A stretch of DNA of 64,000 nt from Peribacillus frigoritolerans (lineage in GTDB: Bacteria > Bacillota > Bacilli > Bacillales > DSM-1321): NCBI RefSeq assembly GCF_001636405.1, contig NZ_KV440950.1, positions 736,001 to 800,000 of the forward strand, in the 5' to 3' direction. A model generated the notes under the pieces. It worked only from the letters and a program-made list of their open reading frames with translations, had not been told where the DNA came from and did no database searches. The position numbers and the translations under genes are program-made. Of the stretch, positions 1 through 64,000 are shown piece by piece (positions within the stretch are counted from its first letter, which is position 1; each line of letters starts with the position of its first letter).

Positions 1-1184
1 ATAAAGAAGAATTCTCAAGAATCAAAAAAGCGGCCGCGAAAATAAAAGAAGATTCAGAAGTGCTGCTGGTTATCGGAATCGGTGGATCATATCTGGGAGC
101 ACGGGCAGCAGTTGAGATGCTTCAACATAGTTTTTATAACATTCTACCTTCGGATAAAAGGAAAGCACCGCAAATTTTATTTGTCGGTAATAATATAAGC
201 TCTACATATATGCAGGACGTGATGGACCTATTGGAAAATAGGGATTTCTCGATCAACGTCATCTCTAAATCCGGTACGACCACGGAGCCTGCACTGGCCT
301 TCAGGATTTTCAGGAAACTGCTTGAACAAAAATACGGCGTTGAAGAAGCTAAGAGCCGCATTTATGCTACGACTGATAAAGAGAAGGGCGCATTAAAAAC
401 GGTAGCAACGGAGGAAGGTTTCCAAACTTTCGTCATTCCTGATGATGTTGGCGGACGTTACTCGGTCTTAACGGCTGTAGGGCTGCTTCCGATTGCTGTC
501 AGCGGGGCGGATATCGATCAAATCATGGAGGGAGCCGAGCGTGCCAGGGCCGACTTCAGTTCTTCCGAGCTAGGGGAGAATCAGGCATACCAATATGCGG
601 CGGTTCGGAATATCCTTTACAATAAAGGGAAAACGATTGAAATGCTGATAAACTATGAGCCTGGACTTCAATACTTCTCTGAGTGGTGGAAACAGTTATT
701 TGGAGAAAGTGAAGGGAAGGATCAAAAAGGGATATTCCCTTCATCGGCTAACTTCTCGACTGACCTGCATTCATTAGGGCAGTATGTCCAGGAAGGACGG
801 CGTGATCTTTTTGAAACGGTCATCAAAGTCGATAAGGCCCGACACGAAATCTTGATTGAAGAAGCGTCCAATGACTTGGACGGCCTGAATTACCTAGCAG
901 GTGAAACGGTGCAATTCGTGAATAATAAAGCATTTGAAGGTACGCTGTTAGCCCATACGGACGGCGGCGTTCCCAACCTGATCGTAACGGTTCCTCAGCT
1001 CGATGCTTATACTTTTGGCTACCTTGTATATTTCTTCGAGAAAGCTTGTGCAATGAGCGGTTATTTACTGGGTGTAAATCCATTTGATCAGCCTGGAGTG
1101 GAAGCCTATAAGGTGAACATGTTTGCTCTTTTAGGCAAGCCGGGTTATGAAAAGAAAAAAGCGGAGCTCGAACAGCGCTTATAA
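1..1184 (+). CDS. pgi: Glucose-6-phosphate isomerase (5' end outside window)
   Basis: Interconverts glucose-6-phosphate and fructose-6-phosphate in the cytoplasm (glycolysis, gluconeogenesis). The frame is open to the window edge from base 3, so about 393 residues are visible; the Bacillus enzyme is about 450 aa, so roughly 57 N-terminal residues are missing. Family blocks seen: [13 protein letters not shown], the SIS-domain signature [26 protein letters not shown], and the C-terminal [14 protein letters not shown]. An internal GTG at base 60 is not the true start. A strong terminator follows directly. In B. subtilis pgi (yugL) lies near yugN and yugO; both occur here from 3.9 kb, after inserted and decayed genes. 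Confidence 0.97.
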
Positions 1185-1186
1185 TA

Positions 1187-1233
1187 TAAAAGGCATCAAG
1201 CCGGAATAACATCCGGCTTGATGCCTTTTTTTT
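1187..1233 (+). terminator. Terminator of pgi
   Basis: Long hairpin with arms AAGGCATCAAGCCGG and CCGGCTTGATGCCTT, 6-8 nt loop, then eight T. It starts 3 nt after the pgi stop codon. Confidence 0.95.
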
Positions 1234-1417
1234 GTTGAACGCCAAAGGGTAAGAATAAACGACACTGGATCGAAAATGAAAGTGGGGGGTGATTAGTATC
1301 GAGGAGCTAGAGAAACTGTGAACGGTTCCCCGGTCCGCAAGAAGCCTGCCTGCCGGATGGAAAGAAGAAGATGTAAGATGCTAAAACAAGACAAAATCAA
1401 AACTGGAGGAAATCATA

Positions 1418-1860
1418 TTGGGAGACTTAAATATTTTTATATCTTTTGGTGCTGGGGTTTATCCTTTATTTCTCCTTGCTGTTTGCCCGTATATCCTGCC
1501 TTTTTATCTTATATTACAGGATTATCAGTTACAGAATTAAAAGAAGATAATAACAAATTAAATAGCAGGCCAATTTTATTTACGATCTCTTTTATGAATA
1601 CATTGATTTAATTAGACAAGTAGGTGCATTTTGATAATTGTTTTTGGTTTAATGATTATTGGGGTTTTTCAACCAAAATTCTTAATGATGGATAAAAATC
1701 GCCCATCCGATAGATAGGTTCTATTTTAATTGGGATAGGATATGCTGCTGTTTGGACTCCTTGCATAGGACCCATATTAGGGGCCGTTGTAACCCTTGGT
1801 TTGTCTACAGGTCAGATGTTAAAATACAAAAAGTGAACCTGACTAAAAAAGAAGGCAAAG
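1418..1860 (+). pseudogene. ccdA: Decayed ccdA (cytochrome c biogenesis membrane protein)
   Basis: An intact ribosome site (GGAGGA at 1405-1410) precedes a TTG at 1418 that begins LGDLNIFISFGAG. A frameshift near 1450 moves the frame to GLSFISPCCLPVYPAFLSYI and GLSVTELKED, the CcdA N-terminal signature (membrane-embedded CC pair). Later blocks appear in other frames with stops between: VFGLMIIGVFQPKFL near 1635-1685, and a GWTPC-like segment near 1755. CcdA passes electrons from cytoplasmic thioredoxin to extracytoplasmic thiol proteins. At least two frameshifts plus stops rule out a working product. The last 40 codons (KKEGKELLKKILVHSEKKG region, to about 1934) do not look like CcdA and may come from another gene. 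Confidence 0.8.
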
Positions 1861-1922
1861 AATTATTAAAAAAAATCCTAGTTCATTCAGAGAAAAAAGG
1901 AATTCCCACTTTTCCCAAAAAG

Positions 1923-1964
1923 AAAAAAGCCTGAAGCGGTTTTACTGCTCCAGGCTCTTTTTTT
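1923..1964 (+). terminator. Terminator after the ccdA remnant
   Basis: Arms AAAAAAGCCTG and CAGGCTCTTTTTT with an internal AGC/GCT pairing and a T run. It is intact although the gene before it is broken. Confidence 0.85.
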
Positions 1965-2048
1965 AGCTTTTGGTCTTCATGTAAATTTGAAACAAAGTTT
2001 GATCAAAACACGCAATAAATATATCTAGTTTAGCATTGAACTAAAGAA

Positions 2049-2172
2049 TTAATACCAACGAGTATATAAATATTCCCACCAATGACCACCACCATATACA
2101 CCTTGAAAGAGAACATTAGCAGTAGCGCGTGCAGTATACCCTGCACCTGCATAAAGTTTAGTGAAAATAGAT
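2049..2172 (-). pseudogene. Possible 3' remnant of an unknown secreted-protein gene
   Basis: On the minus strand a frame of about 41 codons ends at a TAA at 2049 and reads through aromatic, glycine-rich sequence (YAGAGYTARATANV, then YGGGHWWEYLYTRWY). It has no start codon or ribosome site of its own and runs back into the end of the neighbouring M20 gene in another frame. The composition looks like the end of a secreted beta-rich protein. I do not recognise the family; it could be chance. Confidence 0.25.
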
Positions 2173-3453
2173 TTAAAATGACCTAAGATACTTGACTGCA
2201 GTCTCAGCATATATCTCGGCAGATTCTATTAAGTTCTCCACTGAAACCCGCTCATCGTACCCATGGATAGTGTGTTCCAGCCCAGGACCGTAAAGGACGG
2301 TTTCAATGCCATGGCGCCGGAAGTGACTGGCATCACTTGAACCAAGCAAAAGTACGCTGAAGACGGGTTCCTCCATTCCAAGGACACGCTGGATTCCCAG
2401 TTCCATGGCCCTCACAATTGTACGATCCTCTAAGGTCCAGTTCGGGTTAGTACAGGGTACCATTGGCTCTACAACCGCACCTGGCGCTACAGCACAAACA
2501 AGATTCCTAGCGATATCAAGTACAAACTCGGGCTTCATACCGAATGGAACTCGGGTATCCACTTTAATGATACACTTGTCTGCGACGACGTTTACATTTG
2601 TTCCGCCCTGGATTACACCTGGATTGTAAGAGGGACGATAAAGTAACTGTGACAGTAAGGGATTTCCTAGACTCTGAGATAGGAGCCACTCAGTATTGTA
2701 CAAAAGTTGACAAGGCTCTGACGGAGGCGTTGACTTGAGCTCCCATAGCTTGGTTAGTGCTTCGACCGCAGCTGCCCCTCTTCGTACGGCGGAGATTCCA
2801 TAAAGCGGTTGTAGGCTGCCATGATCTGTCTGACCTGGTATGATCACCTGCATCCATGCCTTGCCCTTTTCACCGGCATTCGGATGGTAGCGGTCCGTTG
2901 GTTCACCAATCAGACAAGCATCACCCTTAATCAATCCTTGATCCAGGAGCGAGGCCACCTCAATGCCGCCAGTTTCTTCATCCGGAGAGGCAATAACTCC
3001 TAGGCTACCTTTCAAATTAAGGGTGGGGGCGAACTCCTGAAGTAGTCCAGCCACAAAAATCAGTGATGCCAAGCCTCCTTTCATATCGGAGGCTCCCCTA
3101 CCCAAAAGCATACCTGCTCTGACTTCTCCTGAGAAAGGATCGAAGGTCCAATGTGAACAATCGCCTGCAGGTACGACATCTGTATGCCCACAAAATAGGA
3201 GCCGTGGACCAGGTACCCTGGTTAAGGGAGCATCACAGACCACGGTAACCAGCGCATTTTCGCTACGGCGGTGCTCGGTAATCAAGAACCCTTTTGCTGC
3301 TAGGTATCGGCTAATATGGCGTCCCATTTCTGCTGACCGCTTCTTAAACTCGGGCGATGGATTTTCAGATGGAATTCGAATAAATGAAGCAGCAAGTTCG
3401 ACTAATTCCTGTTGCCTTGACCTTATCAGTTGCCGGATTATTCTGGTACTCAT
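2173..3453 (-). CDS. M20 family amidohydrolase (ArgE/DapE type)
   Basis: Zinc-dependent cytoplasmic hydrolase of N-acyl amino acids or small peptides, 426 aa. Metal and catalytic motifs are in place: FCGHTDVVPAG (His ligand), GRGASDMKGG (bridging Asp), ASPDEETGG (general base Glu pair), IGEPT, and the late His in GPGLEHTIHG. The dimerisation insert lies between. The ATG at 3453 has GGAGGGG just upstream. The family covers acetylornithine deacetylase, succinyl-diaminopimelate desuccinylase and carboxypeptidase-like enzymes, and sequence alone does not choose. No arg or dap genes are nearby. It sits in the decay zone between pgi and yugN, so it may be a late arrival. Confidence 0.85.
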   Translation of the reverse strand: MSTRIIRQLIRSRQQELVELAASFIRIPSENPSPEFKKRSAEMGRHISRYLAAKGFLITEHRRSENALVTVVCDAPLTRVPGPRLLFCGHTDVVPAGDCSHWTFDPFSGEVRAGMLLGRGASDMKGGLASLIFVAGLLQEFAPTLNLKGSLGVIASPDEETGGIEVASLLDQGLIKGDACLIGEPTDRYHPNAGEKGKAWMQVIIPGQTDHGSLQPLYGISAVRRGAAAVEALTKLWELKSTPPSEPCQLLYNTEWLLSQSLGNPLLSQLLYRPSYNPGVIQGGTNVNVVADKCIIKVDTRVPFGMKPEFVLDIARNLVCAVAPGAVVEPMVPCTNPNWTLEDRTIVRAMELGIQRVLGMEEPVFSVLLLGSSDASHFRRHGIETVLYGPGLEHTIHGYDERVSVENLIESAEIYAETAVKYLRSF

Positions 3454-3869
3454 ATAAATACATCCCCTCCATGTCCAGCATTAGCCGCAATATTTCTATA
3501 CCTATTCTATGTGCTGTTCCTAGTTCATATTTCTGAGGTTAAAAGTGGGGAATTTAAAGTCTCGTTCAATGCTATAGTTAAACTCAATGAGCCAAAGAGC
3601 CAAAGTTATATATGGGCAGCGTCAGGAAAATGTGCTTAAAGTTGTAAATCCGCATTTTCCTGACGCTACCAGCAGAAGATCCAGTAATTACGAATGGAGG
3701 AGGGGGAGGGAGCGACGAAGCTGAAATAAAAGCGTAAGGAAAGCTTGGAAATCAGTGAGGAAGCCAATCTTCCTTTATGCCTGATCAAGGGGGCAATAGA
3801 GTCGTTCCAGGTTTTTTTTTAGGCGCTTTGGTTAAGCTAATAGAAAATTAGCGAAAGAGGTTTTATACA
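3454..3869. other. Gene-free stretch with a perfect inverted repeat
   Basis: No convincing gene. It holds a 15-bp perfect inverted repeat (3618-3632 and 3653-3667, listed separately) and a weaker hairpin around 3738-3778 (AAGGAA/TTCCTT arms with TTGG/CCAA inside). A T-rich run lies at about 3812-3820. The rest shows no motif I recognise. Confidence 0.5.
3618..3667. repeat. 15-bp perfect inverted repeat
   Basis: AGCGTCAGGAAAATG pairs perfectly with CATTTTCCTGACGCT across a 20-nt loop. No T run follows on either strand, so it is not a typical terminator. It could be a cruciform operator or the footprint of a lost element. Confidence 0.7.
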
Positions 3870-4274
3870 ATGATTAAAATTTCTTCTCAGTTGGAAGGGA
3901 AAACATTCGGTTTGTTCGATCTGGAGACAAAGTTAAAACCGGAAGGATATGCAATAGGCGGGGGATGGGATTATGACCACGGGTCTTTTGATTATAAGAT
4001 TGATGACAGTGATGGCTACCAATTCTTGCGGGTCCCTTTCAAGGCTGTTGATGGTTCACTCGATCAGGACGGGGTAATGGTCGAACTCTTACAACCGTTT
4101 TTGTTATCTCATAAGTACGAGGACGGGATTGATGATGAAGGAAATATCGGAAACCTATCCGCTTCCTTCAATCAGTTTGCCGAGCCTGAAAATCCGGATG
4201 CCGAATTTCCGGAAAACTATATCTCATTAGGAAAAACGCTTGTCCGTAATCTGGAAAAGCTTTTATTAGATTAA
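3870..4274 (+). CDS. yugN: YugN-like family protein
   Basis: A 134-aa acidic soluble protein of the YugN-like family, function unknown. It begins MIKISSQLEGKTFGLFDLE and has the family's aromatic GGGWDYDHGSFDYKI block. The ribosome site AAAGAGG lies about 9 nt before the ATG. Its stop codon overlaps the convergent stop of the potassium channel gene by 4 bp. The yugN-yugO neighbourhood near pgi matches B. subtilis, which supports the name. Confidence 0.85.
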   Translation: MIKISSQLEGKTFGLFDLETKLKPEGYAIGGGWDYDHGSFDYKIDDSDGYQFLRVPFKAVDGSLDQDGVMVELLQPFLLSHKYEDGIDDEGNIGNLSASFNQFAEPENPDAEFPENYISLGKTLVRNLEKLLLD

Positions 4275-5263
4275 TCATCAATGATGATTAGAGTGTCATC
4301 ACGATGGATGATTACATCTCCGGGGGGCTTGATTAAGGTCTTGCCTCCTGAAATGATGCCGACCAATAAAATGTTTTGATCGAATAGCTTAACGTTCAGC
4401 TGTTTGAACGTCAATTCCGCCCAGTCATCCTGGATGGGCAGCTGTTTGAGGCTCAATCCATCCAGCTCATTTTGTTCTTTGGCTTCCGTTATGATCCCCT
4501 TCGATAAGCACTCCTGCATATATTCACTCGCGAATTTATTCGTTTCGACTATACCGTCCGCCCCAGCCCGTAAAGCATTTTCCTTTTGTTCATGCGTCAA
4601 TATTTCCACAAGACAATACACATGCGGATTCAGCCCTTTGACGGCAAGTAACGTTAAAATCGAGAACATATCCGTTTGCAGCTCGTCCTGCTTAAGGTCA
4701 GCCGTAATAAGGACGCGAATGGCTTGCTTAATATTGGCTTTCTGCAAAACGGAATCCAATGTAGCCTTTCCTTGGATAAAGTGGATATTCGTTCGTGGAA
4801 GCGGGTGCTTTTGCAGTGTATCATCGATAAGGACAATGGATTGATGGTGCTTACGATCATGGATGTTTTGGATGATTCTCTTGGAACGGCCATTCCAGCC
4901 CACAATGATAATATGTCCGCCGCCGCCGAATACTTTCTTTCCTGTTAGAAATTGCTGTTCATTGGATATGGAAATTTTAGCGATGTACGCAAAATAAGAA
5001 GTAATCAGGCCGGCCCCTGACAAAATGAGGACCATCCCAATGATTTTGCCAAGATTGGTCACGGGAGTGAAATCTCCATAGCCGACCGTTGACATCGTCA
5101 CGATTGCCCACCAGATGCCATCAAGTAAGGTGGGAAATCTCTTCGGCTCCACAATGTGGATCAAGACCCCGAATGAAAGTAAAAATAATGCGATGATGGA
5201 AAGCAATCTGATGAAACGCGGAAATCTGGGAACGGTACTGATGTATGGACCGATTCGAATCAT
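4271..5263 (-). CDS. yugO: Potassium channel with RCK (TrkA-N) domain, YugO-like
   Basis: Inner-membrane K+ channel subunit. In the 330-aa form there is a first membrane helix (about residues 12-35), a pore loop with selectivity filter TVGYGD (about 58-63), a second helix, then a cytoplasmic RCK domain with Rossmann motif IIIVGWNGRSK. In B. subtilis YugO drives electrical signalling in biofilms. The frame extends to 5362, but the ATG at 5263 has AAAGGGTGTG at good spacing and gives the family's length, while the first ATG has no ribosome site. The convergent overlap with yugN is 4 bp. Confidence 0.9.
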   Translation of the reverse strand: MIRIGPYISTVPRFPRFIRLLSIIALFLLSFGVLIHIVEPKRFPTLLDGIWWAIVTMSTVGYGDFTPVTNLGKIIGMVLILSGAGLITSYFAYIAKISISNEQQFLTGKKVFGGGGHIIIVGWNGRSKRIIQNIHDRKHHQSIVLIDDTLQKHPLPRTNIHFIQGKATLDSVLQKANIKQAIRVLITADLKQDELQTDMFSILTLLAVKGLNPHVYCLVEILTHEQKENALRAGADGIVETNKFASEYMQECLSKGIITEAKEQNELDGLSLKQLPIQDDWAELTFKQLNVKLFDQNILLVGIISGGKTLIKPPGDVIIHRDDTLIIIDD

Positions 5264-5390
5264 TATTTTCACACCCTTTGAGCTGTTCCTTATAGTATGG
5301 TCAAAAAAGGCATGGCTCATAAGGGTCCGGACAGACAAACTTTGAATGATGAATATCGGCATATAGCCTGATCGAATTACCGTAAATGTT

Positions 5391-5422
5391 AAAAGCCCTC
5401 CGGAAGATGTCGGAAGGCTTTT
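5391..5422 (-). terminator. Terminator downstream of sleL
   Basis: Hairpin AAAAGCCCTCCG / CGGAAGGCTTTT with one mismatch. It lies past the 3' end of the minus-strand sleL and upstream of yugO, so it separates the two. Confidence 0.7.
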
Positions 5423-5508
5423 AGTGCTGAGTCACGTATCCTGAATGGACTTCATGCTCGATGGTTGATTATATGCCCATTTCAGCTGCGGTATTCCTAC
5501 ATCTTTTG

Positions 5509-6795
5509 TTAAACCCTTCTCCGTACGTTGAAGTTATCACTGATGAGCAGCCAGTTTTGGGGGAAGGCTAAGCCGAGCTTCCAATAACTCATTCCCCTTA
5601 AGTTCAATTCTTTGAGTAAATCGAATTTTGCCTGAATCGATCTGGCATCTTCAAACCACACCTCATGCTGCCTATCCTCAATATCGGTATAATTGAAGTG
5701 AGGGGCCTGTGCGGTTTCATCATACTCGATTGAAACATCATTGTCCGCCGCAATTTGGATGGCCTGCTGCGGACTCACGGCCCTGGCGGTGGATCCCTGT
5801 ACAAAAGGCAGGGTCCAATCATAGCCATATAGGTTTTGCCCCATCAGGATCTTGTTGGAAGGAATATCGGTGACGGCATATTCGAGGACATCCCGAACAG
5901 GTCCGATAGGTGACACTGCCATTGGCGGTCCGCCGCTATACCCCCATTCATATGTCATGATGATGACGAAGTCGACGATTTCACCATGTGCTTTATAGTC
6001 ATGCGCCTCATACCATCGGCCTTTTTGCTCAGCACTTGTTTTAGGGGCCAGTGCCGTGGAAATGAACCATCCTTCCTTCTTGAAGCGATCCCTGGCTTTT
6101 CGGAGAAATTGATTATAGGCTTCTCTGTCGGCCGGCCGTAAATACTCAAAGTCAAAGTGGATATCCCGGAAACCATATTTCTTTGCCGTTGTAACGATAT
6201 TGTTCAGGAACTTATTCTGAACGGAAGTATTCGTTAAGATGATCCGCCCGAGCTCATCGCTGAATTGGTCATTCTCCTGATTTGTGATCACCATCATCAG
6301 GACATTTTTATTTTCCCTGGCGATGGCAGGGAAGTCATCGAGTAATGGCTCTTTTAAGGAGCCGTCTCGCAGCGCCTGGAAGCTGAAAGGGGCTAAGTAG
6401 GTTAAATAGGGCGCAGCTTCCCTGGCGGCCGTCACAAGGGCCGGTGCAACCGTCGTACCCCTCGGCTCGACATAACCGTTGAATTCGGCGGTCCTTTTCC
6501 TCCGTGCCGGAATATAAAGCCGGTATCCAACGGATAGGATTTGATTTTCGGCAATGCCATTTATATTTGCCAATTCTTGAACAGGGACATCAACCCTTTG
6601 GGAAATGGAATAAAGACTATCACCCGGTTGAACGAAATAATAACTGCCGACGATTGGAATGACAAGGGCCTGCCCCGAAACAAGATTATTTGGGTTAGGG
6701 ATCTTATTTGATTCAACGAGCCTGTCAACGGTTACGCTGTACGTCTGGGCGATGCCATATAACGTCTGGCCTGGCCTAACCACATGTATTTGCAA
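5509..6795 (-). CDS. sleL: Spore peptidoglycan N-acetylglucosaminidase, LysM-LysM-GH18
   Basis: Germination enzyme (SleL/YaaH) that cleaves muramic-lactam cortex peptidoglycan. At 428 aa it matches the B. subtilis length. Two LysM domains (residues about 2-48 and 51-96) are followed by a GH18 barrel. The catalytic strand RDIHFDFEYL carries the acid Glu of the DxxDxDxE-type motif, and MTYEWGYSGG is also typical. It has no signal peptide, as expected for a protein made in the mother cell. The TTG start at 6795 has AGGAGGG eight nt before it. Confidence 0.93.
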   Translation of the reverse strand: MQIHVVRPGQTLYGIAQTYSVTVDRLVESNKIPNPNNLVSGQALVIPIVGSYYFVQPGDSLYSISQRVDVPVQELANINGIAENQILSVGYRLYIPARRKRTAEFNGYVEPRGTTVAPALVTAAREAAPYLTYLAPFSFQALRDGSLKEPLLDDFPAIARENKNVLMMVITNQENDQFSDELGRIILTNTSVQNKFLNNIVTTAKKYGFRDIHFDFEYLRPADREAYNQFLRKARDRFKKEGWFISTALAPKTSAEQKGRWYEAHDYKAHGEIVDFVIIMTYEWGYSGGPPMAVSPIGPVRDVLEYAVTDIPSNKILMGQNLYGYDWTLPFVQGSTARAVSPQQAIQIAADNDVSIEYDETAQAPHFNYTDIEDRQHEVWFEDARSIQAKFDLLKELNLRGMSYWKLGLAFPQNWLLISDNFNVRRRV

Positions 6796-6961
6796 TTCTT
6801 TTCCCTCCTACTGAAAGTTTCCTAACAGTTTATGAGCATAAAAAGAAATTCATGATAAAGAGCTCAGGATTGGGAGAAACGCAAACAAAAAAATTCAATA
6901 AATTGGCAATAATAATTTAAGCTTAAAATGCTAATTAATATTAGTAGGAGGTGAAAAACAC

Positions 6962-7171
6962 ATGGCAAACAACAATAACAGCAATCAACTTTTAGTATCT
7001 GGTGCAGAACAAGCTCTACAACAAATGAAGAATGAAATCGCTAGTGAATTTGGTGTAAACCTAGGTGCTGACACTACTTCTCGCGCTAACGGATCTGTTG
7101 GTGGGGAAATCACAAAACGTTTGGTTCAAATGGCTGAACAACAACTAGGCGGTTCAAACTTTTCTCGTTAA
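6962..7171 (+). CDS. Alpha/beta-type small acid-soluble spore protein
   Basis: A 69-aa DNA-binding SASP that coats spore DNA and protects it from UV and heat; it is degraded at germination. Typical blocks: [25 protein letters not shown] with the GPR protease region, then [21 protein letters not shown]. The ribosome site TAGGAGGTG is strong. Paralogues are numerous in Bacillaceae, so no letter is assigned. Expression is expected from a forespore sigma-G promoter, but I could not fix one with confidence. Confidence 0.97.
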
Positions 7172-7193
7172 TTAATTGAATAAATATGGATTT

Positions 7194-7224
7194 GAAAGAG
7201 AAGGAGCAACGCTCCTTCTCTTTC
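7194..7224. terminator. Bidirectional hairpin between SASP gene and glycerophosphodiesterase gene
   Basis: Perfect arms GAAAGAGAAGGAGC / GCTCCTTCTCTTTC with a 3-nt loop. The T tract is short on both strands. It serves the convergent genes. Confidence 0.8.
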
Positions 7225-7231
7225 GCATGGT

Positions 7232-7981
7232 TCAGCCATGTGACTGCCAAGCTTTTAAAATCTTGATTGCCCTTTCAGGGAAATCGGTCATGATGACGTC
7301 GACTCCCAACTCTGCCAGCCTGACGATGTCGGCTTCATCATTGGCGACCCAAGGCCGGATTTTATATCCAAGTTTTTTCGCTTTTTCTTTAACCGCTGGA
7401 GTCAGGCTGTTTTTATCTGGATGAAAACCCAATTCTTTTTTATCACGTAAGATTTCTTCGAAATTTTCAGGAAGTCCCTCGAACAATAATGCCCGTTCAA
7501 GATCTGGGGCAAGCATCTTCACTTTTTCAATGGATTGATGGTTGAAGGAAGAGAGAATCACCCGGTTTTCCATTCCATATTGGCGAATTGAATCAATGAT
7601 CTTCTGTTCGATTCCTTCATAAGCGAGTTTATCCGTCTTGATTTCGACATTCATCAATAAAGCATTCCCCTTAGCCCAGTCGAAAACGTCCATTAAAAAA
7701 GGAATCCGCTCCCCAAGGAATTCATTGGAAAATTTGCTCCCGGCATCAGCCGTTTTCAGTTTTTGTGCCGAATGATCTTTTACATAACCAGTAAGGGTGG
7801 TCGTTCGATCAAGTGTTTCGTCATGGATGATGACCAATTCCCCGTCAGAACTGAGGTGGACATCGAACTCGATCCCCTCGGCCCCGATTTCTGCCGCCTT
7901 TTGAAAGGCTGCCATGGTATTTTCAGGATGCGTCCCCTTGGACCCTCTATGGGCGAAAATCAGTATGTTTTGCAAAATCAT
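7232..7981 (-). CDS. Glycerophosphodiester phosphodiesterase
   Basis: Hydrolyses glycerophosphodiesters to glycerol-3-phosphate plus alcohol. The 249-aa GDPD barrel begins ILIFAHRGSKGTHPENTMAAF (catalytic His, Arg; metal Glu). It continues with IEFDVHLSSDGELVIIHDETLDRTT (metal Glu/Asp and second catalytic His) and ends with PWVANDEADIVRLAELGVDVIMTDFPE. The frame extends upstream to 8044, but the ATG at 7981 follows AAAGGGGAAG and starts right at the domain. There is no signal peptide, so it is likely cytoplasmic (UgpQ/YhdW-like), unlike secreted GlpQ. Confidence 0.9.
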   Translation of the reverse strand: MILQNILIFAHRGSKGTHPENTMAAFQKAAEIGAEGIEFDVHLSSDGELVIIHDETLDRTTTLTGYVKDHSAQKLKTADAGSKFSNEFLGERIPFLMDVFDWAKGNALLMNVEIKTDKLAYEGIEQKIIDSIRQYGMENRVILSSFNHQSIEKVKMLAPDLERALLFEGLPENFEEILRDKKELGFHPDKNSLTPAVKEKAKKLGYKIRPWVANDEADIVRLAELGVDVIMTDFPERAIKILKAWQSHG

Positions 7982-8128
7982 CACTTCCCCTTTAAACTTT
8001 ATCTTGAACCCTATCATACATGTACGCTTGAATTGTTTCAGCAATGTTTAATAGACAATATTTTAAACAACGAGTAAAATACATATGGTATTTCCATAAA
8101 TAGGTGTTCGAAATATGAGGTGAATAAA

Positions 8129-8956
8129 ATGAATATGTGGGAAATTTTTGTTGCAGTTATCCTTGGTCTTGTAGAAGGATTAACTGAGTTTGCTCCTGTA
8201 TCGTCAACAGGGCATATGATTATCGTTGATGATTTATGGCTGAATTCGAAAGAGCTTTTCGGGAGTGAAGTGGCTAATGCCTTTAAGGTGGTCATCCAGC
8301 TTGGTTCGATACTCGCCGTTGTGGTGCTCTTCTGGGGGCGATTCATGGACTTGCTTGGTTTAAGGAAGCTGAAAGGCACATCCGCTGGGAACGGCCAAAA
8401 GCTTAACCTATTGCAGATCATTGTCGGATTGTTGCCGGCGGGCGTTTTAGGTCTATTATTCGAAGATTACATTGATGATAATCTATTTACGATGAAGACG
8501 GTTATCGTCGGATTGTTCCTTGGCGCGTTTTTGATGATTGCTGCGGATAAATTCCGTCCAAAGCTGACTGCAGAGACGGTTGACCAAATCACTTATAAAC
8601 AAGCCTTAGGTGTAGGGTTAATTCAATGTTTGTCACTATGGCCGGGATTTTCCCGTTCAGGTTCAACGATATCAGGTGGTGTGCTATTAGGGATGAGCTA
8701 TCGGGCTGCTTCCGATTTCACGTTCATCATGGCAGTGCCGATCATGGCTGGTGCCAGTCTGTTAAAAATCGTGAAGTACTGGGATAGCTTCACGCCTGAA
8801 GTCCTGCCATTCTTTATTGCAGGTTTCATCAGTGCATTTATCTTTGCGTTATTCTGTATCCGCTTTTTCTTGATTTTAATCAATAAAGTTAAATTGACTC
8901 CTTTTGCCATTTACCGGATCGTCTTGGCGGTTGTGCTTCTATTCATTATTTGGTAA
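8129..8956 (+). CDS. uppP: Undecaprenyl-diphosphatase
   Basis: Integral membrane phosphatase (BacA/UppP) that recycles undecaprenyl diphosphate to the carrier lipid for wall synthesis; it can confer bacitracin tolerance. It is 275 aa. Both signatures are seen: EGLTEFAPVSSTGHMIIV near the start, and SLWPGFSRSGSTISGG in the middle with the catalytic Ser/Arg. About eight hydrophobic helices are visible. The ATG at 8129 has GAGGTG six nt upstream; a GTG at 8120 overlaps that site and is less likely. Confidence 0.95.
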   Translation: MNMWEIFVAVILGLVEGLTEFAPVSSTGHMIIVDDLWLNSKELFGSEVANAFKVVIQLGSILAVVVLFWGRFMDLLGLRKLKGTSAGNGQKLNLLQIIVGLLPAGVLGLLFEDYIDDNLFTMKTVIVGLFLGAFLMIAADKFRPKLTAETVDQITYKQALGVGLIQCLSLWPGFSRSGSTISGGVLLGMSYRAASDFTFIMAVPIMAGASLLKIVKYWDSFTPEVLPFFIAGFISAFIFALFCIRFFLILINKVKLTPFAIYRIVLAVVLLFIIW

Positions 8957-8984
8957 TACGAAATGAAGCTTGAAAGAGGAGAGG

Positions 8985-9014
8985 AACCACCCCGTTGATT
9001 CGGGGTGGTTTTTT
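8985..9014 (+). terminator. Terminator of uppP
   Basis: AACCACCCCG / CGGGGTGGTT, 6-nt loop, then TTTT. Confidence 0.93.
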
Positions 9015-9330
9015 GTGTGTCCGAAAATAAGCAGAATCCCCATGAAATTAATAACGAATGATAATTCACTTTTTAAGTTTTTAATTCGTCATTATTGAGT
9101 AAAAACTTAATAAATCTTTTTATAATAAAAAAATATTCGGTTTTCAGTGCAATTTCAGTCATAATTGATAAAAAAAATATAAATGAAATAAAACTGCCTG
9201 AGCGTAATGATACCAACGTGTTTGAGTATTTTCCGGAATATTCAAATGATTACATAAACTATTTCCGTATAATTTATATGATATAATTTTAGTATAAATA
9301 AAGTACATGTGTACACCTGGGGAGGACAAC
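9015..9330. other. AT-rich gap before the SteT-like gene
   Basis: Very AT-rich. It holds a perfect 11-bp inverted repeat (TTAAGTTTTTA at 9073-9083, TAAAAACTTAA at 9100-9110). TATAAT-like boxes near 9278-9290 could serve the downstream permease. The 63-codon frame at 9095-9286 has no ribosome site and looks accidental. Confidence 0.5.
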
Positions 9331-10653
9331 ATGGGAAATGACCAATTGAAGAAAACGATTGGCTTTTGGGTTGGAACATCTATTGTAGTTGGTACAGTTA
9401 TCGGTTCTGGTATTTTCATGAGACCTGGTGACGTGCTTGAATTGAGCGGTAATTCAACCATGGCCTTGTTAGCTTGGCTGATAGGCGGTCTGATTACCCT
9501 TGCAAGCGGGTTGACGATTGCGGAAGTAAGTACACGGATTCCTAAAACGGGCGGCTTATATGTCTATATGGAAGAAGTGTACGGTAAAGCATGGGGGTTC
9601 CTATGCGGCTGGGTTCAGACATTGGTATACGGACCTGCAGTCATGGGCGCACTCAGTTTATACTTCGGGTTATTAGTTGCCGGAATATTTAAGATCGCTT
9701 CAAGCTACTCTTTGGCGATAGGGATTCTTACGATTGTATTCATAGCAGGCATGAACTTGCTGGGGACAAAATACGGCGGTATCATCCAAACCTTATCGAC
9801 CGTTGCTAAATTGATCCCAATCATTTTCATAGCGGTATTCGGTATCGCACAAGGTGATATGCCTGTATTCAATATCGATAGCGAAAGTTCAATGAAAATC
9901 AGTATGGCCGGTGCGATTTTGGCAACGCTCTGGGCGTATGATGGCTGGATGAATGTCGGCTTCATGGCAGGGGAAATGAAAAATCCGCAGAAAACGTTGC
10001 CGCGGGCAATCATAACGGGATTGGTCGTGGTCATGGTCGCTTACTTGGGTGTGAATCTTGCCATGCTTCATGTATTGGGGGCGGAGGGAGTCATAGCCCA
10101 TGGTACGAATGCAGCGAATGTTGCAGCAACCCTTCTATTCGGTGAATTGGGCGGGAAATTGATATCGATCGGAATTGCGATTTCAATCTTCGGTTGCTTG
10201 AACGGAAAGCTTTTGACCTTTCCGCGCATTACCTTGGCGATGGCGACTGATAAAATGATGCCAGGCCATAAACAAATCGGAAAAATATCGCCCAAGTTCA
10301 AAACGCCTATAAATGCCACGGTATTGCAAGTGTTCATTGCAATCATCATGATGGTTGCAACAGACCCTGACAAACTTACCAATATGGCTGTTTTCTCTGT
10401 CTTCTGTTTTTATGGATTAGCCTTCTTTGCGGTCTTCATCTTACGCAGAAAAGATCCGGATGCAAAAACGTATAAAGTGCCGTTTTACCCATTCATCCCC
10501 ATCGTGGCGATTGCTGGTGCAATATACATCGTTTTAAGCACGTTGATCCAAACACCTTTAAATGCCTTGTACTCAGTGATCATCCTCATTATCGGTATGC
10601 CAGTGTACTGGCTCCTTAAGAAAAATGAGCGGGATGGTAAACGTTCAAATTAA
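9331..10653 (+). CDS. steT: APC-family amino acid exchanger, SteT-like
   Basis: Inner-membrane amino acid transporter, 440 aa, 12 predicted helices. It aligns by eye with B. subtilis SteT (YkbA), a serine/threonine exchanger. Shared blocks: GTVIGSGIFMRPGDVL in the first helix, IPKTGGLYVYMEEVYG, YDGWMNVGFMAGEMKNP, FGCLNGKLLTFPRI, and the repeated PFYPFIPIVAIAG near the end. The ATG at 9331 follows GGGGAGG at 6 nt; an ATG at 9307 lies upstream of that site. Substrate is inferred from the relative only. Confidence 0.87.
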   Translation: MGNDQLKKTIGFWVGTSIVVGTVIGSGIFMRPGDVLELSGNSTMALLAWLIGGLITLASGLTIAEVSTRIPKTGGLYVYMEEVYGKAWGFLCGWVQTLVYGPAVMGALSLYFGLLVAGIFKIASSYSLAIGILTIVFIAGMNLLGTKYGGIIQTLSTVAKLIPIIFIAVFGIAQGDMPVFNIDSESSMKISMAGAILATLWAYDGWMNVGFMAGEMKNPQKTLPRAIITGLVVVMVAYLGVNLAMLHVLGAEGVIAHGTNAANVAATLLFGELGGKLISIGIAISIFGCLNGKLLTFPRITLAMATDKMMPGHKQIGKISPKFKTPINATVLQVFIAIIMMVATDPDKLTNMAVFSVFCFYGLAFFAVFILRRKDPDAKTYKVPFYPFIPIVAIAGAIYIVLSTLIQTPLNALYSVIILIIGMPVYWLLKKNERDGKRSN

Positions 10654-10655
10654 TG

Positions 10656-10690
10656 AAAAAACCTTCACTGCATGCAGTGAAGGTTTTTTT
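10656..10690 (+). terminator. Terminator of the SteT-like gene
   Basis: AAAAACCTTCACTGCA pairs with TGCAGTGAAGGTTTTT with almost no loop; T run follows. Confidence 0.93.
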
Positions 10691-10798
10691 TGTTGCTGGA
10701 ATGAAATTTTCCAGTTGGATAGAAGTGGTGAAATAGACAACTCGGGAAGTTCGTATTAACATAGGGGGAAAGTTAAATAGTGAAGGGTCTGAACAAAA

Positions 10799-11992
10799 GT
10801 GAATTATATCGAGCCTGCTGGTAAATCATTCAGGAAAACGATCTTGGCTTTATTTCTCGGTAGCTTTGTAACGTTTGCGGATCTGTATAGTACCCAACCG
10901 GTCATTCCGGTTTTCGCAAAGCAATTTGGAGTCTCTCCTGCAATGGCAAGCCTCACATTATCTTTCGCGACTGGAACGCTTGCACTCTGTTTATTGCTTG
11001 TTTCTTTTTTCTCAGAAAATATCGATAGGAAAAAAATAATGGGGACGGCGCTCACTCTGTCTGCATTGTTATCCATATGTGTCAGCTTCATCCAGGATGA
11101 TCTATACATCCTGATCGCAATTCGGGCGATTCAAGGAGCGGTGCTTGCAGGTTTCCCGGCCATTGCGATGGCCTATATCAATGAAGAGTTTCATCCGAAA
11201 AGCCTTGGCTATGTGATGGGGATTTATGTGAGCGGCTCGAGTATCGGCGGGTTGGCTGGCAGGCTGATTGTCGGGGTGCTGACCGACCATTTCTCATGGA
11301 ACATAGCGATTGGAAGCCTTGGAGCTTTAAGTTTGATCATCAGTCTGGCTTTTTGGTGGATGCTACCGCATTCGCAGCATGCTGTCCGCGTACGGGTCTC
11401 ATTATCGAGAATCAAAACCTCCCTTATCAATAACTTAAGGAATAACAGACTAGTACTCTTATTCGGCATGGCCTTCCTATTAATGGGCTCGTTCGTTACC
11501 GTTTATAACTTTGTGGGTATACCTTTAATGGGACCGCCATATCATTTATCACAGACATTGATTGGCTTCATATTCATAATCTATCTTGTGGGGACGTTTA
11601 GTTCAACATGGATGGGGAAGCTTGCCGATCAATATGGTCGGAGGGGTGTACTTCTTATCGGAATCGCAATCATGCTGATGGGCGCCCTGTTAACTTTATT
11701 GGACCCGCTTCTGCTGAAAATAATGGGGCTTGCCCTGTTTACATTTGGCTTTTTTGGAGCACATTCCATTGCGAGCAGCTGGGTCGGCAGTTTGGCAGAT
11801 AAGAGTGAAAAGGCACAAGCATCCGCATTATATCTCCTGTTTTACTATGCAGGGTCAAGTATAGTGGGGGCATCTGGCGGTTTATTCCTGATGAAGTTCG
11901 GCTGGGGAGGGGTCATCTCGGCTGTATCCATTCTGATCCTCCTTGCTGCCGCTTGTGCGATGATGGTTGAAAAAGTGAAAATCGTTAAATAA
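10799..11992 (+). CDS. MFS transporter (YnfM/YwfA-like)
   Basis: A 397-aa major facilitator with 12 helices. The first half has FVTFADLYSTQPVIPVFAKQF and SLTLSFATGTLALC, and the MFS loop motif appears as LADQYGRRG in the second half. This pattern matches DHA1-type carriers of unknown substrate (YnfM, YwfA). The GTG start at 10799 has only a weak ribosome site, but no better in-frame start exists upstream. Efflux of a small metabolite or drug is the usual guess; nothing nearby fixes it. Confidence 0.83.
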   Translation: MNYIEPAGKSFRKTILALFLGSFVTFADLYSTQPVIPVFAKQFGVSPAMASLTLSFATGTLALCLLLVSFFSENIDRKKIMGTALTLSALLSICVSFIQDDLYILIAIRAIQGAVLAGFPAIAMAYINEEFHPKSLGYVMGIYVSGSSIGGLAGRLIVGVLTDHFSWNIAIGSLGALSLIISLAFWWMLPHSQHAVRVRVSLSRIKTSLINNLRNNRLVLLFGMAFLLMGSFVTVYNFVGIPLMGPPYHLSQTLIGFIFIIYLVGTFSSTWMGKLADQYGRRGVLLIGIAIMLMGALLTLLDPLLLKIMGLALFTFGFFGAHSIASSWVGSLADKSEKAQASALYLLFYYAGSSIVGASGGLFLMKFGWGGVISAVSILILLAAACAMMVEKVKIVK

Positions 11993-12091
11993 AATGATCT
12001 TTTCTATCATGTTTTTCCGGAATCCTGAATATAATCTAGTGAAAATGGATATTGAATAATAGATTGATAAGAGAAGAGGGTATTAGATAGA

Positions 12092-12421
12092 GTGAAACGA
12101 AAAGCAGTAATTCTCATTGGGTTAATAGCCGTTTTAATTATATTATTCGTTGTATACTTAACAAGTCCGGGCAGATTGCATAAGGTGCAGATTGTTGAAA
12201 AATACTATCCGCATTTCTCCGATGGCAAGGCAGTCGGTTTTAAGACGAACGAAGTCATTGATGTTACGGAAACCGAAGAGGGATCCAATTGCGCAATGAA
12301 ATTCGACAATGGAAAAACGTTTGAAATCGATTGTGACCGTTATTTAACATACAAAATTGATGAAACAGTCTATATTACTACTGAAGGGAACCATGTGAAG
12401 GAGATCCGGAGAAAAAGGTAG
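12092..12421 (+). CDS. Small membrane-anchored protein, unknown
   Basis: 109 aa. A positively charged start (MKRK) and one hydrophobic helix (residues 5-24) are followed by a soluble, beta-rich extracytoplasmic part with two cysteines (SNCAM, IDCDR) that could form a disulfide. The GTG at 12092 follows GAAGAGGG. No family recognised. It has its own terminator. Confidence 0.7.
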   Translation: MKRKAVILIGLIAVLIILFVVYLTSPGRLHKVQIVEKYYPHFSDGKAVGFKTNEVIDVTETEEGSNCAMKFDNGKTFEIDCDRYLTYKIDETVYITTEGNHVKEIRRKR

Positions 12422-12444
12422 TGGCTTATCGATTTTTAATGACG

Positions 12445-12486
12445 AAAGAGCTGGGCTTGCTTAATGAACAGCTCAGCTCTTTTATT
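12445..12486 (+). terminator. Terminator after the small membrane protein
   Basis: AAAGAGCTGGGCT pairs with AGCTCAGCTCTTT (one G-U), followed by a short T run. Confidence 0.8.
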
Positions 12487-12497
12487 TGATCCCATTC

Positions 12498-12529
12498 AAA
12501 AAACCCAGGCCAATTTGGACTGGGCTTTT
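12498..12529 (-). terminator. Terminator of the 47-aa minus-strand gene
   Basis: On the minus strand AAAGCCCAGTCCAA and TTGGCCTGGGTTTT pair with one mismatch and end in a T run, directly after the small gene's stop codon. Confidence 0.75.
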
Positions 12530-12673
12530 TCATTTTTTATCTTTGTCTTTACTTTTATCCTTTTTATTACGCCGAAGTACATCCAAGATTCTGCGGCTGT
12601 TATTTTTACTGTTTATGAGCTCGACTAAATCGCTCATGTTTTCAGATTCGAAGTCTTGTTGATCTTTTTTCAT
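12530..12673 (-). CDS. Small highly charged protein, unknown (47 aa)
   Basis: A short gene with all expected signals: GGAGGG six nt before the ATG at 12673, 47 codons, TGA at 12530, then a terminator. The product starts MKKDQQDFESENMSDLVELI and ends in a Lys/Asp-rich tail (DKSKDKDKK). An upstream ATG at 12679 abuts the ribosome site and is less likely. It looks like the small basic/acidic proteins common in Bacillus, but I do not recognise it. Confidence 0.65.
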   Translation of the reverse strand: MKKDQQDFESENMSDLVELINSKNNSRRILDVLRRNKKDKSKDKDKK

Positions 12674-12818
12674 GTTCATCCCTCCAAGTCATATATCATA
12701 ATACCCTTATCAAGAAAAGGGTAAACGTCTACTAGCATATTGGTAATAGAAGGATTTTATATCCTTAACCCTCGTTTATTTGCTAAAATATGATAAAAGC
12801 CCTGTATGGGAGGTCCAT

Positions 12819-13682
12819 ATGGAAGAATTAAGAATGATCGGCGAAAAAATTGAAAAATTTAAATATATCTTAGTGGAGCATATCGAGTTGTTTGAAGAAG
12901 AGGAACCGCTCTATGATTTAGAAACCAGTAAAGAGGTACGGTCAAAACTTATTCAAATTCATGCAGATGCCTTGATTCATGGAAAGGCACAAGCGATGGA
13001 AAGCATGAAAATAACGGGTATGGAAATAGGTAAGCGCATCGTGGATATGGGCATTCCTTTAGATAAGAATATTGAGGAAGCGCAGCTTGTGCGTAACCTT
13101 TTCTGGAGTTTCATTGAAGAAGAGGTGAGCAACCGATATTACTCCATTGAAATTCTGTTAAAGGCAAGCTCGATAATTGATGCAATCCTGGACCAGTTCA
13201 TACACTGTGTGAGTATCAGTTACGTGAATCATTATAAAGAAATGGCGAGAATGGCAAACGAATCGTTGCAGAAGATAAAAGAAAACCAAGAAGTCATGGA
13301 AGAATTGTCCACCCCGATTGTTCAGACCATATTAAAGGATGTGCTGCTCTTACCGTTGATCGGACGCATTGACGATTGGAGAATGGAGTCGATTCAATCG
13401 ACGGTGCTGCAAAAATGTGCAGATCTGCATGCGGAAGTATTGATCATGGATTTCTCGGGAATTACCTTTACGAAGGAAAGCGATATGCTCTCCCTGCTGG
13501 ATCAATTAGTGGGGGCATTGGCCTTGATGGGAACGGAAACGATGTTTGTCGGTTTTACCCCTGATGTCGTGAAAGAGATCGTCAAACTTGATTTTGCAAA
13601 TCAGGTAAAAGCCTTTCTATCGTTCAGGCAGGCCCTGGAATATCTGTTTAACCAAAGAGGGCTGGCTCTTCAGCCAGTATGA
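12819..13682 (+). CDS. RsbR-like STAS-domain protein
   Basis: 287 aa. An N-terminal helical sensor region (about 1-165, RsbR_N/globin-like fold expected) precedes a STAS domain (about 170-280). The STAS start reads EELSTPIVQTILKDVLLLPLIGRID, the region that in RsbR paralogues joins the stressosome. In RsbRA the STAS threonines are phosphorylated by RsbT; the equivalent stretch here is MDFSGITFTKESD. This suggests a stressosome co-antagonist feeding the sigma-B pathway, but no rsbS/T/X is nearby. The ATG at 12819 has GGGAGG five nt upstream. Confidence 0.82.
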   Translation: MEELRMIGEKIEKFKYILVEHIELFEEEEPLYDLETSKEVRSKLIQIHADALIHGKAQAMESMKITGMEIGKRIVDMGIPLDKNIEEAQLVRNLFWSFIEEEVSNRYYSIEILLKASSIIDAILDQFIHCVSISYVNHYKEMARMANESLQKIKENQEVMEELSTPIVQTILKDVLLLPLIGRIDDWRMESIQSTVLQKCADLHAEVLIMDFSGITFTKESDMLSLLDQLVGALALMGTETMFVGFTPDVVKEIVKLDFANQVKAFLSFRQALEYLFNQRGLALQPV

Positions 13683-13686
13683 TGGA

Positions 13687-13714
13687 GGTATCCTTTTTTA
13701 GGGTATCTTTTTTT
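13687..13714 (+). terminator. Weak terminator after the RsbR-like gene
   Basis: GGTATCC and GGGTATC pair with two G-U wobbles over a T-rich loop and are followed by seven T. Confidence 0.5.
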
Positions 13715-13861
13715 CTATGTCAGGCTAACATTCCTGCTGCTCCCATATTTAATCGCCCATCGATATTTCTCCATGTTATAGTGAAGTGACGTGGACGGAC
13801 ATGTTGTTTTTGATTTAAATTAAATAGGACATGTAAAGCGTGTAAGGAAGGTGGTTGAATA

Positions 13862-14299
13862 GTGTTTTTCAAGAAAAATGAAGAACCTGAACATTACGAA
13901 AAATGGTATTGTGTAGGAATCATGACGGATAATGGGCTGGAGGATGAAGAATATGATGTTTTATCCAAACGCATCCTTGACTCGGTCCAAAATGTCTCGG
14001 TCATATCGGACTTGGTAAGGGTGCAATGGGATCGGGACAAATTGCAAGCCTTGAATGAACGTTTTGGGGACCCCTCACTTTCCGACCCATGGTTTATCAT
14101 TAATGAATTCATACCAGAGGATATAAAAAAGGAAAGAAAACTTCTGGAGAAAACTCATAAATGGAAGAGGATCTTTGGTCTCCTTTCCCCGATTGATTAT
14201 ATGGAAGCCGAGACGAAGGCGGCCCATGACTTTGATAAAGCCCTCTTTTATACAGACGATGCAGATAAAGTGATTGAATACATTATTGCAAATAGCTAG
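13862..14299 (+). CDS. Conserved-looking soluble protein, unknown
   Basis: 145 aa, charged, with no signal peptide or membrane helix. Notable blocks: EKWYCVGIMTDNGLEDEEYDVL at the start and DPWFIINEFIPEDIKKERKLLEKTHKWKRI in the middle. The GTG at 13862 has AAGGTGG nine nt upstream. I do not recognise a family. Confidence 0.75.
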   Translation: MFFKKNEEPEHYEKWYCVGIMTDNGLEDEEYDVLSKRILDSVQNVSVISDLVRVQWDRDKLQALNERFGDPSLSDPWFIINEFIPEDIKKERKLLEKTHKWKRIFGLLSPIDYMEAETKAAHDFDKALFYTDDADKVIEYIIANS

Positions 14300-14308
14300 C
14301 ATTCCTGC

Positions 14309-14336
14309 CACACCGATACATTGTATCGGTGTTTTT
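14309..14336 (+). terminator. Terminator at 14.3 kb
   Basis: ACACCGATACA / TGTATCGGTGT with a 1-nt loop centre and TTTTT. Confidence 0.92.
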
Positions 14337-14377
14337 GCATTTGATTTACTGTTTATCGGAGCAATTTCACGGTGAAA

Positions 14378-14457
14378 ATTCGACCTTGAGCGAGTTGATT
14401 CGACCTTGTGTGTAATAATTCGACGTTGCTCGGAATAATCCGTACTTGCACCTTTCT
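14378..14457. repeat. 20-bp tandem repeat, about four units
   Basis: Units begin at 14378, 14398, 14418 and 14438, each starting ATTCGACCTTG or a close variant; the last unit is more diverged. The period of 20 bp is not a multiple of three, so it is not coding. It lies in the gap before the acylase gene. Confidence 0.8.
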
Positions 14458-14572
14458 TCCTTCTTGAAATAAAAAGAGAGAATGTGGGGAGGGTGGTAGG
14501 AAAGATGGAGTTAAACGCGGAATATCTTAAATAGAAAGAAAGAGAGTTTTAAGGGGAGAGGAAGATGAATCG

Positions 14573-16942
14573 ATGGAAGTTGCCGTACCTCAGCAAAAGC
14601 CAAAACGGAAGTGGAGAAAGCGGGCGCTATGGAGTTTTGGTATCCTGATCATACTTTTGCTGTCTGTCTTGATTGCCGCAAATGTATTCCTTTCAAGATC
14701 CTTGCCGGAAACAAAGGGGGAAATATCGCTTCCAGGTCTTTTGAAACCGGTTACGGTGGTGAGGGATTCAAGTGGGGTCCCGCATATAAACGCAGCGAGT
14801 GAACATGATTTGTATTTAGCCCAAGGATATATCCAAGCCCAGGACCGTTTATTTCAAATGGATTTAAGCAGGCGTCAGGCGTCAGGTAGATTGAGTGAAG
14901 TGATTGGTGAGAAAACCGTCAAAAATGATAAGTATTTCCGCACACTTGGTTTGAGGCGGGCGGCCGAAGCCTCTTATGCTGCATATTCAAGTGACGGAAA
15001 AGTAGCCTTGGATATGTTTGCCGAGGGTGTAAATCTTTATATCGATGAATTGAAGGAGAATGGGAAATGGCCGGCGGAGTTCACTCTGCTTGGATACGAA
15101 CCGGAGCCTTGGACACCCGTCGATTCGCTGACCATCGGTAAATATATGGCCTTTGATTTAGGCGGAAACTGGGAAGATCAGGCATTTAGGCAGTATTTGC
15201 TGCAAACGTTCCCCAAGGAAAAGGCATATGATTTATTTCCTGATTATCCAAAGAACGCTCCATATATCATCAGCAAGGAAGAACTGGATATTGAAAAAAG
15301 TTTTGCAGGGGCCGTTATTCCTTATGAATTCAACGGCAGCAATAACTGGGTCGTTTCAGGCAAGAACACGCAATCCGGTCAGCCGTTATTGGCGGATGAT
15401 CCCCATCTGGGATTGGCTACACCGTCGGTTTGGTATCAAATGCATTTGGAGGCCCCGTCAGTCAATGTGAGCGGTGTCATTTTTGCCGGGATTCCGGGAA
15501 TCATACTAGGCCATAACGAAAAGGTCGCTTGGGGTGTGACCAATACCGGTCCGGATGTTCAGGATCTGTATATTGAGAGGAGAAACCCGGAAAACGAGAA
15601 AGAATTCTCCTACAAAGGTAAATGGGAAAAAGCTGAAATCTTGGACGAACCCATCAAGGTGAAGGATGGGGAAACACTTGACTATCAAGTGACGGTTACC
15701 CGCCACGGACCCGTTGTCTCCGAGTTTGCCGGGAAAAGCGGAAAAGATACCGTGCTTGCCTTAAGGTGGACGGCACTTGATCCATCTGCCGAGCTTGAAG
15801 CGGTACTGAATATGAATAAGGCGGGAAGCTGGAAAGAATTCGAAAAGGCCCTCTTGAAATTCGAAACGCCGGCACAGAATTTCGTCTTTGCCTCAGCCGA
15901 TGGGACCATTGCCTATAAGGCGAATGGGAAAATCCCAATCCGGAAAAAAGGTGATAGTATGCTGCCTGTACCTGGCTGGATGGATGAATTTGAGTGGAAA
16001 GGCTACATTCCCTTTGATGAACTTCCAAAAACGGTGAATCCAAAAGAGGGATTCATTTCGACAGCGAATAATAAAGTCATCTCGGATGATTACCCTTACC
16101 ATATCAGCAATAACTGGGCACAGCCATACCGCCAGATGAGGATACAGGAGTTTTTAAAGGCGAATAAAAAGCTTACGGCCGAGGATATGCAAAGCCTGCA
16201 GATGGATAAAGTGAATTTGCAAGCTAAGGAGTTTGTTCCTCGATTCGCGGAGGTATTGAAGGGTCCATCTGGGAAACAGGAAGCCCAGGCACTGACGATT
16301 CTGAAGAAATGGAATCATATCGATTCCGCTGATGAAGCGGCTCCGATGATTTTTAATGTCTGGATGCGAAATATAGGGGATGTTCTGCTTAAAGAAGAAA
16401 TACCGGAAGAAACCCTCAACCTTTTTAATGGAAGGCGTTCGGCAGTTGATGAACTGCTAAGGCGGGCACTGGACGGTAAGCCGGGCCCATGGATTGAAGA
16501 TGCAGGCGGACTTGAGCAGGTGCTTGCCAAGTCGTTACAGGTGACGTTAACGGAACTGGCAGAATCACAAGGTGACGATATAGCTGATTGGGAATGGGGA
16601 AACTATCATCAGGTCAGGTTTAACCACCCGCTATCAAGTGTCGCCCCGTTACATTATTTATTTAACGGCGGCGGCGGCATTCCGGTAGGCGGCAGCAGTG
16701 TCACCGTACAGGCGGCGGCATTTTTAGATGATGGAACCGTTAATCACGGTGGCTCCTGGCGATTCGTCATCGACCTAGCCGACATGAAACAAGGATATCA
16801 CCTTGTTGGACCGGGTCAATCAGGTAACGTTAAAAGTGAGTGGTATCACGATCAGCTTGATGATTGGGCAGAGGGTACTTATCACAAAACCACGATGGAC
16901 GATCCAAAAGGGGATAAGCTGATATTGAAACCATCAAACTGA
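14573..16942 (+). CDS. Membrane-anchored penicillin acylase family hydrolase
   Basis: 789-aa N-terminal-nucleophile hydrolase. A basic start and hydrophobic helix (about residues 22-42) would place the enzyme outside the membrane. Family landmarks: VVRDSSGVPHINAASEHDLYLAQGYIQAQDRLFQMDL in the alpha region, then the autoprocessing site FNGSNNWVVSGKNT where Ser256 should become the new N-terminus of the beta chain. ADDPHLGL and GIPGIILGHNEKVAWGVTNTG follow. Family members cleave amide bonds in penicillins or acyl-homoserine lactones; the substrate here is unknown. The ATG follows GGGGAGAGGA. Confidence 0.92.
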   Translation: MEVAVPQQKPKRKWRKRALWSFGILIILLLSVLIAANVFLSRSLPETKGEISLPGLLKPVTVVRDSSGVPHINAASEHDLYLAQGYIQAQDRLFQMDLSRRQASGRLSEVIGEKTVKNDKYFRTLGLRRAAEASYAAYSSDGKVALDMFAEGVNLYIDELKENGKWPAEFTLLGYEPEPWTPVDSLTIGKYMAFDLGGNWEDQAFRQYLLQTFPKEKAYDLFPDYPKNAPYIISKEELDIEKSFAGAVIPYEFNGSNNWVVSGKNTQSGQPLLADDPHLGLATPSVWYQMHLEAPSVNVSGVIFAGIPGIILGHNEKVAWGVTNTGPDVQDLYIERRNPENEKEFSYKGKWEKAEILDEPIKVKDGETLDYQVTVTRHGPVVSEFAGKSGKDTVLALRWTALDPSAELEAVLNMNKAGSWKEFEKALLKFETPAQNFVFASADGTIAYKANGKIPIRKKGDSMLPVPGWMDEFEWKGYIPFDELPKTVNPKEGFISTANNKVISDDYPYHISNNWAQPYRQMRIQEFLKANKKLTAEDMQSLQMDKVNLQAKEFVPRFAEVLKGPSGKQEAQALTILKKWNHIDSADEAAPMIFNVWMRNIGDVLLKEEIPEETLNLFNGRRSAVDELLRRALDGKPGPWIEDAGGLEQVLAKSLQVTLTELAESQGDDIADWEWGNYHQVRFNHPLSSVAPLHYLFNGGGGIPVGGSSVTVQAAAFLDDGTVNHGGSWRFVIDLADMKQGYHLVGPGQSGNVKSEWYHDQLDDWAEGTYHKTTMDDPKGDKLILKPSN

Positions 16943-16950
16943 GATTCAAA

Positions 16951-16996
16951 AAAAAGTACCAAGTCCAGCAGATTTCTCTGGACTTGGTACTTTTTC
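16951..16996. terminator. Bidirectional terminator between acylase and sigma genes
   Basis: AAAAGTACCAAGTCCAG / CTGGACTTGGTACTTTT with a 9-nt loop. A T run on each strand serves both convergent transcripts. Confidence 0.95.
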
Positions 16997-17213
16997 ATTG
17001 TTTTTGCTTAGTCAGGAATTCTGCAAGGAACTCCTCAAAATTAGGGGCTTCGATCGCTGCGATTTTTTCATATGATTCAATGATCTTGAGTTTAATTTCT
17101 TGCTCCAGATCATTCCGGTCTTGATAGTTCGTATTTTTTAATGATTTTTTTATTTTAGGATTCAAAGATTCGATCAGGTCCAACAATTCTTCTTTTGACA
17201 GTTTTTTATCCAC
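16995..17213 (-). CDS. RsoA-like co-sigma protein (sigma region 2 only)
   Basis: 72 aa. The core PKIKKSLKNTNYQDRNDLEQEIKLKII resembles sigma-70 region 2.1-2.2, the part that clamps the RNA polymerase beta-prime coiled coil, and nothing corresponds to region 4. In B. subtilis, RsoA (YvrHa) supplies region 2 to SigO (YvrI), and the two act as one split sigma factor. The gene follows the region-4 gene directly. The likely GTG at 17213 uses AAGGAG inside the upstream gene's tail, giving an 8-bp overlap and translational coupling. The name rests on domain logic and context. Confidence 0.62.
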   Translation of the reverse strand: MDKKLSKEELLDLIESLNPKIKKSLKNTNYQDRNDLEQEIKLKIIESYEKIAAIEAPNFEEFLAEFLTKQKQ

Positions 17214-17829
17214 AATGGCTTTTCTCCTTTCTAACATATACCTCATCCATATAGTGCTTTCGAAGTTTTTTTAGAGCTTGTTTACGGATGCTTGAGATAT
17301 TCTGTGGCGACTCCTGGAAATAGGCAGCGATTTCCTTGTTGGATAGGCCGTAGGAAAAGATCATGGTTAGCACCAGGTTTTGTTTGGCTGTTAACTTCTT
17401 CAAGGCTTTTGCCATCTCTTCATCACTTATGTGTGAAGCGAGTTCATTCAATTCCCCCATCTTTTCAAGTTGAACATCCAAGGTGCCGATTCGATCGATC
17501 AATCCTCCAGTATCCCTTGGCGTCGCATCAAGTACCATTCGATAACGTTCCCGCTGCTTCCGTGCCCTTTTATCAAAATCAACAGAGAAAAAGTAAATTA
17601 AGGAGCACATGTATTTGTATACTTTAGCCCGGTAGTAGAAAATTTTGAAAGTCTCGTTGAGATGATCAATGTTGTGGGAAGAAGGGGAATCAAGAGTTTC
17701 AGTGAAAATCTTTAAATGCTCTGGGTTCTGTAAGAATAATTGAATGATCGGTTGTGCAAAGAAAGATGAGTACTGTTGCTGCAGAAACTCCAATGAATGA
17801 GAAAAAAAATGAGAAGTTAATTGGTTCAT
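17206..17829 (-). CDS. SigO-like sigma factor (region 4 protein)
   Basis: 207 aa. The C-terminal KKLTAKQNLVLTMIFSYGLSNKEIAAYFQESPQNISSIRKQALKKLRKHY is a clear sigma region 4 helix-turn-helix. The N-terminal half is helical and lacks a normal region 2. With the adjacent region-2 protein and a divergent yvrJ-type gene this matches the B. subtilis sigO-rsoA/yvrJ locus, where the split sigma drives oxdC and yvrJ. The ATG at 17829 follows AAAGGAGGG; the frame extends to 17943 without a ribosome site. No oxalate decarboxylase gene is in the window. Confidence 0.7.
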   Translation of the reverse strand: MNQLTSHFFSHSLEFLQQQYSSFFAQPIIQLFLQNPEHLKIFTETLDSPSSHNIDHLNETFKIFYYRAKVYKYMCSLIYFFSVDFDKRARKQRERYRMVLDATPRDTGGLIDRIGTLDVQLEKMGELNELASHISDEEMAKALKKLTAKQNLVLTMIFSYGLSNKEIAAYFQESPQNISSIRKQALKKLRKHYMDEVYVRKEKSHCG

Positions 17830-17850
17830 TGTTATCCCTCCTTTTATTAA

Positions 17851-17879
17851 TAAAGTGATAGACAAGGGGAATAAATCAA
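17851..17879 (-). promoter_or_regulatory. Candidate split-sigma promoter for the sigma operon
   Basis: On the minus strand TTGATTT (17879-17873) and CACTTTA (17857-17851) are separated by 15 nt. The same pair faces the other way in front of the yvrJ-type gene. This suggests autoregulation. Confidence 0.5.
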
Positions 17880-17926
17880 TTATATAGGAACATTCGTTCT
17901 TTTTTCCATAAATCAATAGTGCTAGA

Positions 17927-17954
17927 TTGATTTTTTTTGACAAGTTTCACTTTA
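17927..17954 (+). promoter_or_regulatory. Candidate split-sigma promoter for the yvrJ-type gene
   Basis: TTGATTT (17927-17933) and CACTTTA (17948-17954) with a 14-nt spacer, 31 nt before the start codon. It matches the motif found in the divergent promoter. Confidence 0.5.
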
Positions 17955-17985
17955 GATATCAGATACAAGAAAAGGGGTGAAGAGG

Positions 17986-18150
17986 ATGATGATTGAGGAT
18001 GCTACTATGTGGGTTTCATTAGTTAGCGAATTTGGCTATCCATTCGTCGTTTCTATGTTTTTGCTCTTCCGCTTCGGTAAACAATTAAAAGAACTGACAA
18101 CGGACGTAGAGAACTTAAAAAAGTCCGCTCATAAAACGAAAAAACGATAA
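17986..18150 (+). CDS. yvrJ: YvrJ family small membrane peptide
   Basis: 54 aa and easily missed. The sequence WVSLVSEFGYPFVVSMFLLFRFGKQLKELTTDVENL fits the YvrJ family: a short hydrophobic helix after FGYPF, an LxRF turn, then a charged helix. AAGGGGTGAAGAGG precedes the ATG at 17986; a second ATG follows at once. In B. subtilis yvrJ lies beside sigO-rsoA and is controlled by them. The divergent placement here and the shared promoter motif support the same link. The function of the family is unknown. Confidence 0.8.
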   Translation: MMIEDATMWVSLVSEFGYPFVVSMFLLFRFGKQLKELTTDVENLKKSAHKTKKR

Positions 18151-18560
18151 CCTCAGGACGTAAGTGCCGGATGGTAAACACCGAATTTCGGATTCTATAC
18201 TAAAAAGGGTCCGGAATTCGGGTATAAAGAAATGGGTACTAACTGATTCAAGCTTTTGTTAAATCCCCCCCTTAACCTAAAATAAAATAATAATAAACCA
18301 TTATTTGGAATATAGCACAAAATAGGTAAAAAATAATCGTCATTTGGAATCATTTTACTGCTATAATTCATCCGTCAATGGAATTAGATAGGAAATCCTC
18401 CCCTCGTAGGATTTTAGTTTTATGGATTAAAGTGAAAATACTTTTAAAAAAACAACATTCATCAATAAACTTCTGAATAGTATGCGGCACCCAAGTAAAA
18501 GGGTGCTGCTTTTCTTATTTTTTGGTAATAAACTGATAATATGGAAAAGGGGTGGCAAAT
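18151..18560. other. Gap after yvrJ: imperfect inverted repeat and an orphan terminator
   Basis: An imperfect inverted repeat at about 18190-18223 (ACCGAATTTCGGA versus CCGGAATTCGGGT) may end the yvrJ transcript. A much better terminator at 18484-18517 has no gene directly before it. The bases between are AT-rich with no frame that looks coding. Confidence 0.55.
18484..18517 (+). terminator. Orphan terminator
   Basis: GCGGCACCC / GGGTGCTGC, 8-nt loop, followed by a T-rich run. It lies about 330 nt after yvrJ and 40 nt before the next gene, so it may end a small RNA or a long yvrJ transcript. Confidence 0.8.
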
Positions 18561-19379
18561 TTGAAAAATGAACAGCTGGAAGATATTCGGATCCTGCAGC
18601 AAGAATGTGAACGGGAAGGTTTTACGTTAAAACTGAATTGGGAAACGCTTCGCAGTCGAAATGGTGTTCATAAGAATGATTTTCTCCACTATGATGGATT
18701 GAAGCTTGTTGGTTTTCTTGGTCTTTACGATTTTGGAAACAAAGCGGAGATGTGCGGGATGGTGCATCCCGACTACCGGAGGCAAGGCATTTTTACTAAG
18801 CTGCTGGAAGAGGCGATAAGGAGTGCCGTGGAGCGCAACTATAAGGTGATTCTCTTGAACTCACCCGCTCAATCACATTCTGGGACAGAATTTTTGAAAC
18901 AGCTCCCATGTGAGTTTGCTTTTTCAGAGTTTCAAATGAAGTGGTCCGAAACGGAGCTTGATGATTATGATGATGCAGTCGTTCGCCCTTCACGGAGAGA
19001 TGATGAGGAAACGGAAATTCAGCTGGATATTCAATGTTTCCATTTTACGAAACGAGAGGCGAAGGATTATTATCAGCGCATCCTATATGAGGATACTCTG
19101 AAAACCATGATGATTGAAAAGGGCGGCCGCCCAGTCGGTAAGATCCGTGTTGATCACTCAGGCGGGGAAGCGTGGATTTATGGATTTTCCATTTTGCCAA
19201 AATACCAGGGAAAAGGACTTGGAAGAAAGGCATTGAAAAAGGTTGTAGCCGAACAATGCCAGCTGGGATATGATATTTTTCTCGAGGTCGAGGCGACTAA
19301 TGAGCATGCGTTAAGACTCTATGAATCTTGTGGCTTCAAAACGATTCAAAGACAGGATTATTATCAATACAAAGGCTGA
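18561..19379 (+). CDS. Two-domain GNAT acetyltransferase
   Basis: 272 aa with two GNAT folds in tandem. The first (about 30-115) has MVHPDYRRQGIFTKLLEEAI. The second has the complete acetyl-CoA loop ILPKYQGKGLGRKALKKVV and ends with NEHALRLYESCGF. The second domain is probably the active one. It transfers acetyl from acetyl-CoA to an unknown amine. The TTG at 18561 follows AAGGGGTG at six nt; the GTG at 18552 lies inside that site. The DinB gene follows 41 nt downstream, so the two may be co-transcribed. Confidence 0.88.
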   Translation: MKNEQLEDIRILQQECEREGFTLKLNWETLRSRNGVHKNDFLHYDGLKLVGFLGLYDFGNKAEMCGMVHPDYRRQGIFTKLLEEAIRSAVERNYKVILLNSPAQSHSGTEFLKQLPCEFAFSEFQMKWSETELDDYDDAVVRPSRRDDEETEIQLDIQCFHFTKREAKDYYQRILYEDTLKTMMIEKGGRPVGKIRVDHSGGEAWIYGFSILPKYQGKGLGRKALKKVVAEQCQLGYDIFLEVEATNEHALRLYESCGFKTIQRQDYYQYKG

Positions 19380-19420
19380 AGGGGATTTGACGACAAAGAG
19401 TGTTAGGGGGGCTGGGAAGG

Positions 19421-19879
19421 ATGTTGACATTATTCGATTATAACTGGCAGGTGAGAAGGGAATGGATCAAGTGGTGCCGATCCTTACCGAATGAGGAGCT
19501 GAAACGGCAGCGTACGGGAGGAATGGGCAATATATTGCGGACACTTGCCCATATTATCGATGTCGAATACAGCTGGATCAGGGCCATACAAGGGAGGCCT
19601 GATGTCGCGATCGATTTGGACGCTTATGAAACGATCGGAAAAGTGGCGGATTTATCTAACCAATATCACTCAGAGGTCATGGACTATTTGAACTCGCATG
19701 CAATTGAAGAAGGGCATGGAATGGTTCAGCCATCCTGGATGGAGGGGACATATGAAAAAGGCAGGATATTGCGCCATCTCATAGCGCACGAAATTCACCA
19801 TATAGGCCAGCTGTCCATCTGGTCGAGGGAGATGGGCATCGAACCGGTATCCGCCAGTTTAATAGATCGGGATTTATAG
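19421..19879 (+). CDS. DinB/YfiT-like metal-binding protein
   Basis: 152 aa, four-helix DinB fold. The three metal-ligand histidines are visible as H in LAHIIDVEYSW and the pair in HEIHHIGQLS. DinB-like proteins in Bacillus include thiol (bacillithiol) transferases and damage-inducible proteins of unknown role. The ATG at 19421 follows GGGGGG nine nt upstream. It is probably in an operon with the GNAT gene. Confidence 0.88.
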   Translation: MLTLFDYNWQVRREWIKWCRSLPNEELKRQRTGGMGNILRTLAHIIDVEYSWIRAIQGRPDVAIDLDAYETIGKVADLSNQYHSEVMDYLNSHAIEEGHGMVQPSWMEGTYEKGRILRHLIAHEIHHIGQLSIWSREMGIEPVSASLIDRDL

Positions 19880-20195
19880 GTTTGCCGTTTTTAAAGGGTT
19901 TCCCTGAAAAAAAAGCGTAAGGAACATATTTGAAATCCATACGATGTTAGCAGGCTGGTTCATTTTCATGGGCCAGCTTTCTCTATCAGAGGACATTCTC
20001 CCTAAGGATACAAAGGGATTCTATGATGATTTATATACATGATTGAAGGTATATCGAACTAGGCACTTTGGATGGGAATCGATAAAAAGTACCATTTATT
20101 CAAAATTCGTAATATTACGGTAAATTTTGGCGATAATTCGACAAAATCATGATATATTATTCTAGCATTTTACAAAACTAGAAGGGTTGTGAAGT
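19880..20195. promoter_or_regulatory. Upstream region of the nucleotidase gene with a 12-bp palindrome
   Basis: GCTGG/CCAGC at about 19952-19978 may be a weak terminator for the DinB gene. CGTAATATTACG at 20108-20119 is a perfect palindrome in the expected promoter region. It resembles a Zur half-site pair but lacks the central base, so no regulator is assigned. No clear PhoP repeats were found. Confidence 0.4.
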
Positions 20196-23100
20196 ATGTC
20201 GTACAAGATGCATGTTAAGAAGATGCTCGCCCCGATTCTTGCTGTGAGTTTGATTACAGCGCCATTTACCGTACCGGGGGAGGCATCCGCCAAAGAGTCT
20301 AATAAGAAACCGGCCACGACTGAACCATTTATCATTTCAGCTCCTACTGTTCATTACTCAAAAGGCACCAAAGCGACTGTAACGGTCACACCGAAAAAGG
20401 GGAACAAAGGAAATGAAACCGTTGTCTTTCAATTAATGAATGGGACGAAGGTCATTTCACAATCAGCCGTTGAGGCGGATATTAAGTCGGCCCAAAAGTT
20501 CTCGGCGTACTTCAACTCATACAAATCGGGTTATTGGGTTAACGTATCGGTTGTCTCCAATTATAACGACCATACGAGTGACTTCGGCAAAAGCCTGGCA
20601 GCCTCCGTTTCGGATGCACCATTTGAACTAAGGGTCATGGAAACGACTGATATACACACCAATCTGGTGAGCTATGATTATTATAAGGATGCCGTATTGG
20701 ACTCCGTCGGCTTTTCCCGCACGGCATCTTTAATCAAACAGGCACGAAAAGAAGTGAAAAATAGCGTTTTAGTGGATAACGGCGACCTTATTCAAGGGAC
20801 CCCCCTAGGTACGTACAAAGCGAAAATAGCACCTCTTAAAAAGGGTGAAGTCCATCCCGTTTATAAAGCGATGAACTTGCTTGACTATGATGTGGCCACA
20901 TTTGGCAATCATGAATTCAATTATGGTTTATCTTATTTGGACGAGGCCATCAACGATGCGAACTTCCCTTACGTCAATGCCAATGTTTATAAAAAGGATA
21001 AAGACAATAATCCAAAGAATGATAAAAATAAATATGCTCCTTATAAAATCGTCACGAAGAAAGTGAAGGACATCAATGGAAAAGAAAAATCAGTAAAAAT
21101 AGGATACATTGGATTTGCCCCTCCGCAAATCATGGATTGGGATAAAGCGAATCTAGACGGTAAGGTCATGACAAAGGAAATCGTCACGACTGCAAAAAAA
21201 TATGTACCTGAAATGAAGAAAAAAGGCGCGGATGTCATCGTGGCCCTCACGCATTCCGGGTTTAATGGCGATACCAAGAATACCGAGGATGTCATCTATT
21301 CATTAAGCAAGGTATCCGGTATCAATGCCATCACGTTCTCCCACACGCATAAAGTCTTCCCGGCACAAGATGAGGCTTCTTTAGACAGCCTATTCAAAGA
21401 TAGCCAAGGAAAAGTCCTTGAAGGCGTGGATAATAAAAAGGGTACCATCAATGGTGTACCAGCCGTTCAAGCAGGATATGGCGGCAGTAATCTCGGGATC
21501 ATCGATCTTGATATCCAAAATATCAAGGGGAAATGGAAAGTCGTGAATTCCGAGTCATCAACACGGGCAATCAACGACAAAATAACAGGAAAAAAAGCGG
21601 CTGAAGATGCAGCTGTCGTCAAAGCCGTGAAGAAGGAACACGAAGGAACGATAAAGTATGTTAACACGCCAATCGGAACGACTACAGCTCCAATTCATAG
21701 TTATTTCGCCCTTGTGCAAGACGATCCTTCCGTACAGGTCGTGACGAGCGCACAGAAATGGTATGTAGAAAAATACATTCAAAGCAACCGCCCTGAATAC
21801 AAAGACCTGCCCATCCTCTCTGTAGGAGCACCATTCAAAGCGGGGCGCAATGGCGTCGAGGAATTCACGGAAATCAAGGAAGGCGGACTGACCATCCGCA
21901 GCGCCGGTGATTTATATTTATACGATAATACCTTGAAGGCAATCAAGATCAAAGGGTCCGTGGTTAAAGAGTGGCTTGAGATGTCTGCCGGGAAATATAA
22001 TACGATCGATCCTGCCAAGTCTGAGGAACAGGAGCTGCTTAATGGAAAGTTTGCCGTCTATAATTTTGATGTGATTGACGGTGTCACTTACCAAATCGAT
22101 GTCACCAAGGCTCCGCGCTATGATGAAAAAGGGATAAAAGTGTCGGATTCAAGCAGGATTGCAGATTTGAAATATAATGGTGAACCAGTGGACCCGAATC
22201 AAGATTTCATCGTCGTGACGAATAATTACCGTGCTTCGGGCGGGGGGAACTTCCCAGGAGTCAAGGGCAGCGAATATGTGGTTGACTCTACGGATGAAAA
22301 TCGCCAGATCTTGATGGATTACATCACACAAGAGGGTAAGATCAATCCAACCGCTGATAATAACTGGTCGATAGCACCGATTTCAGGCAAGGTGAACGTT
22401 ACTTTCACCTCATCGCCTAAAGGTGCGGAATATTTAAAGGAAGACAGCCCGATTTCCTATACAGGCAAAAAGGATGATAAAGGCTTTGGCATTTACAAAT
22501 ACAATTTGGGAAAAGAAAACGTTAAGGTGCAACTGCTCGGGATCAATGATCTTCACGGCCAGCTTGATACCACCTCCGATTTCGGCGGCATCAAACAAGG
22601 GCGTGCAGATTATTTAGCCGCGCACTTGAAGCAGCGTAAAGCTGAAAACCCTGAAAATACTCTTTTACTTTCGGCAGGGGATGCCGTTGGGGCAAGTGCA
22701 CCCGTTTCTTCTTTGATCCAGGATAAACCGACGCTTCAGTTTTTGAATAATATGAAATTCGATGTCGGAACTGTCGGGAACCATGAGTTCGACAAAGGGG
22801 TAGAAACCTTGATGGCTCAGATCAATGGCGGAAAGTCGCCAACATCCGAAGTGGTATTCGATAAATTGAACTTTCCATATGTAGTGGCCAATGTCGTATA
22901 TAAAGACACGAAAAAACCGATTTTGGACCCTTACGTCATAAAAAAGGCCGGCGGGGTTGATATTGGGTTCATAGGTGTAGTCACGAATGCAACACCTCAA
23001 AAAGTAAGTCCGGATGGCATTAAGAATGTGGAATTCATAGAACAGGCACCTGCCGTAAATAAGGCGGTTAGTGAGTTGAAAGGTAAAGGCGTCAAAGCGA

Positions 23101-24014
23101 TCGTGATCATTTCACATGACCCGGGCACGGAAAAGGAAGGGGTCATCACAGGCGAAGTGGCTAATCTTGCTAATGCCGTGGATGATGAAGTGGATGTGAT
23201 CTTAGCCGGAGATAATCATGCAAAGGTCAATAACTATGTCGATAATAAATTGATCGTACAAGCTTACTCTTATGGAACGGCTTTTGAAGATGTGGATTTG
23301 GAAATCGATCCAAGCACAAAGGATATTGTCAAAAAGTCAGCTGAGATTGTTACGGTTACACAAGATGGCATCACACCGGATGCCGGGACGACGAAATTCA
23401 TCAGCGACTACCTGGACATGTTCCCCGAGCTGAAAGCTCCGCTTGGGACAACGGACGAGAAAATTTTAAGAACCAATGCCTATACGCAGGAAACGGGCCT
23501 TGGAAATTTAATTGCCGATTCAATGAAGGCCGATTTGAACTCCGATTTTGCCTTCATGAATCCAGGCGGAATCCGTGCAGATATTCCAAAGGGAGAAGTC
23601 ACTTTTTCCGATTTAGCGAAAATCCAGCCGTTCGGAAACGTATTGGTTAAGCTGGAATTGACTGGAGCGGAAGTGAAAACGCTGCTTCAACAGCAATGGA
23701 TCGTGGAAGGATCTCCGAAAACTTTGCAAATTTCTGGACTGAACTATACAGCCGACTTCAGTAAACCTGTCACGGAGCGTGTCACCTTATTGAAGAAAGC
23801 GGACGGAACACCGATCAAGGATACCGAAACATACACGGTGGCCGTCAATGATTTCATGGCAAGCGGCGGTGATAACTATACCGTCCTGAAAGGAAAAGAG
23901 CGTGTGTTTGGACATGCAGACCTGGAAGCATTCGTTAACTATGTGAAAGAGACCTTTAAAGGCGGAAAGATCACCGCAGGAATTGAAGGCAGAATTACGA
24001 ATATCAATAATTAG
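20196..24014 (+). CDS. yfkN: Secreted bifunctional 2',3'-cyclic phosphodiesterase / 5'-nucleotidase, YfkN-like
   Basis: 1272-aa exported enzyme that releases phosphate from nucleotides. Layout: signal peptide ending near GEASA (about residue 32), a beta-rich segment (about 40-140), then metallophosphatase 1 from METTDIHTNL (about 145) with DNGDLIQG and FGNHEFNYG and its 5'-nucleotidase C domain. A second full module starts at about 776 (INDLHGQLD, SAGDAVGAS, VGNHEFDKG) and ends in a second C domain with ASGGDNYTV. This two-module design is that of B. subtilis YfkN (about 1460 aa). Unlike YfkN it ends GRITNINN with no LPxT-type sorting signal, so it is probably released. Strong start: GAAGGGTTGTG then ATG. 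Confidence 0.92.
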   Translation: MSYKMHVKKMLAPILAVSLITAPFTVPGEASAKESNKKPATTEPFIISAPTVHYSKGTKATVTVTPKKGNKGNETVVFQLMNGTKVISQSAVEADIKSAQKFSAYFNSYKSGYWVNVSVVSNYNDHTSDFGKSLAASVSDAPFELRVMETTDIHTNLVSYDYYKDAVLDSVGFSRTASLIKQARKEVKNSVLVDNGDLIQGTPLGTYKAKIAPLKKGEVHPVYKAMNLLDYDVATFGNHEFNYGLSYLDEAINDANFPYVNANVYKKDKDNNPKNDKNKYAPYKIVTKKVKDINGKEKSVKIGYIGFAPPQIMDWDKANLDGKVMTKEIVTTAKKYVPEMKKKGADVIVALTHSGFNGDTKNTEDVIYSLSKVSGINAITFSHTHKVFPAQDEASLDSLFKDSQGKVLEGVDNKKGTINGVPAVQAGYGGSNLGIIDLDIQNIKGKWKVVNSESSTRAINDKITGKKAAEDAAVVKAVKKEHEGTIKYVNTPIGTTTAPIHSYFALVQDDPSVQVVTSAQKWYVEKYIQSNRPEYKDLPILSVGAPFKAGRNGVEEFTEIKEGGLTIRSAGDLYLYDNTLKAIKIKGSVVKEWLEMSAGKYNTIDPAKSEEQELLNGKFAVYNFDVIDGVTYQIDVTKAPRYDEKGIKVSDSSRIADLKYNGEPVDPNQDFIVVTNNYRASGGGNFPGVKGSEYVVDSTDENRQILMDYITQEGKINPTADNNWSIAPISGKVNVTFTSSPKGAEYLKEDSPISYTGKKDDKGFGIYKYNLGKENVKVQLLGINDLHGQLDTTSDFGGIKQGRADYLAAHLKQRKAENPENTLLLSAGDAVGASAPVSSLIQDKPTLQFLNNMKFDVGTVGNHEFDKGVETLMAQINGGKSPTSEVVFDKLNFPYVVANVVYKDTKKPILDPYVIKKAGGVDIGFIGVVTNATPQKVSPDGIKNVEFIEQAPAVNKAVSELKGKGVKAIVIISHDPGTEKEGVITGEVANLANAVDDEVDVILAGDNHAKVNNYVDNKLIVQAYSYGTAFEDVDLEIDPSTKDIVKKSAEIVTVTQDGITPDAGTTKFISDYLDMFPELKAPLGTTDEKILRTNAYTQETGLGNLIADSMKADLNSDFAFMNPGGIRADIPKGEVTFSDLAKIQPFGNVLVKLELTGAEVKTLLQQQWIVEGSPKTLQISGLNYTADFSKPVTERVTLLKKADGTPIKDTETYTVAVNDFMASGGDNYTVLKGKERVFGHADLEAFVNYVKETFKGGKITAGIEGRITNINN

Positions 24015-24020
24015 TTGAGG

Positions 24021-24125
24021 TTTACTCGTGAAAATAGCACATTTACTCGTGAGTTTAGCGGGTTTACTCGTGAAAATTGAGCAATTACTCGTGAGTTTTC
24101 AACTTTTACTTGTGAAACTCTAAAG
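24021..24125. repeat. 21-bp tandem repeat, five units
   Basis: Five units start at 24021, 24042, 24063, 24084 and 24105 with core TTTACTCGTGA. Alternate units differ after the core (GAAAA versus GAGTTT), giving an A-B-A-B-A order. The array follows the yfkN stop codon and runs into its terminator. A TGA inside unit three argues against coding. Confidence 0.88.
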
Positions 24126-24159
24126 GGAGCGCTCCTTAATATAAGGGGCGCTCTTTTTT
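24122..24159 (+). terminator. Terminator of yfkN
   Basis: GGAGCGC/GCGCTC outer arms with an inner CCTTA/TAAGG pairing, then six T. Confidence 0.85.
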
Positions 24160-24163
24160 GTGA

Positions 24164-24621
24164 TTAATAGTTTCTAAAAATGGAAAATTTCAATCTAAAT
24201 AGCAAGGTGACCCATGCTATATAGGGAATCATTGCTAAACCTGATGTACGGTCTATTTTATAAAACTCGAATGCCGTCACTGTTATCAAGTTCAGCAGTG
24301 CAGCCATTTCAATAAAGGCTGTTCCGCTCAAGCCACATGTGAAGAATAAAAAAGACCATAAGAAATTCAACCCTAGTTGAGTTTCATGGAGGAGTTCAGC
24401 GGACTTCGATTCTTTTTCTTTGGATGCAATACGATATTTCGCTATTCCCATAATCGTATAAAGGCTGGCCAAGCAACGGGGAAAGTCCAGGAAGGAGGAG
24501 CAAAAGCAGGTTTCTTGAGTTTGTCATAAATTTCTTTTGAATTCCTTGTGGCGAATATCCCCACAGGTGAACCTCCGACGACAGGTACCAACACACTTTT
24601 AGCCAATTTTCCGTAGTTCAT
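24164..24621 (-). pseudogene. tspO: tspO (TspO/MBR family) with frameshift
   Basis: Membrane tryptophan-rich sensory protein family (porphyrin binding). The first part reads MNYGKLAKSVLVPVVGG to KPAFAPPSWTFPVAW, the family's conserved first loop and helix. The frame then breaks; one nucleotide appears to be missing near 24463-24470. The next frame continues LYTIMGIAKYRI, NFLWSFLFFTCG and FEFYKIDRTSGLAMIPYIAWVTL to a normal C-terminus. The ATG at 24621 has AAGAGG upstream. All other sequence looks intact, so this is either a young pseudogene or a base error. Confidence 0.85.
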
Positions 24622-24754
24622 AATGCAATCCTCTTCTTTCTTCATTTCTTATACCTTTACTTTCGCACCTGAAAATAAAACATCCCCTTTAATCAAGAAG
24701 TGTAACTTTCTTCCAAACTTTACGTCGGTACTATTAAGAAAAGGGGGAATACCG

Positions 24755-25618
24755 ATGAACCGTAAAACAATGATGCTAATGTTCAGTTTGTTCCTTTTAC
24801 TTGCTGGATGCAGCAGTAACGAAAAAGATGATTCAGCATCGGAATCACAGGATGAAAAGGCGGAAAGTAAAATGGACGCTTCCATTTCCGGGAATAAGGT
24901 GCAGGAAGAAGCAGCGGAAAAGGAAGGGATGACGGATGAAAGAAAGGTCATCCATCAGGCCCAGCTTGAGTTGAAGGTGAAGAACCTTGAAAAGGCTCAA
25001 ATGAAGATTGAGAATAAGGCGGCTGGATATGGCGGATATGTTGTTGAGTCCAATGTATACAGGGAAGATGAAGAACTGGTGGAAGGAACGATCACTGTTC
25101 GGGTCCCTGAAGCCCATTTTCAGGATTTTCTAACCGATAGCGAGGGCGAGGCTTCAGAAGTGGTCGGAAGGAATGTGACAGGACAGGATGTAACGGAGCA
25201 ATATGTGGATCTTAAAGCAAGGTTGAAGTCAAAGAGGGCAGTGGAGGAAAGGTTACTTGCATTCATGAAGGATGCTGAGAAGACGGAAGATTTGCTGAAA
25301 ATATCATCCGATCTTGCCGTGGTGCAAGAAGAAATAGAGCAGCTGACCGGGCAAATGAAGTATCTTGAAAACCAGACCTCATATTCGACGGTCACCATTA
25401 CGTTATCACAGGACAGGATAGTTGTGCCGGGCATTGATAATAAGGAATTGAATACATGGGAGAGGACAAAGAAACAACTTGCAACGAGTGCGAATCTATT
25501 ACTTAAAGCGGGTTCAGGAATCATTGTTTTTGTAATCGGAAACTTGCCGATACTCATTATTTTAGGCGGAGCTGGTGCGGTGGTCCATTGGGTGATCAAA
25601 AGAAGGGGTAAAAGGTGA
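24755..25618 (+). CDS. DUF4349 lipoprotein
   Basis: 287 aa. Signal peptide with lipobox LLAGC (Cys about residue 20), an acidic linker, then the DUF4349 domain. That domain has VIHQAQLELKVKNLEKAQ, YGGYVVESNVYRED, a coiled coil around DLLKISSDLAVVQEEIEQLTGQMKYLENQ, and a C-terminal membrane helix (about 250-272) with a basic tail RRGKR. It is thus anchored by lipid and helix at the outer face. Role unknown. The ATG at 24755 has AAGGGGG at seven nt. Confidence 0.9.
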   Translation: MNRKTMMLMFSLFLLLAGCSSNEKDDSASESQDEKAESKMDASISGNKVQEEAAEKEGMTDERKVIHQAQLELKVKNLEKAQMKIENKAAGYGGYVVESNVYREDEELVEGTITVRVPEAHFQDFLTDSEGEASEVVGRNVTGQDVTEQYVDLKARLKSKRAVEERLLAFMKDAEKTEDLLKISSDLAVVQEEIEQLTGQMKYLENQTSYSTVTITLSQDRIVVPGIDNKELNTWERTKKQLATSANLLLKAGSGIIVFVIGNLPILIILGGAGAVVHWVIKRRGKR

Positions 25619-25629
25619 AGGCAAGAAAT

Positions 25630-25658
25630 AGAGGGTGCCAATTAGATTGGCACCCTCT
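25630..25658. terminator. Hairpin between convergent lipoprotein and permease genes
   Basis: Perfect arms AGAGGGTGCCAAT / ATTGGCACCCTCT with a 3-nt loop. The T tract is modest on both strands. Confidence 0.85.
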
Positions 25659-25663
25659 GGCAT

Positions 25664-27031
25664 TTATCTTTTCCGTTTATGCAAGCCGGTCACATAATAC
25701 AGGACTACCAACAGTAAGATCCAAATCGGACCAACGATTAGAGCGATTCTTGTATCTGCTGAAAAACCGAGTACGATCATTACGAATACTAAAAAGGCTA
25801 AAGTGAAATAAGAAGTCAATGGGAAAAGAGGCATCTTGTAAGATAAGCCTTGTTTTTCTCCCTGACTCATTTTTCGTCTAGACATAATCTGTGTGACAAG
25901 TATCGTTCCCCATGTCCAGAGGGCGCCGAATGTAGCGACACTTGTGACGTAAGTGAAAACTTTATCGGCTTCCATGTAGTTAAGGTAAACGCCGAAAAGA
26001 AGTACGATAGCCGAAACGATAATGGCAACGCCAGGAACGCCTGACTTTGTTGTACGTTCGAAACTTTTTGGTGATTCACCTTGCTGTGCCAGGTTGAATA
26101 ACATTCTTCCTGTACTGAAGATCCCGCTGTTACAAGATGAAAGGGCTGCTGTCAGTACGACAAACTGAATGATTCCTGCTGCGCCTGGTATACCGATTTT
26201 ATCAAACATCATAACGAATGGGCTGTTTTCTCCATTCATTTCATCCCATGGAGTGATTGATAAAATGACCGTCAGAGCTAAAACGTAAAAAAGTAAAATC
26301 CGATAAAAAACGGTATCGATGGCTCTTTTTAAAGATTTTTCAGGGTTTTTAACTTCACCTGCGGTTACACCGAGCATTTCAATTCCCAAATAGGCGAACA
26401 TGACCATTTGGAACGAGAGGATGACTCCAGAAATCCCATTAGGGAAAAATCCACCATTTTCAACAAGGTTGCCGAAACCGACCGCGATTCCGCCGTTCCC
26501 CAAACCAAAGATGATCATTCCGAAGCCAAGGACAATCATCAGGATGATCGTTACGATTTTAATGAGGGCGAACCAAAACTCCAATTCACCGTAAGCTTTT
26601 ACAGCAAGAAAGTTAATCGTTGTCATGATGGCAAGTGCGGCTAACGCCCAAGCCCATTGCGGAGTATCAGGGAACCAAAATTGCATGTAGATTCCGACTG
26701 CCGTAATTTCGGCCATACAGGTGGCGATCCAAACGAACCAGTAATTCCATCCGGTAATATATCCGGCAAGAGGACCGACAAATTCGCTTGCGTAGCGGCT
26801 GAAGGAGCCTGCGACTGGATTTTTTATTGCCATTTCACCTAGTGCACGCATGATAAGATAGATCATAAGTCCGCCAATGGCATAAGAAATGATGATTGCT
26901 GGACCGGCTAATTTAATCGCGGATGCCGAGCCGAGAAATAAACCGACTCCAATGGCTGCGCCAAGAGACATTAATGCGATATGTCTTTCTTCCAAACCTC
27001 TATGTAGTTGAGATTCTTTGGAGTTTTGCAT
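25664..27031 (-). CDS. Amino acid permease, APC superfamily (AAT family)
   Basis: 455 aa, 12 helices. Start LHRGLEERHIALMSLGAAIGVGLFLGSASAI is the AAT-family signature of proline, histidine, threonine and D-alanine permeases (YbxG, YtnA, HutM, AapA). MVMFAYLGIEMLGVTAGEVKNPEKSLKRAI and LSSCNSGIFSTGRMLFNLAQQG follow. The substrate cannot be told from the sequence. No T-box or riboswitch was seen upstream; the region before the start is simply AT-rich. Confidence 0.88.
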   Translation of the reverse strand: MQNSKESQLHRGLEERHIALMSLGAAIGVGLFLGSASAIKLAGPAIIISYAIGGLMIYLIMRALGEMAIKNPVAGSFSRYASEFVGPLAGYITGWNYWFVWIATCMAEITAVGIYMQFWFPDTPQWAWALAALAIMTTINFLAVKAYGELEFWFALIKIVTIILMIVLGFGMIIFGLGNGGIAVGFGNLVENGGFFPNGISGVILSFQMVMFAYLGIEMLGVTAGEVKNPEKSLKRAIDTVFYRILLFYVLALTVILSITPWDEMNGENSPFVMMFDKIGIPGAAGIIQFVVLTAALSSCNSGIFSTGRMLFNLAQQGESPKSFERTTKSGVPGVAIIVSAIVLLFGVYLNYMEADKVFTYVTSVATFGALWTWGTILVTQIMSRRKMSQGEKQGLSYKMPLFPLTSYFTLAFLVFVMIVLGFSADTRIALIVGPIWILLLVVLYYVTGLHKRKR

Positions 27032-27327
27032 AATTTTCCCCTTTTCTATGTTGGAGTTTAATTTTCTCTATCTAGCATTTTATCACTAGTAGAGGAGAAT
27101 ACATATTATTTATTGATTTTTCACATAATATTACAACTAAATAATATATTTTAATAGGATGAATGTAAAGCAAAAAATGAAAACGCTTACTACAGGAGTG
27201 CTCCCGTGTTTTTTCTCGTATAATAATTTTTCGAAACTATTTATAATGCTATACAAACAAAATATAATTATGTGATTTTTCAAAAGATTTAGACATTTAA
27301 AAGTGGAAAAGCTGTGGTTTAGTTTCA
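27032..27327. other. AT-rich gap, nothing recognised
   Basis: The permease promoter must lie near its 5' end. The 71-codon minus-strand frame at 27137-27352 has no ribosome site and odd composition, and is treated as chance. Confidence 0.5.
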
Positions 27328-27792
27328 TCATTGCCAGATGGCGGAGGCCCATTCAGGATGATCAATGAAAGGATTGCGATTATGCTGATATTGATTATAA
27401 ATGATCTCATTTCGGTTACGCTCGAAGGCATCTACAGAATCCTGTTCATTCCACTCCAGTAAGACAGCCAATTTACCATGATAAGGGGCGGTGCCATTGT
27501 TCACTTGATTATTCAGCTCTAAATTAACTTCCCCTGCATCACCCTCGTAACGAACCGCCATATAAAACAGCATCCGGGCGACATCACCTTTGACGCTATC
27601 GCGAGGTTCCCACGAATCAGAATCATAGTAATTTCCTGTCGCTTCGGTATGTTCAGAGCCTCCATTATCAAAGTCCAGGTTGTTTCTTGTACTGTTGACG
27701 GAGGCATCAATAGGGCGAAGGTGGTTCATGCTTTGTGAACATGTGATTCCTCCATAATTCGATTCATGACCATTTCCAGAGAAATTGGCATG
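27328..27792 (-). pseudogene. 5'-truncated extracellular nuclease (endonuclease I family, YurI/Bsn-like)
   Basis: The C-terminal half is excellent: MNHLRPIDASVNSTRNNLDFDNGG, GNYYDSDSWEPRDSVKGDVARMLFYMAVRYEGD, YHGKLAVLLEWNEQDSV and HNRNPFIDHPEW. All match the secreted B. subtilis ribonuclease YurI (288 aa). The frame continues upstream as HANFSGNGHESNYGG without a start codon and ends at a stop near 27830. The signal peptide and the conserved REHVW region are gone. About 155 of 288 residues remain, so secretion and probably catalysis are lost. Confidence 0.85.
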
Positions 27793-27926
27793 TATATGTA
27801 AGGTTATGGATATTAGCCGCTTTTCCCTTCTGGATTGTCAAAAATGAGAGAAAACAGCTAGGGATGCTTAGCGGAATTTAGTGAAATAGCCCGGGAAATA
27901 TCGAAGGCTGTCATGGAAATGACACG

Positions 27927-27960
27927 AAAAACCGTCAGCATGCTACTGACGGTTTTTTTT
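27927..27960 (-). terminator. Terminator overlapping the end of yvlD
   Basis: AAAAACCGTCAG / CTGACGGTTTTT around GCATGCTA. The TAG stop codon of yvlD (27945-27943) lies inside the hairpin. Confidence 0.88.
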
Positions 27961-28290
27961 ACTCTGTTTTATAAGAAGACTTTGAATGAAACTCAATAAC
28001 AATGATCCGATTAAAGCCCCCCAAAAAGAATCGATTACAAAGCCACTGACAACATAGGAAGTGATTTGGAATGTGAAGGCATTGATAATGAAAGAAAACA
28101 ACCCGAACGTCAGGATGGTGATCGGCAATGTGATAAGTTGGAGGATGGGTCTAACCAGCAAGTTCATGATCGATAATATAAAAACCGCCAGCAAGGCAGT
28201 TCCGTAAGATTTGATCGTGATGGAGTCGAGAAGCCAGTCAATAACGAGCAATACCAGCCCGTTGATAAGAAAACGCATGATTATGTTCAT
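27943..28290 (-). CDS. yvlD: YvlD-like membrane protein (phage holin 4 superfamily)
   Basis: 115 aa, four hydrophobic helices: MRFLINGLVLLVIDWLL, TALLAVFILSIMNLLVRPILQLITLPITILTFGLFSFIINAF, and a last helix LIGSLLLSFIQSLLI. The NLLVRP..ITLP..ILTFG pattern is the family mark. In B. subtilis yvlD belongs to the LiaR-linked yvlABCD group; no partner genes occur here. ATG at 28290 follows AGGAGGAG. Confidence 0.85.
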   Translation of the reverse strand: MNIIMRFLINGLVLLVIDWLLDSITIKSYGTALLAVFILSIMNLLVRPILQLITLPITILTFGLFSFIINAFTFQITSYVVSGFVIDSFWGALIGSLLLSFIQSLLIKQSKKNRQ

Positions 28291-28436
28291 GAAAAACTCC
28301 TCCTGAAGTCACTTTCTACAAGTCATTATACTAAAATTTAATGAATTCAGTTATATGTTTGCAGAATTGTCACAAAAAAAAGAGGATACGGTATGCATTC
28401 CCAGAATGGAATAGACGCTTTTTATTTAAAATGTCC

Positions 28437-28557
28437 GTCGATTTCAGAAATCCGCTCCCTTTCCGCCGACTGTCTGCCAAGCCTCCTCGACGCAAGCGCC
28501 TGTGGGGTCTCGGCTAGCCAGTAATTCGGCAGGAGTGTCGTAAATTTCTTCAATCCA
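28437..28557 (-). repeat. Structured intergenic element, subfamily 2, copy A
   Basis: First of three tandem copies 217 bp apart. Read on the minus strand it has stems GCCGA/TCGGC, CTG/CAG and GCCGAG/CTTGGC and an apical hairpin GGCGC-TT-GCGTC (one G-U), with conserved unpaired GAGACCCC and GAGGAGG. Confidence 0.9.
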
Positions 28558-28653
28558 ATATAGGTTTTATCAATATAAAAGTAAACCATGACGGTAAGCA
28601 AGTCCTGTTTTAAAAAGACGGTTCGACTACAGCCTTTTCATTTAAAAGGTCCA

Positions 28654-28774
28654 GTCGATTTCAGAAATCCGCTCCCTTTCCGCCGACTGTCTGCCAAGCC
28701 TCCTCGACGCAAGCGTCTGTGGGGTCTCGGCTAGCCAGTAATTCGGCAGGAGTGTCGCAAATTTCTTCAATCCA
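28654..28774 (-). repeat. Structured intergenic element, subfamily 2, copy B
   Basis: As copy A, but the apical hairpin is GACGC-TT-GCGTC: the G-U pair of copy A has become A-U, keeping the pairing. The 90-bp spacer to the next copy is also repeated. Confidence 0.9.
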
Positions 28775-28870
28775 ATATAGTGTTTCATCAATATAAAAGT
28801 AAACCATGAAGGTAAGCAAGCCTTGTTTTAAAAACACGGTTTGGCTACAGTCTTTTCATTAAAAGGTCCA

Positions 28871-28990
28871 GTCGATTTCAGAAATCCACTCCTTTTCCGC
28901 CGACTGTCTGCCAAGCCTCCTCGGCGCAAGCGCCTGTGGGGTCTCGGCTAGCCAGTAATTCGGCAGGAGTGTCGCAATTTTCTTCCATCC
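28871..28990 (-). repeat. Structured intergenic element, subfamily 2, copy C
   Basis: Third tandem copy. Its apical hairpin is GGCGC-TT-GCGCC, a full G-C version of the same stem. Small changes occur near the outer end (CCACTCC for CCGCTCC). Confidence 0.9.
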
Positions 28991-29090
28991 AATGAGGATT
29001 ACAGGTGAAAAAAACTTAAAGGATAAACTAGTTTTAAACTTGGTTCCGAATAGATATCTGCCTGCAGTTTTTATTTTAAAAAACATTTCG

Positions 29091-29213
29091 GTTGATTGGA
29101 ACGGAAGGTACGAGACTCCTGCGGGAAAAGCGTGGCCAAGGGAGACCCCGCAGGCGACGCCGAGGAGGCTCCCGCCCGCCCGCGGAAAGCGAGTGCCTGT
29201 AGTGGAAATCAAC
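29091..29213 (+). repeat. Structured intergenic element, subfamily 1, copy D
   Basis: Outer stem GTTGATT/AATCAAC, then GCGG/CCGC, GCG/CGC and GGGAG/CTCCC, with apical GGCG-A-CGCC. It shares GAGACCCC and GAGGAGGCT with subfamily 2 but its stem sequences differ. It faces the copy A-C array. Confidence 0.9.
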
Positions 29214-29257
29214 GAACGTTCCCATTTGTCTACAAAATGGGATTCATTAGGTTCTCT

Positions 29258-30148
29258 TTAGTTGTTGGCAATGATCTTTTCGAATTCACTTAATTCCAAA
29301 GTGTTTTTTAATTTGGGATTGGTGTTTAAGGAAAGCAGGGCACTTTCAATAAGAAAGGTTCGCGGTTCAACGTTTTGTAATAATTCCTCTTGGATAAAGT
29401 GAATCAATTTTAAGTTTTTAACCCGTTCCGCTTCATCATCTTGGCAAAGCCTCAAGATCATCTTTTTTAGGTCATTTGCAGAGTGCAGGAGTGCTGTATG
29501 AAAATCCTGCTGGTTATGGAAGCACTCAGGAAGCCATTGCTTGATGAGATCGGGTTCCAATAGCTGTGCATTTGACTTGCTGACATCTTCGAAAATCGAT
29601 TTAATCCTATCGACACAATAACGGATAATTTCAGTAGGGTTGAACTCGGGCTCTTTAGCCAAGGCATTAAAATGAATCGTTTGATGCATCATTCCCGAGT
29701 AAAGAATGGCACAGTCCAAAATATAAGGTTTTTTATCAGCACCGAAAATATCCAGAAACCGTTTTGATAACCAATGGATATGCTGGAATTTAGCGTGTGT
29801 TATGAAGTTCTTAAGTTCTTTATCATTTGAAATCATTACTTCTTCATATAAGAAAAAGATTTTGTTGTTTTTGTTTGAGTGCATTTGTAATTCTGATTGT
29901 TTGATGAATATTTCAATATCTGCAAGGTTTTGCCCAATCAGCAATTCATTCCGCTCTTTTTCGAATTTTTCTTGCGAAGTTAGGAAGACTGCCTTAAGCA
30001 ATTCGCTTTTAGAAGAAAAATAGTTGTAAAATGTTCCTTTTGAAATGCCGCTATAATCTAAAATATCCTGAATGGAAGTTGCTTGGTAACCCTTTTCAAT
30101 AAATAATTGGTGCGCATATTTAACTACCATTTGTTTGCGCTCATTCAT
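29258..30148 (-). CDS. TetR/AcrR family transcriptional regulator
   Basis: 296 aa, longer than the usual 190-220. The N-terminal helix-turn-helix is textbook: VVKYAHQLFIEKGYQATSIQDILDYSGISKGTFYNYFSSKSELL. The ligand domain (about 60-185) is followed by an extra 100-residue helical tail, which is unusual. The ATG at 30148 has AAGGGTG at six nt; a GTG at 30157 overlaps that site. No transporter or enzyme sits next to it, so the target is unknown. Confidence 0.88.
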   Translation of the reverse strand: MNERKQMVVKYAHQLFIEKGYQATSIQDILDYSGISKGTFYNYFSSKSELLKAVFLTSQEKFEKERNELLIGQNLADIEIFIKQSELQMHSNKNNKIFFLYEEVMISNDKELKNFITHAKFQHIHWLSKRFLDIFGADKKPYILDCAILYSGMMHQTIHFNALAKEPEFNPTEIIRYCVDRIKSIFEDVSKSNAQLLEPDLIKQWLPECFHNQQDFHTALLHSANDLKKMILRLCQDDEAERVKNLKLIHFIQEELLQNVEPRTFLIESALLSLNTNPKLKNTLELSEFEKIIANN

Positions 30149-30157
30149 ATATATCAC

Positions 30158-30681
30158 CCTTACTCTTATTGGACGGTCATTTTAACGTAATAGTATCTTA
30201 TTTTCTATATGAACACAAACCAGTATGTTTACAAATTCTCTAGCAAAATAAGGGGGATGGCCTTTTGTTTCAGCTGATTCAGGAAGGGCTCTGTTGAAAG
30301 ATAGGATTCACAAAAGCAATGAAAAATTCAGTTTCTGTGCATCCGGCTATTCGTCATTCTCTAAATAAAGTCTGACGATGTGAACAAAGTCACAGGAGAA
30401 CAATTCTGTTTGTTATAAGATGAATAGAAGGAAAGAGGTAAAGTAGTTCAAAGTATCTATGATTATTCGTTAACCATTCTCGATTGCTGTCCCATTGGTA
30501 GGAGAAATGATAAAATCACTCGTCATGAAGGAAAATCGCCTATAAGGGTCGTATACCATTATTAGGAATGGAATTATGTGAATAGGCTGTTCCCTCAGCG
30601 TTTATACCTTTTTCATTATCCATATTATGGATGTGTTTGGTGTTATATCATCAACGAACGAATAATGAATTGATTATTATA
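30158..30681. other. Gene-free stretch upstream of katA
   Basis: About 520 nt with no credible gene on either strand. A stretch near 30270-30310 (CAGGAAGGGCTCTGTTGAAAG) vaguely recalls insertion sequence ends, but no element can be delimited. Confidence 0.4.
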
Positions 30682-30696
30682 TTAAAATTATTATAA
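30682..30696 (+). promoter_or_regulatory. PerR box upstream of katA
   Basis: TTAAAATTATTATAA differs at one base from the PerR consensus TTATAATNATTATAA. It lies 72 nt before the katA start, just upstream of a TTGATT / TATCAT promoter pair (30704 and 30726). Peroxide induction is expected. Confidence 0.75.
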
Positions 30697-30767
30697 ATAA
30701 GTATTGATTTTTTTCTGAGAAGCTTTATCATTATATACATAAATAATAATGAAAAGGTGGTTCAATT

Positions 30768-32222
30768 ATGTCGAATAAGAAAAACCTTACTACAAGCTGG
30801 GGAGCACCAGTTGGAGACAATCAAAACTCTATCACTGCCGGCGAACGCGGCCCTGTGCTCATTCAAGATGTACACTTATTGGAAAAGCTAGCCCACTTCA
30901 ACCGTGAACGTGTCCCTGAACGTGTGGTTCATGCGAAGGGTGCCGGTGCATACGGCACTTTCGAAGTAACGAACGACCTTTCTCATTACACGAAAGCTAA
31001 ACTTTTCAATGGTGTGGGCAAGAAGACAGATCTTTTTATCCGTTTCTCCACAGTTGCAGGTGAATTGGGTTCTGCAGATACAGTCCGTGATCCGCGTGGA
31101 TTTGCCGTTAAATTCTACACCGAAGAAGGAAACTACGATATTGTCGGTAATAATACGCCAGTATTCTTTATTCGCGATGCGATTAAATTCCCCGACTTCA
31201 TTCATACACAAAAGAGAGATCCTAAAACACATTTGAAAAATCCTACGGCTGTTTGGGATTTCTGGTCACATTCACCGGAATCCCTGCACCAAGTGACGAT
31301 CCTGATGTCCGATCGGGGCATTCCTGCTACACTTCGCCATACACATGGTTTTGGTAGCCACACATTTAAATGGGTGAATGCAGAAGGAAAAGGCGTTTGG
31401 GTGAAATACCACTTCAAAACAGAACAGGGCATCAAAAACCTAGATGTGGACCTTGCTGCAAAACTAGCAGGGGAAAACCCTGATTACCATACGGAAGATC
31501 TTTTCAATGCCATTGAAAAAGGGGACTTCCCTGCCTGGAAATTATATGTTCAAATCATGCCTCTGGAAGATGCGGATACATACCGTTTCGATCCATTCGA
31601 TGTGACGAAGGTATGGTCTCAAAAGGATTATCCGCTGATTGAGCTTGGCCGTATGGAATTGAACAGAAATCCTGAAAACTACTTTGCTGAAGTAGAGCAA
31701 GCCACATTCTCACCGGGAACATTCGTACCGGGAATTGAGGCTTCCCCGGACAAGATGCTTCAAGGGCGTCTATTCGCATACGGAGATGCACACCGTTACC
31801 GTGTGGGCTCGAACCATAACCAGCTTCCGGTTAACCGTCCGAAAGTGGAAGCGAACAACTATCAGCGTGATGGCTTCATGCGTGCAGATGACAATGGCAA
31901 GGGATCTGTTTATTATGAGCCGAATAGTTTTGGCGGCCCTGCCGAATCAACGGAAAATAAAGTCACTCCTTTCGAGGTAACCGGGAAAGCTGCACAAGTT
32001 GGTCATAATAGTGATGATCACTACACTCAAGCAGGTGACTTATACCGTCTATTGAGTGCCGAAGAGAAAACGCGCCTTGTTGACACGATCGTGGGCGCAA
32101 TGAAACCTGTGGAATTAGAGGAAATCAAGCTTCGTCAAATCGGTCATTTTTATAAAGCCGATCCGGAATACGGAACGCGCATAGCCGAAGGTTTAGGTTT
32201 ATCAGTACCGCAGGAAGTGTAA
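30768..32222 (+). CDS. katA: Catalase
   Basis: 484-aa monofunctional haem catalase, cytoplasmic, converting hydrogen peroxide to water and oxygen. Key sites: catalytic His in [45 protein letters not shown], the Asn block [23 protein letters not shown], and the proximal haem Tyr in [24 protein letters not shown]. Length is that of small-subunit catalases (B. subtilis KatA 483 aa). GAAAAGGTGG precedes the ATG. A PerR box lies upstream and a strong terminator follows. Confidence 0.97.
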
Positions 32223-32250
32223 TATATGGTACTCCCAATCTAGTAAATGC

Positions 32251-32285
32251 AAACAGGCATCCATTCATGAATGGATGCCTGTTTT
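32251..32285 (+). terminator. Terminator of katA
   Basis: AAACAGGCATCCATTC / GAATGGATGCCTGTTT, almost no loop, T-rich tail. Confidence 0.93.
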
Positions 32286-32420
32286 GTTTATGCAGGGCGC
32301 CGTTTTTAAATGACATCCGACAAGTTCGTTAAGAATATATAGTTATAAATGTCTTCAGGGAAAGTTTTGCAATCAGATTAATTGGGGGCCAGTTAAGATT
32401 TACAGTAAAGGGTGGTATTA

Positions 32421-33950
32421 ATGACCAGTAAAAAGGTTCGGGTGTTAGTGGGCAGTCCAATTTACCAAAAACCACATATTTTACAAAAGTTCCTGCTTTC
32501 ACTCAAACGGTTGGATGCGGAGGGGAAGGAACTTGCCTATTTTTTCATTGACGACAATGAAGATGAGCGATCAAGCAAGATGCTCGAAGATTTCAGTCAG
32601 GAGCAGAACAATGTCAAATTACTGGCATCCAATCAAAGCGATGTTTATGTGTGTAATGGCACTACCCATTACTGGAATGAAAATTTGGTATGGAAGGTCG
32701 CGGGTTTCAAAAATATGATTATCGAACATGCAATTAAAGAACAATATGATTATTTATTTCTAATCGATTCAGACCTCCTGCTATATCCTCAGACCATCAA
32801 CCAGCTTATTTCTGCAAATAAGGATATCACCTCTAATATCTTCTGGACAAAATGGCAGCCTGATGCCGAAGAGCGTCCTCAAGTATGGTTATATGATGAA
32901 TATACCCAATGGGAGATATCACGCGGTCAGGTGTTGACGGACTCGGAGATCAACACACGTTATCAATCGTTCATCCGTAAGATGCGAACACCTGGTGTTC
33001 ATAAAGTTGGGGGACTGGGTGCCTGTACACTCATCAGCCAAAAAGCTTTGAAAGCTGGGGTGACTTTTAATAGAATCGAGAATCTGTCATTTTGGGGTGA
33101 AGACCGGCATTTTTGCATCCGTGCAGCAGCTTTAGGGATTTCGATGTATGTTGATACCCACTTACCCGCTTATCATATATACAGGGATTCGGATTTGGAA
33201 GGTGCGATGGAATTCCTCGATCGAACGGATATGGGGGAAGGTTCAGAGGCATCACGTCCTAAATTAACGCTGAGCATGGTCATGAAAAATGAAAGCGAGC
33301 GCTATCTAAGGAGGGTTTTAGAGGAAATTCGTGATTATATTGATGAAGCCGTGATTATTGATGATGGCAGCACGGACAATTCCGCAGAGGTTTGTTTAGA
33401 GGTTTTGAAAGGGATGCCCGTGCGTATAATCAGGAATGACATTTCCAAGTTCTCCAATGAAATTGAACTTCGTAAAATGCAATGGAAAGAGACAGTGAAG
33501 TCAAATCCCGAGTGGATTTTAAATCTTGACGCCGATGAAGTGTTTGAAAATAGGTTCAAAGAGGAAGTCAGGCAGCTGATAAGCGATCAGGAAGTGGATG
33601 TATATTGCTTCCGGTTATATGACTTTTGGAATGAAACCCATTACAGGGAGGATGAACACTGGTGCGCTCACCAGTATTACCGGCCGTTCCTGGTAAGATA
33701 TCGGGAGGGGTTTGAATGCAAATGGAACGATAGGCCGCAGCATTGCGGTAGATTTGCCGAAAATGTCTTTGAATTGCCTCACAAGTTATCCGACATACGA
33801 TTGAAGCATCTGGGCTGGGCCAAAAAAGAAGATCGGATGGCGAAATTCAAAAGATATCGGGAATTGGACCCTGATGGTACGTATGGAAGTACTGAGCAAT
33901 ATCAAAGCATTCTGGATGAAAACCCCAATTTGGTTCGTTTTGAGAAGTGA
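32421..33950 (+). CDS. Two-domain GT-A glycosyltransferase
   Basis: 509 aa. The N-terminal domain (about 1-275) has VRVLVGSPIYQKPHILQKFL and a DxD-like FLIDSDLLLYP. The C-terminal domain (about 285-500) is a plain GT2: LSMVMKNESERYLRRVLEEI, AVIIDDGSTDNSAEV, metal site ILNLDADEVFE. It thus joins two GT-A modules, and both keep acidic metal motifs. It probably transfers sugars to a surface or spore polymer. The next gene, 60 nt downstream, encodes a LysM wall endopeptidase, which fits a spore or wall role. ATG at 32421 follows AAAGGGTGG. Confidence 0.88.
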   Translation: MTSKKVRVLVGSPIYQKPHILQKFLLSLKRLDAEGKELAYFFIDDNEDERSSKMLEDFSQEQNNVKLLASNQSDVYVCNGTTHYWNENLVWKVAGFKNMIIEHAIKEQYDYLFLIDSDLLLYPQTINQLISANKDITSNIFWTKWQPDAEERPQVWLYDEYTQWEISRGQVLTDSEINTRYQSFIRKMRTPGVHKVGGLGACTLISQKALKAGVTFNRIENLSFWGEDRHFCIRAAALGISMYVDTHLPAYHIYRDSDLEGAMEFLDRTDMGEGSEASRPKLTLSMVMKNESERYLRRVLEEIRDYIDEAVIIDDGSTDNSAEVCLEVLKGMPVRIIRNDISKFSNEIELRKMQWKETVKSNPEWILNLDADEVFENRFKEEVRQLISDQEVDVYCFRLYDFWNETHYREDEHWCAHQYYRPFLVRYREGFECKWNDRPQHCGRFAENVFELPHKLSDIRLKHLGWAKKEDRMAKFKRYRELDPDGTYGSTEQYQSILDENPNLVRFEK

Positions 33951-34010
33951 CTTTTGCTTTGGCAATAATTAAATCGAATCTGCATACATTTGGTTAAGAG
34001 GAGGTGCAGT

Positions 34011-35204
34011 ATGGATGTTTTTGTGCGGCAAAATGATTCCTTGTGGTATTATAGCCAATTATTCAAGGTGAATTACCAACTTATCATTGATTCCAATAGT
34101 GGGATAGATCCACTTGCACTTATGATTGGCCAACAAATCAAAATACCTGGCTTTACGACAACCGGCTATAGTATAAAGCAAGGTGATTCGTTATGGGCAA
34201 TTGCCAGGTCACGCAATCTTTCATTGGATGCCCTATTTTTAGTTAATCCCAATCTCAACCCGAATGCCTTGCAAGTCGGTCAGACAATTTCTGTACCATT
34301 AAGGATTACGTGGAGGCTCATTCAAGGAAATCGGGAATATGCTTATGAGACGATGATGACCGATGTTAGACGTTTGAAAACAATCTATCCATTTATAAAA
34401 ACCTCCCCCATCGGGGACTCCGTGCTTGAAAGGGATATCCCCGAAGTTCTGATTGGAAATGGCAACAAACGAGTTCACTATAATGGTTCCTTTCATGCGA
34501 ATGAGTGGATAACGACGCCTGTGATCATGACCTTTTTAAATGATTATTTACTTGCAATCACGAATCAGGCTGACATCCGCGGTCTAGATATGTTTCCCTT
34601 TTATCAACAGACGATGCTGTCGATCGTCCCAATGGTGAATCCGGACGGAGTGGAGTTGGTTTTGAAAGGACCGCCTGCAGATGAGCCTTTGAGAGGACGG
34701 CTCATCGAATGGAATAATGGCAGCGAAGACTTCTCTGGCTGGAAAGCCAATATTAATGGTGTAGATTTGAATGATCAATTTCCCGCCGAATGGGAACTGG
34801 AACAAGCCCGTAATAATGTAACGGAGCCAGGTCCGGCTAATTATCCAGGGGAAGGGCCGCTTACACAGCCAGAGGCCATTGCAATGTCAGAGTTGACAAA
34901 AAAACGTGATTTTGGCAAAGTCCTTGCGTTCCACACCCAAGGAGAGGTGATTTTTTGGGGGTTTGAAGGTTTGGAACCACCCGAGTCGGAAACGATAGTC
35001 AATGAGTTTGCGAGGGTCAGTGGATATGAGCCTGTTAAATCCGCCAATAGTTATGCAGGGTATAAGGATTGGTTCATTCAGGATTGGCGCAGACCGGGAT
35101 TTACCGTGGAGCTGGGCAAAGGAACGAATCCCCTTCCCATATCTCAGTTCGATGAGATTTATCAGAAGTCGCTTGGGATTTTCTTGGCAGGGTTATATAT
35201 GTGA
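34011..35204 (+). CDS. LysM-LysM-M14 gamma-D-glutamyl-diamino acid endopeptidase
   Basis: 397 aa, cuts gamma-D-Glu-diaminopimelate bonds in peptidoglycan stem peptides. Two LysM repeats (about 1-45 and 50-95) precede an M14 zinc carboxypeptidase fold. Zinc ligands are in HANEW (His, Glu) and AFHTQGE (His), and the catalytic Glu is in FTVELGKG. Overall design and length match endopeptidase I (ENP1) of Lysinibacillus sphaericus, a sporulation enzyme. AGGAGGTG lies just before the ATG at 34011. It is probably co-transcribed with the glycosyltransferase gene. Confidence 0.92.
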   Translation: MDVFVRQNDSLWYYSQLFKVNYQLIIDSNSGIDPLALMIGQQIKIPGFTTTGYSIKQGDSLWAIARSRNLSLDALFLVNPNLNPNALQVGQTISVPLRITWRLIQGNREYAYETMMTDVRRLKTIYPFIKTSPIGDSVLERDIPEVLIGNGNKRVHYNGSFHANEWITTPVIMTFLNDYLLAITNQADIRGLDMFPFYQQTMLSIVPMVNPDGVELVLKGPPADEPLRGRLIEWNNGSEDFSGWKANINGVDLNDQFPAEWELEQARNNVTEPGPANYPGEGPLTQPEAIAMSELTKKRDFGKVLAFHTQGEVIFWGFEGLEPPESETIVNEFARVSGYEPVKSANSYAGYKDWFIQDWRRPGFTVELGKGTNPLPISQFDEIYQKSLGIFLAGLYM

Positions 35205-35218
35205 AATTTGACCAAATG

Positions 35219-35257
35219 AAAAAGCTCAACTCCGTTTCCAAGGGGTAGAGCTTTTTA
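35219..35257 (+). terminator. Terminator of the M14 endopeptidase gene
   Basis: AAAAAGCTC / GAGCTTTTT with further inner pairing (CTCC/GGGG). Confidence 0.85.
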
Positions 35258-35264
35258 GTCTTAT

Positions 35265-35426
35265 AAACTATTAGACTTGAAACGATGAGGGCTGCTGCAA
35301 AAAATAAGTAAAGTTATGCTTTACTTATCGATTGCATGATTAAATTGCTTTTTAGCTTGAAATGAACGGACATTTTCCATGCCTCGGTTATATTGCAGCC
35401 CCTACCAAAAGGAAATCTAATAGTTT
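35265..35426. repeat. MITE-like palindromic element, about 160 bp
   Basis: Terminal inverted repeats AAACTATTAGA (35265-35275) and TCTAATAGTTT (35416-35426) are perfect. Inside lie GGGCTG (35289) / CAGCCC (35396) and a central hairpin AAGTAAAG / CTTTACTT. No coding frame. No clear target duplication was seen. Confidence 0.65.
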
Positions 35427-35452
35427 TACGGTAAAGAAGTTAACCTTCCTTA

Positions 35453-35526
35453 GCGCTAGTATTGGCCCCACCTACGCCATATACTGTGACGGCCACGCAT
35501 GCCATCCAACCTAATTTCATTATAAT
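35453..35526 (-). repeat. GGCCCC repeat, copy 1, with a 26-codon frame
   Basis: About 75 percent identical to 47276-47348. On the minus strand it contains a start-to-stop frame of 26 codons with VAVTVYGVGGANT; copy 2 encodes RVAIMVFGEGGADT at the same place but has a stop upstream. No ribosome site is visible, so translation is doubtful. Confidence 0.6.
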
Positions 35527-35540
35527 AGAAAGCGCTTACA
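35527..35540. promoter_or_regulatory. Candidate cre site (CcpA) without an obvious target
   Basis: AGAAAGCGCTTACA differs at one position from the consensus TGWNANCGNTNWCA. A TATAAT lies directly beside it (35521-35526). No gene starts here on either strand except the tiny frame in the adjoining repeat. Confidence 0.45.
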
Positions 35541-35644
35541 TTTTCAAAAATAATCGTACTGCAAATTTCGACATTCGTATAAGCGTCCCTTACCAGTAGG
35601 TGGAGAATGGGCATATTACTGATAAGGGCCCTATAAGATTCAGA

Positions 35645-35971
35645 TTAATCTGCAATGAATTCCTGTAGCTTTTGCCTTAGGCCACCATTGCCGAATTTAA
35701 TGAACTTTGTCTTTCCGGCTTCCTGTTCCGAGGTAGAAGCGAAATCCAAAAAGGCTAAAAGGTTGATCCGGCGGTGAAGAATATGGACAATGCCGTATTC
35801 ATAGAACCAATGATCAATCGTGTTGTAAACCCCTTTATTCAGTCGATATTTCTGCTGGCACCAGTGGAAAAATAGTCTGTCAGGAAGATTAAGGTACTCC
35901 ATATCTTCTAAGCCCCCATTTTTCTTCTCATTCATGACAGGGGAAATGGTCCTTAGCAATTCCTTTTGCAT
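35645..35971 (-). CDS. Hypothetical protein (108 aa)
   Basis: Soluble, aromatic-rich: LPDRLFFHWCQQKYRLNKGVYNTIDHWFYEYGIVHILHRRINLLAFLDFAS. The ATG at 35971 has GGGAGGAG seven nt upstream. A long hairpin (CCCTTA/TAAGGG with CAGTA/TACTG) lies past its stop at about 35585-35630. I do not recognise the family; its good start and composition suggest a real gene. Confidence 0.65.
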   Translation of the reverse strand: MQKELLRTISPVMNEKKNGGLEDMEYLNLPDRLFFHWCQQKYRLNKGVYNTIDHWFYEYGIVHILHRRINLLAFLDFASTSEQEAGKTKFIKFGNGGLRQKLQEFIAD

Positions 35972-36168
35972 AGTAAACTCCTCCCTCATTGATAAAAACG
36001 AAAAAACCCCCTATTCCTGTTGAATAGAGAGCCTCCAGTAGACTAGTCAGCTTATATATATTCCTTATATAAAAGCAGTATAAAGTTTATTAATCCTATT
36101 TGTCAAGTTGGTATTTGATAACGGGAAATAAATATATTCATTTCCTGTTTTCAGTATGATTTTAAATG

Positions 36169-36217
36169 AAAATACGAATAAATATTTATGTTTATTCGTT
36201 TATAGTTCGTATATAAT
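36169..36217 (+). promoter_or_regulatory. PurR box pair and promoter of purT
   Basis: AAAATACGAATAAAT (CGAA at 36175) faces TTTATTCGTTTATA (TTCG at 36195), 16 nt apart, as in Bacillus PurR operators. A TATAAT at 36212-36217 would be the -10 element. Purine repression is expected. Confidence 0.6.
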
Positions 36218-36247
36218 GTTTTTGAGGAATTAAGGAGGAGAGACTGA

Positions 36248-37408
36248 ATGTATAAATCGAAAAAGATTTTATTATTGGGCTCGGGTGAATTGGGGAAAGA
36301 GGTCATACTTGAAGCTCAGCGACTTGGTGTGGAGACCGTTGCTGTAGACCGTTATGAACATGCCCCTGCCATGCAAGTCGCTCATCGCAGTTATGTGATC
36401 GATATGCTGGATGCGGAACAACTAAGGGGAGTTGTAGAGAAAGAACAACCCGATTTGATTGTACCGGAAATAGAAGCCATCGCCACATCCGAATTAGTCA
36501 AGTTGGAAGAGGAAGGCTTTCAAGTCATTCCGACAGCAAGAGCCGCTAAATTGACGATGGATCGTGAAGGGATCAGGAGGCTGGCTTCTGAAACTCTGGA
36601 GATTCCGACAGCAGCCTACAAATTCGCAAACACTTATGAAGAATTTGTCCAAGCTGCCAAGGAAGTTGGGTTTCCCAATGTCGTCAAACCGCTGATGAGT
36701 TCTTCAGGTAAAGGGCAAAGTGTGTGCCGTACGGAAGGTGACCTGGAGGATTGCTGGAAAATCGCGATGGAAGGCGGCCGGGTTCAAAATGGACGGGTGA
36801 TCATTGAAGAATTTATCCGTTTTGATTCGGAAATCACGCTGCTTACTGTCCGGGCCGTAAATGGTACCATGTTTTGTGCTCCAATCGGTCACATTCAGCA
36901 GGGCGGGGATTATATTGAATCCTGGCAGCCGCATAATATGACAGAAGCACAAATAATGGAAGCGAAAAGAATTGCCCATGCCATTACGGATGAACTTGGC
37001 GGGTACGGATTATTCGGGGTAGAGCTGTTCCTCTCAGGGGATAAAGTTTATTTCAGTGAAGTTTCCCCACGTCCGCACGATACGGGGCTAGTGACATTGG
37101 TGACTCAGAATTTGTCCGAGTTTGCCCTTCATATTCGGGCGATTCTAGGATTCCCCATCCCGGAAATCAAGCTGATCAGTCCAGGTGCCAGCCGTCCATT
37201 AAAAGCGCAAGATGAGTTATCGGAATATTCAATAGTCGGTGTTGAACAGGCTTTGGCTTTACCTGATACACAAGTGCGCCTTTTCGGAAAACCTGTTACA
37301 AAGGCAGGTAGAAGGGTTGCGGTCGCCCTGTCGTCTGCCGATTCCACCGAGGTGGCGAGAGTGAATGCGGCCCGTGCTTTGGAATGTTTAGTTGTAGAGA
37401 GAGAATAG
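36248..37408 (+). CDS. purT: Formate-dependent GAR transformylase
   Basis: 386-aa ATP-grasp enzyme: formate + ATP + GAR to formyl-GAR, third step of purine synthesis (folate-independent route). Visible: [23 protein letters not shown]-grasp segments [16 protein letters not shown] and [19 protein letters not shown], metal Glu in [38 protein letters not shown] precedes the ATG. It is a single-gene unit with PurR boxes upstream and a terminator at 37530. Confidence 0.96.
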
Positions 37409-37529
37409 TGAAAAACGCGCTCTTGAATGGAGCTTCAGTTTTTCGACAAAAAAACGGATTTCTGAAAAAAATGTAACGTTTCTCAAAGAAAAAACTGTAG
37501 GTAACGAATTTGTCTGCAGTCTGACTCTG

Positions 37530-37560
37530 AAGCATCCTTATTCGGATGCTTTATTACTTT
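37530..37560 (+). terminator. Terminator of purT
   Basis: AAGCATCC / GGATGCTT, 6-nt loop, T-rich tail, about 120 nt after the stop codon. Confidence 0.85.
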
Positions 37561-37730
37561 CCTCCATTAATAGCAATTTAAACTCCTGACAATCACCAGA
37601 TTTGAAGACGTTGAATGAAAAAAACTTTGTTCAAGTTCACTTACCCACACTGGTGTTAACCAAATCTTTTTCATTGTAATATGCCCCCTTTACTGATGAC
37701 TTCCCTGAATAACCAATTCCACATGCTGTC

Positions 37731-37791
37731 TTTACTTTGTCTTAACAATTATCCTGTCATCTTTTTACATAGCCTTGACATTGAGTTCATT
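37731..37791 (+). promoter_or_regulatory. PhoP box array of the alkaline phosphatase gene
   Basis: Six hexamers at exact 11-bp spacing: TTTACT, TTAACA, CCTGTC, TTTACA, TTGACA, TTCATT (starts 37731, 37742, 37753, 37764, 37775, 37786). The PhoP consensus is TT(A/C/T)A(C/T)A with about 5-bp spacers. TATAGT at 37801 may be the -10. Induction by phosphate starvation is expected. Confidence 0.8.
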
Positions 37792-37843
37792 TTCTTCACC
37801 TATAGTTAAATTAAATAGAAAACATTAACGGGAGGTCATTCAT

Positions 37844-39211
37844 TTGAATCGCACTTGGAGTAAAAAGGTTTTACCCATCACGCTCGTTTCTGCATTGGCA
37901 TTTGGAAGTTTATCATGGTCCGGTGCGGATCGTGTTTCGGCAAAGGGGAACCCAAATAAAGAACCGGAAATCAAGAACGTCATTTTCCTTATCGGTGACG
38001 GCATGGGTGTTTCCTATACCTCCGCTTACCGGTATTTAAAAGATAATCCTGGTACGAAGGTGGCAGAACGGACAGAGTTTGATAAATACTTGGTTGGCCA
38101 GCAGATGACTTACCCAGAAGACTCTGCACAAAATATAACGGATTCAGCTTCAGCCGCTACGGCAATGTCTGCAGGTGTGAAGACTTATAACGCTGCCATT
38201 GCAGTGGATAATGATAAATCCGAAGTCAAAACCGTATTGGAAGCAGCAAAGGAAAAAGGAAAAGCGACGGGATTGGTTGCCACTTCGGAAATCACTCATG
38301 CTACGCCTGCATCTTTTGGCGCCCATGATGAAAATCGGAAAAACATGAATTCAATCGCAGACGATTATTATAACGAATTAATCAAAGGCAAACATAAAAT
38401 TGACGTCCTATTGGGCGGAGGGAAGTCCAATTTTGTCCGGCCTGATGTCAATTTGGCGAAAGCCTTCGAAAAAGACGGTTACAGTTATGTGACGGATAAA
38501 AATCAAATGCTAAAGGACAAAAATGAGCAGGTTCTTGGTTTATTCGCTTCTGAAGGACTTCCGAAAATGATTGACCGTCCAAGTGAAACGCCTTCTTTGG
38601 CAGACATGACAAGTTCGGCGATCCAGCGCTTGAATAAAGATAAAGATGGATTCTTCCTTATGGTCGAGGGAAGCCAGGTCGATTGGGCAGGACATGATAA
38701 TGATATCGTAGGTGCAATGAGTGAAATGGAAGACTTTGAAAAAGCATACAAAGCGGCCATGGAATTTGCGAAGAAAGACAAACATACCTTAGTGGTGGCT
38801 ACGGCGGATCACTCTACAGGAGGATTCTCGATCGGAGCAAAAGGAATATATAACTGGTACGGTGAGCCAATCAAGGCAGCCAAACGCACTCCTGACTTCA
38901 TGGCGGATGCCATCGTCAAAGGCGCTGATGTCGAAAAGACCCTAAAGCAATATATTAACCAAAATGTAGTGAAGCTAACTGACGGTGAAATCAAAACGGT
39001 AACTGAAGCTGCCAAATCAAAAAATGTGACGAATGTCGATAATGCCATCGAAGCCATATTCGATAACCGGACCAATACTGCCTGGACTACTGGGGGACAT
39101 ACGGGTGAAGATGTTCCAGTCTATGCATACGGGCCTTATAAAGAACGTTTTGCCGGGCAGGTCGATAACACGGATCAAGCCAAAATCATTTTTGAGCTAT
39201 TAAAGAAATAA
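37844..39211 (+). CDS. Secreted alkaline phosphatase (PhoA family)
   Basis: 455 aa. The signal peptide ends near RVSAKG. Active-site blocks: FLIGDGMG (metal Asp), DSASAATAMSAG (phosphorylated Ser), SEITHATPASFGAH, VEGSQVDWAGHDND, VATADHSTGG and TTGGHTGEDVPVYAYGP (zinc and magnesium ligands). The TTG start follows GGGAGG. PhoP repeats directly upstream make it a Pho regulon member like B. subtilis phoA/phoB. It is followed after 20 nt by an exported protein gene, probably in one transcript. Confidence 0.95.
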   Translation: MNRTWSKKVLPITLVSALAFGSLSWSGADRVSAKGNPNKEPEIKNVIFLIGDGMGVSYTSAYRYLKDNPGTKVAERTEFDKYLVGQQMTYPEDSAQNITDSASAATAMSAGVKTYNAAIAVDNDKSEVKTVLEAAKEKGKATGLVATSEITHATPASFGAHDENRKNMNSIADDYYNELIKGKHKIDVLLGGGKSNFVRPDVNLAKAFEKDGYSYVTDKNQMLKDKNEQVLGLFASEGLPKMIDRPSETPSLADMTSSAIQRLNKDKDGFFLMVEGSQVDWAGHDNDIVGAMSEMEDFEKAYKAAMEFAKKDKHTLVVATADHSTGGFSIGAKGIYNWYGEPIKAAKRTPDFMADAIVKGADVEKTLKQYINQNVVKLTDGEIKTVTEAAKSKNVTNVDNAIEAIFDNRTNTAWTTGGHTGEDVPVYAYGPYKERFAGQVDNTDQAKIIFELLKK

Positions 39212-39231
39212 TGACTTCAGGGAGGGATTCA

Positions 39232-39879
39232 ATGAACAGACTGATGATCGGTGCCCTGTTATTAACGGCATTTGGTGCTCTTAATACCCAACCAGCTTAC
39301 GAAGAAGAAACGACAGCTAAAGAAAAAACAGAGGAAATTGCACGACCACTGGAAAAAAAGGATGTCTATGTTCCGAATCCGCAGCTTCCTGATGATATAA
39401 ACTTGAACCAGATCGGACAGAACGTTTCCGATGCCAAAGGCGAATTAACTTTGAAGGCCTATAAAAAAGTGAATGAAACGTTGAATGTTGGCCCGATCGA
39501 GGTTAACATCAAAGAAATGAAAGTGATGCATGCCACTCCGGATTACAGCATGATCGATTTCTTCCACGGCTATACGCATGATGAAGATTTCGATATCGTA
39601 AAAGTGAATGTGGAAATCAAAAACAATTCGGATAAAAAAATTAAGTTTTCGCCAGTTGCTTTCCTTGAAACGGACAGAGGAGAACATCTGACATGGGAAG
39701 ATGAGATCTATTTGGAAGAACTTACTGGTGAAATAGAAGGAAACGGTTCAAAAAGCGGAAACATTGGTTTCATTCTAAATGATGGAAACATAAAAGGCAT
39801 ATCCGTCATGTCAAGTGATGCGGTGGATGACGAAGGGAAAGTCCTTGCAAAAGGCAAGTCAGCTGAATTCGCTTTTTAA
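39232..39879 (+). CDS. Exported protein of unknown function in the phosphatase operon
   Basis: 215 aa with a signal peptide (MNRLMIGALLLTAFGALNTQPA). The mature part has an acidic linker and a beta-rich domain with YKKVNETLNVGPIEVNIKEMKVMHATPDYSMIDFF and FDIVKVNVEIKNNSDKKIKFSPVAFLETDRGE, a pattern of Ig-like DUF4352/DUF5068-type extracellular domains. The ATG at 39232 has GGAGGG and lies 20 nt after the phosphatase stop, so Pho control is likely. Confidence 0.75.
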   Translation: MNRLMIGALLLTAFGALNTQPAYEEETTAKEKTEEIARPLEKKDVYVPNPQLPDDINLNQIGQNVSDAKGELTLKAYKKVNETLNVGPIEVNIKEMKVMHATPDYSMIDFFHGYTHDEDFDIVKVNVEIKNNSDKKIKFSPVAFLETDRGEHLTWEDEIYLEELTGEIEGNGSKSGNIGFILNDGNIKGISVMSSDAVDDEGKVLAKGKSAEFAF

Positions 39880-39982
39880 AGAATATGTATAAATGGCTTG
39901 GAAAAATAAAATACTAGAACAAGTGATGGGGATTACTATCACTGAACGGAATATCCAAATCCTAATGATGAGGTGACACAGA

Positions 39983-40135
39983 ATGAGCTATAAAGATCAA
40001 TTAGATCCACATTCTCAAAAGTTTCACCATAATTGGACAAGACCTAAGCGTTCAAAATCTCAAGTTAATGGCCACACGCAAGAATCACAAACAAACATTA
40101 TACTAAGAAGCAATGCAAAGGCTCACAGGTGGTAA
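39983..40135 (+). CDS. YpzG family small protein
   Basis: 50 aa. The centre and end, KSQVNGHTQESQTNIILRSNAK, match the YpzG pattern (SQVNGQTQ, then IIL and AK), a small family of spore-formers with unknown role. GAGGTGAC precedes the ATG by about 8 nt. A terminator follows. Confidence 0.72.
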   Translation: MSYKDQLDPHSQKFHHNWTRPKRSKSQVNGHTQESQTNIILRSNAKAHRW

Positions 40136-40149
40136 CGGATATTTCCGAC

Positions 40150-40188
40150 AAAGAAGGAGGCTCCCAGCGAGTCTTCTTCTTTATATTT
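40150..40188 (+). terminator. Terminator of the YpzG-type gene
   Basis: AAAGAAGGAGGCTC pairs with GAGTCTTCTTCTTT (two wobbles or mismatches), T-rich tail. Confidence 0.8.
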
Positions 40189-40335
40189 AGAATCATCTTA
40201 ATCCAAGCAAGGCATTCATGGCTTTTCACTCATAATTATGATACCATTTACCTTTAAGATTGAAGTGATGAGCTTGGCGTGAAACTGGAGTCGATTGAAA
40301 GTTTCACCTTATACGAATAGAGGACGTGAATTGTA

Positions 40336-40710
40336 ATGATTAAAATTGAAATCCCTGCAGCGGATATAAGCATCAAACAAAGAAAGCAAGTTATAGAAGG
40401 AGACGAAGCTGTCATTCCTGAAATTTACGGGTTTATCGATTTTCATTTGATTCCCCGTGATAAAGGCGGCATCATCTTGTTTTACAATGAGAATGATGAA
40501 CTGATTTTTGTCGGTAAAGCCCGTAAATTAAGACCAAGGGTCAAGAAGCATTTCGAGGATAACGTATCTCCGATTAAAGAGCATCGTAATGAAGTCAAGA
40601 AAATTGACATTCTTTTAGTCGAAGACGCTATGGAACGTGAAATCTATGAAACGTACATGATCAATAAGCTTCATGCTAAATACAACGTCGATAAAGTGTT
40701 TTATAAATAA
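40336..40710 (+). CDS. GIY-YIG domain nuclease-like protein
   Basis: 124 aa. GGIILFYNENDELIFVGKARKLRPRVKKHFED keeps the GIY-YIG beta hairpin and the catalytic Arg region as in the UvrC N-terminus. REIYETYMINKLHAKYN supplies the metal Glu. The first 45 residues are extra. Such stand-alone proteins are often labelled nucleotide excision repair endonuclease; activity is not shown. The ATG follows a GACGTG-type weak ribosome site. Confidence 0.82.
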   Translation: MIKIEIPAADISIKQRKQVIEGDEAVIPEIYGFIDFHLIPRDKGGIILFYNENDELIFVGKARKLRPRVKKHFEDNVSPIKEHRNEVKKIDILLVEDAMEREIYETYMINKLHAKYNVDKVFYK

Positions 40711-40722
40711 GAAACACCTAAG

Positions 40723-40756
40723 AAAAGCTGATTGCATATGCACTCAGCTTTTTTGT
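40723..40756 (+). terminator. Terminator of the GIY-YIG gene
   Basis: AAAAGCTGA / TCAGCTTTT with inner TGCAT/ATGCA, followed by T run. Confidence 0.88.
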
Positions 40757-40789
40757 GTTTAGGGATATGTACAGAAACAATTTCGTACA

Positions 40790-40828
40790 TTTACAGCAGC
40801 TACATGTTAGGTTAACAATGTTGGTTTA
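40790..40828 (+). promoter_or_regulatory. Candidate PhoP box before the signal-peptide ORF
   Basis: TTTACA (40790), TACATG (40801), TTAACA (40812) and GGTTTA (40823) at 11-bp spacing. Two of the four match the PhoP consensus well. Confidence 0.45.
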
Positions 40829-40866
40829 TATTTAGAGTATTCCAATACATTCTCAGGAGGAAGCTA

Positions 40867-41037
40867 TTGAAAAAAGTACTTTGTAAAAAGGTGTTGGTTA
40901 TCTCGATCGGGACAGTGATTGCCTTTGGGAATTTAACGTGGTCCATGTCACAAGCTTCTAAGCTGGCGAAACAGAGAGAGAGTGAAACTTTTGAACAAAA
41001 GACAGTAACATCTTCAGGGTGGGAAATGGCGGAATAA
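40867..41037 (+). CDS. Signal-peptide-only ORF, likely relic of an alkaline phosphatase gene
   Basis: 56 aa with a strong start (AGGAGGAAGC then TTG). The first 30 residues, KKVLCKKVLVISIGTVIAFG then NLTWS, closely parallel the signal peptide of the alkaline phosphatase at 37.8 kb (KKVLPITLVSALAFGSLSWS). After a short polar tail (SKLAKQRESETFEQK) the frame stops, with no catalytic domain. A PhoP-like repeat lies upstream. It may be a truncated third phosphatase gene whose promoter and start survive, or an exported peptide. Confidence 0.6.
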   Translation: MKKVLCKKVLVISIGTVIAFGNLTWSMSQASKLAKQRESETFEQKTVTSSGWEMAE

Positions 41038-41162
41038 GCACAATGGCCAATAATTTTTTTCTCGATTTGCAACAAAGAAAAAGAAAAATGTATTGGATAA
41101 TGAAACGTTGTTAATGATCAGCTGTTTGTAAATATTGAAGTACATTAAAATGATTAAACTGC

Positions 41163-41220
41163 AATGGAGGTTTCTTACACATGATGTAATGTGTGATGGG
41201 GCTTCCATTTAATTTTTATT
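41163..41220 (+). terminator. Hairpin after the signal-peptide ORF
   Basis: AATGGAGG / CTTCCATT outer arms with inner ACACAT/ATGTGT, then AATTTTTATT. Confidence 0.7.
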
Positions 41221-41322
41221 GTTTTAATGTAAGCCTCTTTCATTTATCCATGTGTCGGAGCAAGCGTGATTACATGGGTTCAAGAGAAGTATTCGGAGGC
41301 TATTTTGAAAAAAACTTGCAAA

Positions 41323-41337
41323 TAGTAATGATTACGT
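41323..41337 (+). promoter_or_regulatory. Zur box 1
   Basis: TAGTAATGATTACGT, two differences from TCGTAATNATTACGA. It lies 106 nt before the COG0523 gene. Confidence 0.75.
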
Positions 41338-41387
41338 TTTATTATTAGAGAGTGTTTTTTTATATGGAGATTGCTTTGGTGTTTAAA

Positions 41388-41402
41388 TCGTAATGATTTT
41401 GA
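41388..41402 (+). promoter_or_regulatory. Zur box 2
   Basis: TCGTAATGATTTTGA inside AAATCGTAATGATTTTGATT, close to the COG0523 gene start. B. subtilis yciC also carries two Zur boxes. Confidence 0.8.
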
Positions 41403-41442
41403 TTTAATTTAAGCAAAGAAATTAGGTAAGGAGTGGTACGGG

Positions 41443-42636
41443 TTGGAGATGAAGAAAATTCCGGTTACAGTATTGAGTGGATACCTTGGTGCAGGAAAGA
41501 CGACGCTTTTGAATCATATTCTTGAGAATCGGGATGATCTGAAGGTTGCCGTCATCGTTAATGATATGAGTGAAATCAATATTGATGCTTCGCTGGTCAA
41601 ACAAGGAGGGTTTACCCGGACGGATGAAAAACTGGTGGAAATGCAGAATGGCTGCATTTGCTGTACGCTTCGTGAAGATTTGATGATTGAAGTGGAGAAA
41701 TTGGCGAAACAAGGGGACATTGATTACATCGTGATTGAATCGACTGGGATAAGCGAACCGGTCCCTGTAGCCCAAACCTTCTGTTATGTTGATGAAAGCA
41801 TGGGAATTGATTTATCGAAATCTTGCCGGCTTGATACGATGGTTACCGTTGTTGACGGGTATAATTTTTGGCAAGACTTCACTTCCGGAGAAACGCTTAT
41901 TGATAGGATGCAGGCAACTGATGCTGCGGATGGCAGGGAAGTGGTCGATCTATTAATAGATCAGATAGAGTTCGCCAATGTCATCCTGTTAAATAAAATC
42001 GATCTGATGGATGCTGATACCGTTGCGGAATTGAAGGCGGTTCTTCATAAAATGAATGCCGATGCGAGAATTATCGAAACAAACCATTCCAAGGTGCCGC
42101 TAAAGGATGTATTGAATACACATTTATTTGATTTTGAAGAGGCAAGCCAAGGAGCCGGCTGGATAAAGGAATTGAATGAAGAGCATATCCCGGAGACCTT
42201 GGAGTATGGGATTTCTTCCTTCGTTTACAGGAGGGGAATACCCTTTCATCCCGAACGGCTGATGGAGTGGTTGGAAAACTGGCCCGTACAAGTGGTGAGG
42301 TCGAAGGGATTCCTTTGGCTGGCATCGAGAAATGATACGGCAGGCTTGCTTTCGCAGGCAGGACCGTCATTGACTTTACAAGCAGCCGGTAAATGGATTG
42401 CAGCTTACCCTGAGGAAGAACAGCGCCAAATTTTAAAGGAAGCACCTGAATTATTGGAACGGTGGAATGCAGTATACGGTGACAGGATGACGGAGCTTGT
42501 GCTGATTGGCATTCAAATGAATCAACAGGAACTCGAAAATGAATTAGATCAATGCTTATTGACGGAAATCGAGATGCAGCAGGATTGGTCTCTTTATGAA
42601 GATCGATTGCCTGCATTTACGGAAATCGTTCATTAA
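41443..42636 (+). CDS. COG0523 GTPase, zinc metallochaperone (ZinU/YciC-like)
   Basis: 397 aa. CobW/COG0523 landmarks: P-loop [14 protein letters not shown], zinc-binding [11 protein letters not shown] (CxCC), [18 protein letters not shown]. The C-terminal CobW_C domain follows from about residue 250. In B. subtilis YciC (ZinU) is the most strongly Zur-repressed protein and is thought to deliver zinc under starvation. Two Zur boxes lie upstream. The TTG at 41443 is nine nt after AAGGAG; an ATG two codons later is possible. It heads the Zur cluster. Confidence 0.92.
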
Positions 42637-42658
42637 AAAACTTTAGGAGGAAATAGAA

Positions 42659-42808
42659 ATGAGAGTAAACATTACGTTAGCATGCACAGAATCAGGGGAC
42701 CGAAATTATATTACGACGAAAAACAAGCGGAATAATCCGGACAGGATCGAATTGAAAAAGTACTGCCCGCGATTGAAGAAACACACGCTTCACCGTGAAA
42801 CGAAGTAA
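42659..42808 (+). CDS. rpmG: Ribosomal protein L33, zinc-independent form
   Basis: 49 aa, starting [20 protein letters not shown]33 of the zinc type has two CxxC pairs; here position 12 is Ser (C9xxS12) and position 39 is Leu (C36xxL39), so zinc cannot be held normally. Such paralogues replace the zinc form under Zur control and free zinc. AGGAGGAAA precedes the ATG at 42659, 22 nt after the GTPase gene. Confidence 0.93.
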
Positions 42809-42822
42809 TTTTAAGGTTTAAA

Positions 42823-42837
42823 TCGTAATGATTATGT
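42823..42837 (+). promoter_or_regulatory. Zur box 3
   Basis: TCGTAATGATTATGT, 15 nt after the L33 gene and 38 nt before the FAD gene. It makes a second Zur-controlled start likely. Confidence 0.8.
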
Positions 42838-42874
42838 TTTATCGAAGTGAATGGATGTGAAAGGAGGGAAGTTC

Positions 42875-44044
42875 ATGTTGGAATGGATCATTGTTGGCGG
42901 AGGCATTCAAGGTATGACGATGGCTGCATTTTTACTTAAGTCAGGAAAAACGACGGTGGACCAGCTGGCGATTGTCGATAGAAATGAAGAACCATTGGCA
43001 AGATGGAAGCAGTGTACGGAAGTCATTTCAATGCCATATTTACGTTCTCCATCCGTACACCATCTGGATGTGAATCCCTTCAGCCTGCAGAAATATGTGG
43101 AGAAGGCAGACTGGAAAAATAACTTTTACGGCCAATATAAGCGGCCATCCCTACAATCCTTCAATGAACATTGTGTTCACTTGGCTGATGATTTAACCAT
43201 TAAGCAGGCATGGGTGCAAGGGGAAGTCATCTCTGCCTGCAAAACGGGACAGGGCTGGGAAATCCAATTGCAAAACAAGCGACGGCTTGAGGGGCAAAAA
43301 CTTGTGATTTCAATTGGCATTGGCGAACAGCCTTATTGGCCTGAATGGGCACGGCAATTCAAACAAGAGCATGGGGGTTCCGTTTACCACATATTCGATG
43401 AAAATATTCCGGAGCTGACACAATTACAGGGACCCATTACGATCATTGGGGGCGGCATATCTTCTGTCCATCTCGCTTTAAAGCTGAGTAATATCTATCC
43501 ACATGATGTGACGGTTCTGAAGCGGCATCCTTTTAGAATTCATGATTTCGACAGTGATCCTGGTTGGTTGGGGCCGAAAAAACAGCGACCTTTCCGTGCT
43601 ATATCCAGCTTTCAAAAAAGACGCGAGACCATTATCCAGGCCCGTAATAAGGGATCCATCCCACCTGACTTACATAAAGCGCTGATGAATCAGGTTAAAC
43701 AGGGATTATTGCGTGTCATGGATGTTGAGGTGAAAAGCGCTGTGTGGAGGGACGGGCATATCAGCCTCAGGGATAAAAACGAAAAGGTCATTCAACAAAC
43801 AGGGACGATTCTTTTAGCGACCGGCTTTAAGTCATCATTGCCAGGGAAGGATTGGCTGACGCCAGTCATCCGGTCGCATGATTTACGCTGCGCGGAATGT
43901 GGTTATCCAATTGTATCGCAGTCGTTGCAATGGGGACCTGGCTTATATGTCACGGGTGCATTGGCTGAACTTGAAATGGGACCGATATCCAGGAATATAT
44001 CGGGAGCAAGACAGGCAGCGGAACGAATTGTGAATAGTTTATAG
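42875..44044 (+). CDS. FAD/NAD(P)-binding monooxygenase-like protein in the Zur cluster
   Basis: 389 aa. An N-terminal FAD motif IIVGGGIQGMTMAAFLLKSG and a second Rossmann motif ITIIGGGISSVHLALKLSN are spaced as in flavin N-monooxygenases and related oxidoreductases. ILLATGFKSSLPG is the usual ATG motif. There is a CAECG pair near residue 343. It sits between zinc-independent L33 and S14 genes with its own Zur box, so it is almost certainly zinc-repressed. Its reaction is unknown; a role in a zinc-scavenging metabolite or in zinc-sparing metabolism is possible. ATG at 42875 follows AAAGGAGGG. Confidence 0.82.
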   Translation: MLEWIIVGGGIQGMTMAAFLLKSGKTTVDQLAIVDRNEEPLARWKQCTEVISMPYLRSPSVHHLDVNPFSLQKYVEKADWKNNFYGQYKRPSLQSFNEHCVHLADDLTIKQAWVQGEVISACKTGQGWEIQLQNKRRLEGQKLVISIGIGEQPYWPEWARQFKQEHGGSVYHIFDENIPELTQLQGPITIIGGGISSVHLALKLSNIYPHDVTVLKRHPFRIHDFDSDPGWLGPKKQRPFRAISSFQKRRETIIQARNKGSIPPDLHKALMNQVKQGLLRVMDVEVKSAVWRDGHISLRDKNEKVIQQTGTILLATGFKSSLPGKDWLTPVIRSHDLRCAECGYPIVSQSLQWGPGLYVTGALAELEMGPISRNISGARQAAERIVNSL

Positions 44045-44084
44045 ATTTTTCATACATTCAAGATTTAAAAAAAGGAGAATATAA

Positions 44085-44354
44085 ATGGCGAAAAAATCCA
44101 AGGTGATAAAAGCGCAAAAACAGTTGGCAATGGTCGAAAAGTATGCAGAACTTAGAAAGGAATTGAAGGAGAAAGGGGATTATGCCGCATTGGCCAAACT
44201 CCCTCGTGATTCCTCGCCGACAAGGGTCCACAATCGTTGTGGAGTAACGGGGAGGCCCCGTGGATATATGCGGAAATTCAACATGTCGCGTATCGTTTTT
44301 AGGGAACTTGCTCATAAAGGGCAACTGCCGGGTGTCAAAAAGTCAAGCTGGTGA
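44085..44354 (+). CDS. rpsN: Ribosomal protein S14, zinc-independent form
   Basis: 89 aa, longer than the 61-aa zinc-binding S14 and without CxxC pairs; only one Cys remains in [29 protein letters not shown]. It matches B. subtilis YhzA (RpsNB), made under zinc starvation when Zur is released. AAAGGAG precedes the ATG. It follows the FAD gene by 40 nt with no terminator, so they share a transcript. Confidence 0.96.
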
Positions 44355-44381
44355 AGCGGGGAGTTCTAAATCATTCATAAG

Positions 44382-44413
44382 AAAAGGAGCCCTTGTTAAA
44401 CAAGGGCTCCTTC
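44382..44413. terminator. Bidirectional terminator after the Zur operon
   Basis: AAGGAGCCCTTGTT / AACAAGGGCTCCTT, 2-nt loop. It separates convergent S14 and phosphatase genes. Confidence 0.9.
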
Positions 44414-44431
44414 CCATTCAAAAGTGTTTGC

Positions 44432-46084
44432 TTACTTGACTGCCTTTAATGCTTGTTCGGATATATAGAAGTCTTTTCCGTTGTAAACGGTGATCGCATT
44501 AATTTCTTTTTGTTTAGTGGATTTAGGAGTCTTGCTGATAACGATATTCTTATTTGCAGGCAACTCCACTTTTTGCTGCCCCTTTTTCGCTACAAAAACT
44601 GGGTTATTCGGGTCTGTAACATCAATGCGGGTTGAATATCCTTTTTTCTCAAAGGAATCTTTAGCATTCATGTATAGTTTGTTCGATAATTTTTGTAAAT
44701 CAAAGCCCATGAATTCGGCCATTTTTTTAGCGAGGTCTGTATTCTCCACTAATCCAGTCGGTTTTGAAGGGCCATAAGAATACAGGAATACGTCTTCACC
44801 TGTATGACCGCCAGTTGTAAAGCCAATGTTGGCACGGTTAGCAAGCAGCTTTGTCATTTCAGCACCTACATTTTTAGAAGAGGTAAGTTTTGCTGTTTCT
44901 TCAGAAGTCAGATTATCCAGTCCATACAGTGCCGCAACTTCCTTCAGATTGGAATGATCTGGTTTTAGCTTACTTAAGGCCCCTTCAACAGTCATTTTCG
45001 CTTTCTTTAATGGATCGATATAAGCTGATACGGGTGTTTCCGGGTAGGAGGAGTTCGTGTTTACGTTACCCATTGTAATTCCGCTGTTCCCATGGTCCGT
45101 TACAGCAATGACCATCGTGTTTCCGTCATTTTTTGCAAACGTAAGGGCTTCGTTCACGGCATCATCAAAAGCTAAAGTATCACTAATCATTCCGATCGTG
45201 TCGTTTCCGTGAGCAGCCCAGTCAATCTTGCTTCCTTCAACAAATAAGAAAAAGCCATCTTTATCTTTTTTCAAGGTTTTAAGGGCTTTATTGGTCATTT
45301 CAGCTAAAGTGGGTTCACTGGGCTTTGTTGTTTTACGATCTAAATCATATGCCAGGGCGCTTGGTGCAAAGCTTCCCCAAATTTTATTCGATTTGGATTT
45401 TAACAGCTCGTCACGGGTTTCAACAAAATCATATTTGTCTTCATCGAGCACTTCCAAAAGGTTTTCTCCATCAATTCTTGCATTTTTTGTTTTACCTGGT
45501 AAAAGGGATTCTTTGCCCCCTCCCAAAACGACGTCAATCCCCTGATAAACCTGCTGTTCCGCAATATCACCATAATTGCTTCGATGTGTCACGTGAGCGG
45601 AGAAGCCTGCGGGTGTAGCATGCTGGATTTCAGATGTAGAAATGATGCCCGTAGCCTTTCCGGCTTGTTTCGCACCCTCCAAAACGTTAGCGACTGGTTT
45701 ATGGACATTTTTCGGATTAACTGGATCGAGCCCTGGAGAATTAACGATGGTTGGCAGGACACCGACAAATTTATCATTTGATTTATTTCCTGTCGCAAGC
45801 GCTGTTGCTGCAGGAGCTGAGTCGGTAATCGCCGATTCAGCCGAGTATGTACGCATGCCGCCAGACAGCATTTCGTCCATGGCTAGATTATCGCCTTTAT
45901 ACCACCTTGAAAGGGTTGTTGCTCCTGTGCTTGTTCCATCCATCACCATCATGATGACGTTGGTTGGTTCTTTTTTCTTGTCTTTAGCCTGAACATCTTC
46001 CTTCATTGTTGAAATACCAAGTGATGATATGGCCACCGCGCCCGCTAAAGTAATTCCTGCTACCTTTTTGCTCATTTTCCCCAA
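44432..46084 (-). CDS. Secreted alkaline phosphatase (PhoA family), long form
   Basis: 550 aa with a signal peptide ending near DVQAKD. Active-site blocks: MMVMDGTSTG (metal Asp), DSAPAATALATG (nucleophile Ser), STSEIQHATPAGFSAH, VEGSKIDWAAHGNDT, VTDHGNSG, FTTGGHTGEDVFLYSYGP. A C-terminal extension of about 100 residues (after MGFDLQK) is absent from the paralogue at 37.8 kb. Starts: the TTG at 46084 is eight nt after GGAGG; the ATG at 46075 is also possible. No convincing PhoP repeats are upstream, so control may differ from the other phosphatase. Confidence 0.94.
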   Translation of the reverse strand: MGKMSKKVAGITLAGAVAISSLGISTMKEDVQAKDKKKEPTNVIMMVMDGTSTGATTLSRWYKGDNLAMDEMLSGGMRTYSAESAITDSAPAATALATGNKSNDKFVGVLPTIVNSPGLDPVNPKNVHKPVANVLEGAKQAGKATGIISTSEIQHATPAGFSAHVTHRSNYGDIAEQQVYQGIDVVLGGGKESLLPGKTKNARIDGENLLEVLDEDKYDFVETRDELLKSKSNKIWGSFAPSALAYDLDRKTTKPSEPTLAEMTNKALKTLKKDKDGFFLFVEGSKIDWAAHGNDTIGMISDTLAFDDAVNEALTFAKNDGNTMVIAVTDHGNSGITMGNVNTNSSYPETPVSAYIDPLKKAKMTVEGALSKLKPDHSNLKEVAALYGLDNLTSEETAKLTSSKNVGAEMTKLLANRANIGFTTGGHTGEDVFLYSYGPSKPTGLVENTDLAKKMAEFMGFDLQKLSNKLYMNAKDSFEKKGYSTRIDVTDPNNPVFVAKKGQQKVELPANKNIVISKTPKSTKQKEINAITVYNGKDFYISEQALKAVK

Positions 46085-46206
46085 AATGCATACCTCCAAA
46101 AATATGATTACATTTAGGATAAATGCAGTATATTAAGAAATTACTTCATATAAGTAAAGAAAGGATTTTTATCTGTAAATTTTGTTTGAAGAATAGAGTG
46201 AACGTT

Positions 46207-46240
46207 AAAAAAAGCAGAAGTCTATAGACTCTGCCTTTTT
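46207..46240 (-). terminator. Terminator of the VOC gene
   Basis: Minus strand: AAAAAGGCAGAGTCT pairs with AGACTTCTGCTTTTTTT around a TA core; T run follows. Confidence 0.85.
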
Positions 46241-46250
46241 AGGATGGTTT

Positions 46251-46637
46251 TTACCTTTGGAAAAATTCAATCCACTCTTTTTCCGGTCCATATACGTAGA
46301 AATAGCGATAACCATTCGGAAGGGTGACAATCTCTTCATCAATCAGTTCGGTGTTATCCAAGCTTTTGATCCGGGCATATTCTTCTTCGATATCATCCAC
46401 GGTAATGGCGAAATGGTGGATCGTTGCTTCGGAGGGAAGTGTGTCGCTATATCCCTGAATCAATTCTATTTCTGTTTCGTCCGACTCTTCGTAACCGAGG
46501 AATGCCAGTTCGATCACTCCATTAGTGTGAGTCATGCGTTCCTTTAATTTCAAATCCAGCACATCTTGATAAAAGGCGATGGATTTTTCAAGATCTTTTA
46601 CAACAACGCCAATGTGATCGACCCTTTTTACAGCCAA
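46251..46637 (-). CDS. VOC family (glyoxalase-like) protein
   Basis: 128 aa, two beta-alpha-beta-beta-beta units. Metal-ligand positions of the family are filled: His in RVDHIGVVVKDLEKSIAFYQDVL, Glu in TEIELIQG, His in IHHFAITVDDI, Glu in EWIEFFQR. A glyoxalase, epimerase or dioxygenase-like role is possible; the substrate is not fixed. The TTG at 46637 is seven nt after AAGGAGG; the frame extends upstream to 46670 over that site. Confidence 0.85.
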   Translation of the reverse strand: MAVKRVDHIGVVVKDLEKSIAFYQDVLDLKLKERMTHTNGVIELAFLGYEESDETEIELIQGYSDTLPSEATIHHFAITVDDIEEEYARIKSLDNTELIDEEIVTLPNGYRYFYVYGPEKEWIEFFQR

Positions 46638-46959
46638 GAAATCTTCCTCCTTCATTAAATCCGTATGCAACTTGCTAATAGTAGTATATATAAGATTATT
46701 CGGAATTAAATTACTTTTTTATAGCCGTTTTTAGATAATTTTTAAAATGATGTTAATAAAGGGAAAGTATTGGTAAATAATGAAAAATGACAAATGGCTT
46801 ATGGGATAATACTTTTCTTCCATAGTATCACTTGATAGATTCTTTTCTTGGAAAGAAATGTATTCATCATTTTCCAGGGCAAAAATTTGTTTCTAAATGG
46901 AATAGTCGATATACTATGGAAACAACTCCATTATTAATGGATAGGAGAGGAGAGGTAGT
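46638..46959. other. AT-rich gap before the DUF1292 gene
   Basis: No gene or clear regulatory motif. It must hold the divergent promoters of the VOC and DUF1292 genes. Confidence 0.45.
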
Positions 46960-47229
46960 ATGGGAAAAATTCGTGAAGGTGAAGTTTTTACTCTTACTGA
47001 TGACAGTGATGAAGGCCATGAAGTTGAGGTTTTAGGTTCATTGGATGTAGAAGGAACGGAATATGTTGCAGTAGGCTTGCTTGAAGATATTGAAGAGGAT
47101 ACGGATGAAGATATCGATATTTTCTTTTTCAGGGTCGAAGGCGAAGGTGAACTGCTCGATATCGAATCGGATGAAGAATTCGAAAAGGTATCATTGGCGT
47201 TTGAAGCGGCATTTGAAGCGAAAGAATGA
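46960..47229 (+). CDS. DUF1292 (YrzB-like) acidic protein
   Basis: 89 aa, very acidic. EGEVFTLTDDSDEGHEVEVLGSLDVEGTEYVAVG and EDIDIFFFRVEGEGELLDIESDEEFEKVSLAFEA follow the DUF1292 pattern. Function unknown. GGAGAGGAGAGG precedes the ATG. B. subtilis YrzB is in the yrrK operon; this copy stands alone and is probably a paralogue. Confidence 0.88.
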   Translation: MGKIREGEVFTLTDDSDEGHEVEVLGSLDVEGTEYVAVGLLEDIEEDTDEDIDIFFFRVEGEGELLDIESDEEFEKVSLAFEAAFEAKE

Positions 47230-47236
47230 CAAGATA

Positions 47237-47266
47237 AAAGACGGCACAATGTGTGCCGCCTTTTTT
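47237..47266 (+). terminator. Terminator of the DUF1292 gene
   Basis: ACGGCACA / TGTGCCGC with a short loop and six T. Confidence 0.9.
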
Positions 47267-47275
47267 ATATGTATA

Positions 47276-47348
47276 AGGAAAGTATCGGCCCCGCCTTCGC
47301 CAAATACCATGATAGCCACGCGTGCTATCCAGCCTTATTTAAGTATAG
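47276..47348 (-). repeat. GGCCCC repeat, copy 2
   Basis: Aligns with 35453-35526 along its whole length. The frame on the minus strand carries an in-frame stop at the start, so it cannot encode the full short peptide. It lies between the DUF1292 terminator and cwlJ. Confidence 0.6.
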
Positions 47349-47452
47349 GGTTGTATTATTGATAGGACGTGTACTCCATATGAAGATTTTGTTAATAAAC
47401 GGAGTATTTTTCCATAACCAAGGCATAGGATAAAAAAAGTGGAGGCGATGGG

Positions 47453-47881
47453 ATGGCCGTTGTAAAGCACACTGATGCCGATATTGCCTTATTGGCAAGA
47501 TTGCTTAGGGCGGAAGGCGAGGGTGAAGGTGATCAAGGCATGCTGATGATCGGTAATGTAGGGGTCAATCGGATTAGGTCGAATTGTTCCGATTTCAAGG
47601 GGTTGAGGACGATTCCAGACATGATTTATCAGGAGCATGCCTTTGAGGCTGTACAGAAGGGGTATTTTTATCAGCGGGCAAGAGACAGGGAAAAGAGGCT
47701 TGCACGCCGTAGCGTAAGCGGCGAAAGGCTATGGCCTTCGAAATTTAGCCTATGGTACTTCAGGCCACCGGGAGATTGCCCGGCAACCTGGTATAATCAA
47801 CCCCTTGTTGGGCGTTTCAAGCTCCATTGCTTTTATGAACCAACAGGTACAGAATGTCCCAACATTTATAATACATTTTAA
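47453..47881 (+). CDS. cwlJ: Spore cortex-lytic enzyme CwlJ
   Basis: 142 aa, the same length as B. subtilis CwlJ, to which it aligns end to end by eye. Blocks: LLRAEGEGEGDQGMLMIGNVGVNR with the catalytic Glu of the SleB/CwlJ fold, NCSDFKGLRTI, HAFEAVQKGYFYQRA, WPSKFSLWYFRPPGDCPATWYNQP. It sits in the spore coat and degrades cortex when calcium-dipicolinate is released at germination. The gerQ partner is not next to it. GTGGAGG precedes the ATG. Confidence 0.96.
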   Translation: MAVVKHTDADIALLARLLRAEGEGEGDQGMLMIGNVGVNRIRSNCSDFKGLRTIPDMIYQEHAFEAVQKGYFYQRARDREKRLARRSVSGERLWPSKFSLWYFRPPGDCPATWYNQPLVGRFKLHCFYEPTGTECPNIYNTF

Positions 47882-47886
47882 GGAAA

Positions 47887-47917
47887 TGGCTGAACCTAAT
47901 GGGGGTTTGGCCTCTTT
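47887..47917 (+). terminator. Weak terminator of cwlJ
   Basis: GGCTGAACC and GGTTTGGCC pair with two wobbles; a short T-rich tail follows. Confidence 0.55.
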
Positions 47918-48027
47918 GTGCATCAATCCTTAACTTGGAAAAAACATATGATAAAACTGGCAAATGATTTACTGATACTGTAAAATTGAGACTGTAAATT
48001 TCCGGATAAGAAAGGAATAAAAAATTG

Positions 48028-49494
48028 ATGAGTAAAAGGCTTATTGATTATGGACAAGGGCAAATGGGAGAACAGCCGGAGGATAGTACCGAGAAATTCA
48101 AGTCTTTCATGGAGAACAACCCGGACGCCATTTCCATTGTTGATCTGGAAGGAAAGACCCTTCAGGTGAATGCAGCTTTTGAAGAGTTTTTCGGATGGAA
48201 GAATGATGAGCTCATTGGCATGCCGTTTCCAATTATTCCTGATTTCTTGAAGGAGTCAGTCAATGAATTGCATGACCAAATTAAGGCTGGGGTACAAAAG
48301 AAAGGCTTTGAAACGGTCAGGTTAAGGAAGGATGGCCAGTTAATCGATGTAAGCATCTCCCTGTTCAATATCCGCGATAATGAAAATGAGCCGTGCGCTT
48401 TGGTTTTCGTTTATCGGGATATTACGAATCAAAAACTTGCTGAAGCTGCCTTGAAGGAAAGTGAACAAAGGTATCGCAGTTTAGTGGAGGTGTCACCTGA
48501 AGCGATTTTCGTACATCGCAATGGGATCATCGAGTATATGAATCCCATGGGGGCAAAAATGCTTGGGATGGATAGTGTGGAAGATATTATCGGTAAATCG
48601 GTTTTTCAGTTCGTCCACCTGGAGTCCCAGGAAAGTGTACAAAAAAGAATCGAAATCATGAGGGACGATCATCAGGCGGTTGGTTTACTGGAACAAAAGT
48701 TCATTCGGCTTGACGGACAAGAATTTTATGGAGAAACACTCGGTCTTCCGATTATTTATAAAGGGCAACCAGCCATACAGGTATTCTGTAGGGATATTAC
48801 GGAGCGTAAAAAGACCGAAGAGCTGCTCTGTAAATCCAATATGTTATCGGCAGTGGGACAGATGGCTGCAGGCATCGCACATGAAATAAGAAATCCATTA
48901 ACTACGGTCAAAGGGTTTTTGCAATTATTAAGGGAAGACCCTGAGCAAAAGGACTATCTTGAAATGACGGTCAGTGAAGTTGAAAAAATCGAAATCCTGG
49001 CCAATGAGTTTTTAAGTTTAGCAGAGCCTGAAGCGAAGGTTTGTGAACTCATTCAGCTTAACGAGATATTGGACAGTGTGATTACGTTAGCCGAATTTCA
49101 AGCGATATTGAATGATGTCGAAATCATCAAGGAATATACTACGGATACGGCATCAGTCTTTGGCGAACCGAATCAGTTAAAACAAGTATTCACGAATGTC
49201 GCCAATAATGCGATAGAAGCCATGCCGAATGGGGGTAAACTTCATATACAGTTAAACCATGAAGGTGACTCTGCGATGATCCGGTTCATTGATGAAGGCT
49301 GCGGAATCTCAAATGAACGAATGAAGCATCTAGGGCAGCCTTTTTATAGTACATCTGAAAAAGGAACAGGGTTTGGGCTCATGGTCAGCACCAAAATCAT
49401 CCATGAACATAATGGGGAAATTCATTTCACTAGCGAAGTGGGAGAAGGGACGATTGTGGATATCAGTCTCCCTATCTATGAAAGTTCACAATGA
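48028..49494 (+). CDS. Orphan PAS-PAS sensor histidine kinase
   Basis: 488 aa, no membrane helix. Two PAS domains (about 25-145 and 150-265) are followed by a HisKA dimerisation domain with the phosphorylated His in GIAHEIRNPLTTVKGFLQLL. The HATPase domain has N box NVANNAIEAMPNGG, G1 DEGCGIS and G2 GTGFGLMVS. Domain order and the HEIRNPLT box are those of sporulation kinases (KinA/KinE-like) that feed Spo0F; no response regulator is adjacent. ATG at 48028 or TTG at 48025, both after AAAGGA. Confidence 0.9.
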   Translation: MSKRLIDYGQGQMGEQPEDSTEKFKSFMENNPDAISIVDLEGKTLQVNAAFEEFFGWKNDELIGMPFPIIPDFLKESVNELHDQIKAGVQKKGFETVRLRKDGQLIDVSISLFNIRDNENEPCALVFVYRDITNQKLAEAALKESEQRYRSLVEVSPEAIFVHRNGIIEYMNPMGAKMLGMDSVEDIIGKSVFQFVHLESQESVQKRIEIMRDDHQAVGLLEQKFIRLDGQEFYGETLGLPIIYKGQPAIQVFCRDITERKKTEELLCKSNMLSAVGQMAAGIAHEIRNPLTTVKGFLQLLREDPEQKDYLEMTVSEVEKIEILANEFLSLAEPEAKVCELIQLNEILDSVITLAEFQAILNDVEIIKEYTTDTASVFGEPNQLKQVFTNVANNAIEAMPNGGKLHIQLNHEGDSAMIRFIDEGCGISNERMKHLGQPFYSTSEKGTGFGLMVSTKIIHEHNGEIHFTSEVGEGTIVDISLPIYESSQ

Positions 49495-49529
49495 AAAGTG
49501 ACGAGAAGCCATGCTCTCGTCACTTTTTG
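49494..49529. terminator. Bidirectional terminator after the kinase gene
   Basis: AAAAGTGACGAGA / TCTCGTCACTTTT with an 8-nt loop, serving the convergent kinase and YhfP genes. Confidence 0.93.
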
Positions 49530-49531
49530 GT

Positions 49532-50524
49532 TCAAAGTTTAACGATCGTCCTGCCTCTTGCTTCCCCTTTTAATAGGGTAGGAAGGACGTCAGGCAATTC
49601 TTTAAGTGTAATTTCCTGTTGAACGAGCTGTTCCAAATCCTCCAGTTTAAAGTCGGTGGCAAGGCGTTGCCAAACTTTCAATCTTGTATCCATCGGGCAA
49701 TTGACCGAATCGATCCCAAGTAGATTAACACCTCTTAGGATGAATGGAAAGACGGTGGCAGGAAGGCTTGTCCCAGCTGTCAATCCGCTGACCGCCACAG
49801 CTCCGCCATACTTGATTTGGCTAAGGACCGAAGCTAACGGTTCACCGCCGACGGGATCTACCGCCCCGCTCCACTTCTGTTTGCCCAGAGCCCGCAGCTT
49901 GCCATCATATACATCTTCACGCGATACAATGGTCGACGCACCGATTGCCTTCAAATATCCATGTTCCGATTCCTTTCCTGTACTAGCCTCAACGGAATAG
50001 CCAAGTTTGGAAAGGATCGAGACGGCAAAACTGCCGACCCCGCCAGTTGCACCAGTGACAAGAACGTTCCCTTGCTCAGGTGTGAGGTTATTTTCTTCCA
50101 GCCGCAGAACCGATAGTGCTGCAGTGAAACCGGCCGTTCCGATGATCATCGCCTCTTTCATTGTTAGGCCATCAGGAAGCGGGACGATCCACTCTGCAGG
50201 AACACGGGCAAATTGACTATAGCCCCCTGATTGGGAAACGCCAATTCCGTAGGAGGTCGCAATGACTTCGTCTCCTTCTTTAAAGCGGGAATCCTCAGAT
50301 GAAACGACAACACCAGCCATATCAATTCCCGGAACGATCGGATAGCCGCTGACAATGTTTCCATTTGGAATGGCTGCAAGGCTATCTTTATAGTTCACAC
50401 CGGAATAATGAACACGGATGAGCACTTCGCCTTGAGGTAGATCATCAAGTGATAGCTGCTGAATGTTAACGGTGAATTGATCATCTTGCTTATTCACGAC
50501 TAATGCATCAAATTGCTGTATCAT
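49532..50524 (-). CDS. yhfP: YhdH/YhfP family quinone oxidoreductase
   Basis: 330 aa, medium-chain reductase without structural zinc. VHYSGVNYKDSLAAIPNGNIVSGYPIVPGIDMAGVVVSS is the family's N-terminal mark and VLVTGATGGVGSFAVSILSKLGY binds NADPH. Length equals B. subtilis YhfP. The relatives AcuI/YhdH reduce acryloyl-CoA; this activity is possible here. AAGGGGG precedes the ATG at 50524. Single-gene unit. Confidence 0.93.
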   Translation of the reverse strand: MIQQFDALVVNKQDDQFTVNIQQLSLDDLPQGEVLIRVHYSGVNYKDSLAAIPNGNIVSGYPIVPGIDMAGVVVSSEDSRFKEGDEVIATSYGIGVSQSGGYSQFARVPAEWIVPLPDGLTMKEAMIIGTAGFTAALSVLRLEENNLTPEQGNVLVTGATGGVGSFAVSILSKLGYSVEASTGKESEHGYLKAIGASTIVSREDVYDGKLRALGKQKWSGAVDPVGGEPLASVLSQIKYGGAVAVSGLTAGTSLPATVFPFILRGVNLLGIDSVNCPMDTRLKVWQRLATDFKLEDLEQLVQQEITLKELPDVLPTLLKGEARGRTIVKL

Positions 50525-50686
50525 GGTTCGTTCCCCCTTATAATAATGAATCTACCCCATTATAAAAGAAAAAATAGAGGAATGTATAATGATACAATTC
50601 GAAATAAGTAGCGCTTCCTTTTCTTTCTGCTTCTAAAAATGGTACTATTAGATTTGATTCAGTTCATATTAAAGGAGATGTTTAAC

Positions 50687-51127
50687 ATGGCTAAAAAAGG
50701 ATACATACTTATGGAAAATGGAGAAAAAATCGAATTCGATCTTTTCCCGAACGAAGCACCTAACACAGTGGCTAACTTCGAAAACTTGGCAAACACAGGA
50801 TTTTATAATGGCGTAGTCTTTCACCGTGTAATCCCTGGTTTCGTAAGCCAAGGCGGAGACCCAACAGGTACAGGCGCAGGCGGAAGCGGCACACAAATCA
50901 AATGTGAAACAGAAGGAAACCCTCATAAACATGAGGCAGGAAGCCTATCTATGGCACATGCTGGAAAAGACACAGGCTCAAGCCAATTCTTTATCGTGCA
51001 TGAACCACAACCGCATCTTAACGGTGTTCACACAGTATTCGGTAAAGTGACTTCTGGACTTGAAACAGCCAAAGCTATGAAAAATGGCGACAAAATGGAA
51101 AAAGTCGAAGTTTTTGACGCTGAATGA
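50687..51127 (+). CDS. ppiB: Peptidyl-prolyl cis-trans isomerase (cyclophilin)
   Basis: 146 aa, cytoplasmic. Cyclophilin core [33 protein letters not shown] holds the catalytic Arg and Phe; [24 protein letters not shown] follows. The frame extends upstream to 50639, but AAAGGAGATG before the ATG at 50687 fixes the start. B. subtilis PpiB is 143 aa. Confidence 0.96.
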
Positions 51128-51136
51128 TGGAAGCGA

Positions 51137-51169
51137 AAAGAGGGGGCATTATGCCCCCTCTTTCTTTTT
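51137..51169 (+). terminator. Terminator of ppiB
   Basis: AAAGAGGGGGCAT / ATGCCCCCTCTTT, no loop, T-rich tail. Confidence 0.93.
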
Positions 51170-51204
51170 GCTCTGTTCATGAGCGAAGACAGGGAAATAT
51201 AGAG

Positions 51205-52144
51205 TCATTTTGGAGTCATGCTTTCAATGAAACGATATTTGATCCCTGTCAAGGTTTCTGAAATATCCCATAACCTTTTCGACGTTTCTTCATTATATAA
51301 GGTATGGATGACCTCGTCTTTTCTGGGAAAGCCTTTTCTGCCCTTCTTTCCATCGGGTCCGATATACTCCCCGCCTGTCAATGAAGGTTCCGTTGCGGCA
51401 TAAAGGGTAGGCAATGCTCCCATACTTGCCGGCTGGGTGATGGTTTTGGAAAGAAAGTGCACGAATCTATTTATGGGTTTTCCGGAACCGCGGGACATGA
51501 GATTAGTATGGGAAAGGCCTGGATGACAGGCAACACTGATCGGGGTTGCGCCATGCTGGTTGAATTTATTCTGTAATTCGCGGGCGAAGAGTAGATTGGC
51601 CAGCTTGCTTTGCCCATAGTATTTCATTGGTTTATAACCGTTTTCACCATTTAGATTTTCGAAGTCTATATATCCATTGATGGCGGCCAAGCTGCTCAAT
51701 GTGACCACACGCGATTTTGGCGTAGAAAGGATACGCGGAAGAAGGAGGCCTGTCAAAGCAAAATGACCGAGGTGATTGCTGCCGAATTGCAGCTCGAAGC
51801 CATCCTTTGTCCTACTGTAGGGCGGGATCATCACACCTGCGTTATTGATGAGGACGGAGAGAGATTCATAGTTTTCCTGAAAGGAAGCGGCAAAATGCCG
51901 AATGCTGCTCAAATCACTTAAATCCAGCTCCCATCACACGTACATTTGCCTTTGGATGGACCGATAAGATTCTATCGACCGCCTTTTCACCCTTTGAAGC
52001 ATTCCGGACCGCAAGGATGATCTCTGCCCCCTTACCGGCCAATGCAAAAGCCGTTTCGAAGCCAAGCCCGCTATTTGCACCAGTAATCACAATGGTTTGC
52101 CCCAATACATCTGCCATTTCTTCGCCATCCCACTTTTCAATCAT
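51205..52144 (-). pseudogene. Short-chain dehydrogenase (retinol dehydrogenase-like), frameshifted
   Basis: The first part has cofactor motif IVITGANSGLGFETAFAL and runs to ANVRVM, then breaks. The second part starts at [11 protein letters not shown] and keeps VLINNAGVM, the catalytic [13 protein letters not shown] and a full C-terminus. Reading one G fewer in the GGG at 51932-51930 restores the expected [17 protein letters not shown]. So a single-base insertion separates two otherwise intact halves (about 312 aa in total). Young pseudogene or base error. The start at 52144 has AAAGGTG. Confidence 0.85.
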
Positions 52145-52251
52145 CCAATCACACCTTTCCACACAGTCTTTACCTATCATATACCCAAATAATCCCTATA
52201 TGTCACATTCTGTGCGGGGAACAGTGTGCTGTCGTCTATTTTTTTAAAAGA

Positions 52252-53022
52252 TTAGCCGCCCATTAAGTAATCCATTATATTTTTCACGATCAAAATGACG
52301 GTCACGATGATAAATAATACTCTTACATATGCCACTCCTTTCTTAATGGCAAATTTAGAACCGGCCAACGCTCCTGCTATCATGGAGATCCCCATTGGAA
52401 TTCCGTAGGAAAAGTTGACGGTATCAAGGAAAATGAACATGATCAGTGCCGCCAAATTACTTCCGAAGTTCAAAAATTTGGCATTTCCTGCAGAGTGCAA
52501 AAAATCAAAACCAATCATTAAAAAGGCAAACAAAATGAAGGATCCCGTTCCAGCGCCTAAAAAGCCATCATAAAAACCAATGGCAAATATAGCGAACGCA
52601 AATAGTGCAGCCTTTTGCCATGTGAGTGTATGGTAAGTCGATTTCTGGCCCCAGTCCTTTTTAAAAAAGGTATAAATGGCAATAGCTATTAATAGAACCA
52701 AGATCATTGGCTTTAATAATTCAGGCGAGACGAAATTGACAACCCAAGCTCCTAGCAGGGAACCTATGAAAATCAATGGGAAAAGTTTTGAAACCAATTT
52801 GAAATCAACCTTACCTGAGCGAATGAAGGCAATGGTGCTTGTTAAAGACCCCATGGAACTTGCTAACTTATTCGTAGCGATCGCTGCTGACGGGGAAAGT
52901 CCTGAAAATAATAAAGCGGGTATCGAAATCAGGCCGCCGCCGCCGACCACGGAATCAATGAATGCTGCCAAAAATCCGAAAAACATCAGCAGCAATAGTG
53001 TCGAAATTTGTATATCTTCCAT
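52252..53022 (-). CDS. TSUP family anion exporter (TauE/SafE type)
   Basis: 256 aa, about eight helices. The family mark GFLAAFIDSVVGGGGLISIPALLFSGLSPSAAIATNKLASSMGS is present, and its second-half echo GFYDGFLGAGTGSFILF appears after the central loop. TSUP carriers export sulfite, sulfoacetate or other organic anions; substrate unknown. GGAGGC precedes the ATG. It is divergent from a TrmB-type regulator gene, with a 38-bp palindrome between them. Confidence 0.9.
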   Translation of the reverse strand: MEDIQISTLLLLMFFGFLAAFIDSVVGGGGLISIPALLFSGLSPSAAIATNKLASSMGSLTSTIAFIRSGKVDFKLVSKLFPLIFIGSLLGAWVVNFVSPELLKPMILVLLIAIAIYTFFKKDWGQKSTYHTLTWQKAALFAFAIFAIGFYDGFLGAGTGSFILFAFLMIGFDFLHSAGNAKFLNFGSNLAALIMFIFLDTVNFSYGIPMGISMIAGALAGSKFAIKKGVAYVRVLFIIVTVILIVKNIMDYLMGG

Positions 53023-53090
53023 CCAAGAAGCCTCCGTATCGATGGCATTATGGCTGAAATGCTTGTTTTGCTTGAGCCATAATCCACGCG

Positions 53091-53128
53091 TTCATATTAG
53101 TCACTATTTAGATAGTAACTAATATGAA
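53091..53128. promoter_or_regulatory. Large palindrome between TSUP and TrmB genes
   Basis: TTCATATTAGTCACTAT and ATAGTAACTAATATGAA are 17-nt inverted arms with one mismatch around TTAG. No T tract follows. It lies 69 nt before the TSUP start and 109 nt before the regulator start, well placed to control either. Confidence 0.65.
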
Positions 53129-53236
53129 CCATTCTGTAAATAAGAATATTTGAGCCATACTGTTTGAAATCGAATAGATTTCGATAAGAGATTTGGTATG
53201 ATAGGCATATAACTTACCAAAGCACTAGGAGGTACT

Positions 53237-54019
53237 ATGCAAGATATCATTCAAAAACTACAGTCTCTCGGGTTTAGTCAATATGAAGCAAAGGCTTATG
53301 TTTCTTTGGTTCGCCAAGGCCCAACCAGTGCCTATCAAGTAAGCAAGGAGTCAGGAATTCCAAGGGCCCGCATCTATGAAATATTAAATGGACTGCAAGA
53401 AGAAGGCATCGTCTTAAAAGAGGAAATCAATGACTCGATAAAATATTCACCGCTGCCAGTTGATGTTTTTTTGGAATCGGTTCAATCAAAATGGAACAAT
53501 ACCTATCAATCCATCAGCCATACATTAAAGCAATTCGAGAAAAACGAACCGATGTCCGACAATCGTGTAATGACGCTTAAAGGTGAAGGGCACATCCTAT
53601 CCTTCTGCCGTACCTTGATTCAAAAAGCCGAGAAGAGGGTGGTGGTTTCCCTATGGGACGAGATGTATGGAAAACTTGAACAAGAGCTAATAGGGGCCGC
53701 TGCGCATTGCACGCTGAAGGGGATTGCATTTCAGGTTGAAAACCCATTATCGGGTATAGATATTCATCGTCAAACAAGCTATGTGGAAAATATCGGGGAA
53801 AACAAATGGTTCATCTTATCCATTGATGGCAAGGAGACGATTTACGGCCCTTCGCCCGAAACGAGAGAAACGGCGTTTTACACAGATGATCCCATTCATA
53901 TCAATTTTCTCGAAAATTACATTTGGCATGATATCCTCGTTAACCGCTTGGTTAAAAAGGATGAAGAAGATGCCGAGAAATGGATTTCAAGTGAGAGAGA
54001 CCGTTTTTTCTCCCTATAA
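53237..54019 (+). CDS. TrmB family transcriptional regulator
   Basis: 260 aa. The winged helix QDIIQKLQSLGFSQYEAKAYVSLVRQGPTSAYQVSKESGIPRARIYEIL is typical TrmB. A PLD-like C-terminal domain (about 105-250) probably senses a ligand. Bacterial TrmB-like proteins often sit beside the transporter they control; the divergent TSUP gene is the natural target. AGGAGGTACT precedes the ATG. Confidence 0.9.
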   Translation: MQDIIQKLQSLGFSQYEAKAYVSLVRQGPTSAYQVSKESGIPRARIYEILNGLQEEGIVLKEEINDSIKYSPLPVDVFLESVQSKWNNTYQSISHTLKQFEKNEPMSDNRVMTLKGEGHILSFCRTLIQKAEKRVVVSLWDEMYGKLEQELIGAAAHCTLKGIAFQVENPLSGIDIHRQTSYVENIGENKWFILSIDGKETIYGPSPETRETAFYTDDPIHINFLENYIWHDILVNRLVKKDEEDAEKWISSERDRFFSL

Positions 54020-54025
54020 GATTTG

Positions 54026-54073
54026 AAAAAAAGAGCTGATAACCCCATATGCAGGGGATATCAGCTTTTTTAT
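54026..54073 (+). terminator. Terminator of the TrmB-type gene
   Basis: AGCTGATA / TATCAGCT with inner CCCC/GGGG pairing and flanking A/T runs. Confidence 0.9.
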
Positions 54074-54121
54074 TTTGGCTCTTTTCGAAAAGATTGTTGT
54101 TTTTAAAACGAAACTATTTAA

Positions 54122-54249
54122 GGTTGATTGGAGCGGAAGTGCGAGACTCCTGCGGGATTAGCGGGACAGGTGAGACCCCACAGGCGTTTACGCCGAGGAG
54201 GCTCACCGCCCGCCCCGCGGAAAGCGAGCATCTGGAGGGGAAATCAACC
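54122..54249 (+). repeat. Structured intergenic element, subfamily 1, copy E
   Basis: Outer stem GGTTGATT/AATCAACC. The inner stem is GTGAG/CTCAC where copies D and G have GGGAG/CTCCC, a compensatory change. Apical hairpin GGCG-TTTA-CGCC. Confidence 0.9.
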
Positions 54250-54301
54250 ACACCGCACTACTTGTTAATAGCAACAAAGTATGCGAAAACAGCCTTATTT
54301 T

Positions 54302-54655
54302 TCATTCGGATAAAAGGGTTTTAGGAAATTTAATGGCCGTGGGCAAGCTGGATTTATCTCGATAAGACCTGTAAGACACAATCGTATGATTATGCGCTTG
54401 AACGTCCAACTGGAGAACCTGTGAGCTTTTCATTTCCAAATAGTACGTAACGTCTTCTATTTGTAAATGATAAAAGGAAAAAGGTATCCCTAAAAGGTCT
54501 TTCCTGATTAGTTTTGTTTCGGGCTGATTGATGATGTGCTCACTCAATTCCGCTATCGTAACAGAAGTTGTTCCTGTAATGGCTGTTATTTTTTCTTTTG
54601 CATAATCGACTGCATGACTGAAAGTGCCGGCAATGTTCTTCAAGATTCCGTTCAT
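54302..54655 (-). CDS. Hypothetical protein (117 aa)
   Basis: An N-terminal amphipathic helix (MNGILKNIAGTFSHAVDYAKEK) is followed by a compact beta-rich part with LLGIPFSFYHLQIEDVTYYLEMKSSQVLQLDVQAHN. AAAGGAGATG precedes the ATG. No signal peptide. I do not recognise the family. Confidence 0.65.
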   Translation of the reverse strand: MNGILKNIAGTFSHAVDYAKEKITAITGTTSVTIAELSEHIINQPETKLIRKDLLGIPFSFYHLQIEDVTYYLEMKSSQVLQLDVQAHNHTIVSYRSYRDKSSLPTAIKFPKTLLSE

Positions 54656-54820
54656 GGGTGCATCTCCTTTGAATTAGGCTATGTATGTAGTATTAGACGC
54701 GGCTAATGGTTTATGCAAAAAAACCGGCAATGATGATATAGAATCGTCACTTTATGAACATGATTAAGAAGTGTGCAACAAATATAAAAGGGCAATCAAG
54801 AAAGGACAGAAGGTCAAAGC

Positions 54821-56056
54821 ATGAGGAATAAAAAAATATTTATGGGCCTGCTTTTCATCGCAATCCTCGCTTTTTCAGCCGTGTTCATTCAGTTGAATAT
54901 GGATGTCAATTCCAGAGCGGAAAAAGGGGAGGACGACGATGCGGATAATCATGAGAGAATAGAGAAATTGCTGAATAAAATGACGCTTGAAGAAAAAATC
55001 GGACAGCTTATGATGGTCGGTTTCAAGGGGACTGAAAAGAGCGATGAAATTACGGAGCTCATCGAACAAAAACATATAGGAGGCGTCATCTATTTTGACC
55101 GCAATATGAAATCACCTAAACAAGTGGCCCGGTTATCCAACTCGCTTCAGCAAACGGCCAATCAAAGTGCACATTCGCTTCCGTTGATGGTGGCCATCGA
55201 TCAGGAAGGGGGGGACATCATCAGGATGAAGGAAAGGGTATCGCCCCTCCCTGCGCAACAGGATCTTGGGAAAAATGCCTCTATTGAAGAGATGTACAAG
55301 GTGGCCAGATTGAATGGGACAGAACTGGGATCCATGGGGATTAACATTAATTTTGCCCCTGTACTTGATTTATCAAAAACGGATAAACGTTCATTGGGGC
55401 AAGATCCGGGAAAGGTCTATCAATTCGGAAAGAAAGCCATTCAAGGCTTGAATGAGGTATCGATAACGGGTGCATTGAAGCACTTTCCCGGCAACGGACG
55501 CAGCGAAATCGATCCGCATGTCGAAACTTCATCCGTGGAGGCCAACCAACTGGATCTGGAAAATTCGGATATCTATCCCTTCAAGCAAATCATAAGTGAA
55601 ATGGATAACCAAAAGTTTTTCGTGATGGTGACCCACATTAAATATCCAGCCTATGATAAAGAAAAACCAGCAAGCCTTTCTAAAATCATCATAGAAGACC
55701 TGCTTCGGGGGAAACTCAAATATGAAGGACTTGTTGTTACCGACGATTTGGAAATGGGAGCCGTGAACAAGTACTTCTCCTATGATGAGATGGGGAAGCA
55801 GGCAATCCTTGCTGGAGCGGACTTATTACTTGTCTGTCATGAATATTCCCATGAGCTTGAGGTATATAACGGATTACTGCGAGCAGTAAAAGCAGGGGAA
55901 GTTCCAATGGATAGAATTAACGAGTCAGTGAAAAGAGTGTTGACATATAAACTTAACAACATGAAGCAAACGAAAGCTGACCCTGATCAAGCGGAAAAAG
56001 TCGTGAAAAATCCGGAAAGCATAAAATTCATCGAAAGCCTGAGCGAGGATGAATAA
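54821..56056 (+). CDS. Glycoside hydrolase family 3, NagZ-like
   Basis: 411 aa with an N-terminal membrane helix (about 6-25), so exported or anchored. The GH3 barrel holds KIGQLMMVGF, AIDQEGGDIIRM, and KHFPGNGRSEIDPHVE, the NagZ catalytic loop with the Asp/His pair. The nucleophile Asp is in VVTDDLEMGAV. It probably removes N-acetylglucosamine from muropeptides, feeding wall recycling. It lacks the extra C-terminal domain of B. subtilis NagZ (642 aa). Confidence 0.92.
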   Translation: MRNKKIFMGLLFIAILAFSAVFIQLNMDVNSRAEKGEDDDADNHERIEKLLNKMTLEEKIGQLMMVGFKGTEKSDEITELIEQKHIGGVIYFDRNMKSPKQVARLSNSLQQTANQSAHSLPLMVAIDQEGGDIIRMKERVSPLPAQQDLGKNASIEEMYKVARLNGTELGSMGININFAPVLDLSKTDKRSLGQDPGKVYQFGKKAIQGLNEVSITGALKHFPGNGRSEIDPHVETSSVEANQLDLENSDIYPFKQIISEMDNQKFFVMVTHIKYPAYDKEKPASLSKIIIEDLLRGKLKYEGLVVTDDLEMGAVNKYFSYDEMGKQAILAGADLLLVCHEYSHELEVYNGLLRAVKAGEVPMDRINESVKRVLTYKLNNMKQTKADPDQAEKVVKNPESIKFIESLSEDE

Positions 56057-56087
56057 AGCGAAACCGCTCTCTCAAAAAGGTGCTTTT

Positions 56088-56112
56088 GTTTAAATCAGCT
56101 GATAGAGGGAAT
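56088..56112 (+). promoter_or_regulatory. Candidate sigma-B promoter
   Basis: GTTTAA, 13-nt spacer, GGGAAT; one base from the sigma-B -10 GGGTAT. It lies 35 nt before the start of the 62-aa protein. Confidence 0.4.
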
Positions 56113-56146
56113 ACTATATAGGACTAACTTGAAGGAGGAAACTAAC

Positions 56147-56335
56147 ATGCCATCAAACAAAATGCTTGGAACCGTCCTGATAGGAGCAGCCGCATTTTTA
56201 ATGCGCAATAAGAAAACCCGTGAAAAAACCATGAGTCAAATAAGATCTCTAGCCACACCAGAAACCATTGATAAGGTGAAGAGCCAATTCCAATCAATAA
56301 CCAAAACAAAATCAAGTAACCCATCCGTACGTTAA
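56147..56335 (+). CDS. Small protein with hydrophobic N-terminus (62 aa)
   Basis: MLGTVLIGAAAFLMRN forms a short hydrophobic helix followed by a basic, polar helix (TMSQIRSLATPETIDKVKSQF). AAGGAGGAAA precedes the ATG at 56147. The layout resembles small YtxH-like stress proteins, but no family can be assigned. A sigma-B-like promoter upstream would fit a stress role. Confidence 0.65.
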   Translation: MPSNKMLGTVLIGAAAFLMRNKKTREKTMSQIRSLATPETIDKVKSQFQSITKTKSSNPSVR

Positions 56336-56343
56336 GGTGAAAT

Positions 56344-56382
56344 GATCCCATTAGTAATTCTTAATGGGGTCAAAGTTTTTTT
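56344..56382 (+). terminator. Terminator of the 62-aa gene
   Basis: GATCCCATTA(G) / (C)TTAATGGGGTC, 5-nt loop, then seven T after a 4-nt gap. It is nearly the same as the hairpin at 56790. Confidence 0.8.
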
Positions 56383-56401
56383 AAGTTCCCGCTGATTAAA
56401 G

Positions 56402-56501
56402 AAATCCGCTTCCTTTCCGCCGACTGTCTGCCAAGCCTCCTCGACACAAGCGTCTGTGGGGTCTCGTCTAGCCAGTTATTCGGCAGGAGTGTCGCGGATT
56501 T
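56402..56501 (-). repeat. Structured intergenic element, subfamily 2, copy F
   Basis: Outer stem AAATCCGC/GCGGATTT is perfect. Minus-strand inner stems as in copies A-C, with apical GACGC-TT-GTGTC (one G-U). Confidence 0.88.
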
Positions 56502-56537
56502 GTAAATGAGGGTTTCACCTTACTTTAAATGAAAAGT

Positions 56538-56662
56538 TGAATGGAACGGAAGGTACGAGACTCCTGCGGGAAAAGCGAGTCCAGGGGAGACCCCACAGGC
56601 GCAAAGGCGCCGAGGAGGCTCCCGGACCGCCTGCGGAAAGCGAGTGCCTGGAGTGGAAATCA
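56538..56662 (+). repeat. Structured intergenic element, subfamily 1, copy G
   Basis: GGGAG/CTCCC, GTCC/GGAC and apical GGCGC-AAAG-GCGCC. It shares the CTCCTGCGGG and GCGGAAAGCGAG flanks with D and E. Confidence 0.88.
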
Positions 56663-56677
56663 TATTACTAACCCTCA

Positions 56678-56775
56678 AATCTGCTGCTTCCGCCCGATTG
56701 TCTGCCAAGCCTAATCAAAGCAAGCGGTTTCGGCTAACCAGTCATTCGGCAAGAGTGTGGCAAATTTATTCAATC
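56678..56775 (-). repeat. Structured intergenic element, subfamily 2, decayed copy H
   Basis: TCTGCCAAGCCT, CGGCTAACCAG and ATTCGGCAAGAGTGT are recognisable, but the centre (TAATCAAAGCAAGCGG) has lost the GAGGAGG and GAGACCCC motifs. Confidence 0.7.
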
Positions 56776-56789
56776 GTCTTCAAAAAACT

Positions 56790-56824
56790 ACCCCATTAAG
56801 TTAATCTTAATGGGGCTTTTTTTA
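56790..56824 (+). terminator. Second terminator at the end of the repeat cluster
   Basis: CCCCATTAAG / CTTAATGGGG, 5-nt loop, seven T. It looks like the better-preserved twin of the hairpin at 56344. Confidence 0.88.
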
Positions 56825-56854
56825 GGTTTAGTGAATTCATCATGCCGGTAAAAG

Positions 56855-56912
56855 GAAAAGCACTCGTTTCTTTTGAAGACCATGGACAGGCATTCAAAAG
56901 TACAAGTGCTTT
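56855..56912 (-). terminator. Terminator of the SET-domain gene
   Basis: GCACTCGTTTCTTTTGAA pairs with TTCAAAAGTACAAGTGC with a few mismatches; TTTTCC follows on the minus strand. Confidence 0.7.
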
Positions 56913-56928
56913 CATGAAGGATCAATGA

Positions 56929-57330
56929 TCATTCAGCTTCATCTTCGCCGTCATTTTCTTTATTGAACCAAAGCGGATCCTCATTATCGACTTCACCATT
57001 ATAATTAATCAGGATTTCCTCCCCTGCTTTTATGTCGGTGTAAGCAAAGAAATCAAACGTATGATTCTTGAAGTTTATGTCATACGTAGCGTTGGGTGTA
57101 TAAGAATGATTAAACAGCATGCCATAGCCTAAAAGCATGGCAGTATGGTTAATTCCATATTCAAACGCATAATCAGCCAGCAATGTCTTCTCAATGAAAA
57201 CATGCTCCTCGTTCGGATATGCAATGACAGGTGCCTCATGCAAAAGCTCACCTTTTTTAATATCTCGTGTTGCGAATACGCCTCTATTGAACTCGCCATC
57301 ACTGAGTGTGGAAGTTTTAACTTCAATCAT
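56929..57330 (-). CDS. SET domain protein
   Basis: 133 aa, a minimal SET fold. Landmarks: NRGVFATRDIKKGELL, LGYGMLFNHSYTPNATY (the NHS motif that binds S-adenosylmethionine) and AGEEILINYNG with the catalytic Tyr. Bacterial SET proteins of this size may methylate lysines; no substrate is known. The ATG at 57330 follows TAGGTGA. The C-terminus is acidic (KENDGEDEAE). Confidence 0.87.
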   Translation of the reverse strand: MIEVKTSTLSDGEFNRGVFATRDIKKGELLHEAPVIAYPNEEHVFIEKTLLADYAFEYGINHTAMLLGYGMLFNHSYTPNATYDINFKNHTFDFFAYTDIKAGEEILINYNGEVDNEDPLWFNKENDGEDEAE

Positions 57331-57540
57331 GTTCGTCACCTACTTGTTCTATTCAATATAGTCCAGATCATCTAAGCTTGACAGTTAATAAGAAGAAAAG
57401 CAACTATTTTACGGAATTAATCATTTTTAGTAAAAGAATCAGTTTGTTTTTATTGAGGCCCCGCCTGTACCGTAGGACGGAATTCCTCACATGAAGGGCG
57501 GCCGACATGATCCTCGGAAGGTAGACCAATACATAAGATG

Positions 57541-57579
57541 AAAACACCTCCGCTAGCAGGGAAGCTAGGGAGGTGTTTG
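57541..57579 (-). terminator. Terminator of the neutral protease gene
   Basis: AACACCTCC / GGGAGGTGTT with inner TAGC/GCTA; T-rich on the minus strand. Confidence 0.85.
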
Positions 57580-57596
57580 ATATATAGGTAAATCTG

Positions 57597-59249
<1,653 letters not shown>

Positions 59250-59410
59250 TCATTTTTACATCGTTTCATAATTATTATCAAATGGAGAAAACTCGCAAAA
59301 AATATGACATTTAAAGGAATAAAATGGAGAAAAATGGATTTTGATAGAAATATTCTTTGAATATATTCTTTTAGTAATATTTGGAATGTATTTAAATTAA
59401 ACCAAATGAA

Positions 59411-59476
59411 TAAATGTGCAAAAAACCATGGCATAATGTGCAAAAAACCATGGCGTAAAGTGCAAAGAAATTTGTC
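59411..59476. repeat. 22-bp tandem repeat, two perfect-core units and a degraded third
   Basis: Units start at 59411, 59433 and 59455. The shared core is TGTGCAAAAAACCATGGC; the third unit keeps only the first half. The period is not a multiple of three. Confidence 0.82.
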
Positions 59477-59631
59477 TATTGGAGGCATTTTTTTGGATAA
59501 TCTGTTGAATATTGCGCTTTGTAAATTTGGCATGAAAATTGCATATATTCAGAAAAGGAATTCGAATTGTAAATTAGATCTATTTGAGAGTCTATGAAAT
59601 AGGAAAATTTATTAAATGATTTCCCCATATA

Positions 59632-59645
59632 TGAAAGCGCTTATA
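59632..59645 (+). promoter_or_regulatory. Candidate cre site (CcpA) upstream of the permease
   Basis: TGAAAGCGCTTATA differs by one base from TGWNANCGNTNWCA. It lies 20 nt before the start codon, where bound CcpA would block transcription. Confidence 0.6.
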
Positions 59646-59664
59646 TAGAAAGGGATGAAAAATT

Positions 59665-61146
59665 ATGATACCAAAACAAGAAAATGACATCTTGCATCCT
59701 CCAAAGCAAGAAGAACAAGGGTTAAAGCGCGGTTTGAAATCCCGCCATTTAACGATGATTTCCATTGGCGGGGCTATTGGTACCGGGCTGTTCCTCAGCA
59801 GCGGTGCAGCCATTCATACAGCTGGGCCAGGCGGGGCATTACTTGCTTATGCCTTAGTTGGGGCAATGGTGTACTTCGTGATGACGAGCTTAGGGGAATT
59901 GGCAGCCTTTATGCCGACAAGCGGCTCTTTCAGTACCTATGGATCGAAATTCGTCGATCCGGCATTTGGTTTTGCCTTGGGATGGACGTATTGGTTCAAT
60001 TGGTCGATGACGATAGCCGCAGAGTTGGCAGCCTCGACAATGATCATGAAATTCTGGTTTCCGAATAGTCCATCATTGTTATGGAGTTCATCATTCTTGG
60101 TGCTCATTTTCCTATTGAACTATTTATCCGTTAAAGGATATGGTGAAGGGGAATACTGGTTTTCCTTCATAAAAGTAACCGCCATCGTTATTTTTATTAT
60201 CGTCGGGCTGCTAATGATCGTCGGCATTATGGGCGGCGAAGCGGTAGGCTTTAAAAACTTCACCGTCGATGACGCTCCTTTCCCGGGCGGGTTCATGGGT
60301 GTCTTCATCGTTTTCATAGCGGCTGGCTTTTCTTTTCAAGGTACCGAAATCGTCGGTGTGGCTGCCGGGGAAAGTGAAGATCCTGCACGGAATATACCGA
60401 AGGCCATTAAAAGTGTCTTCTGGAGAATCTTGCTCTTTTACGTATTGGCAATCTTCGTAATAGGACTGATTATCCCTTATACGAACTCAAGTTTGCAGGG
60501 TGATAACGTCATGGTAAGTCCATTCACGCTCATTTTTGAAAAAGCTGGAATCGCCTTTGCCGCTTCGCTTATGAATGCCGTCATTTTAACAGCGGTATTA
60601 TCTGCAGGTAACTCAAGTCTATATGCATCAACGCGTATGTTATACTCAATGGCAAAAGATGGGCAAGCACCGCGTATTTTTGCAAAACTTAATAAACGCG
60701 GCGTACCGGTAGCAGGCATGATTTTGACATGCTCCATCGGCATGCTGGCCTTTTTAGCCTCCATATTCGGCGATGGTAAAGTGTATATTTGGTTAATGAA
60801 TGCCATCGGAATTACAGGATTCATCTTTTGGCTCGGCATTTCCATCAGCCATTACCGTTTCCGGAAAGCATTCATCGCTCAAGGCCATTCATTGGAGAAG
60901 CTGCCATATAAGGCATTATGGTTCCCGATCGGACCGATCTTTGCCATTTTAATCGGCATGATCGTCATCCTGTCCCAAAATATCCAAGCCTTTTTCTCAG
61001 ACCATATCGATTGGGGCAGTGTTGTAGCTGCATACTTGGGGATTCCGCTTTTCCTTGGTCTATGGCTTGGCTATAAATTTATAAGAAAAACTAAATTCGT
61101 TAAACTTGATGAAGTCGAATTTGACTTTGACAAAAAATATGAATGA
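59665..61146 (+). CDS. Lysine-type amino acid permease (LysP-like, AAT family)
   Basis: 493 aa, 12 helices. Start LKRGLKSRHLTMISIGGAIGTGLFLSSGAAIHTAGPGGALLAY and GFALGWTYWFNWSMTIAAELAA are LysP-type. FQGTEIVGVAAGESEDPARNIPKAI and VLSAGNSSLYASTRMLYSMAKDGQAP follow. Close relatives carry lysine or other basic amino acids, but the substrate is inferred. AAAGGGATG precedes the ATG. A cre site suggests carbon repression. Confidence 0.88.
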   Translation: MIPKQENDILHPPKQEEQGLKRGLKSRHLTMISIGGAIGTGLFLSSGAAIHTAGPGGALLAYALVGAMVYFVMTSLGELAAFMPTSGSFSTYGSKFVDPAFGFALGWTYWFNWSMTIAAELAASTMIMKFWFPNSPSLLWSSSFLVLIFLLNYLSVKGYGEGEYWFSFIKVTAIVIFIIVGLLMIVGIMGGEAVGFKNFTVDDAPFPGGFMGVFIVFIAAGFSFQGTEIVGVAAGESEDPARNIPKAIKSVFWRILLFYVLAIFVIGLIIPYTNSSLQGDNVMVSPFTLIFEKAGIAFAASLMNAVILTAVLSAGNSSLYASTRMLYSMAKDGQAPRIFAKLNKRGVPVAGMILTCSIGMLAFLASIFGDGKVYIWLMNAIGITGFIFWLGISISHYRFRKAFIAQGHSLEKLPYKALWFPIGPIFAILIGMIVILSQNIQAFFSDHIDWGSVVAAYLGIPLFLGLWLGYKFIRKTKFVKLDEVEFDFDKKYE

Positions 61147-61158
61147 ACAAGCTTAAAG

Positions 61159-61203
61159 TAAAAGCAGCCGGACAATATGTTTTAAATTGTCCGGCTTTTA
61201 CTT
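61159..61203 (+). terminator. Terminator of the permease gene
   Basis: AGCCGGACAAT / ATTGTCCGGCT flanked by A and T runs. Confidence 0.9.
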
Positions 61204-61223
61204 GTTTTCTATAGGCTCATTAT

Positions 61224-61258
61224 AAAAAGCCAGGAAGCTGATTCCTGGTTTTTTATTT
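61224..61258 (+). terminator. Second hairpin after the permease gene
   Basis: AGCCAGGAA / TTCCTGG, 5-nt loop, T-rich tail. Confidence 0.8.
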
Positions 61259-61388
61259 TTATTAAATGGAAATTTATACAAATGTTATGGGGGGTGTTAT
61301 ATGATAATCGTAAACTCGGCTAAATTGCATGTACGGAACGACTGGAAGGCTTTTACTATTTTCAAGGGAAAGGGAAGGTGCAAGGCTG

Positions 61389-62489
61389 ATGACCTTATTG
61401 ACTCATTTAAAAGTATTGGACTTTTCAACGTTACTGCCAGGTCCATTTGCCACTTTGATGCTAGCGGATTTAGGAGCGGATGTTTTGAAGGTGGAGAGGC
61501 CGGGGACAAAGGATTCATGGAGTGTGAACCAATATCTTAACAGATCGAAGAAGTCGATCACACTGGATTTAAAACAATCCGAGTCTATCGAATCCGTAAG
61601 AAACCTAGTGACGGAATACGATATCGTCATTGAACAATTCCGTCCAGGTGTCATGGAACGTCTGGGTTTGGGGTATGAGACATTAAAATCGATCAACCCG
61701 AAGCTGATTTACTGTTCGATTACGGGCTACGGCCAGACTGGTCCCTATAAAGACCGACCGGGACATGATATCAATTATATTTCGATAGCAGGCTTATCAG
61801 GCTATTCCGGTACGAAAAAGGACGGCCCGGCAAAAAACGGAACCCAAATAGCAGATCTTGCCGGAGGCTCATTGCATGCTGTCATCGGAATATTATCTGC
61901 AGTCATTCACAGGGAAAGAACAGGATTCGGCCAAGCCATCGACATCAGCATGACCGACTGCAGTTTTACCTTGAATGCCATATCCGCACCTCTGAATTTA
62001 CAAGGTGGCCTTGAACTTGAACCAGAAAAATTGATGCTGAACGGAGGGTCTTTTTATGACTTTTACGAAACGAAAGATGGACGCTATTTTTCGGTAGGCA
62101 GCCTTGAGCCCCCTTTTCGAAAAGCATTATGTGAAGCGATTGGTGCACCCGAATTATATGAGCTGAGCATGAAAAGCGGTGAAGAAAGCGGAATCAGGTT
62201 TAAAACGGCCGTCCGGCTGGCTTTCCTCGAAAGAGATTTTCATGAATGGCAGGAGATATTCGCTGAATTCGAGGCTTGCGCAGAACCAGTGCTGACTTTC
62301 ACCGAAGCGGCCGAGCATCCCCAATTGAAGGAGAGGGGAATGATCGTCGAGGTACCTGACGGAAAAGGGAATGTCCAGAGGCAAATCGCCTGCCCGATCA
62401 AAACATCGGTTTTCACCCCTGGATATAAACATGCAGGCTTGGAGCCAGGACAAAACAACGCAGAAATCCTTCGCACCCCCAATCGCTAA
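61389..62489 (+). CDS. Class III CoA transferase (CaiB/BaiF family)
   Basis: 366 aa. LLTHLKVLDFSTLLPGPFATLMLADLGADVLKVERP, LNRSKKSITLDLK, LIYCSITGYGQTGPYKDRPGHDINYISIAGL (the Asp of GHD is the CoA-ester nucleophile) and VIGILSAVIHRERTGFGQAIDISM mark the family. It moves CoA between carboxylic acids; members include alpha-methylacyl-CoA racemase, which this resembles in length. Substrate unknown. The ATG at 61389 follows GGAAGGTG; the frame is open further upstream. Confidence 0.9.
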   Translation: MTLLTHLKVLDFSTLLPGPFATLMLADLGADVLKVERPGTKDSWSVNQYLNRSKKSITLDLKQSESIESVRNLVTEYDIVIEQFRPGVMERLGLGYETLKSINPKLIYCSITGYGQTGPYKDRPGHDINYISIAGLSGYSGTKKDGPAKNGTQIADLAGGSLHAVIGILSAVIHRERTGFGQAIDISMTDCSFTLNAISAPLNLQGGLELEPEKLMLNGGSFYDFYETKDGRYFSVGSLEPPFRKALCEAIGAPELYELSMKSGEESGIRFKTAVRLAFLERDFHEWQEIFAEFEACAEPVLTFTEAAEHPQLKERGMIVEVPDGKGNVQRQIACPIKTSVFTPGYKHAGLEPGQNNAEILRTPNR

Positions 62490-62499
62490 ATAAAGATGT

Positions 62500-62551
62500 A
62501 AAGGCTATCGCTTTTCCGGGTTTTTTGGAAGGTGATAGCCTGTTTTTTTTG
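62500..62551 (+). terminator. Terminator of the CoA transferase gene
   Basis: AGGCTATCGC / GTGATAGCCT with inner TTTCC/GGAA and eight T. Confidence 0.88.
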
Positions 62552-62752
62552 AATGCCGGAAAAAGCAGGGGAAGGGTCGATATAGTCGTTCGAAGGTCGA
62601 AGTGAAGCGGAAGGAGAACAATTATCCTCTTATCATTTGTGGAAAGCAACATATTACCACTGTGAAAATTTACTAGTTATAACCAGTGTGGGCAGGGTAT
62701 CAGAGTAGCATCCTGGTAAGGAAATCGCTGGTAAGGAGGGGGTTAGTTAAAT

Positions 62753-63277
62753 ATGTTTGGTCTCTCTGATATCATTAAATTTCTATTTTCCTTTTTTTTG
62801 ATCATGCCGATCGTTACACTGATACATTTGAGCGGGCATATTTTCTTCGTTACGATCTTTGGGGGAGCGGAAAAGAAGATCTTGATCGGGTGTGGTAATA
62901 AGCTTTTCGCCTTTCGGAACATAGAGGTGAGGAAATATTATTTTTGGAATGGGACTTGCGAGTTCAAGGGTTTGAAACATGATAATCGATTGACGAATAC
63001 CCTGATCTATTTAGGGGGTGCTATCTTTAATTTAATCAGCATGCTGATCATATACAGCTTAGTGTATCAGAATATCCTGGACAGCTCGGTAATCTGGTAT
63101 CAATTTATCTATTTTTCTTTCTACATTATGTTTTTCTCCCTGTTTCCGATGTATTTCTCGGACGGATCGCCTAGTGATGGGAAGGCTGCGGAATTGGCCT
63201 TGAGGAACAAGCTGGAAGATAGGGTGACGGATGATATATTCGTGAAGAAAATGGAGGATGATGATAGCTGCAAGTAA
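62753..63277 (+). CDS. M50-like membrane protein lacking the catalytic Glu
   Basis: 174 aa, about four helices. LIHLSGHIFFVTIFGG lies where site-2 proteases have HExxH: both His are kept (25 and 29) but Leu replaces the Glu. SDGSPSDGKAAEL near the C-terminus matches the NPxPDG-type motif with the third metal Asp. The fold thus looks like a family M50 protease that has probably lost catalysis. AGGAGGGGG precedes the ATG, after a 10-bp direct repeat CTGGTAAGGA (62713 and 62728). Confidence 0.65.
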   Translation: MFGLSDIIKFLFSFFLIMPIVTLIHLSGHIFFVTIFGGAEKKILIGCGNKLFAFRNIEVRKYYFWNGTCEFKGLKHDNRLTNTLIYLGGAIFNLISMLIIYSLVYQNILDSSVIWYQFIYFSFYIMFFSLFPMYFSDGSPSDGKAAELALRNKLEDRVTDDIFVKKMEDDDSCK

Positions 63278-63309
63278 AAAGGGAACGTCCAGATGGCCGT
63301 TCTTTTTTG
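63276..63309 (+). terminator. Terminator of the M50-like gene
   Basis: AAAAGGGAACG / CGTTCTTTT (G-U wobble), 10-nt loop, T run. Confidence 0.75.
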
Positions 63310-63340
63310 TTTGCTTTCAGTTTTAGGGTTTTAAGTATAA

Positions 63341-63376
63341 ACCTAATCGGCACGTATATTGAAGCCGATTAGGTTG
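63341..63376 (-). terminator. Terminator of the YxjG/MetE-type gene
   Basis: AACCTAATCGGC / GCCGATTAGGTT perfect arms; TTTATACTT follows on the minus strand. Confidence 0.85.
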
Positions 63377-63417
63377 TTCGAATCCTGTAAATAAGTTTTA
63401 AAGTCTCCGTAAAATAA

Positions 63418-64000
63418 TCATTCCCATACTTCTTTCGCTACATCAACGACGAATCTCAGCTTTTCCCATTGCTGTGCTTCGGTTAGCTTGTTGCCGTGAT
63501 GTGTGGAGGCGAAGCCGCATTGAGGGCTTAAGCATAATTGTTCGAGCGGAACGAAGTGCGATGCTTCTTTAATGCGTGCCTTAACAGCTTCCTTGTCTTC
63601 GATTTCTCCATTTTTTGAAGTGACGGCACCCAGTACGACCCGTGCACCGCCATTTGGAATGTATTCCAATGGTTTGAAATCCCCTGAGCGTTGATCATCA
63701 TATTCCAAGAAGAATCCATCCACTTTTTCTTTTGCCAATAAAGTTGGCGCGATACGGGCATAGCTTCCTTCAAACGCCCATGTCGACTGGTAGTTTCCGC
63801 GACATAGGTGGGTAGTGACGATAAGGTCTTCTGGTTTGCCTTCCAATGCACCATTAATGACCCGAAGTGCAAGATCGATTAATTGTTCCCTCGTATATTT
63901 TCCATCTTTGAACTGGAAATCCGGAGCTGAAAGTCTGGCAATATATACATCATCCAATTGAAGGTAACGCACACCTGCTTCATAAAAGGCTTTCAAAGCA
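63418..64000 (-). CDS. Cobalamin-independent methionine synthase family protein (YxjG/YxjH-like), 5' end outside window
   Basis: About 194 C-terminal residues, open to the window edge. YLQLDDVYIARL, TTHLCRGNYQSTWAFEGSY (zinc His and Cys), DGFFLEYDDQRSGDF (Glu ligand) and LCLSPQCGFASTHHGN (second Cys) are the zinc and homocysteine-binding elements of MetE C-terminal domains. The fit is to the short 370-380 aa YxjG/YxjH type, which in Bacillus is controlled by an S-box riboswitch; that region would lie beyond the window. Confidence 0.92.
   Translation of the reverse strand, partial: ALKAFYEAGVRYLQLDDVYIARLSAPDFQFKDGKYTREQLIDLALRVINGALEGKPEDLIVTTHLCRGNYQSTWAFEGSYARIAPTLLAKEKVDGFFLEYDDQRSGDFKPLEYIPNGGARVVLGAVTSKNGEIEDKEAVKARIKEASHFVPLEQLCLSPQCGFASTHHGNKLTEAQQWEKLRFVVDVAKEVWE

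Follow-up and report, generated by a model that had tools for sequence, protein, structure and literature searches.

A folded intergenic repeat widespread in Bacillus-like bacteria is carried by small mobile elements, some of them with IS1595-type ends

Between the genes of Peribacillus frigoritolerans lies a structured element whose copies differ in sequence in such a way that their pairing is kept, and the locus raises the question of what the fold is kept for, whether as RNA or as single-stranded DNA for a transposase. The original prediction for the window, by which we mean the whole stretch of 64,000 nucleotides analysed here, described eight copies (A-H) sharing the motifs GAGACCCC and GAGGAGG and differing in their stems in matched pairs. 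As to the letters, this description is accurate: both motifs are invariant across the alignment of A-G, the inner stem is GGGAG/CTCCC in D and G, GTGAG/CTCAC in E and GCCGAG/CTTGGC in A-C, the next stem is GCGG/CCGC versus GCCGA/TCGGC, and the apical stem is GGCGC/GCGTC in A (with one G.T pair), GACGC/GCGTC in B and GGCGC/GCGCC in C. A covariance model, R1, built from A-G with H left out of the build, retrieves all eight copies in the window with E-values from 4.9e-32 to 3.3e-7, where A-G match by construction.

As evidence the eight copies are not equal. The A-type cores A, B and C, at 28436-28543 (-), 28653-28760 (-) and 28870-28977 (-), with E-values of 1.2e-30 (supported also by the fold), 4.9e-32 and 1.9e-31, are the last, middle and first units of a single tandem array spaced at 217 nt, and therefore they are not independent witnesses; copy A is situated between the genes 29258-30157(-) and 27943-28290(-) and has the same sense as both. 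The D-type core D occupies 29090-29214 (+) including the outer stem P1 (R1 match 29108-29214, E 1.4e-20) and is antisense to both neighbouring genes. The interval 28437..29213, to which the element had been assigned, covers A-D, while E-H lie outside it at 54139-56763. Copy E is a complete 218-bp MITE at 54077-54294 (+), with its core at 54139-54249 inside and the ends GGCTCTTTTC...GAAAACAGCC, and further on stand the A-type core F at 56390-56497 (-) (E 1.3e-29), the D-type core G at 56553-56665 (+) (E 1.1e-22) and the degenerate core H at 56665-56763 (-), which R1 still matches at E 3.3e-7 and which has lost much of the fold, so that it folds only partly. The window also holds a short tandem repeat of TTTACTCGTGA units at 24019-24102, behind the ORF 20196-24014.

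The family extends far beyond the window. In the genome to which it belongs (G000, 5.46 Mb) R1 gives at least 150 matches, all with E-values of 9.0e-10 or better, and 20 further cores were met in 30 loci fetched for another reason, which brings the number to at least 170 copies and excludes chance. Three subfamilies are visible among 148 readable copies of this genome, with 80 D-type, 47 A-type and 21 E-type copies by a stricter rule and 74, 47 and 27 by a looser one. Within the order, R1 matches 146 of 199 genomes in 73 of 95 genera (E<=1e-4); within the class, 52 of 249 genomes drawn; and within the phylum, 3 of 299 genomes (E<=1e-5), all three of them inside the class, the window's genome being included in each sample. 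Among the matches listed by a pattern scan, the hosts include Peribacillus, Neobacillus, Rossellomorea, Mesobacillus, Metabacillus, Cytobacillus, Alkalihalobacillus, Pseudalkalibacillus, Lederbergia, Heyndrickxia, Sutcliffiella and Sporosarcina. Together with the intergenic position of 134 of the 136 copies placed in this genome, these counts bear out the earlier impression that such repeats are common between the genes of Bacillaceae. The family has no entry in Rfam: Rfam 15 gave zero matches above gathering score in the window, and a permissive scan of 28300-29300 gave a best match of E 0.83. In the open-access literature, queries with pieces of the core gave no paper on these repeats among the matches listed, a query with the terminal string gave only an unrelated match, and papers on bacterial repeats and terminators named no such family in their titles or the starts of their abstracts, which is no proof of absence.

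Two other origins were considered and set aside. A phage or viral origin was rejected, with zero matches in a phage collection and zero in viral contigs by exact pattern. Plasmids were likewise rejected as the source of mobility, the plasmid copies (L321-L324) being a single fixed copy that has gnd on one side and a small gene on the other within a cluster for formaldehyde assimilation. The plasmids belong to Bacillus, Paenibacillus, Priestia and Peribacillus, and a Tn3-family transposase gene adjoins this cluster in two of the four regions viewed.

Is the fold itself conserved, or only the sequence? An alignment of 131 copies, to which this genome contributed 25 and other genomes 106, has a consensus of about 125 nt that forms one long rod, beginning with P1 (GTTGATT/AATCAAC) and continuing through P2, P3, P4 and P5 to the apical P6. 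Between P1 and P2 the rod contains a purine stretch that is symmetric, GGAGCGGAA facing GGAGCGGAA, and has GC/GC at its centre. The loops GACTCCTG, GAGACCCC, CGAGGAGGCT and GCGGAAAGC are nearly invariant; the conserved loops, among them GAGGAGG, are asymmetric, and these mismatched loops are the most conserved parts across genera. Covariation was assessed by a home-made test that is similar to R-scape and is not R-scape itself, using a G statistic with APC and substitutions re-dealt along a FastTree tree. Against this tree-based null, 8 of the 52 proposed pairs are significant (two-set E<0.05, 131 copies); when all column pairs are tested only three are, two of them proposed pairs and one not. 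The central pair of the purine stretch alternates between C-G (74 copies) and T-A (33), with E of 1e-3 or better. Moreover, 97 pair-preserving double changes are counted on the tree, versus 2-11 when the partner column is slid by 1-6 positions. The claim that the paired stem changes mean a kept fold thus stands.

These counts also bear on the idea that the repeat is a plain passenger, whose fold would be an old relic retained only through recent common origin. Repeats of this kind, small and intergenic, are commonly regarded as parasites, and an excess between convergent genes, as described below for this family, can mean mere tolerance, as has been argued for BOX and RUP by Croucher et al. 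(PMC3049150). The double changes, placed on one tree, speak against a relic, as do the copies in other orders, which differ in their stems and keep their loops, and we regard the passenger idea as very improbable. A slightly less remote alternative, though still an improbable one, dispenses with selection on the fold by another route, namely hairpin-templated copying of one arm from the other (quasi-palindrome correction), which would make paired changes in single steps. For single-bp paired changes the two ideas look identical, and there is one copy, G000:C1:2461408-2461519(-), whose core has turned into a 19-bp perfect palindrome with the left loop lost, a state that copying of one arm onto the other would produce. 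Such a palindrome replacing the loops is seen in 1 of 254 copies, the next longest arm being 9; in addition, arm copying would erase the mismatched loops, yet precisely these are most conserved across genera. As for a small protein, long open frames do occur in the GC-rich cores, and an ORF of 117 aa overlaps C and D, but the core lengths spread over the residues modulo 3 (43, 51 and 37 of 131) and every frame is interrupted in some copies, the best being open in 87 of 131; protein coding was rejected on these two grounds and its probability is close to nil.

The strand on which the fold is kept can be approached from the way in which pairs break. Changes out of Watson-Crick pairs lead to G.T in 91 cases and to A.C in 56 (p 0.005), an excess that is weak against the control, since slid pairs give 277:249 overall (difference p 0.049) and one slide of the six (-1) gives 42:27, the same ratio as the real pairs. 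The sense strand is the more stable one in 112 of 131 copies with RNA parameters, and DNA parameters likewise favour it, in 119 of 131. The reading we favour is that selection on the fold acts on one of the strands while it is single-stranded, and RNA rather than single-stranded DNA would be the simpler choice for the selected form.

How the copies came to be where they are is clearest for copy E. Its 218 bp contain no transposase gene and no conserved frame, and it is inserted behind a terminator, with its right target duplication partly lost in this genome; in a congener, G215, the same site is occupied with a perfect duplication, TTTATTTT. Among 20 loci read for this site, two are occupied (G000 and G215), 11 are empty, six have diverged without the element, and one (L185) is unplaceable; ten of the empty sites have a spacer of 10-12 bases between the flanks and one has a spacer of 1 base. 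Of 27 E-type copies, 19 have duplications matching at 8/8 positions, four at 7/8 and three at 6/8, while one lacks readable ends; in other genomes 13 of 21 chosen copies have 8/8 duplications. In both counts the ends were picked for the best duplication if several fitted. Two end classes surround the same core in other genomes, class I with GGCTCTTTTCTAAAAGATTGTTGC and class II with GGCTGTGTTAAA followed by GTTGATT, and the terminal inverted repeats pair as GGCTCTTTTC...GAAAACAGCC and as GGCTGTGTTAAA...TTTAACACAGCC. Accordingly, E and the class I and II copies show the terminal inverted repeats, target duplications and empty sites in relatives that define MITEs. Across the 109 copies tested from other genomes, only 15 have flanking inverted repeats above the 95% null, a null that is strict since it pairs the flanks of other copies; many copies are therefore decayed or bear other ends. 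One further end class is possible in another order, where the core in L335-L340 stands inside a frame of GAGGCTGGGACA...TGTCCCAGCCTC and has a terminator-like hairpin of its own behind it; the ends of L245 resemble this frame.

The two end classes have intact partners. L326 (in genome G088, 1019-2467) is an intact IS1595-family element with class I ends, an AAAAGTTT duplication and a transposase matching NF033547 at E 2.4e-63, and L333 (in G030, 1326-2505) is another, with class II-like ends, an TTATTGTT duplication and E 1.5e-64; both genomes also carry the repeat. The ends and the 8-bp duplications of the class I and II units match these elements, while the units differ in having no transposase gene and in having the folded core, which is absent from both L326 and L333. 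The IS1595 domain PF12762 is found in 6 of 30 genomes searched, G088 and G030 included, and zero times in the window's own genome. ISL3 had been considered as the partner of E, prompted by the 8-bp duplications and GG ends, and was dropped: PF01610 occurs zero times in this genome and in 2 of 15 genomes, and the ISL3 copies of G072 have other ends. The copies thus travel as cargo on mobile elements that are non-autonomous and in part have IS1595-type ends, and movement of the E-type units by IS1595 transposases in trans is what the shared ends suggest. In class II units, the right arm of P1 and the inner portion of the IS end fall on the same letters, so that the core probably arose inside such an IS-type element.

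Does the fold then merely serve transposition? In such a case the hairpin of one strand would be used by a transposase or by a replication-coupled step, with no part for RNA, much as the single-stranded DNA role in the original prediction had it. The E-type units are indeed mobile, the sense strand is favoured by DNA parameters too, and one end type abuts hairpin sites. IS1595 is a DDE family, whose transposition as a rule needs only the element ends; the intact elements L326 and L333 do without the core; and the core is found with different ends. Its asymmetry further weakens this reading, which we consider unlikely, though less so than the passenger and arm-copying ideas. An IS-derived repeat owing everything to inverted-repeat symmetry, which the original prediction had named as a refutation, is not what is seen either. 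Some ends are of IS1595 type, but symmetry fails to explain the core: the conserved part has no such symmetry, is enclosed by the terminal repeats, occurs with different ends and is absent from the two intact IS1595 elements. As the fold is common to elements with different ends, it is not the by-product of one transposon, nor is it likely to serve a single transposase.

The A- and D-type units, which in the window are A-D and F-H, behave differently and form tandem or inverted arrays. At the A-D site the congeners have zero, one or two core units and this genome has three plus D, which indicates that arrays grow and shrink; copy D is absent at its site in the congeners read, save for an internally deleted D-like remnant in L200. 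The string TTTGTCTACAGTCTGA closes many A- and D-type units, with an intrinsic terminator immediately behind it. The genome contains it 64 times (<=1 mismatch), versus zero for the reversed control, and a core lies within 160 nt of it in 22 of 30 loci fetched from this genome (13 by a simple motif test). In 25 of these 30 loci (L355-L384) a terminator hairpin with a T-run starts at most 6 bases after the string, versus 1-9 of 30 at seven other offsets and 417 of 3000 random positions. The hairpin likewise follows in 8 of 9 cases from named genomes, six of the nine being from Peribacillus, and in 17 of 28 loci (L385-L412) of a class sample, where 22 of 151 genomes have the string. Four aligned units from another order stop precisely at TTTGTCTACAGTCTGA, and each is then followed by a different hairpin, with a T-rich tail in three of the four. 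The units L345-L347 and L354 from another order are longer, and at least L346, L347 and L354 have a second inverted core about 300 bp upstream. More generally, TTTGTCTACAGTCTGA adjoins intrinsic terminators in many Bacilli, with or without a recognisable core.

In the window the picture is partial, as A-D and F-H are without the string, having lost it or never had it. Its single occurrence, as TTTGTCTGCAGTCTGA with one mismatch, is at 37509-37524 (+), where there is no core match and where a hairpin with a T-rich tail (AAGCATCC/GGATGCTTTATT) follows after five bases. The F-G-H block is bordered on both sides, by a terminator-like stem-loop at 56347-56383 (+) on the left (CCCATTAGTAATTCTTAATGGGG, with a later T-run) and by a terminator at 56791-56823 (+) on the right (CCCCATTAAGTTAATCTTAATGGGG and a T-run). 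Among the loci compared at this site, which include the congener loci L172-L183, six congeners have a single terminator and no block, the window's genome and four others have a terminator-like stem-loop on either side of the core block, two loci keep half of the left stem-loop, and seven more distant loci lack the block. With one stem-loop in the absence of the block and two around it, the block appears as an insertion at a terminator with duplication of the stem-loop; the stem-loops stand on both sides of these A-/D-type units, and no clean target duplication was worked out for them. A plain scan for terminators within <=220 nt gave no clear excess downstream in the sense direction versus upstream antisense (A-type 18/47 versus 10, D-type 29/74 versus 28, E-type 6/27 versus 10).

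The orientation of the copies relative to genes, called with a simple codon-based caller, would fit transcription along with the neighbours. The distinct spacers holding copies in this genome are 62 tandem, 28 convergent and 10 divergent, and the tandem ones hold 48 sense sites against 23 antisense ones (p 0.004), with sense-to-antisense ratios of 17:3 for A-type, 22:15 for D-type and 9:5 for E-type. Counted over all sites, 89 of 134 are sense to the neighbouring genes (p 0.0002). In other genomes the spacers with a copy are 70 tandem, 20 convergent and 11 divergent, versus 134, 28 and 54 for copy-free spacers of >=60 nt at the same loci (convergent versus divergent, p 0.005), and there 41 are sense, 22 antisense and 7 mixed (p 0.02). 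BOX and RUP show a similar convergent excess, which may simply mean that insertions there are tolerated.

The closest kinds among known repeats are BOX, RUP, ERIC and bcr1. The BOX, RUP and SPRITE repeats of pneumococcus are likewise small, interspersed and intergenic, with IS-like ends, strong predicted RNA folds, an excess between convergent genes and an action expected when they are co-transcribed, but their hosts and ends are others and BOX is modular (A-B-C) (Croucher et al. 2011, PMC3049150); the string "covari" is absent from the main text of that paper. ERIC is an intergenic imperfect palindrome of similar size for which an orientation-dependent effect on transcripts has been reported (in part after PMC3049150), whereas its hosts are enterobacteria, and it is likened here by description. 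In Bacillaceae, too, there are intergenic stem-loop repeat families, namely bcr1 of the B. cereus group and Bhal-1 of Bacillus halodurans, the latter with 36 copies of 74 bp (Cozzuto et al. 2008, PMC2267715); by the published description alone Bhal-1 may belong to the present family, and bcr1 too is compared by description, not by sequence. REP/RAYT systems also show many intergenic palindromes per genome, but the present repeats are far longer, and this type was rejected, with zero matches to the Y1 transposase domain PF01797 in this genome.

To sum up, we consider it probable that the copies form a family of mobile elements sharing a cargo fold of about 125 nt, which is selected in single-stranded form and is likely a cis-acting RNA module of 3' UTRs. 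An action in 3' UTRs is suggested by the copies being oriented with neighbouring transcription in the majority of cases and by one branch standing directly before terminators, and it is the RNA-level role that we favour. In this scheme, the class I and II units, E included, would be MITEs moved in trans by IS1595 transposases, while the terminator-abutting units would be moved by an unassigned enzyme and multiplied by recombination; the element would be transcribed within the 3' UTR, upstream of the terminator, with the rod as a cis RNA module. The rod might be a 3'-end barrier or a processing site, which would make insertions tolerable or mildly useful, though this is a guess; that it acts by protecting the transcript, rather than by being cut there or by binding a protein, is a guess that we hold with considerable doubt. 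Equally tentative is a bolder version, in which the RNA fold of about 125 nt would itself be the selfish unit, travelling as the cargo of several transposons across Bacilli, with one branch delivered to terminators, duplicating the stem-loop and controlling 3' ends; if true, the fold would be the last structured part of many host transcripts.

For an abundant class of repeats outside the coverage of Rfam a covariance model is now at hand. Insertion against terminators would be an unusual targeting rule, and its simple logic would be to enter a transcript without shortening it. If the fold is selected in RNA, a folded RNA would be the conserved cargo of otherwise different transposons, and a mobile 3' UTR module may be common to many genes within a single genome.
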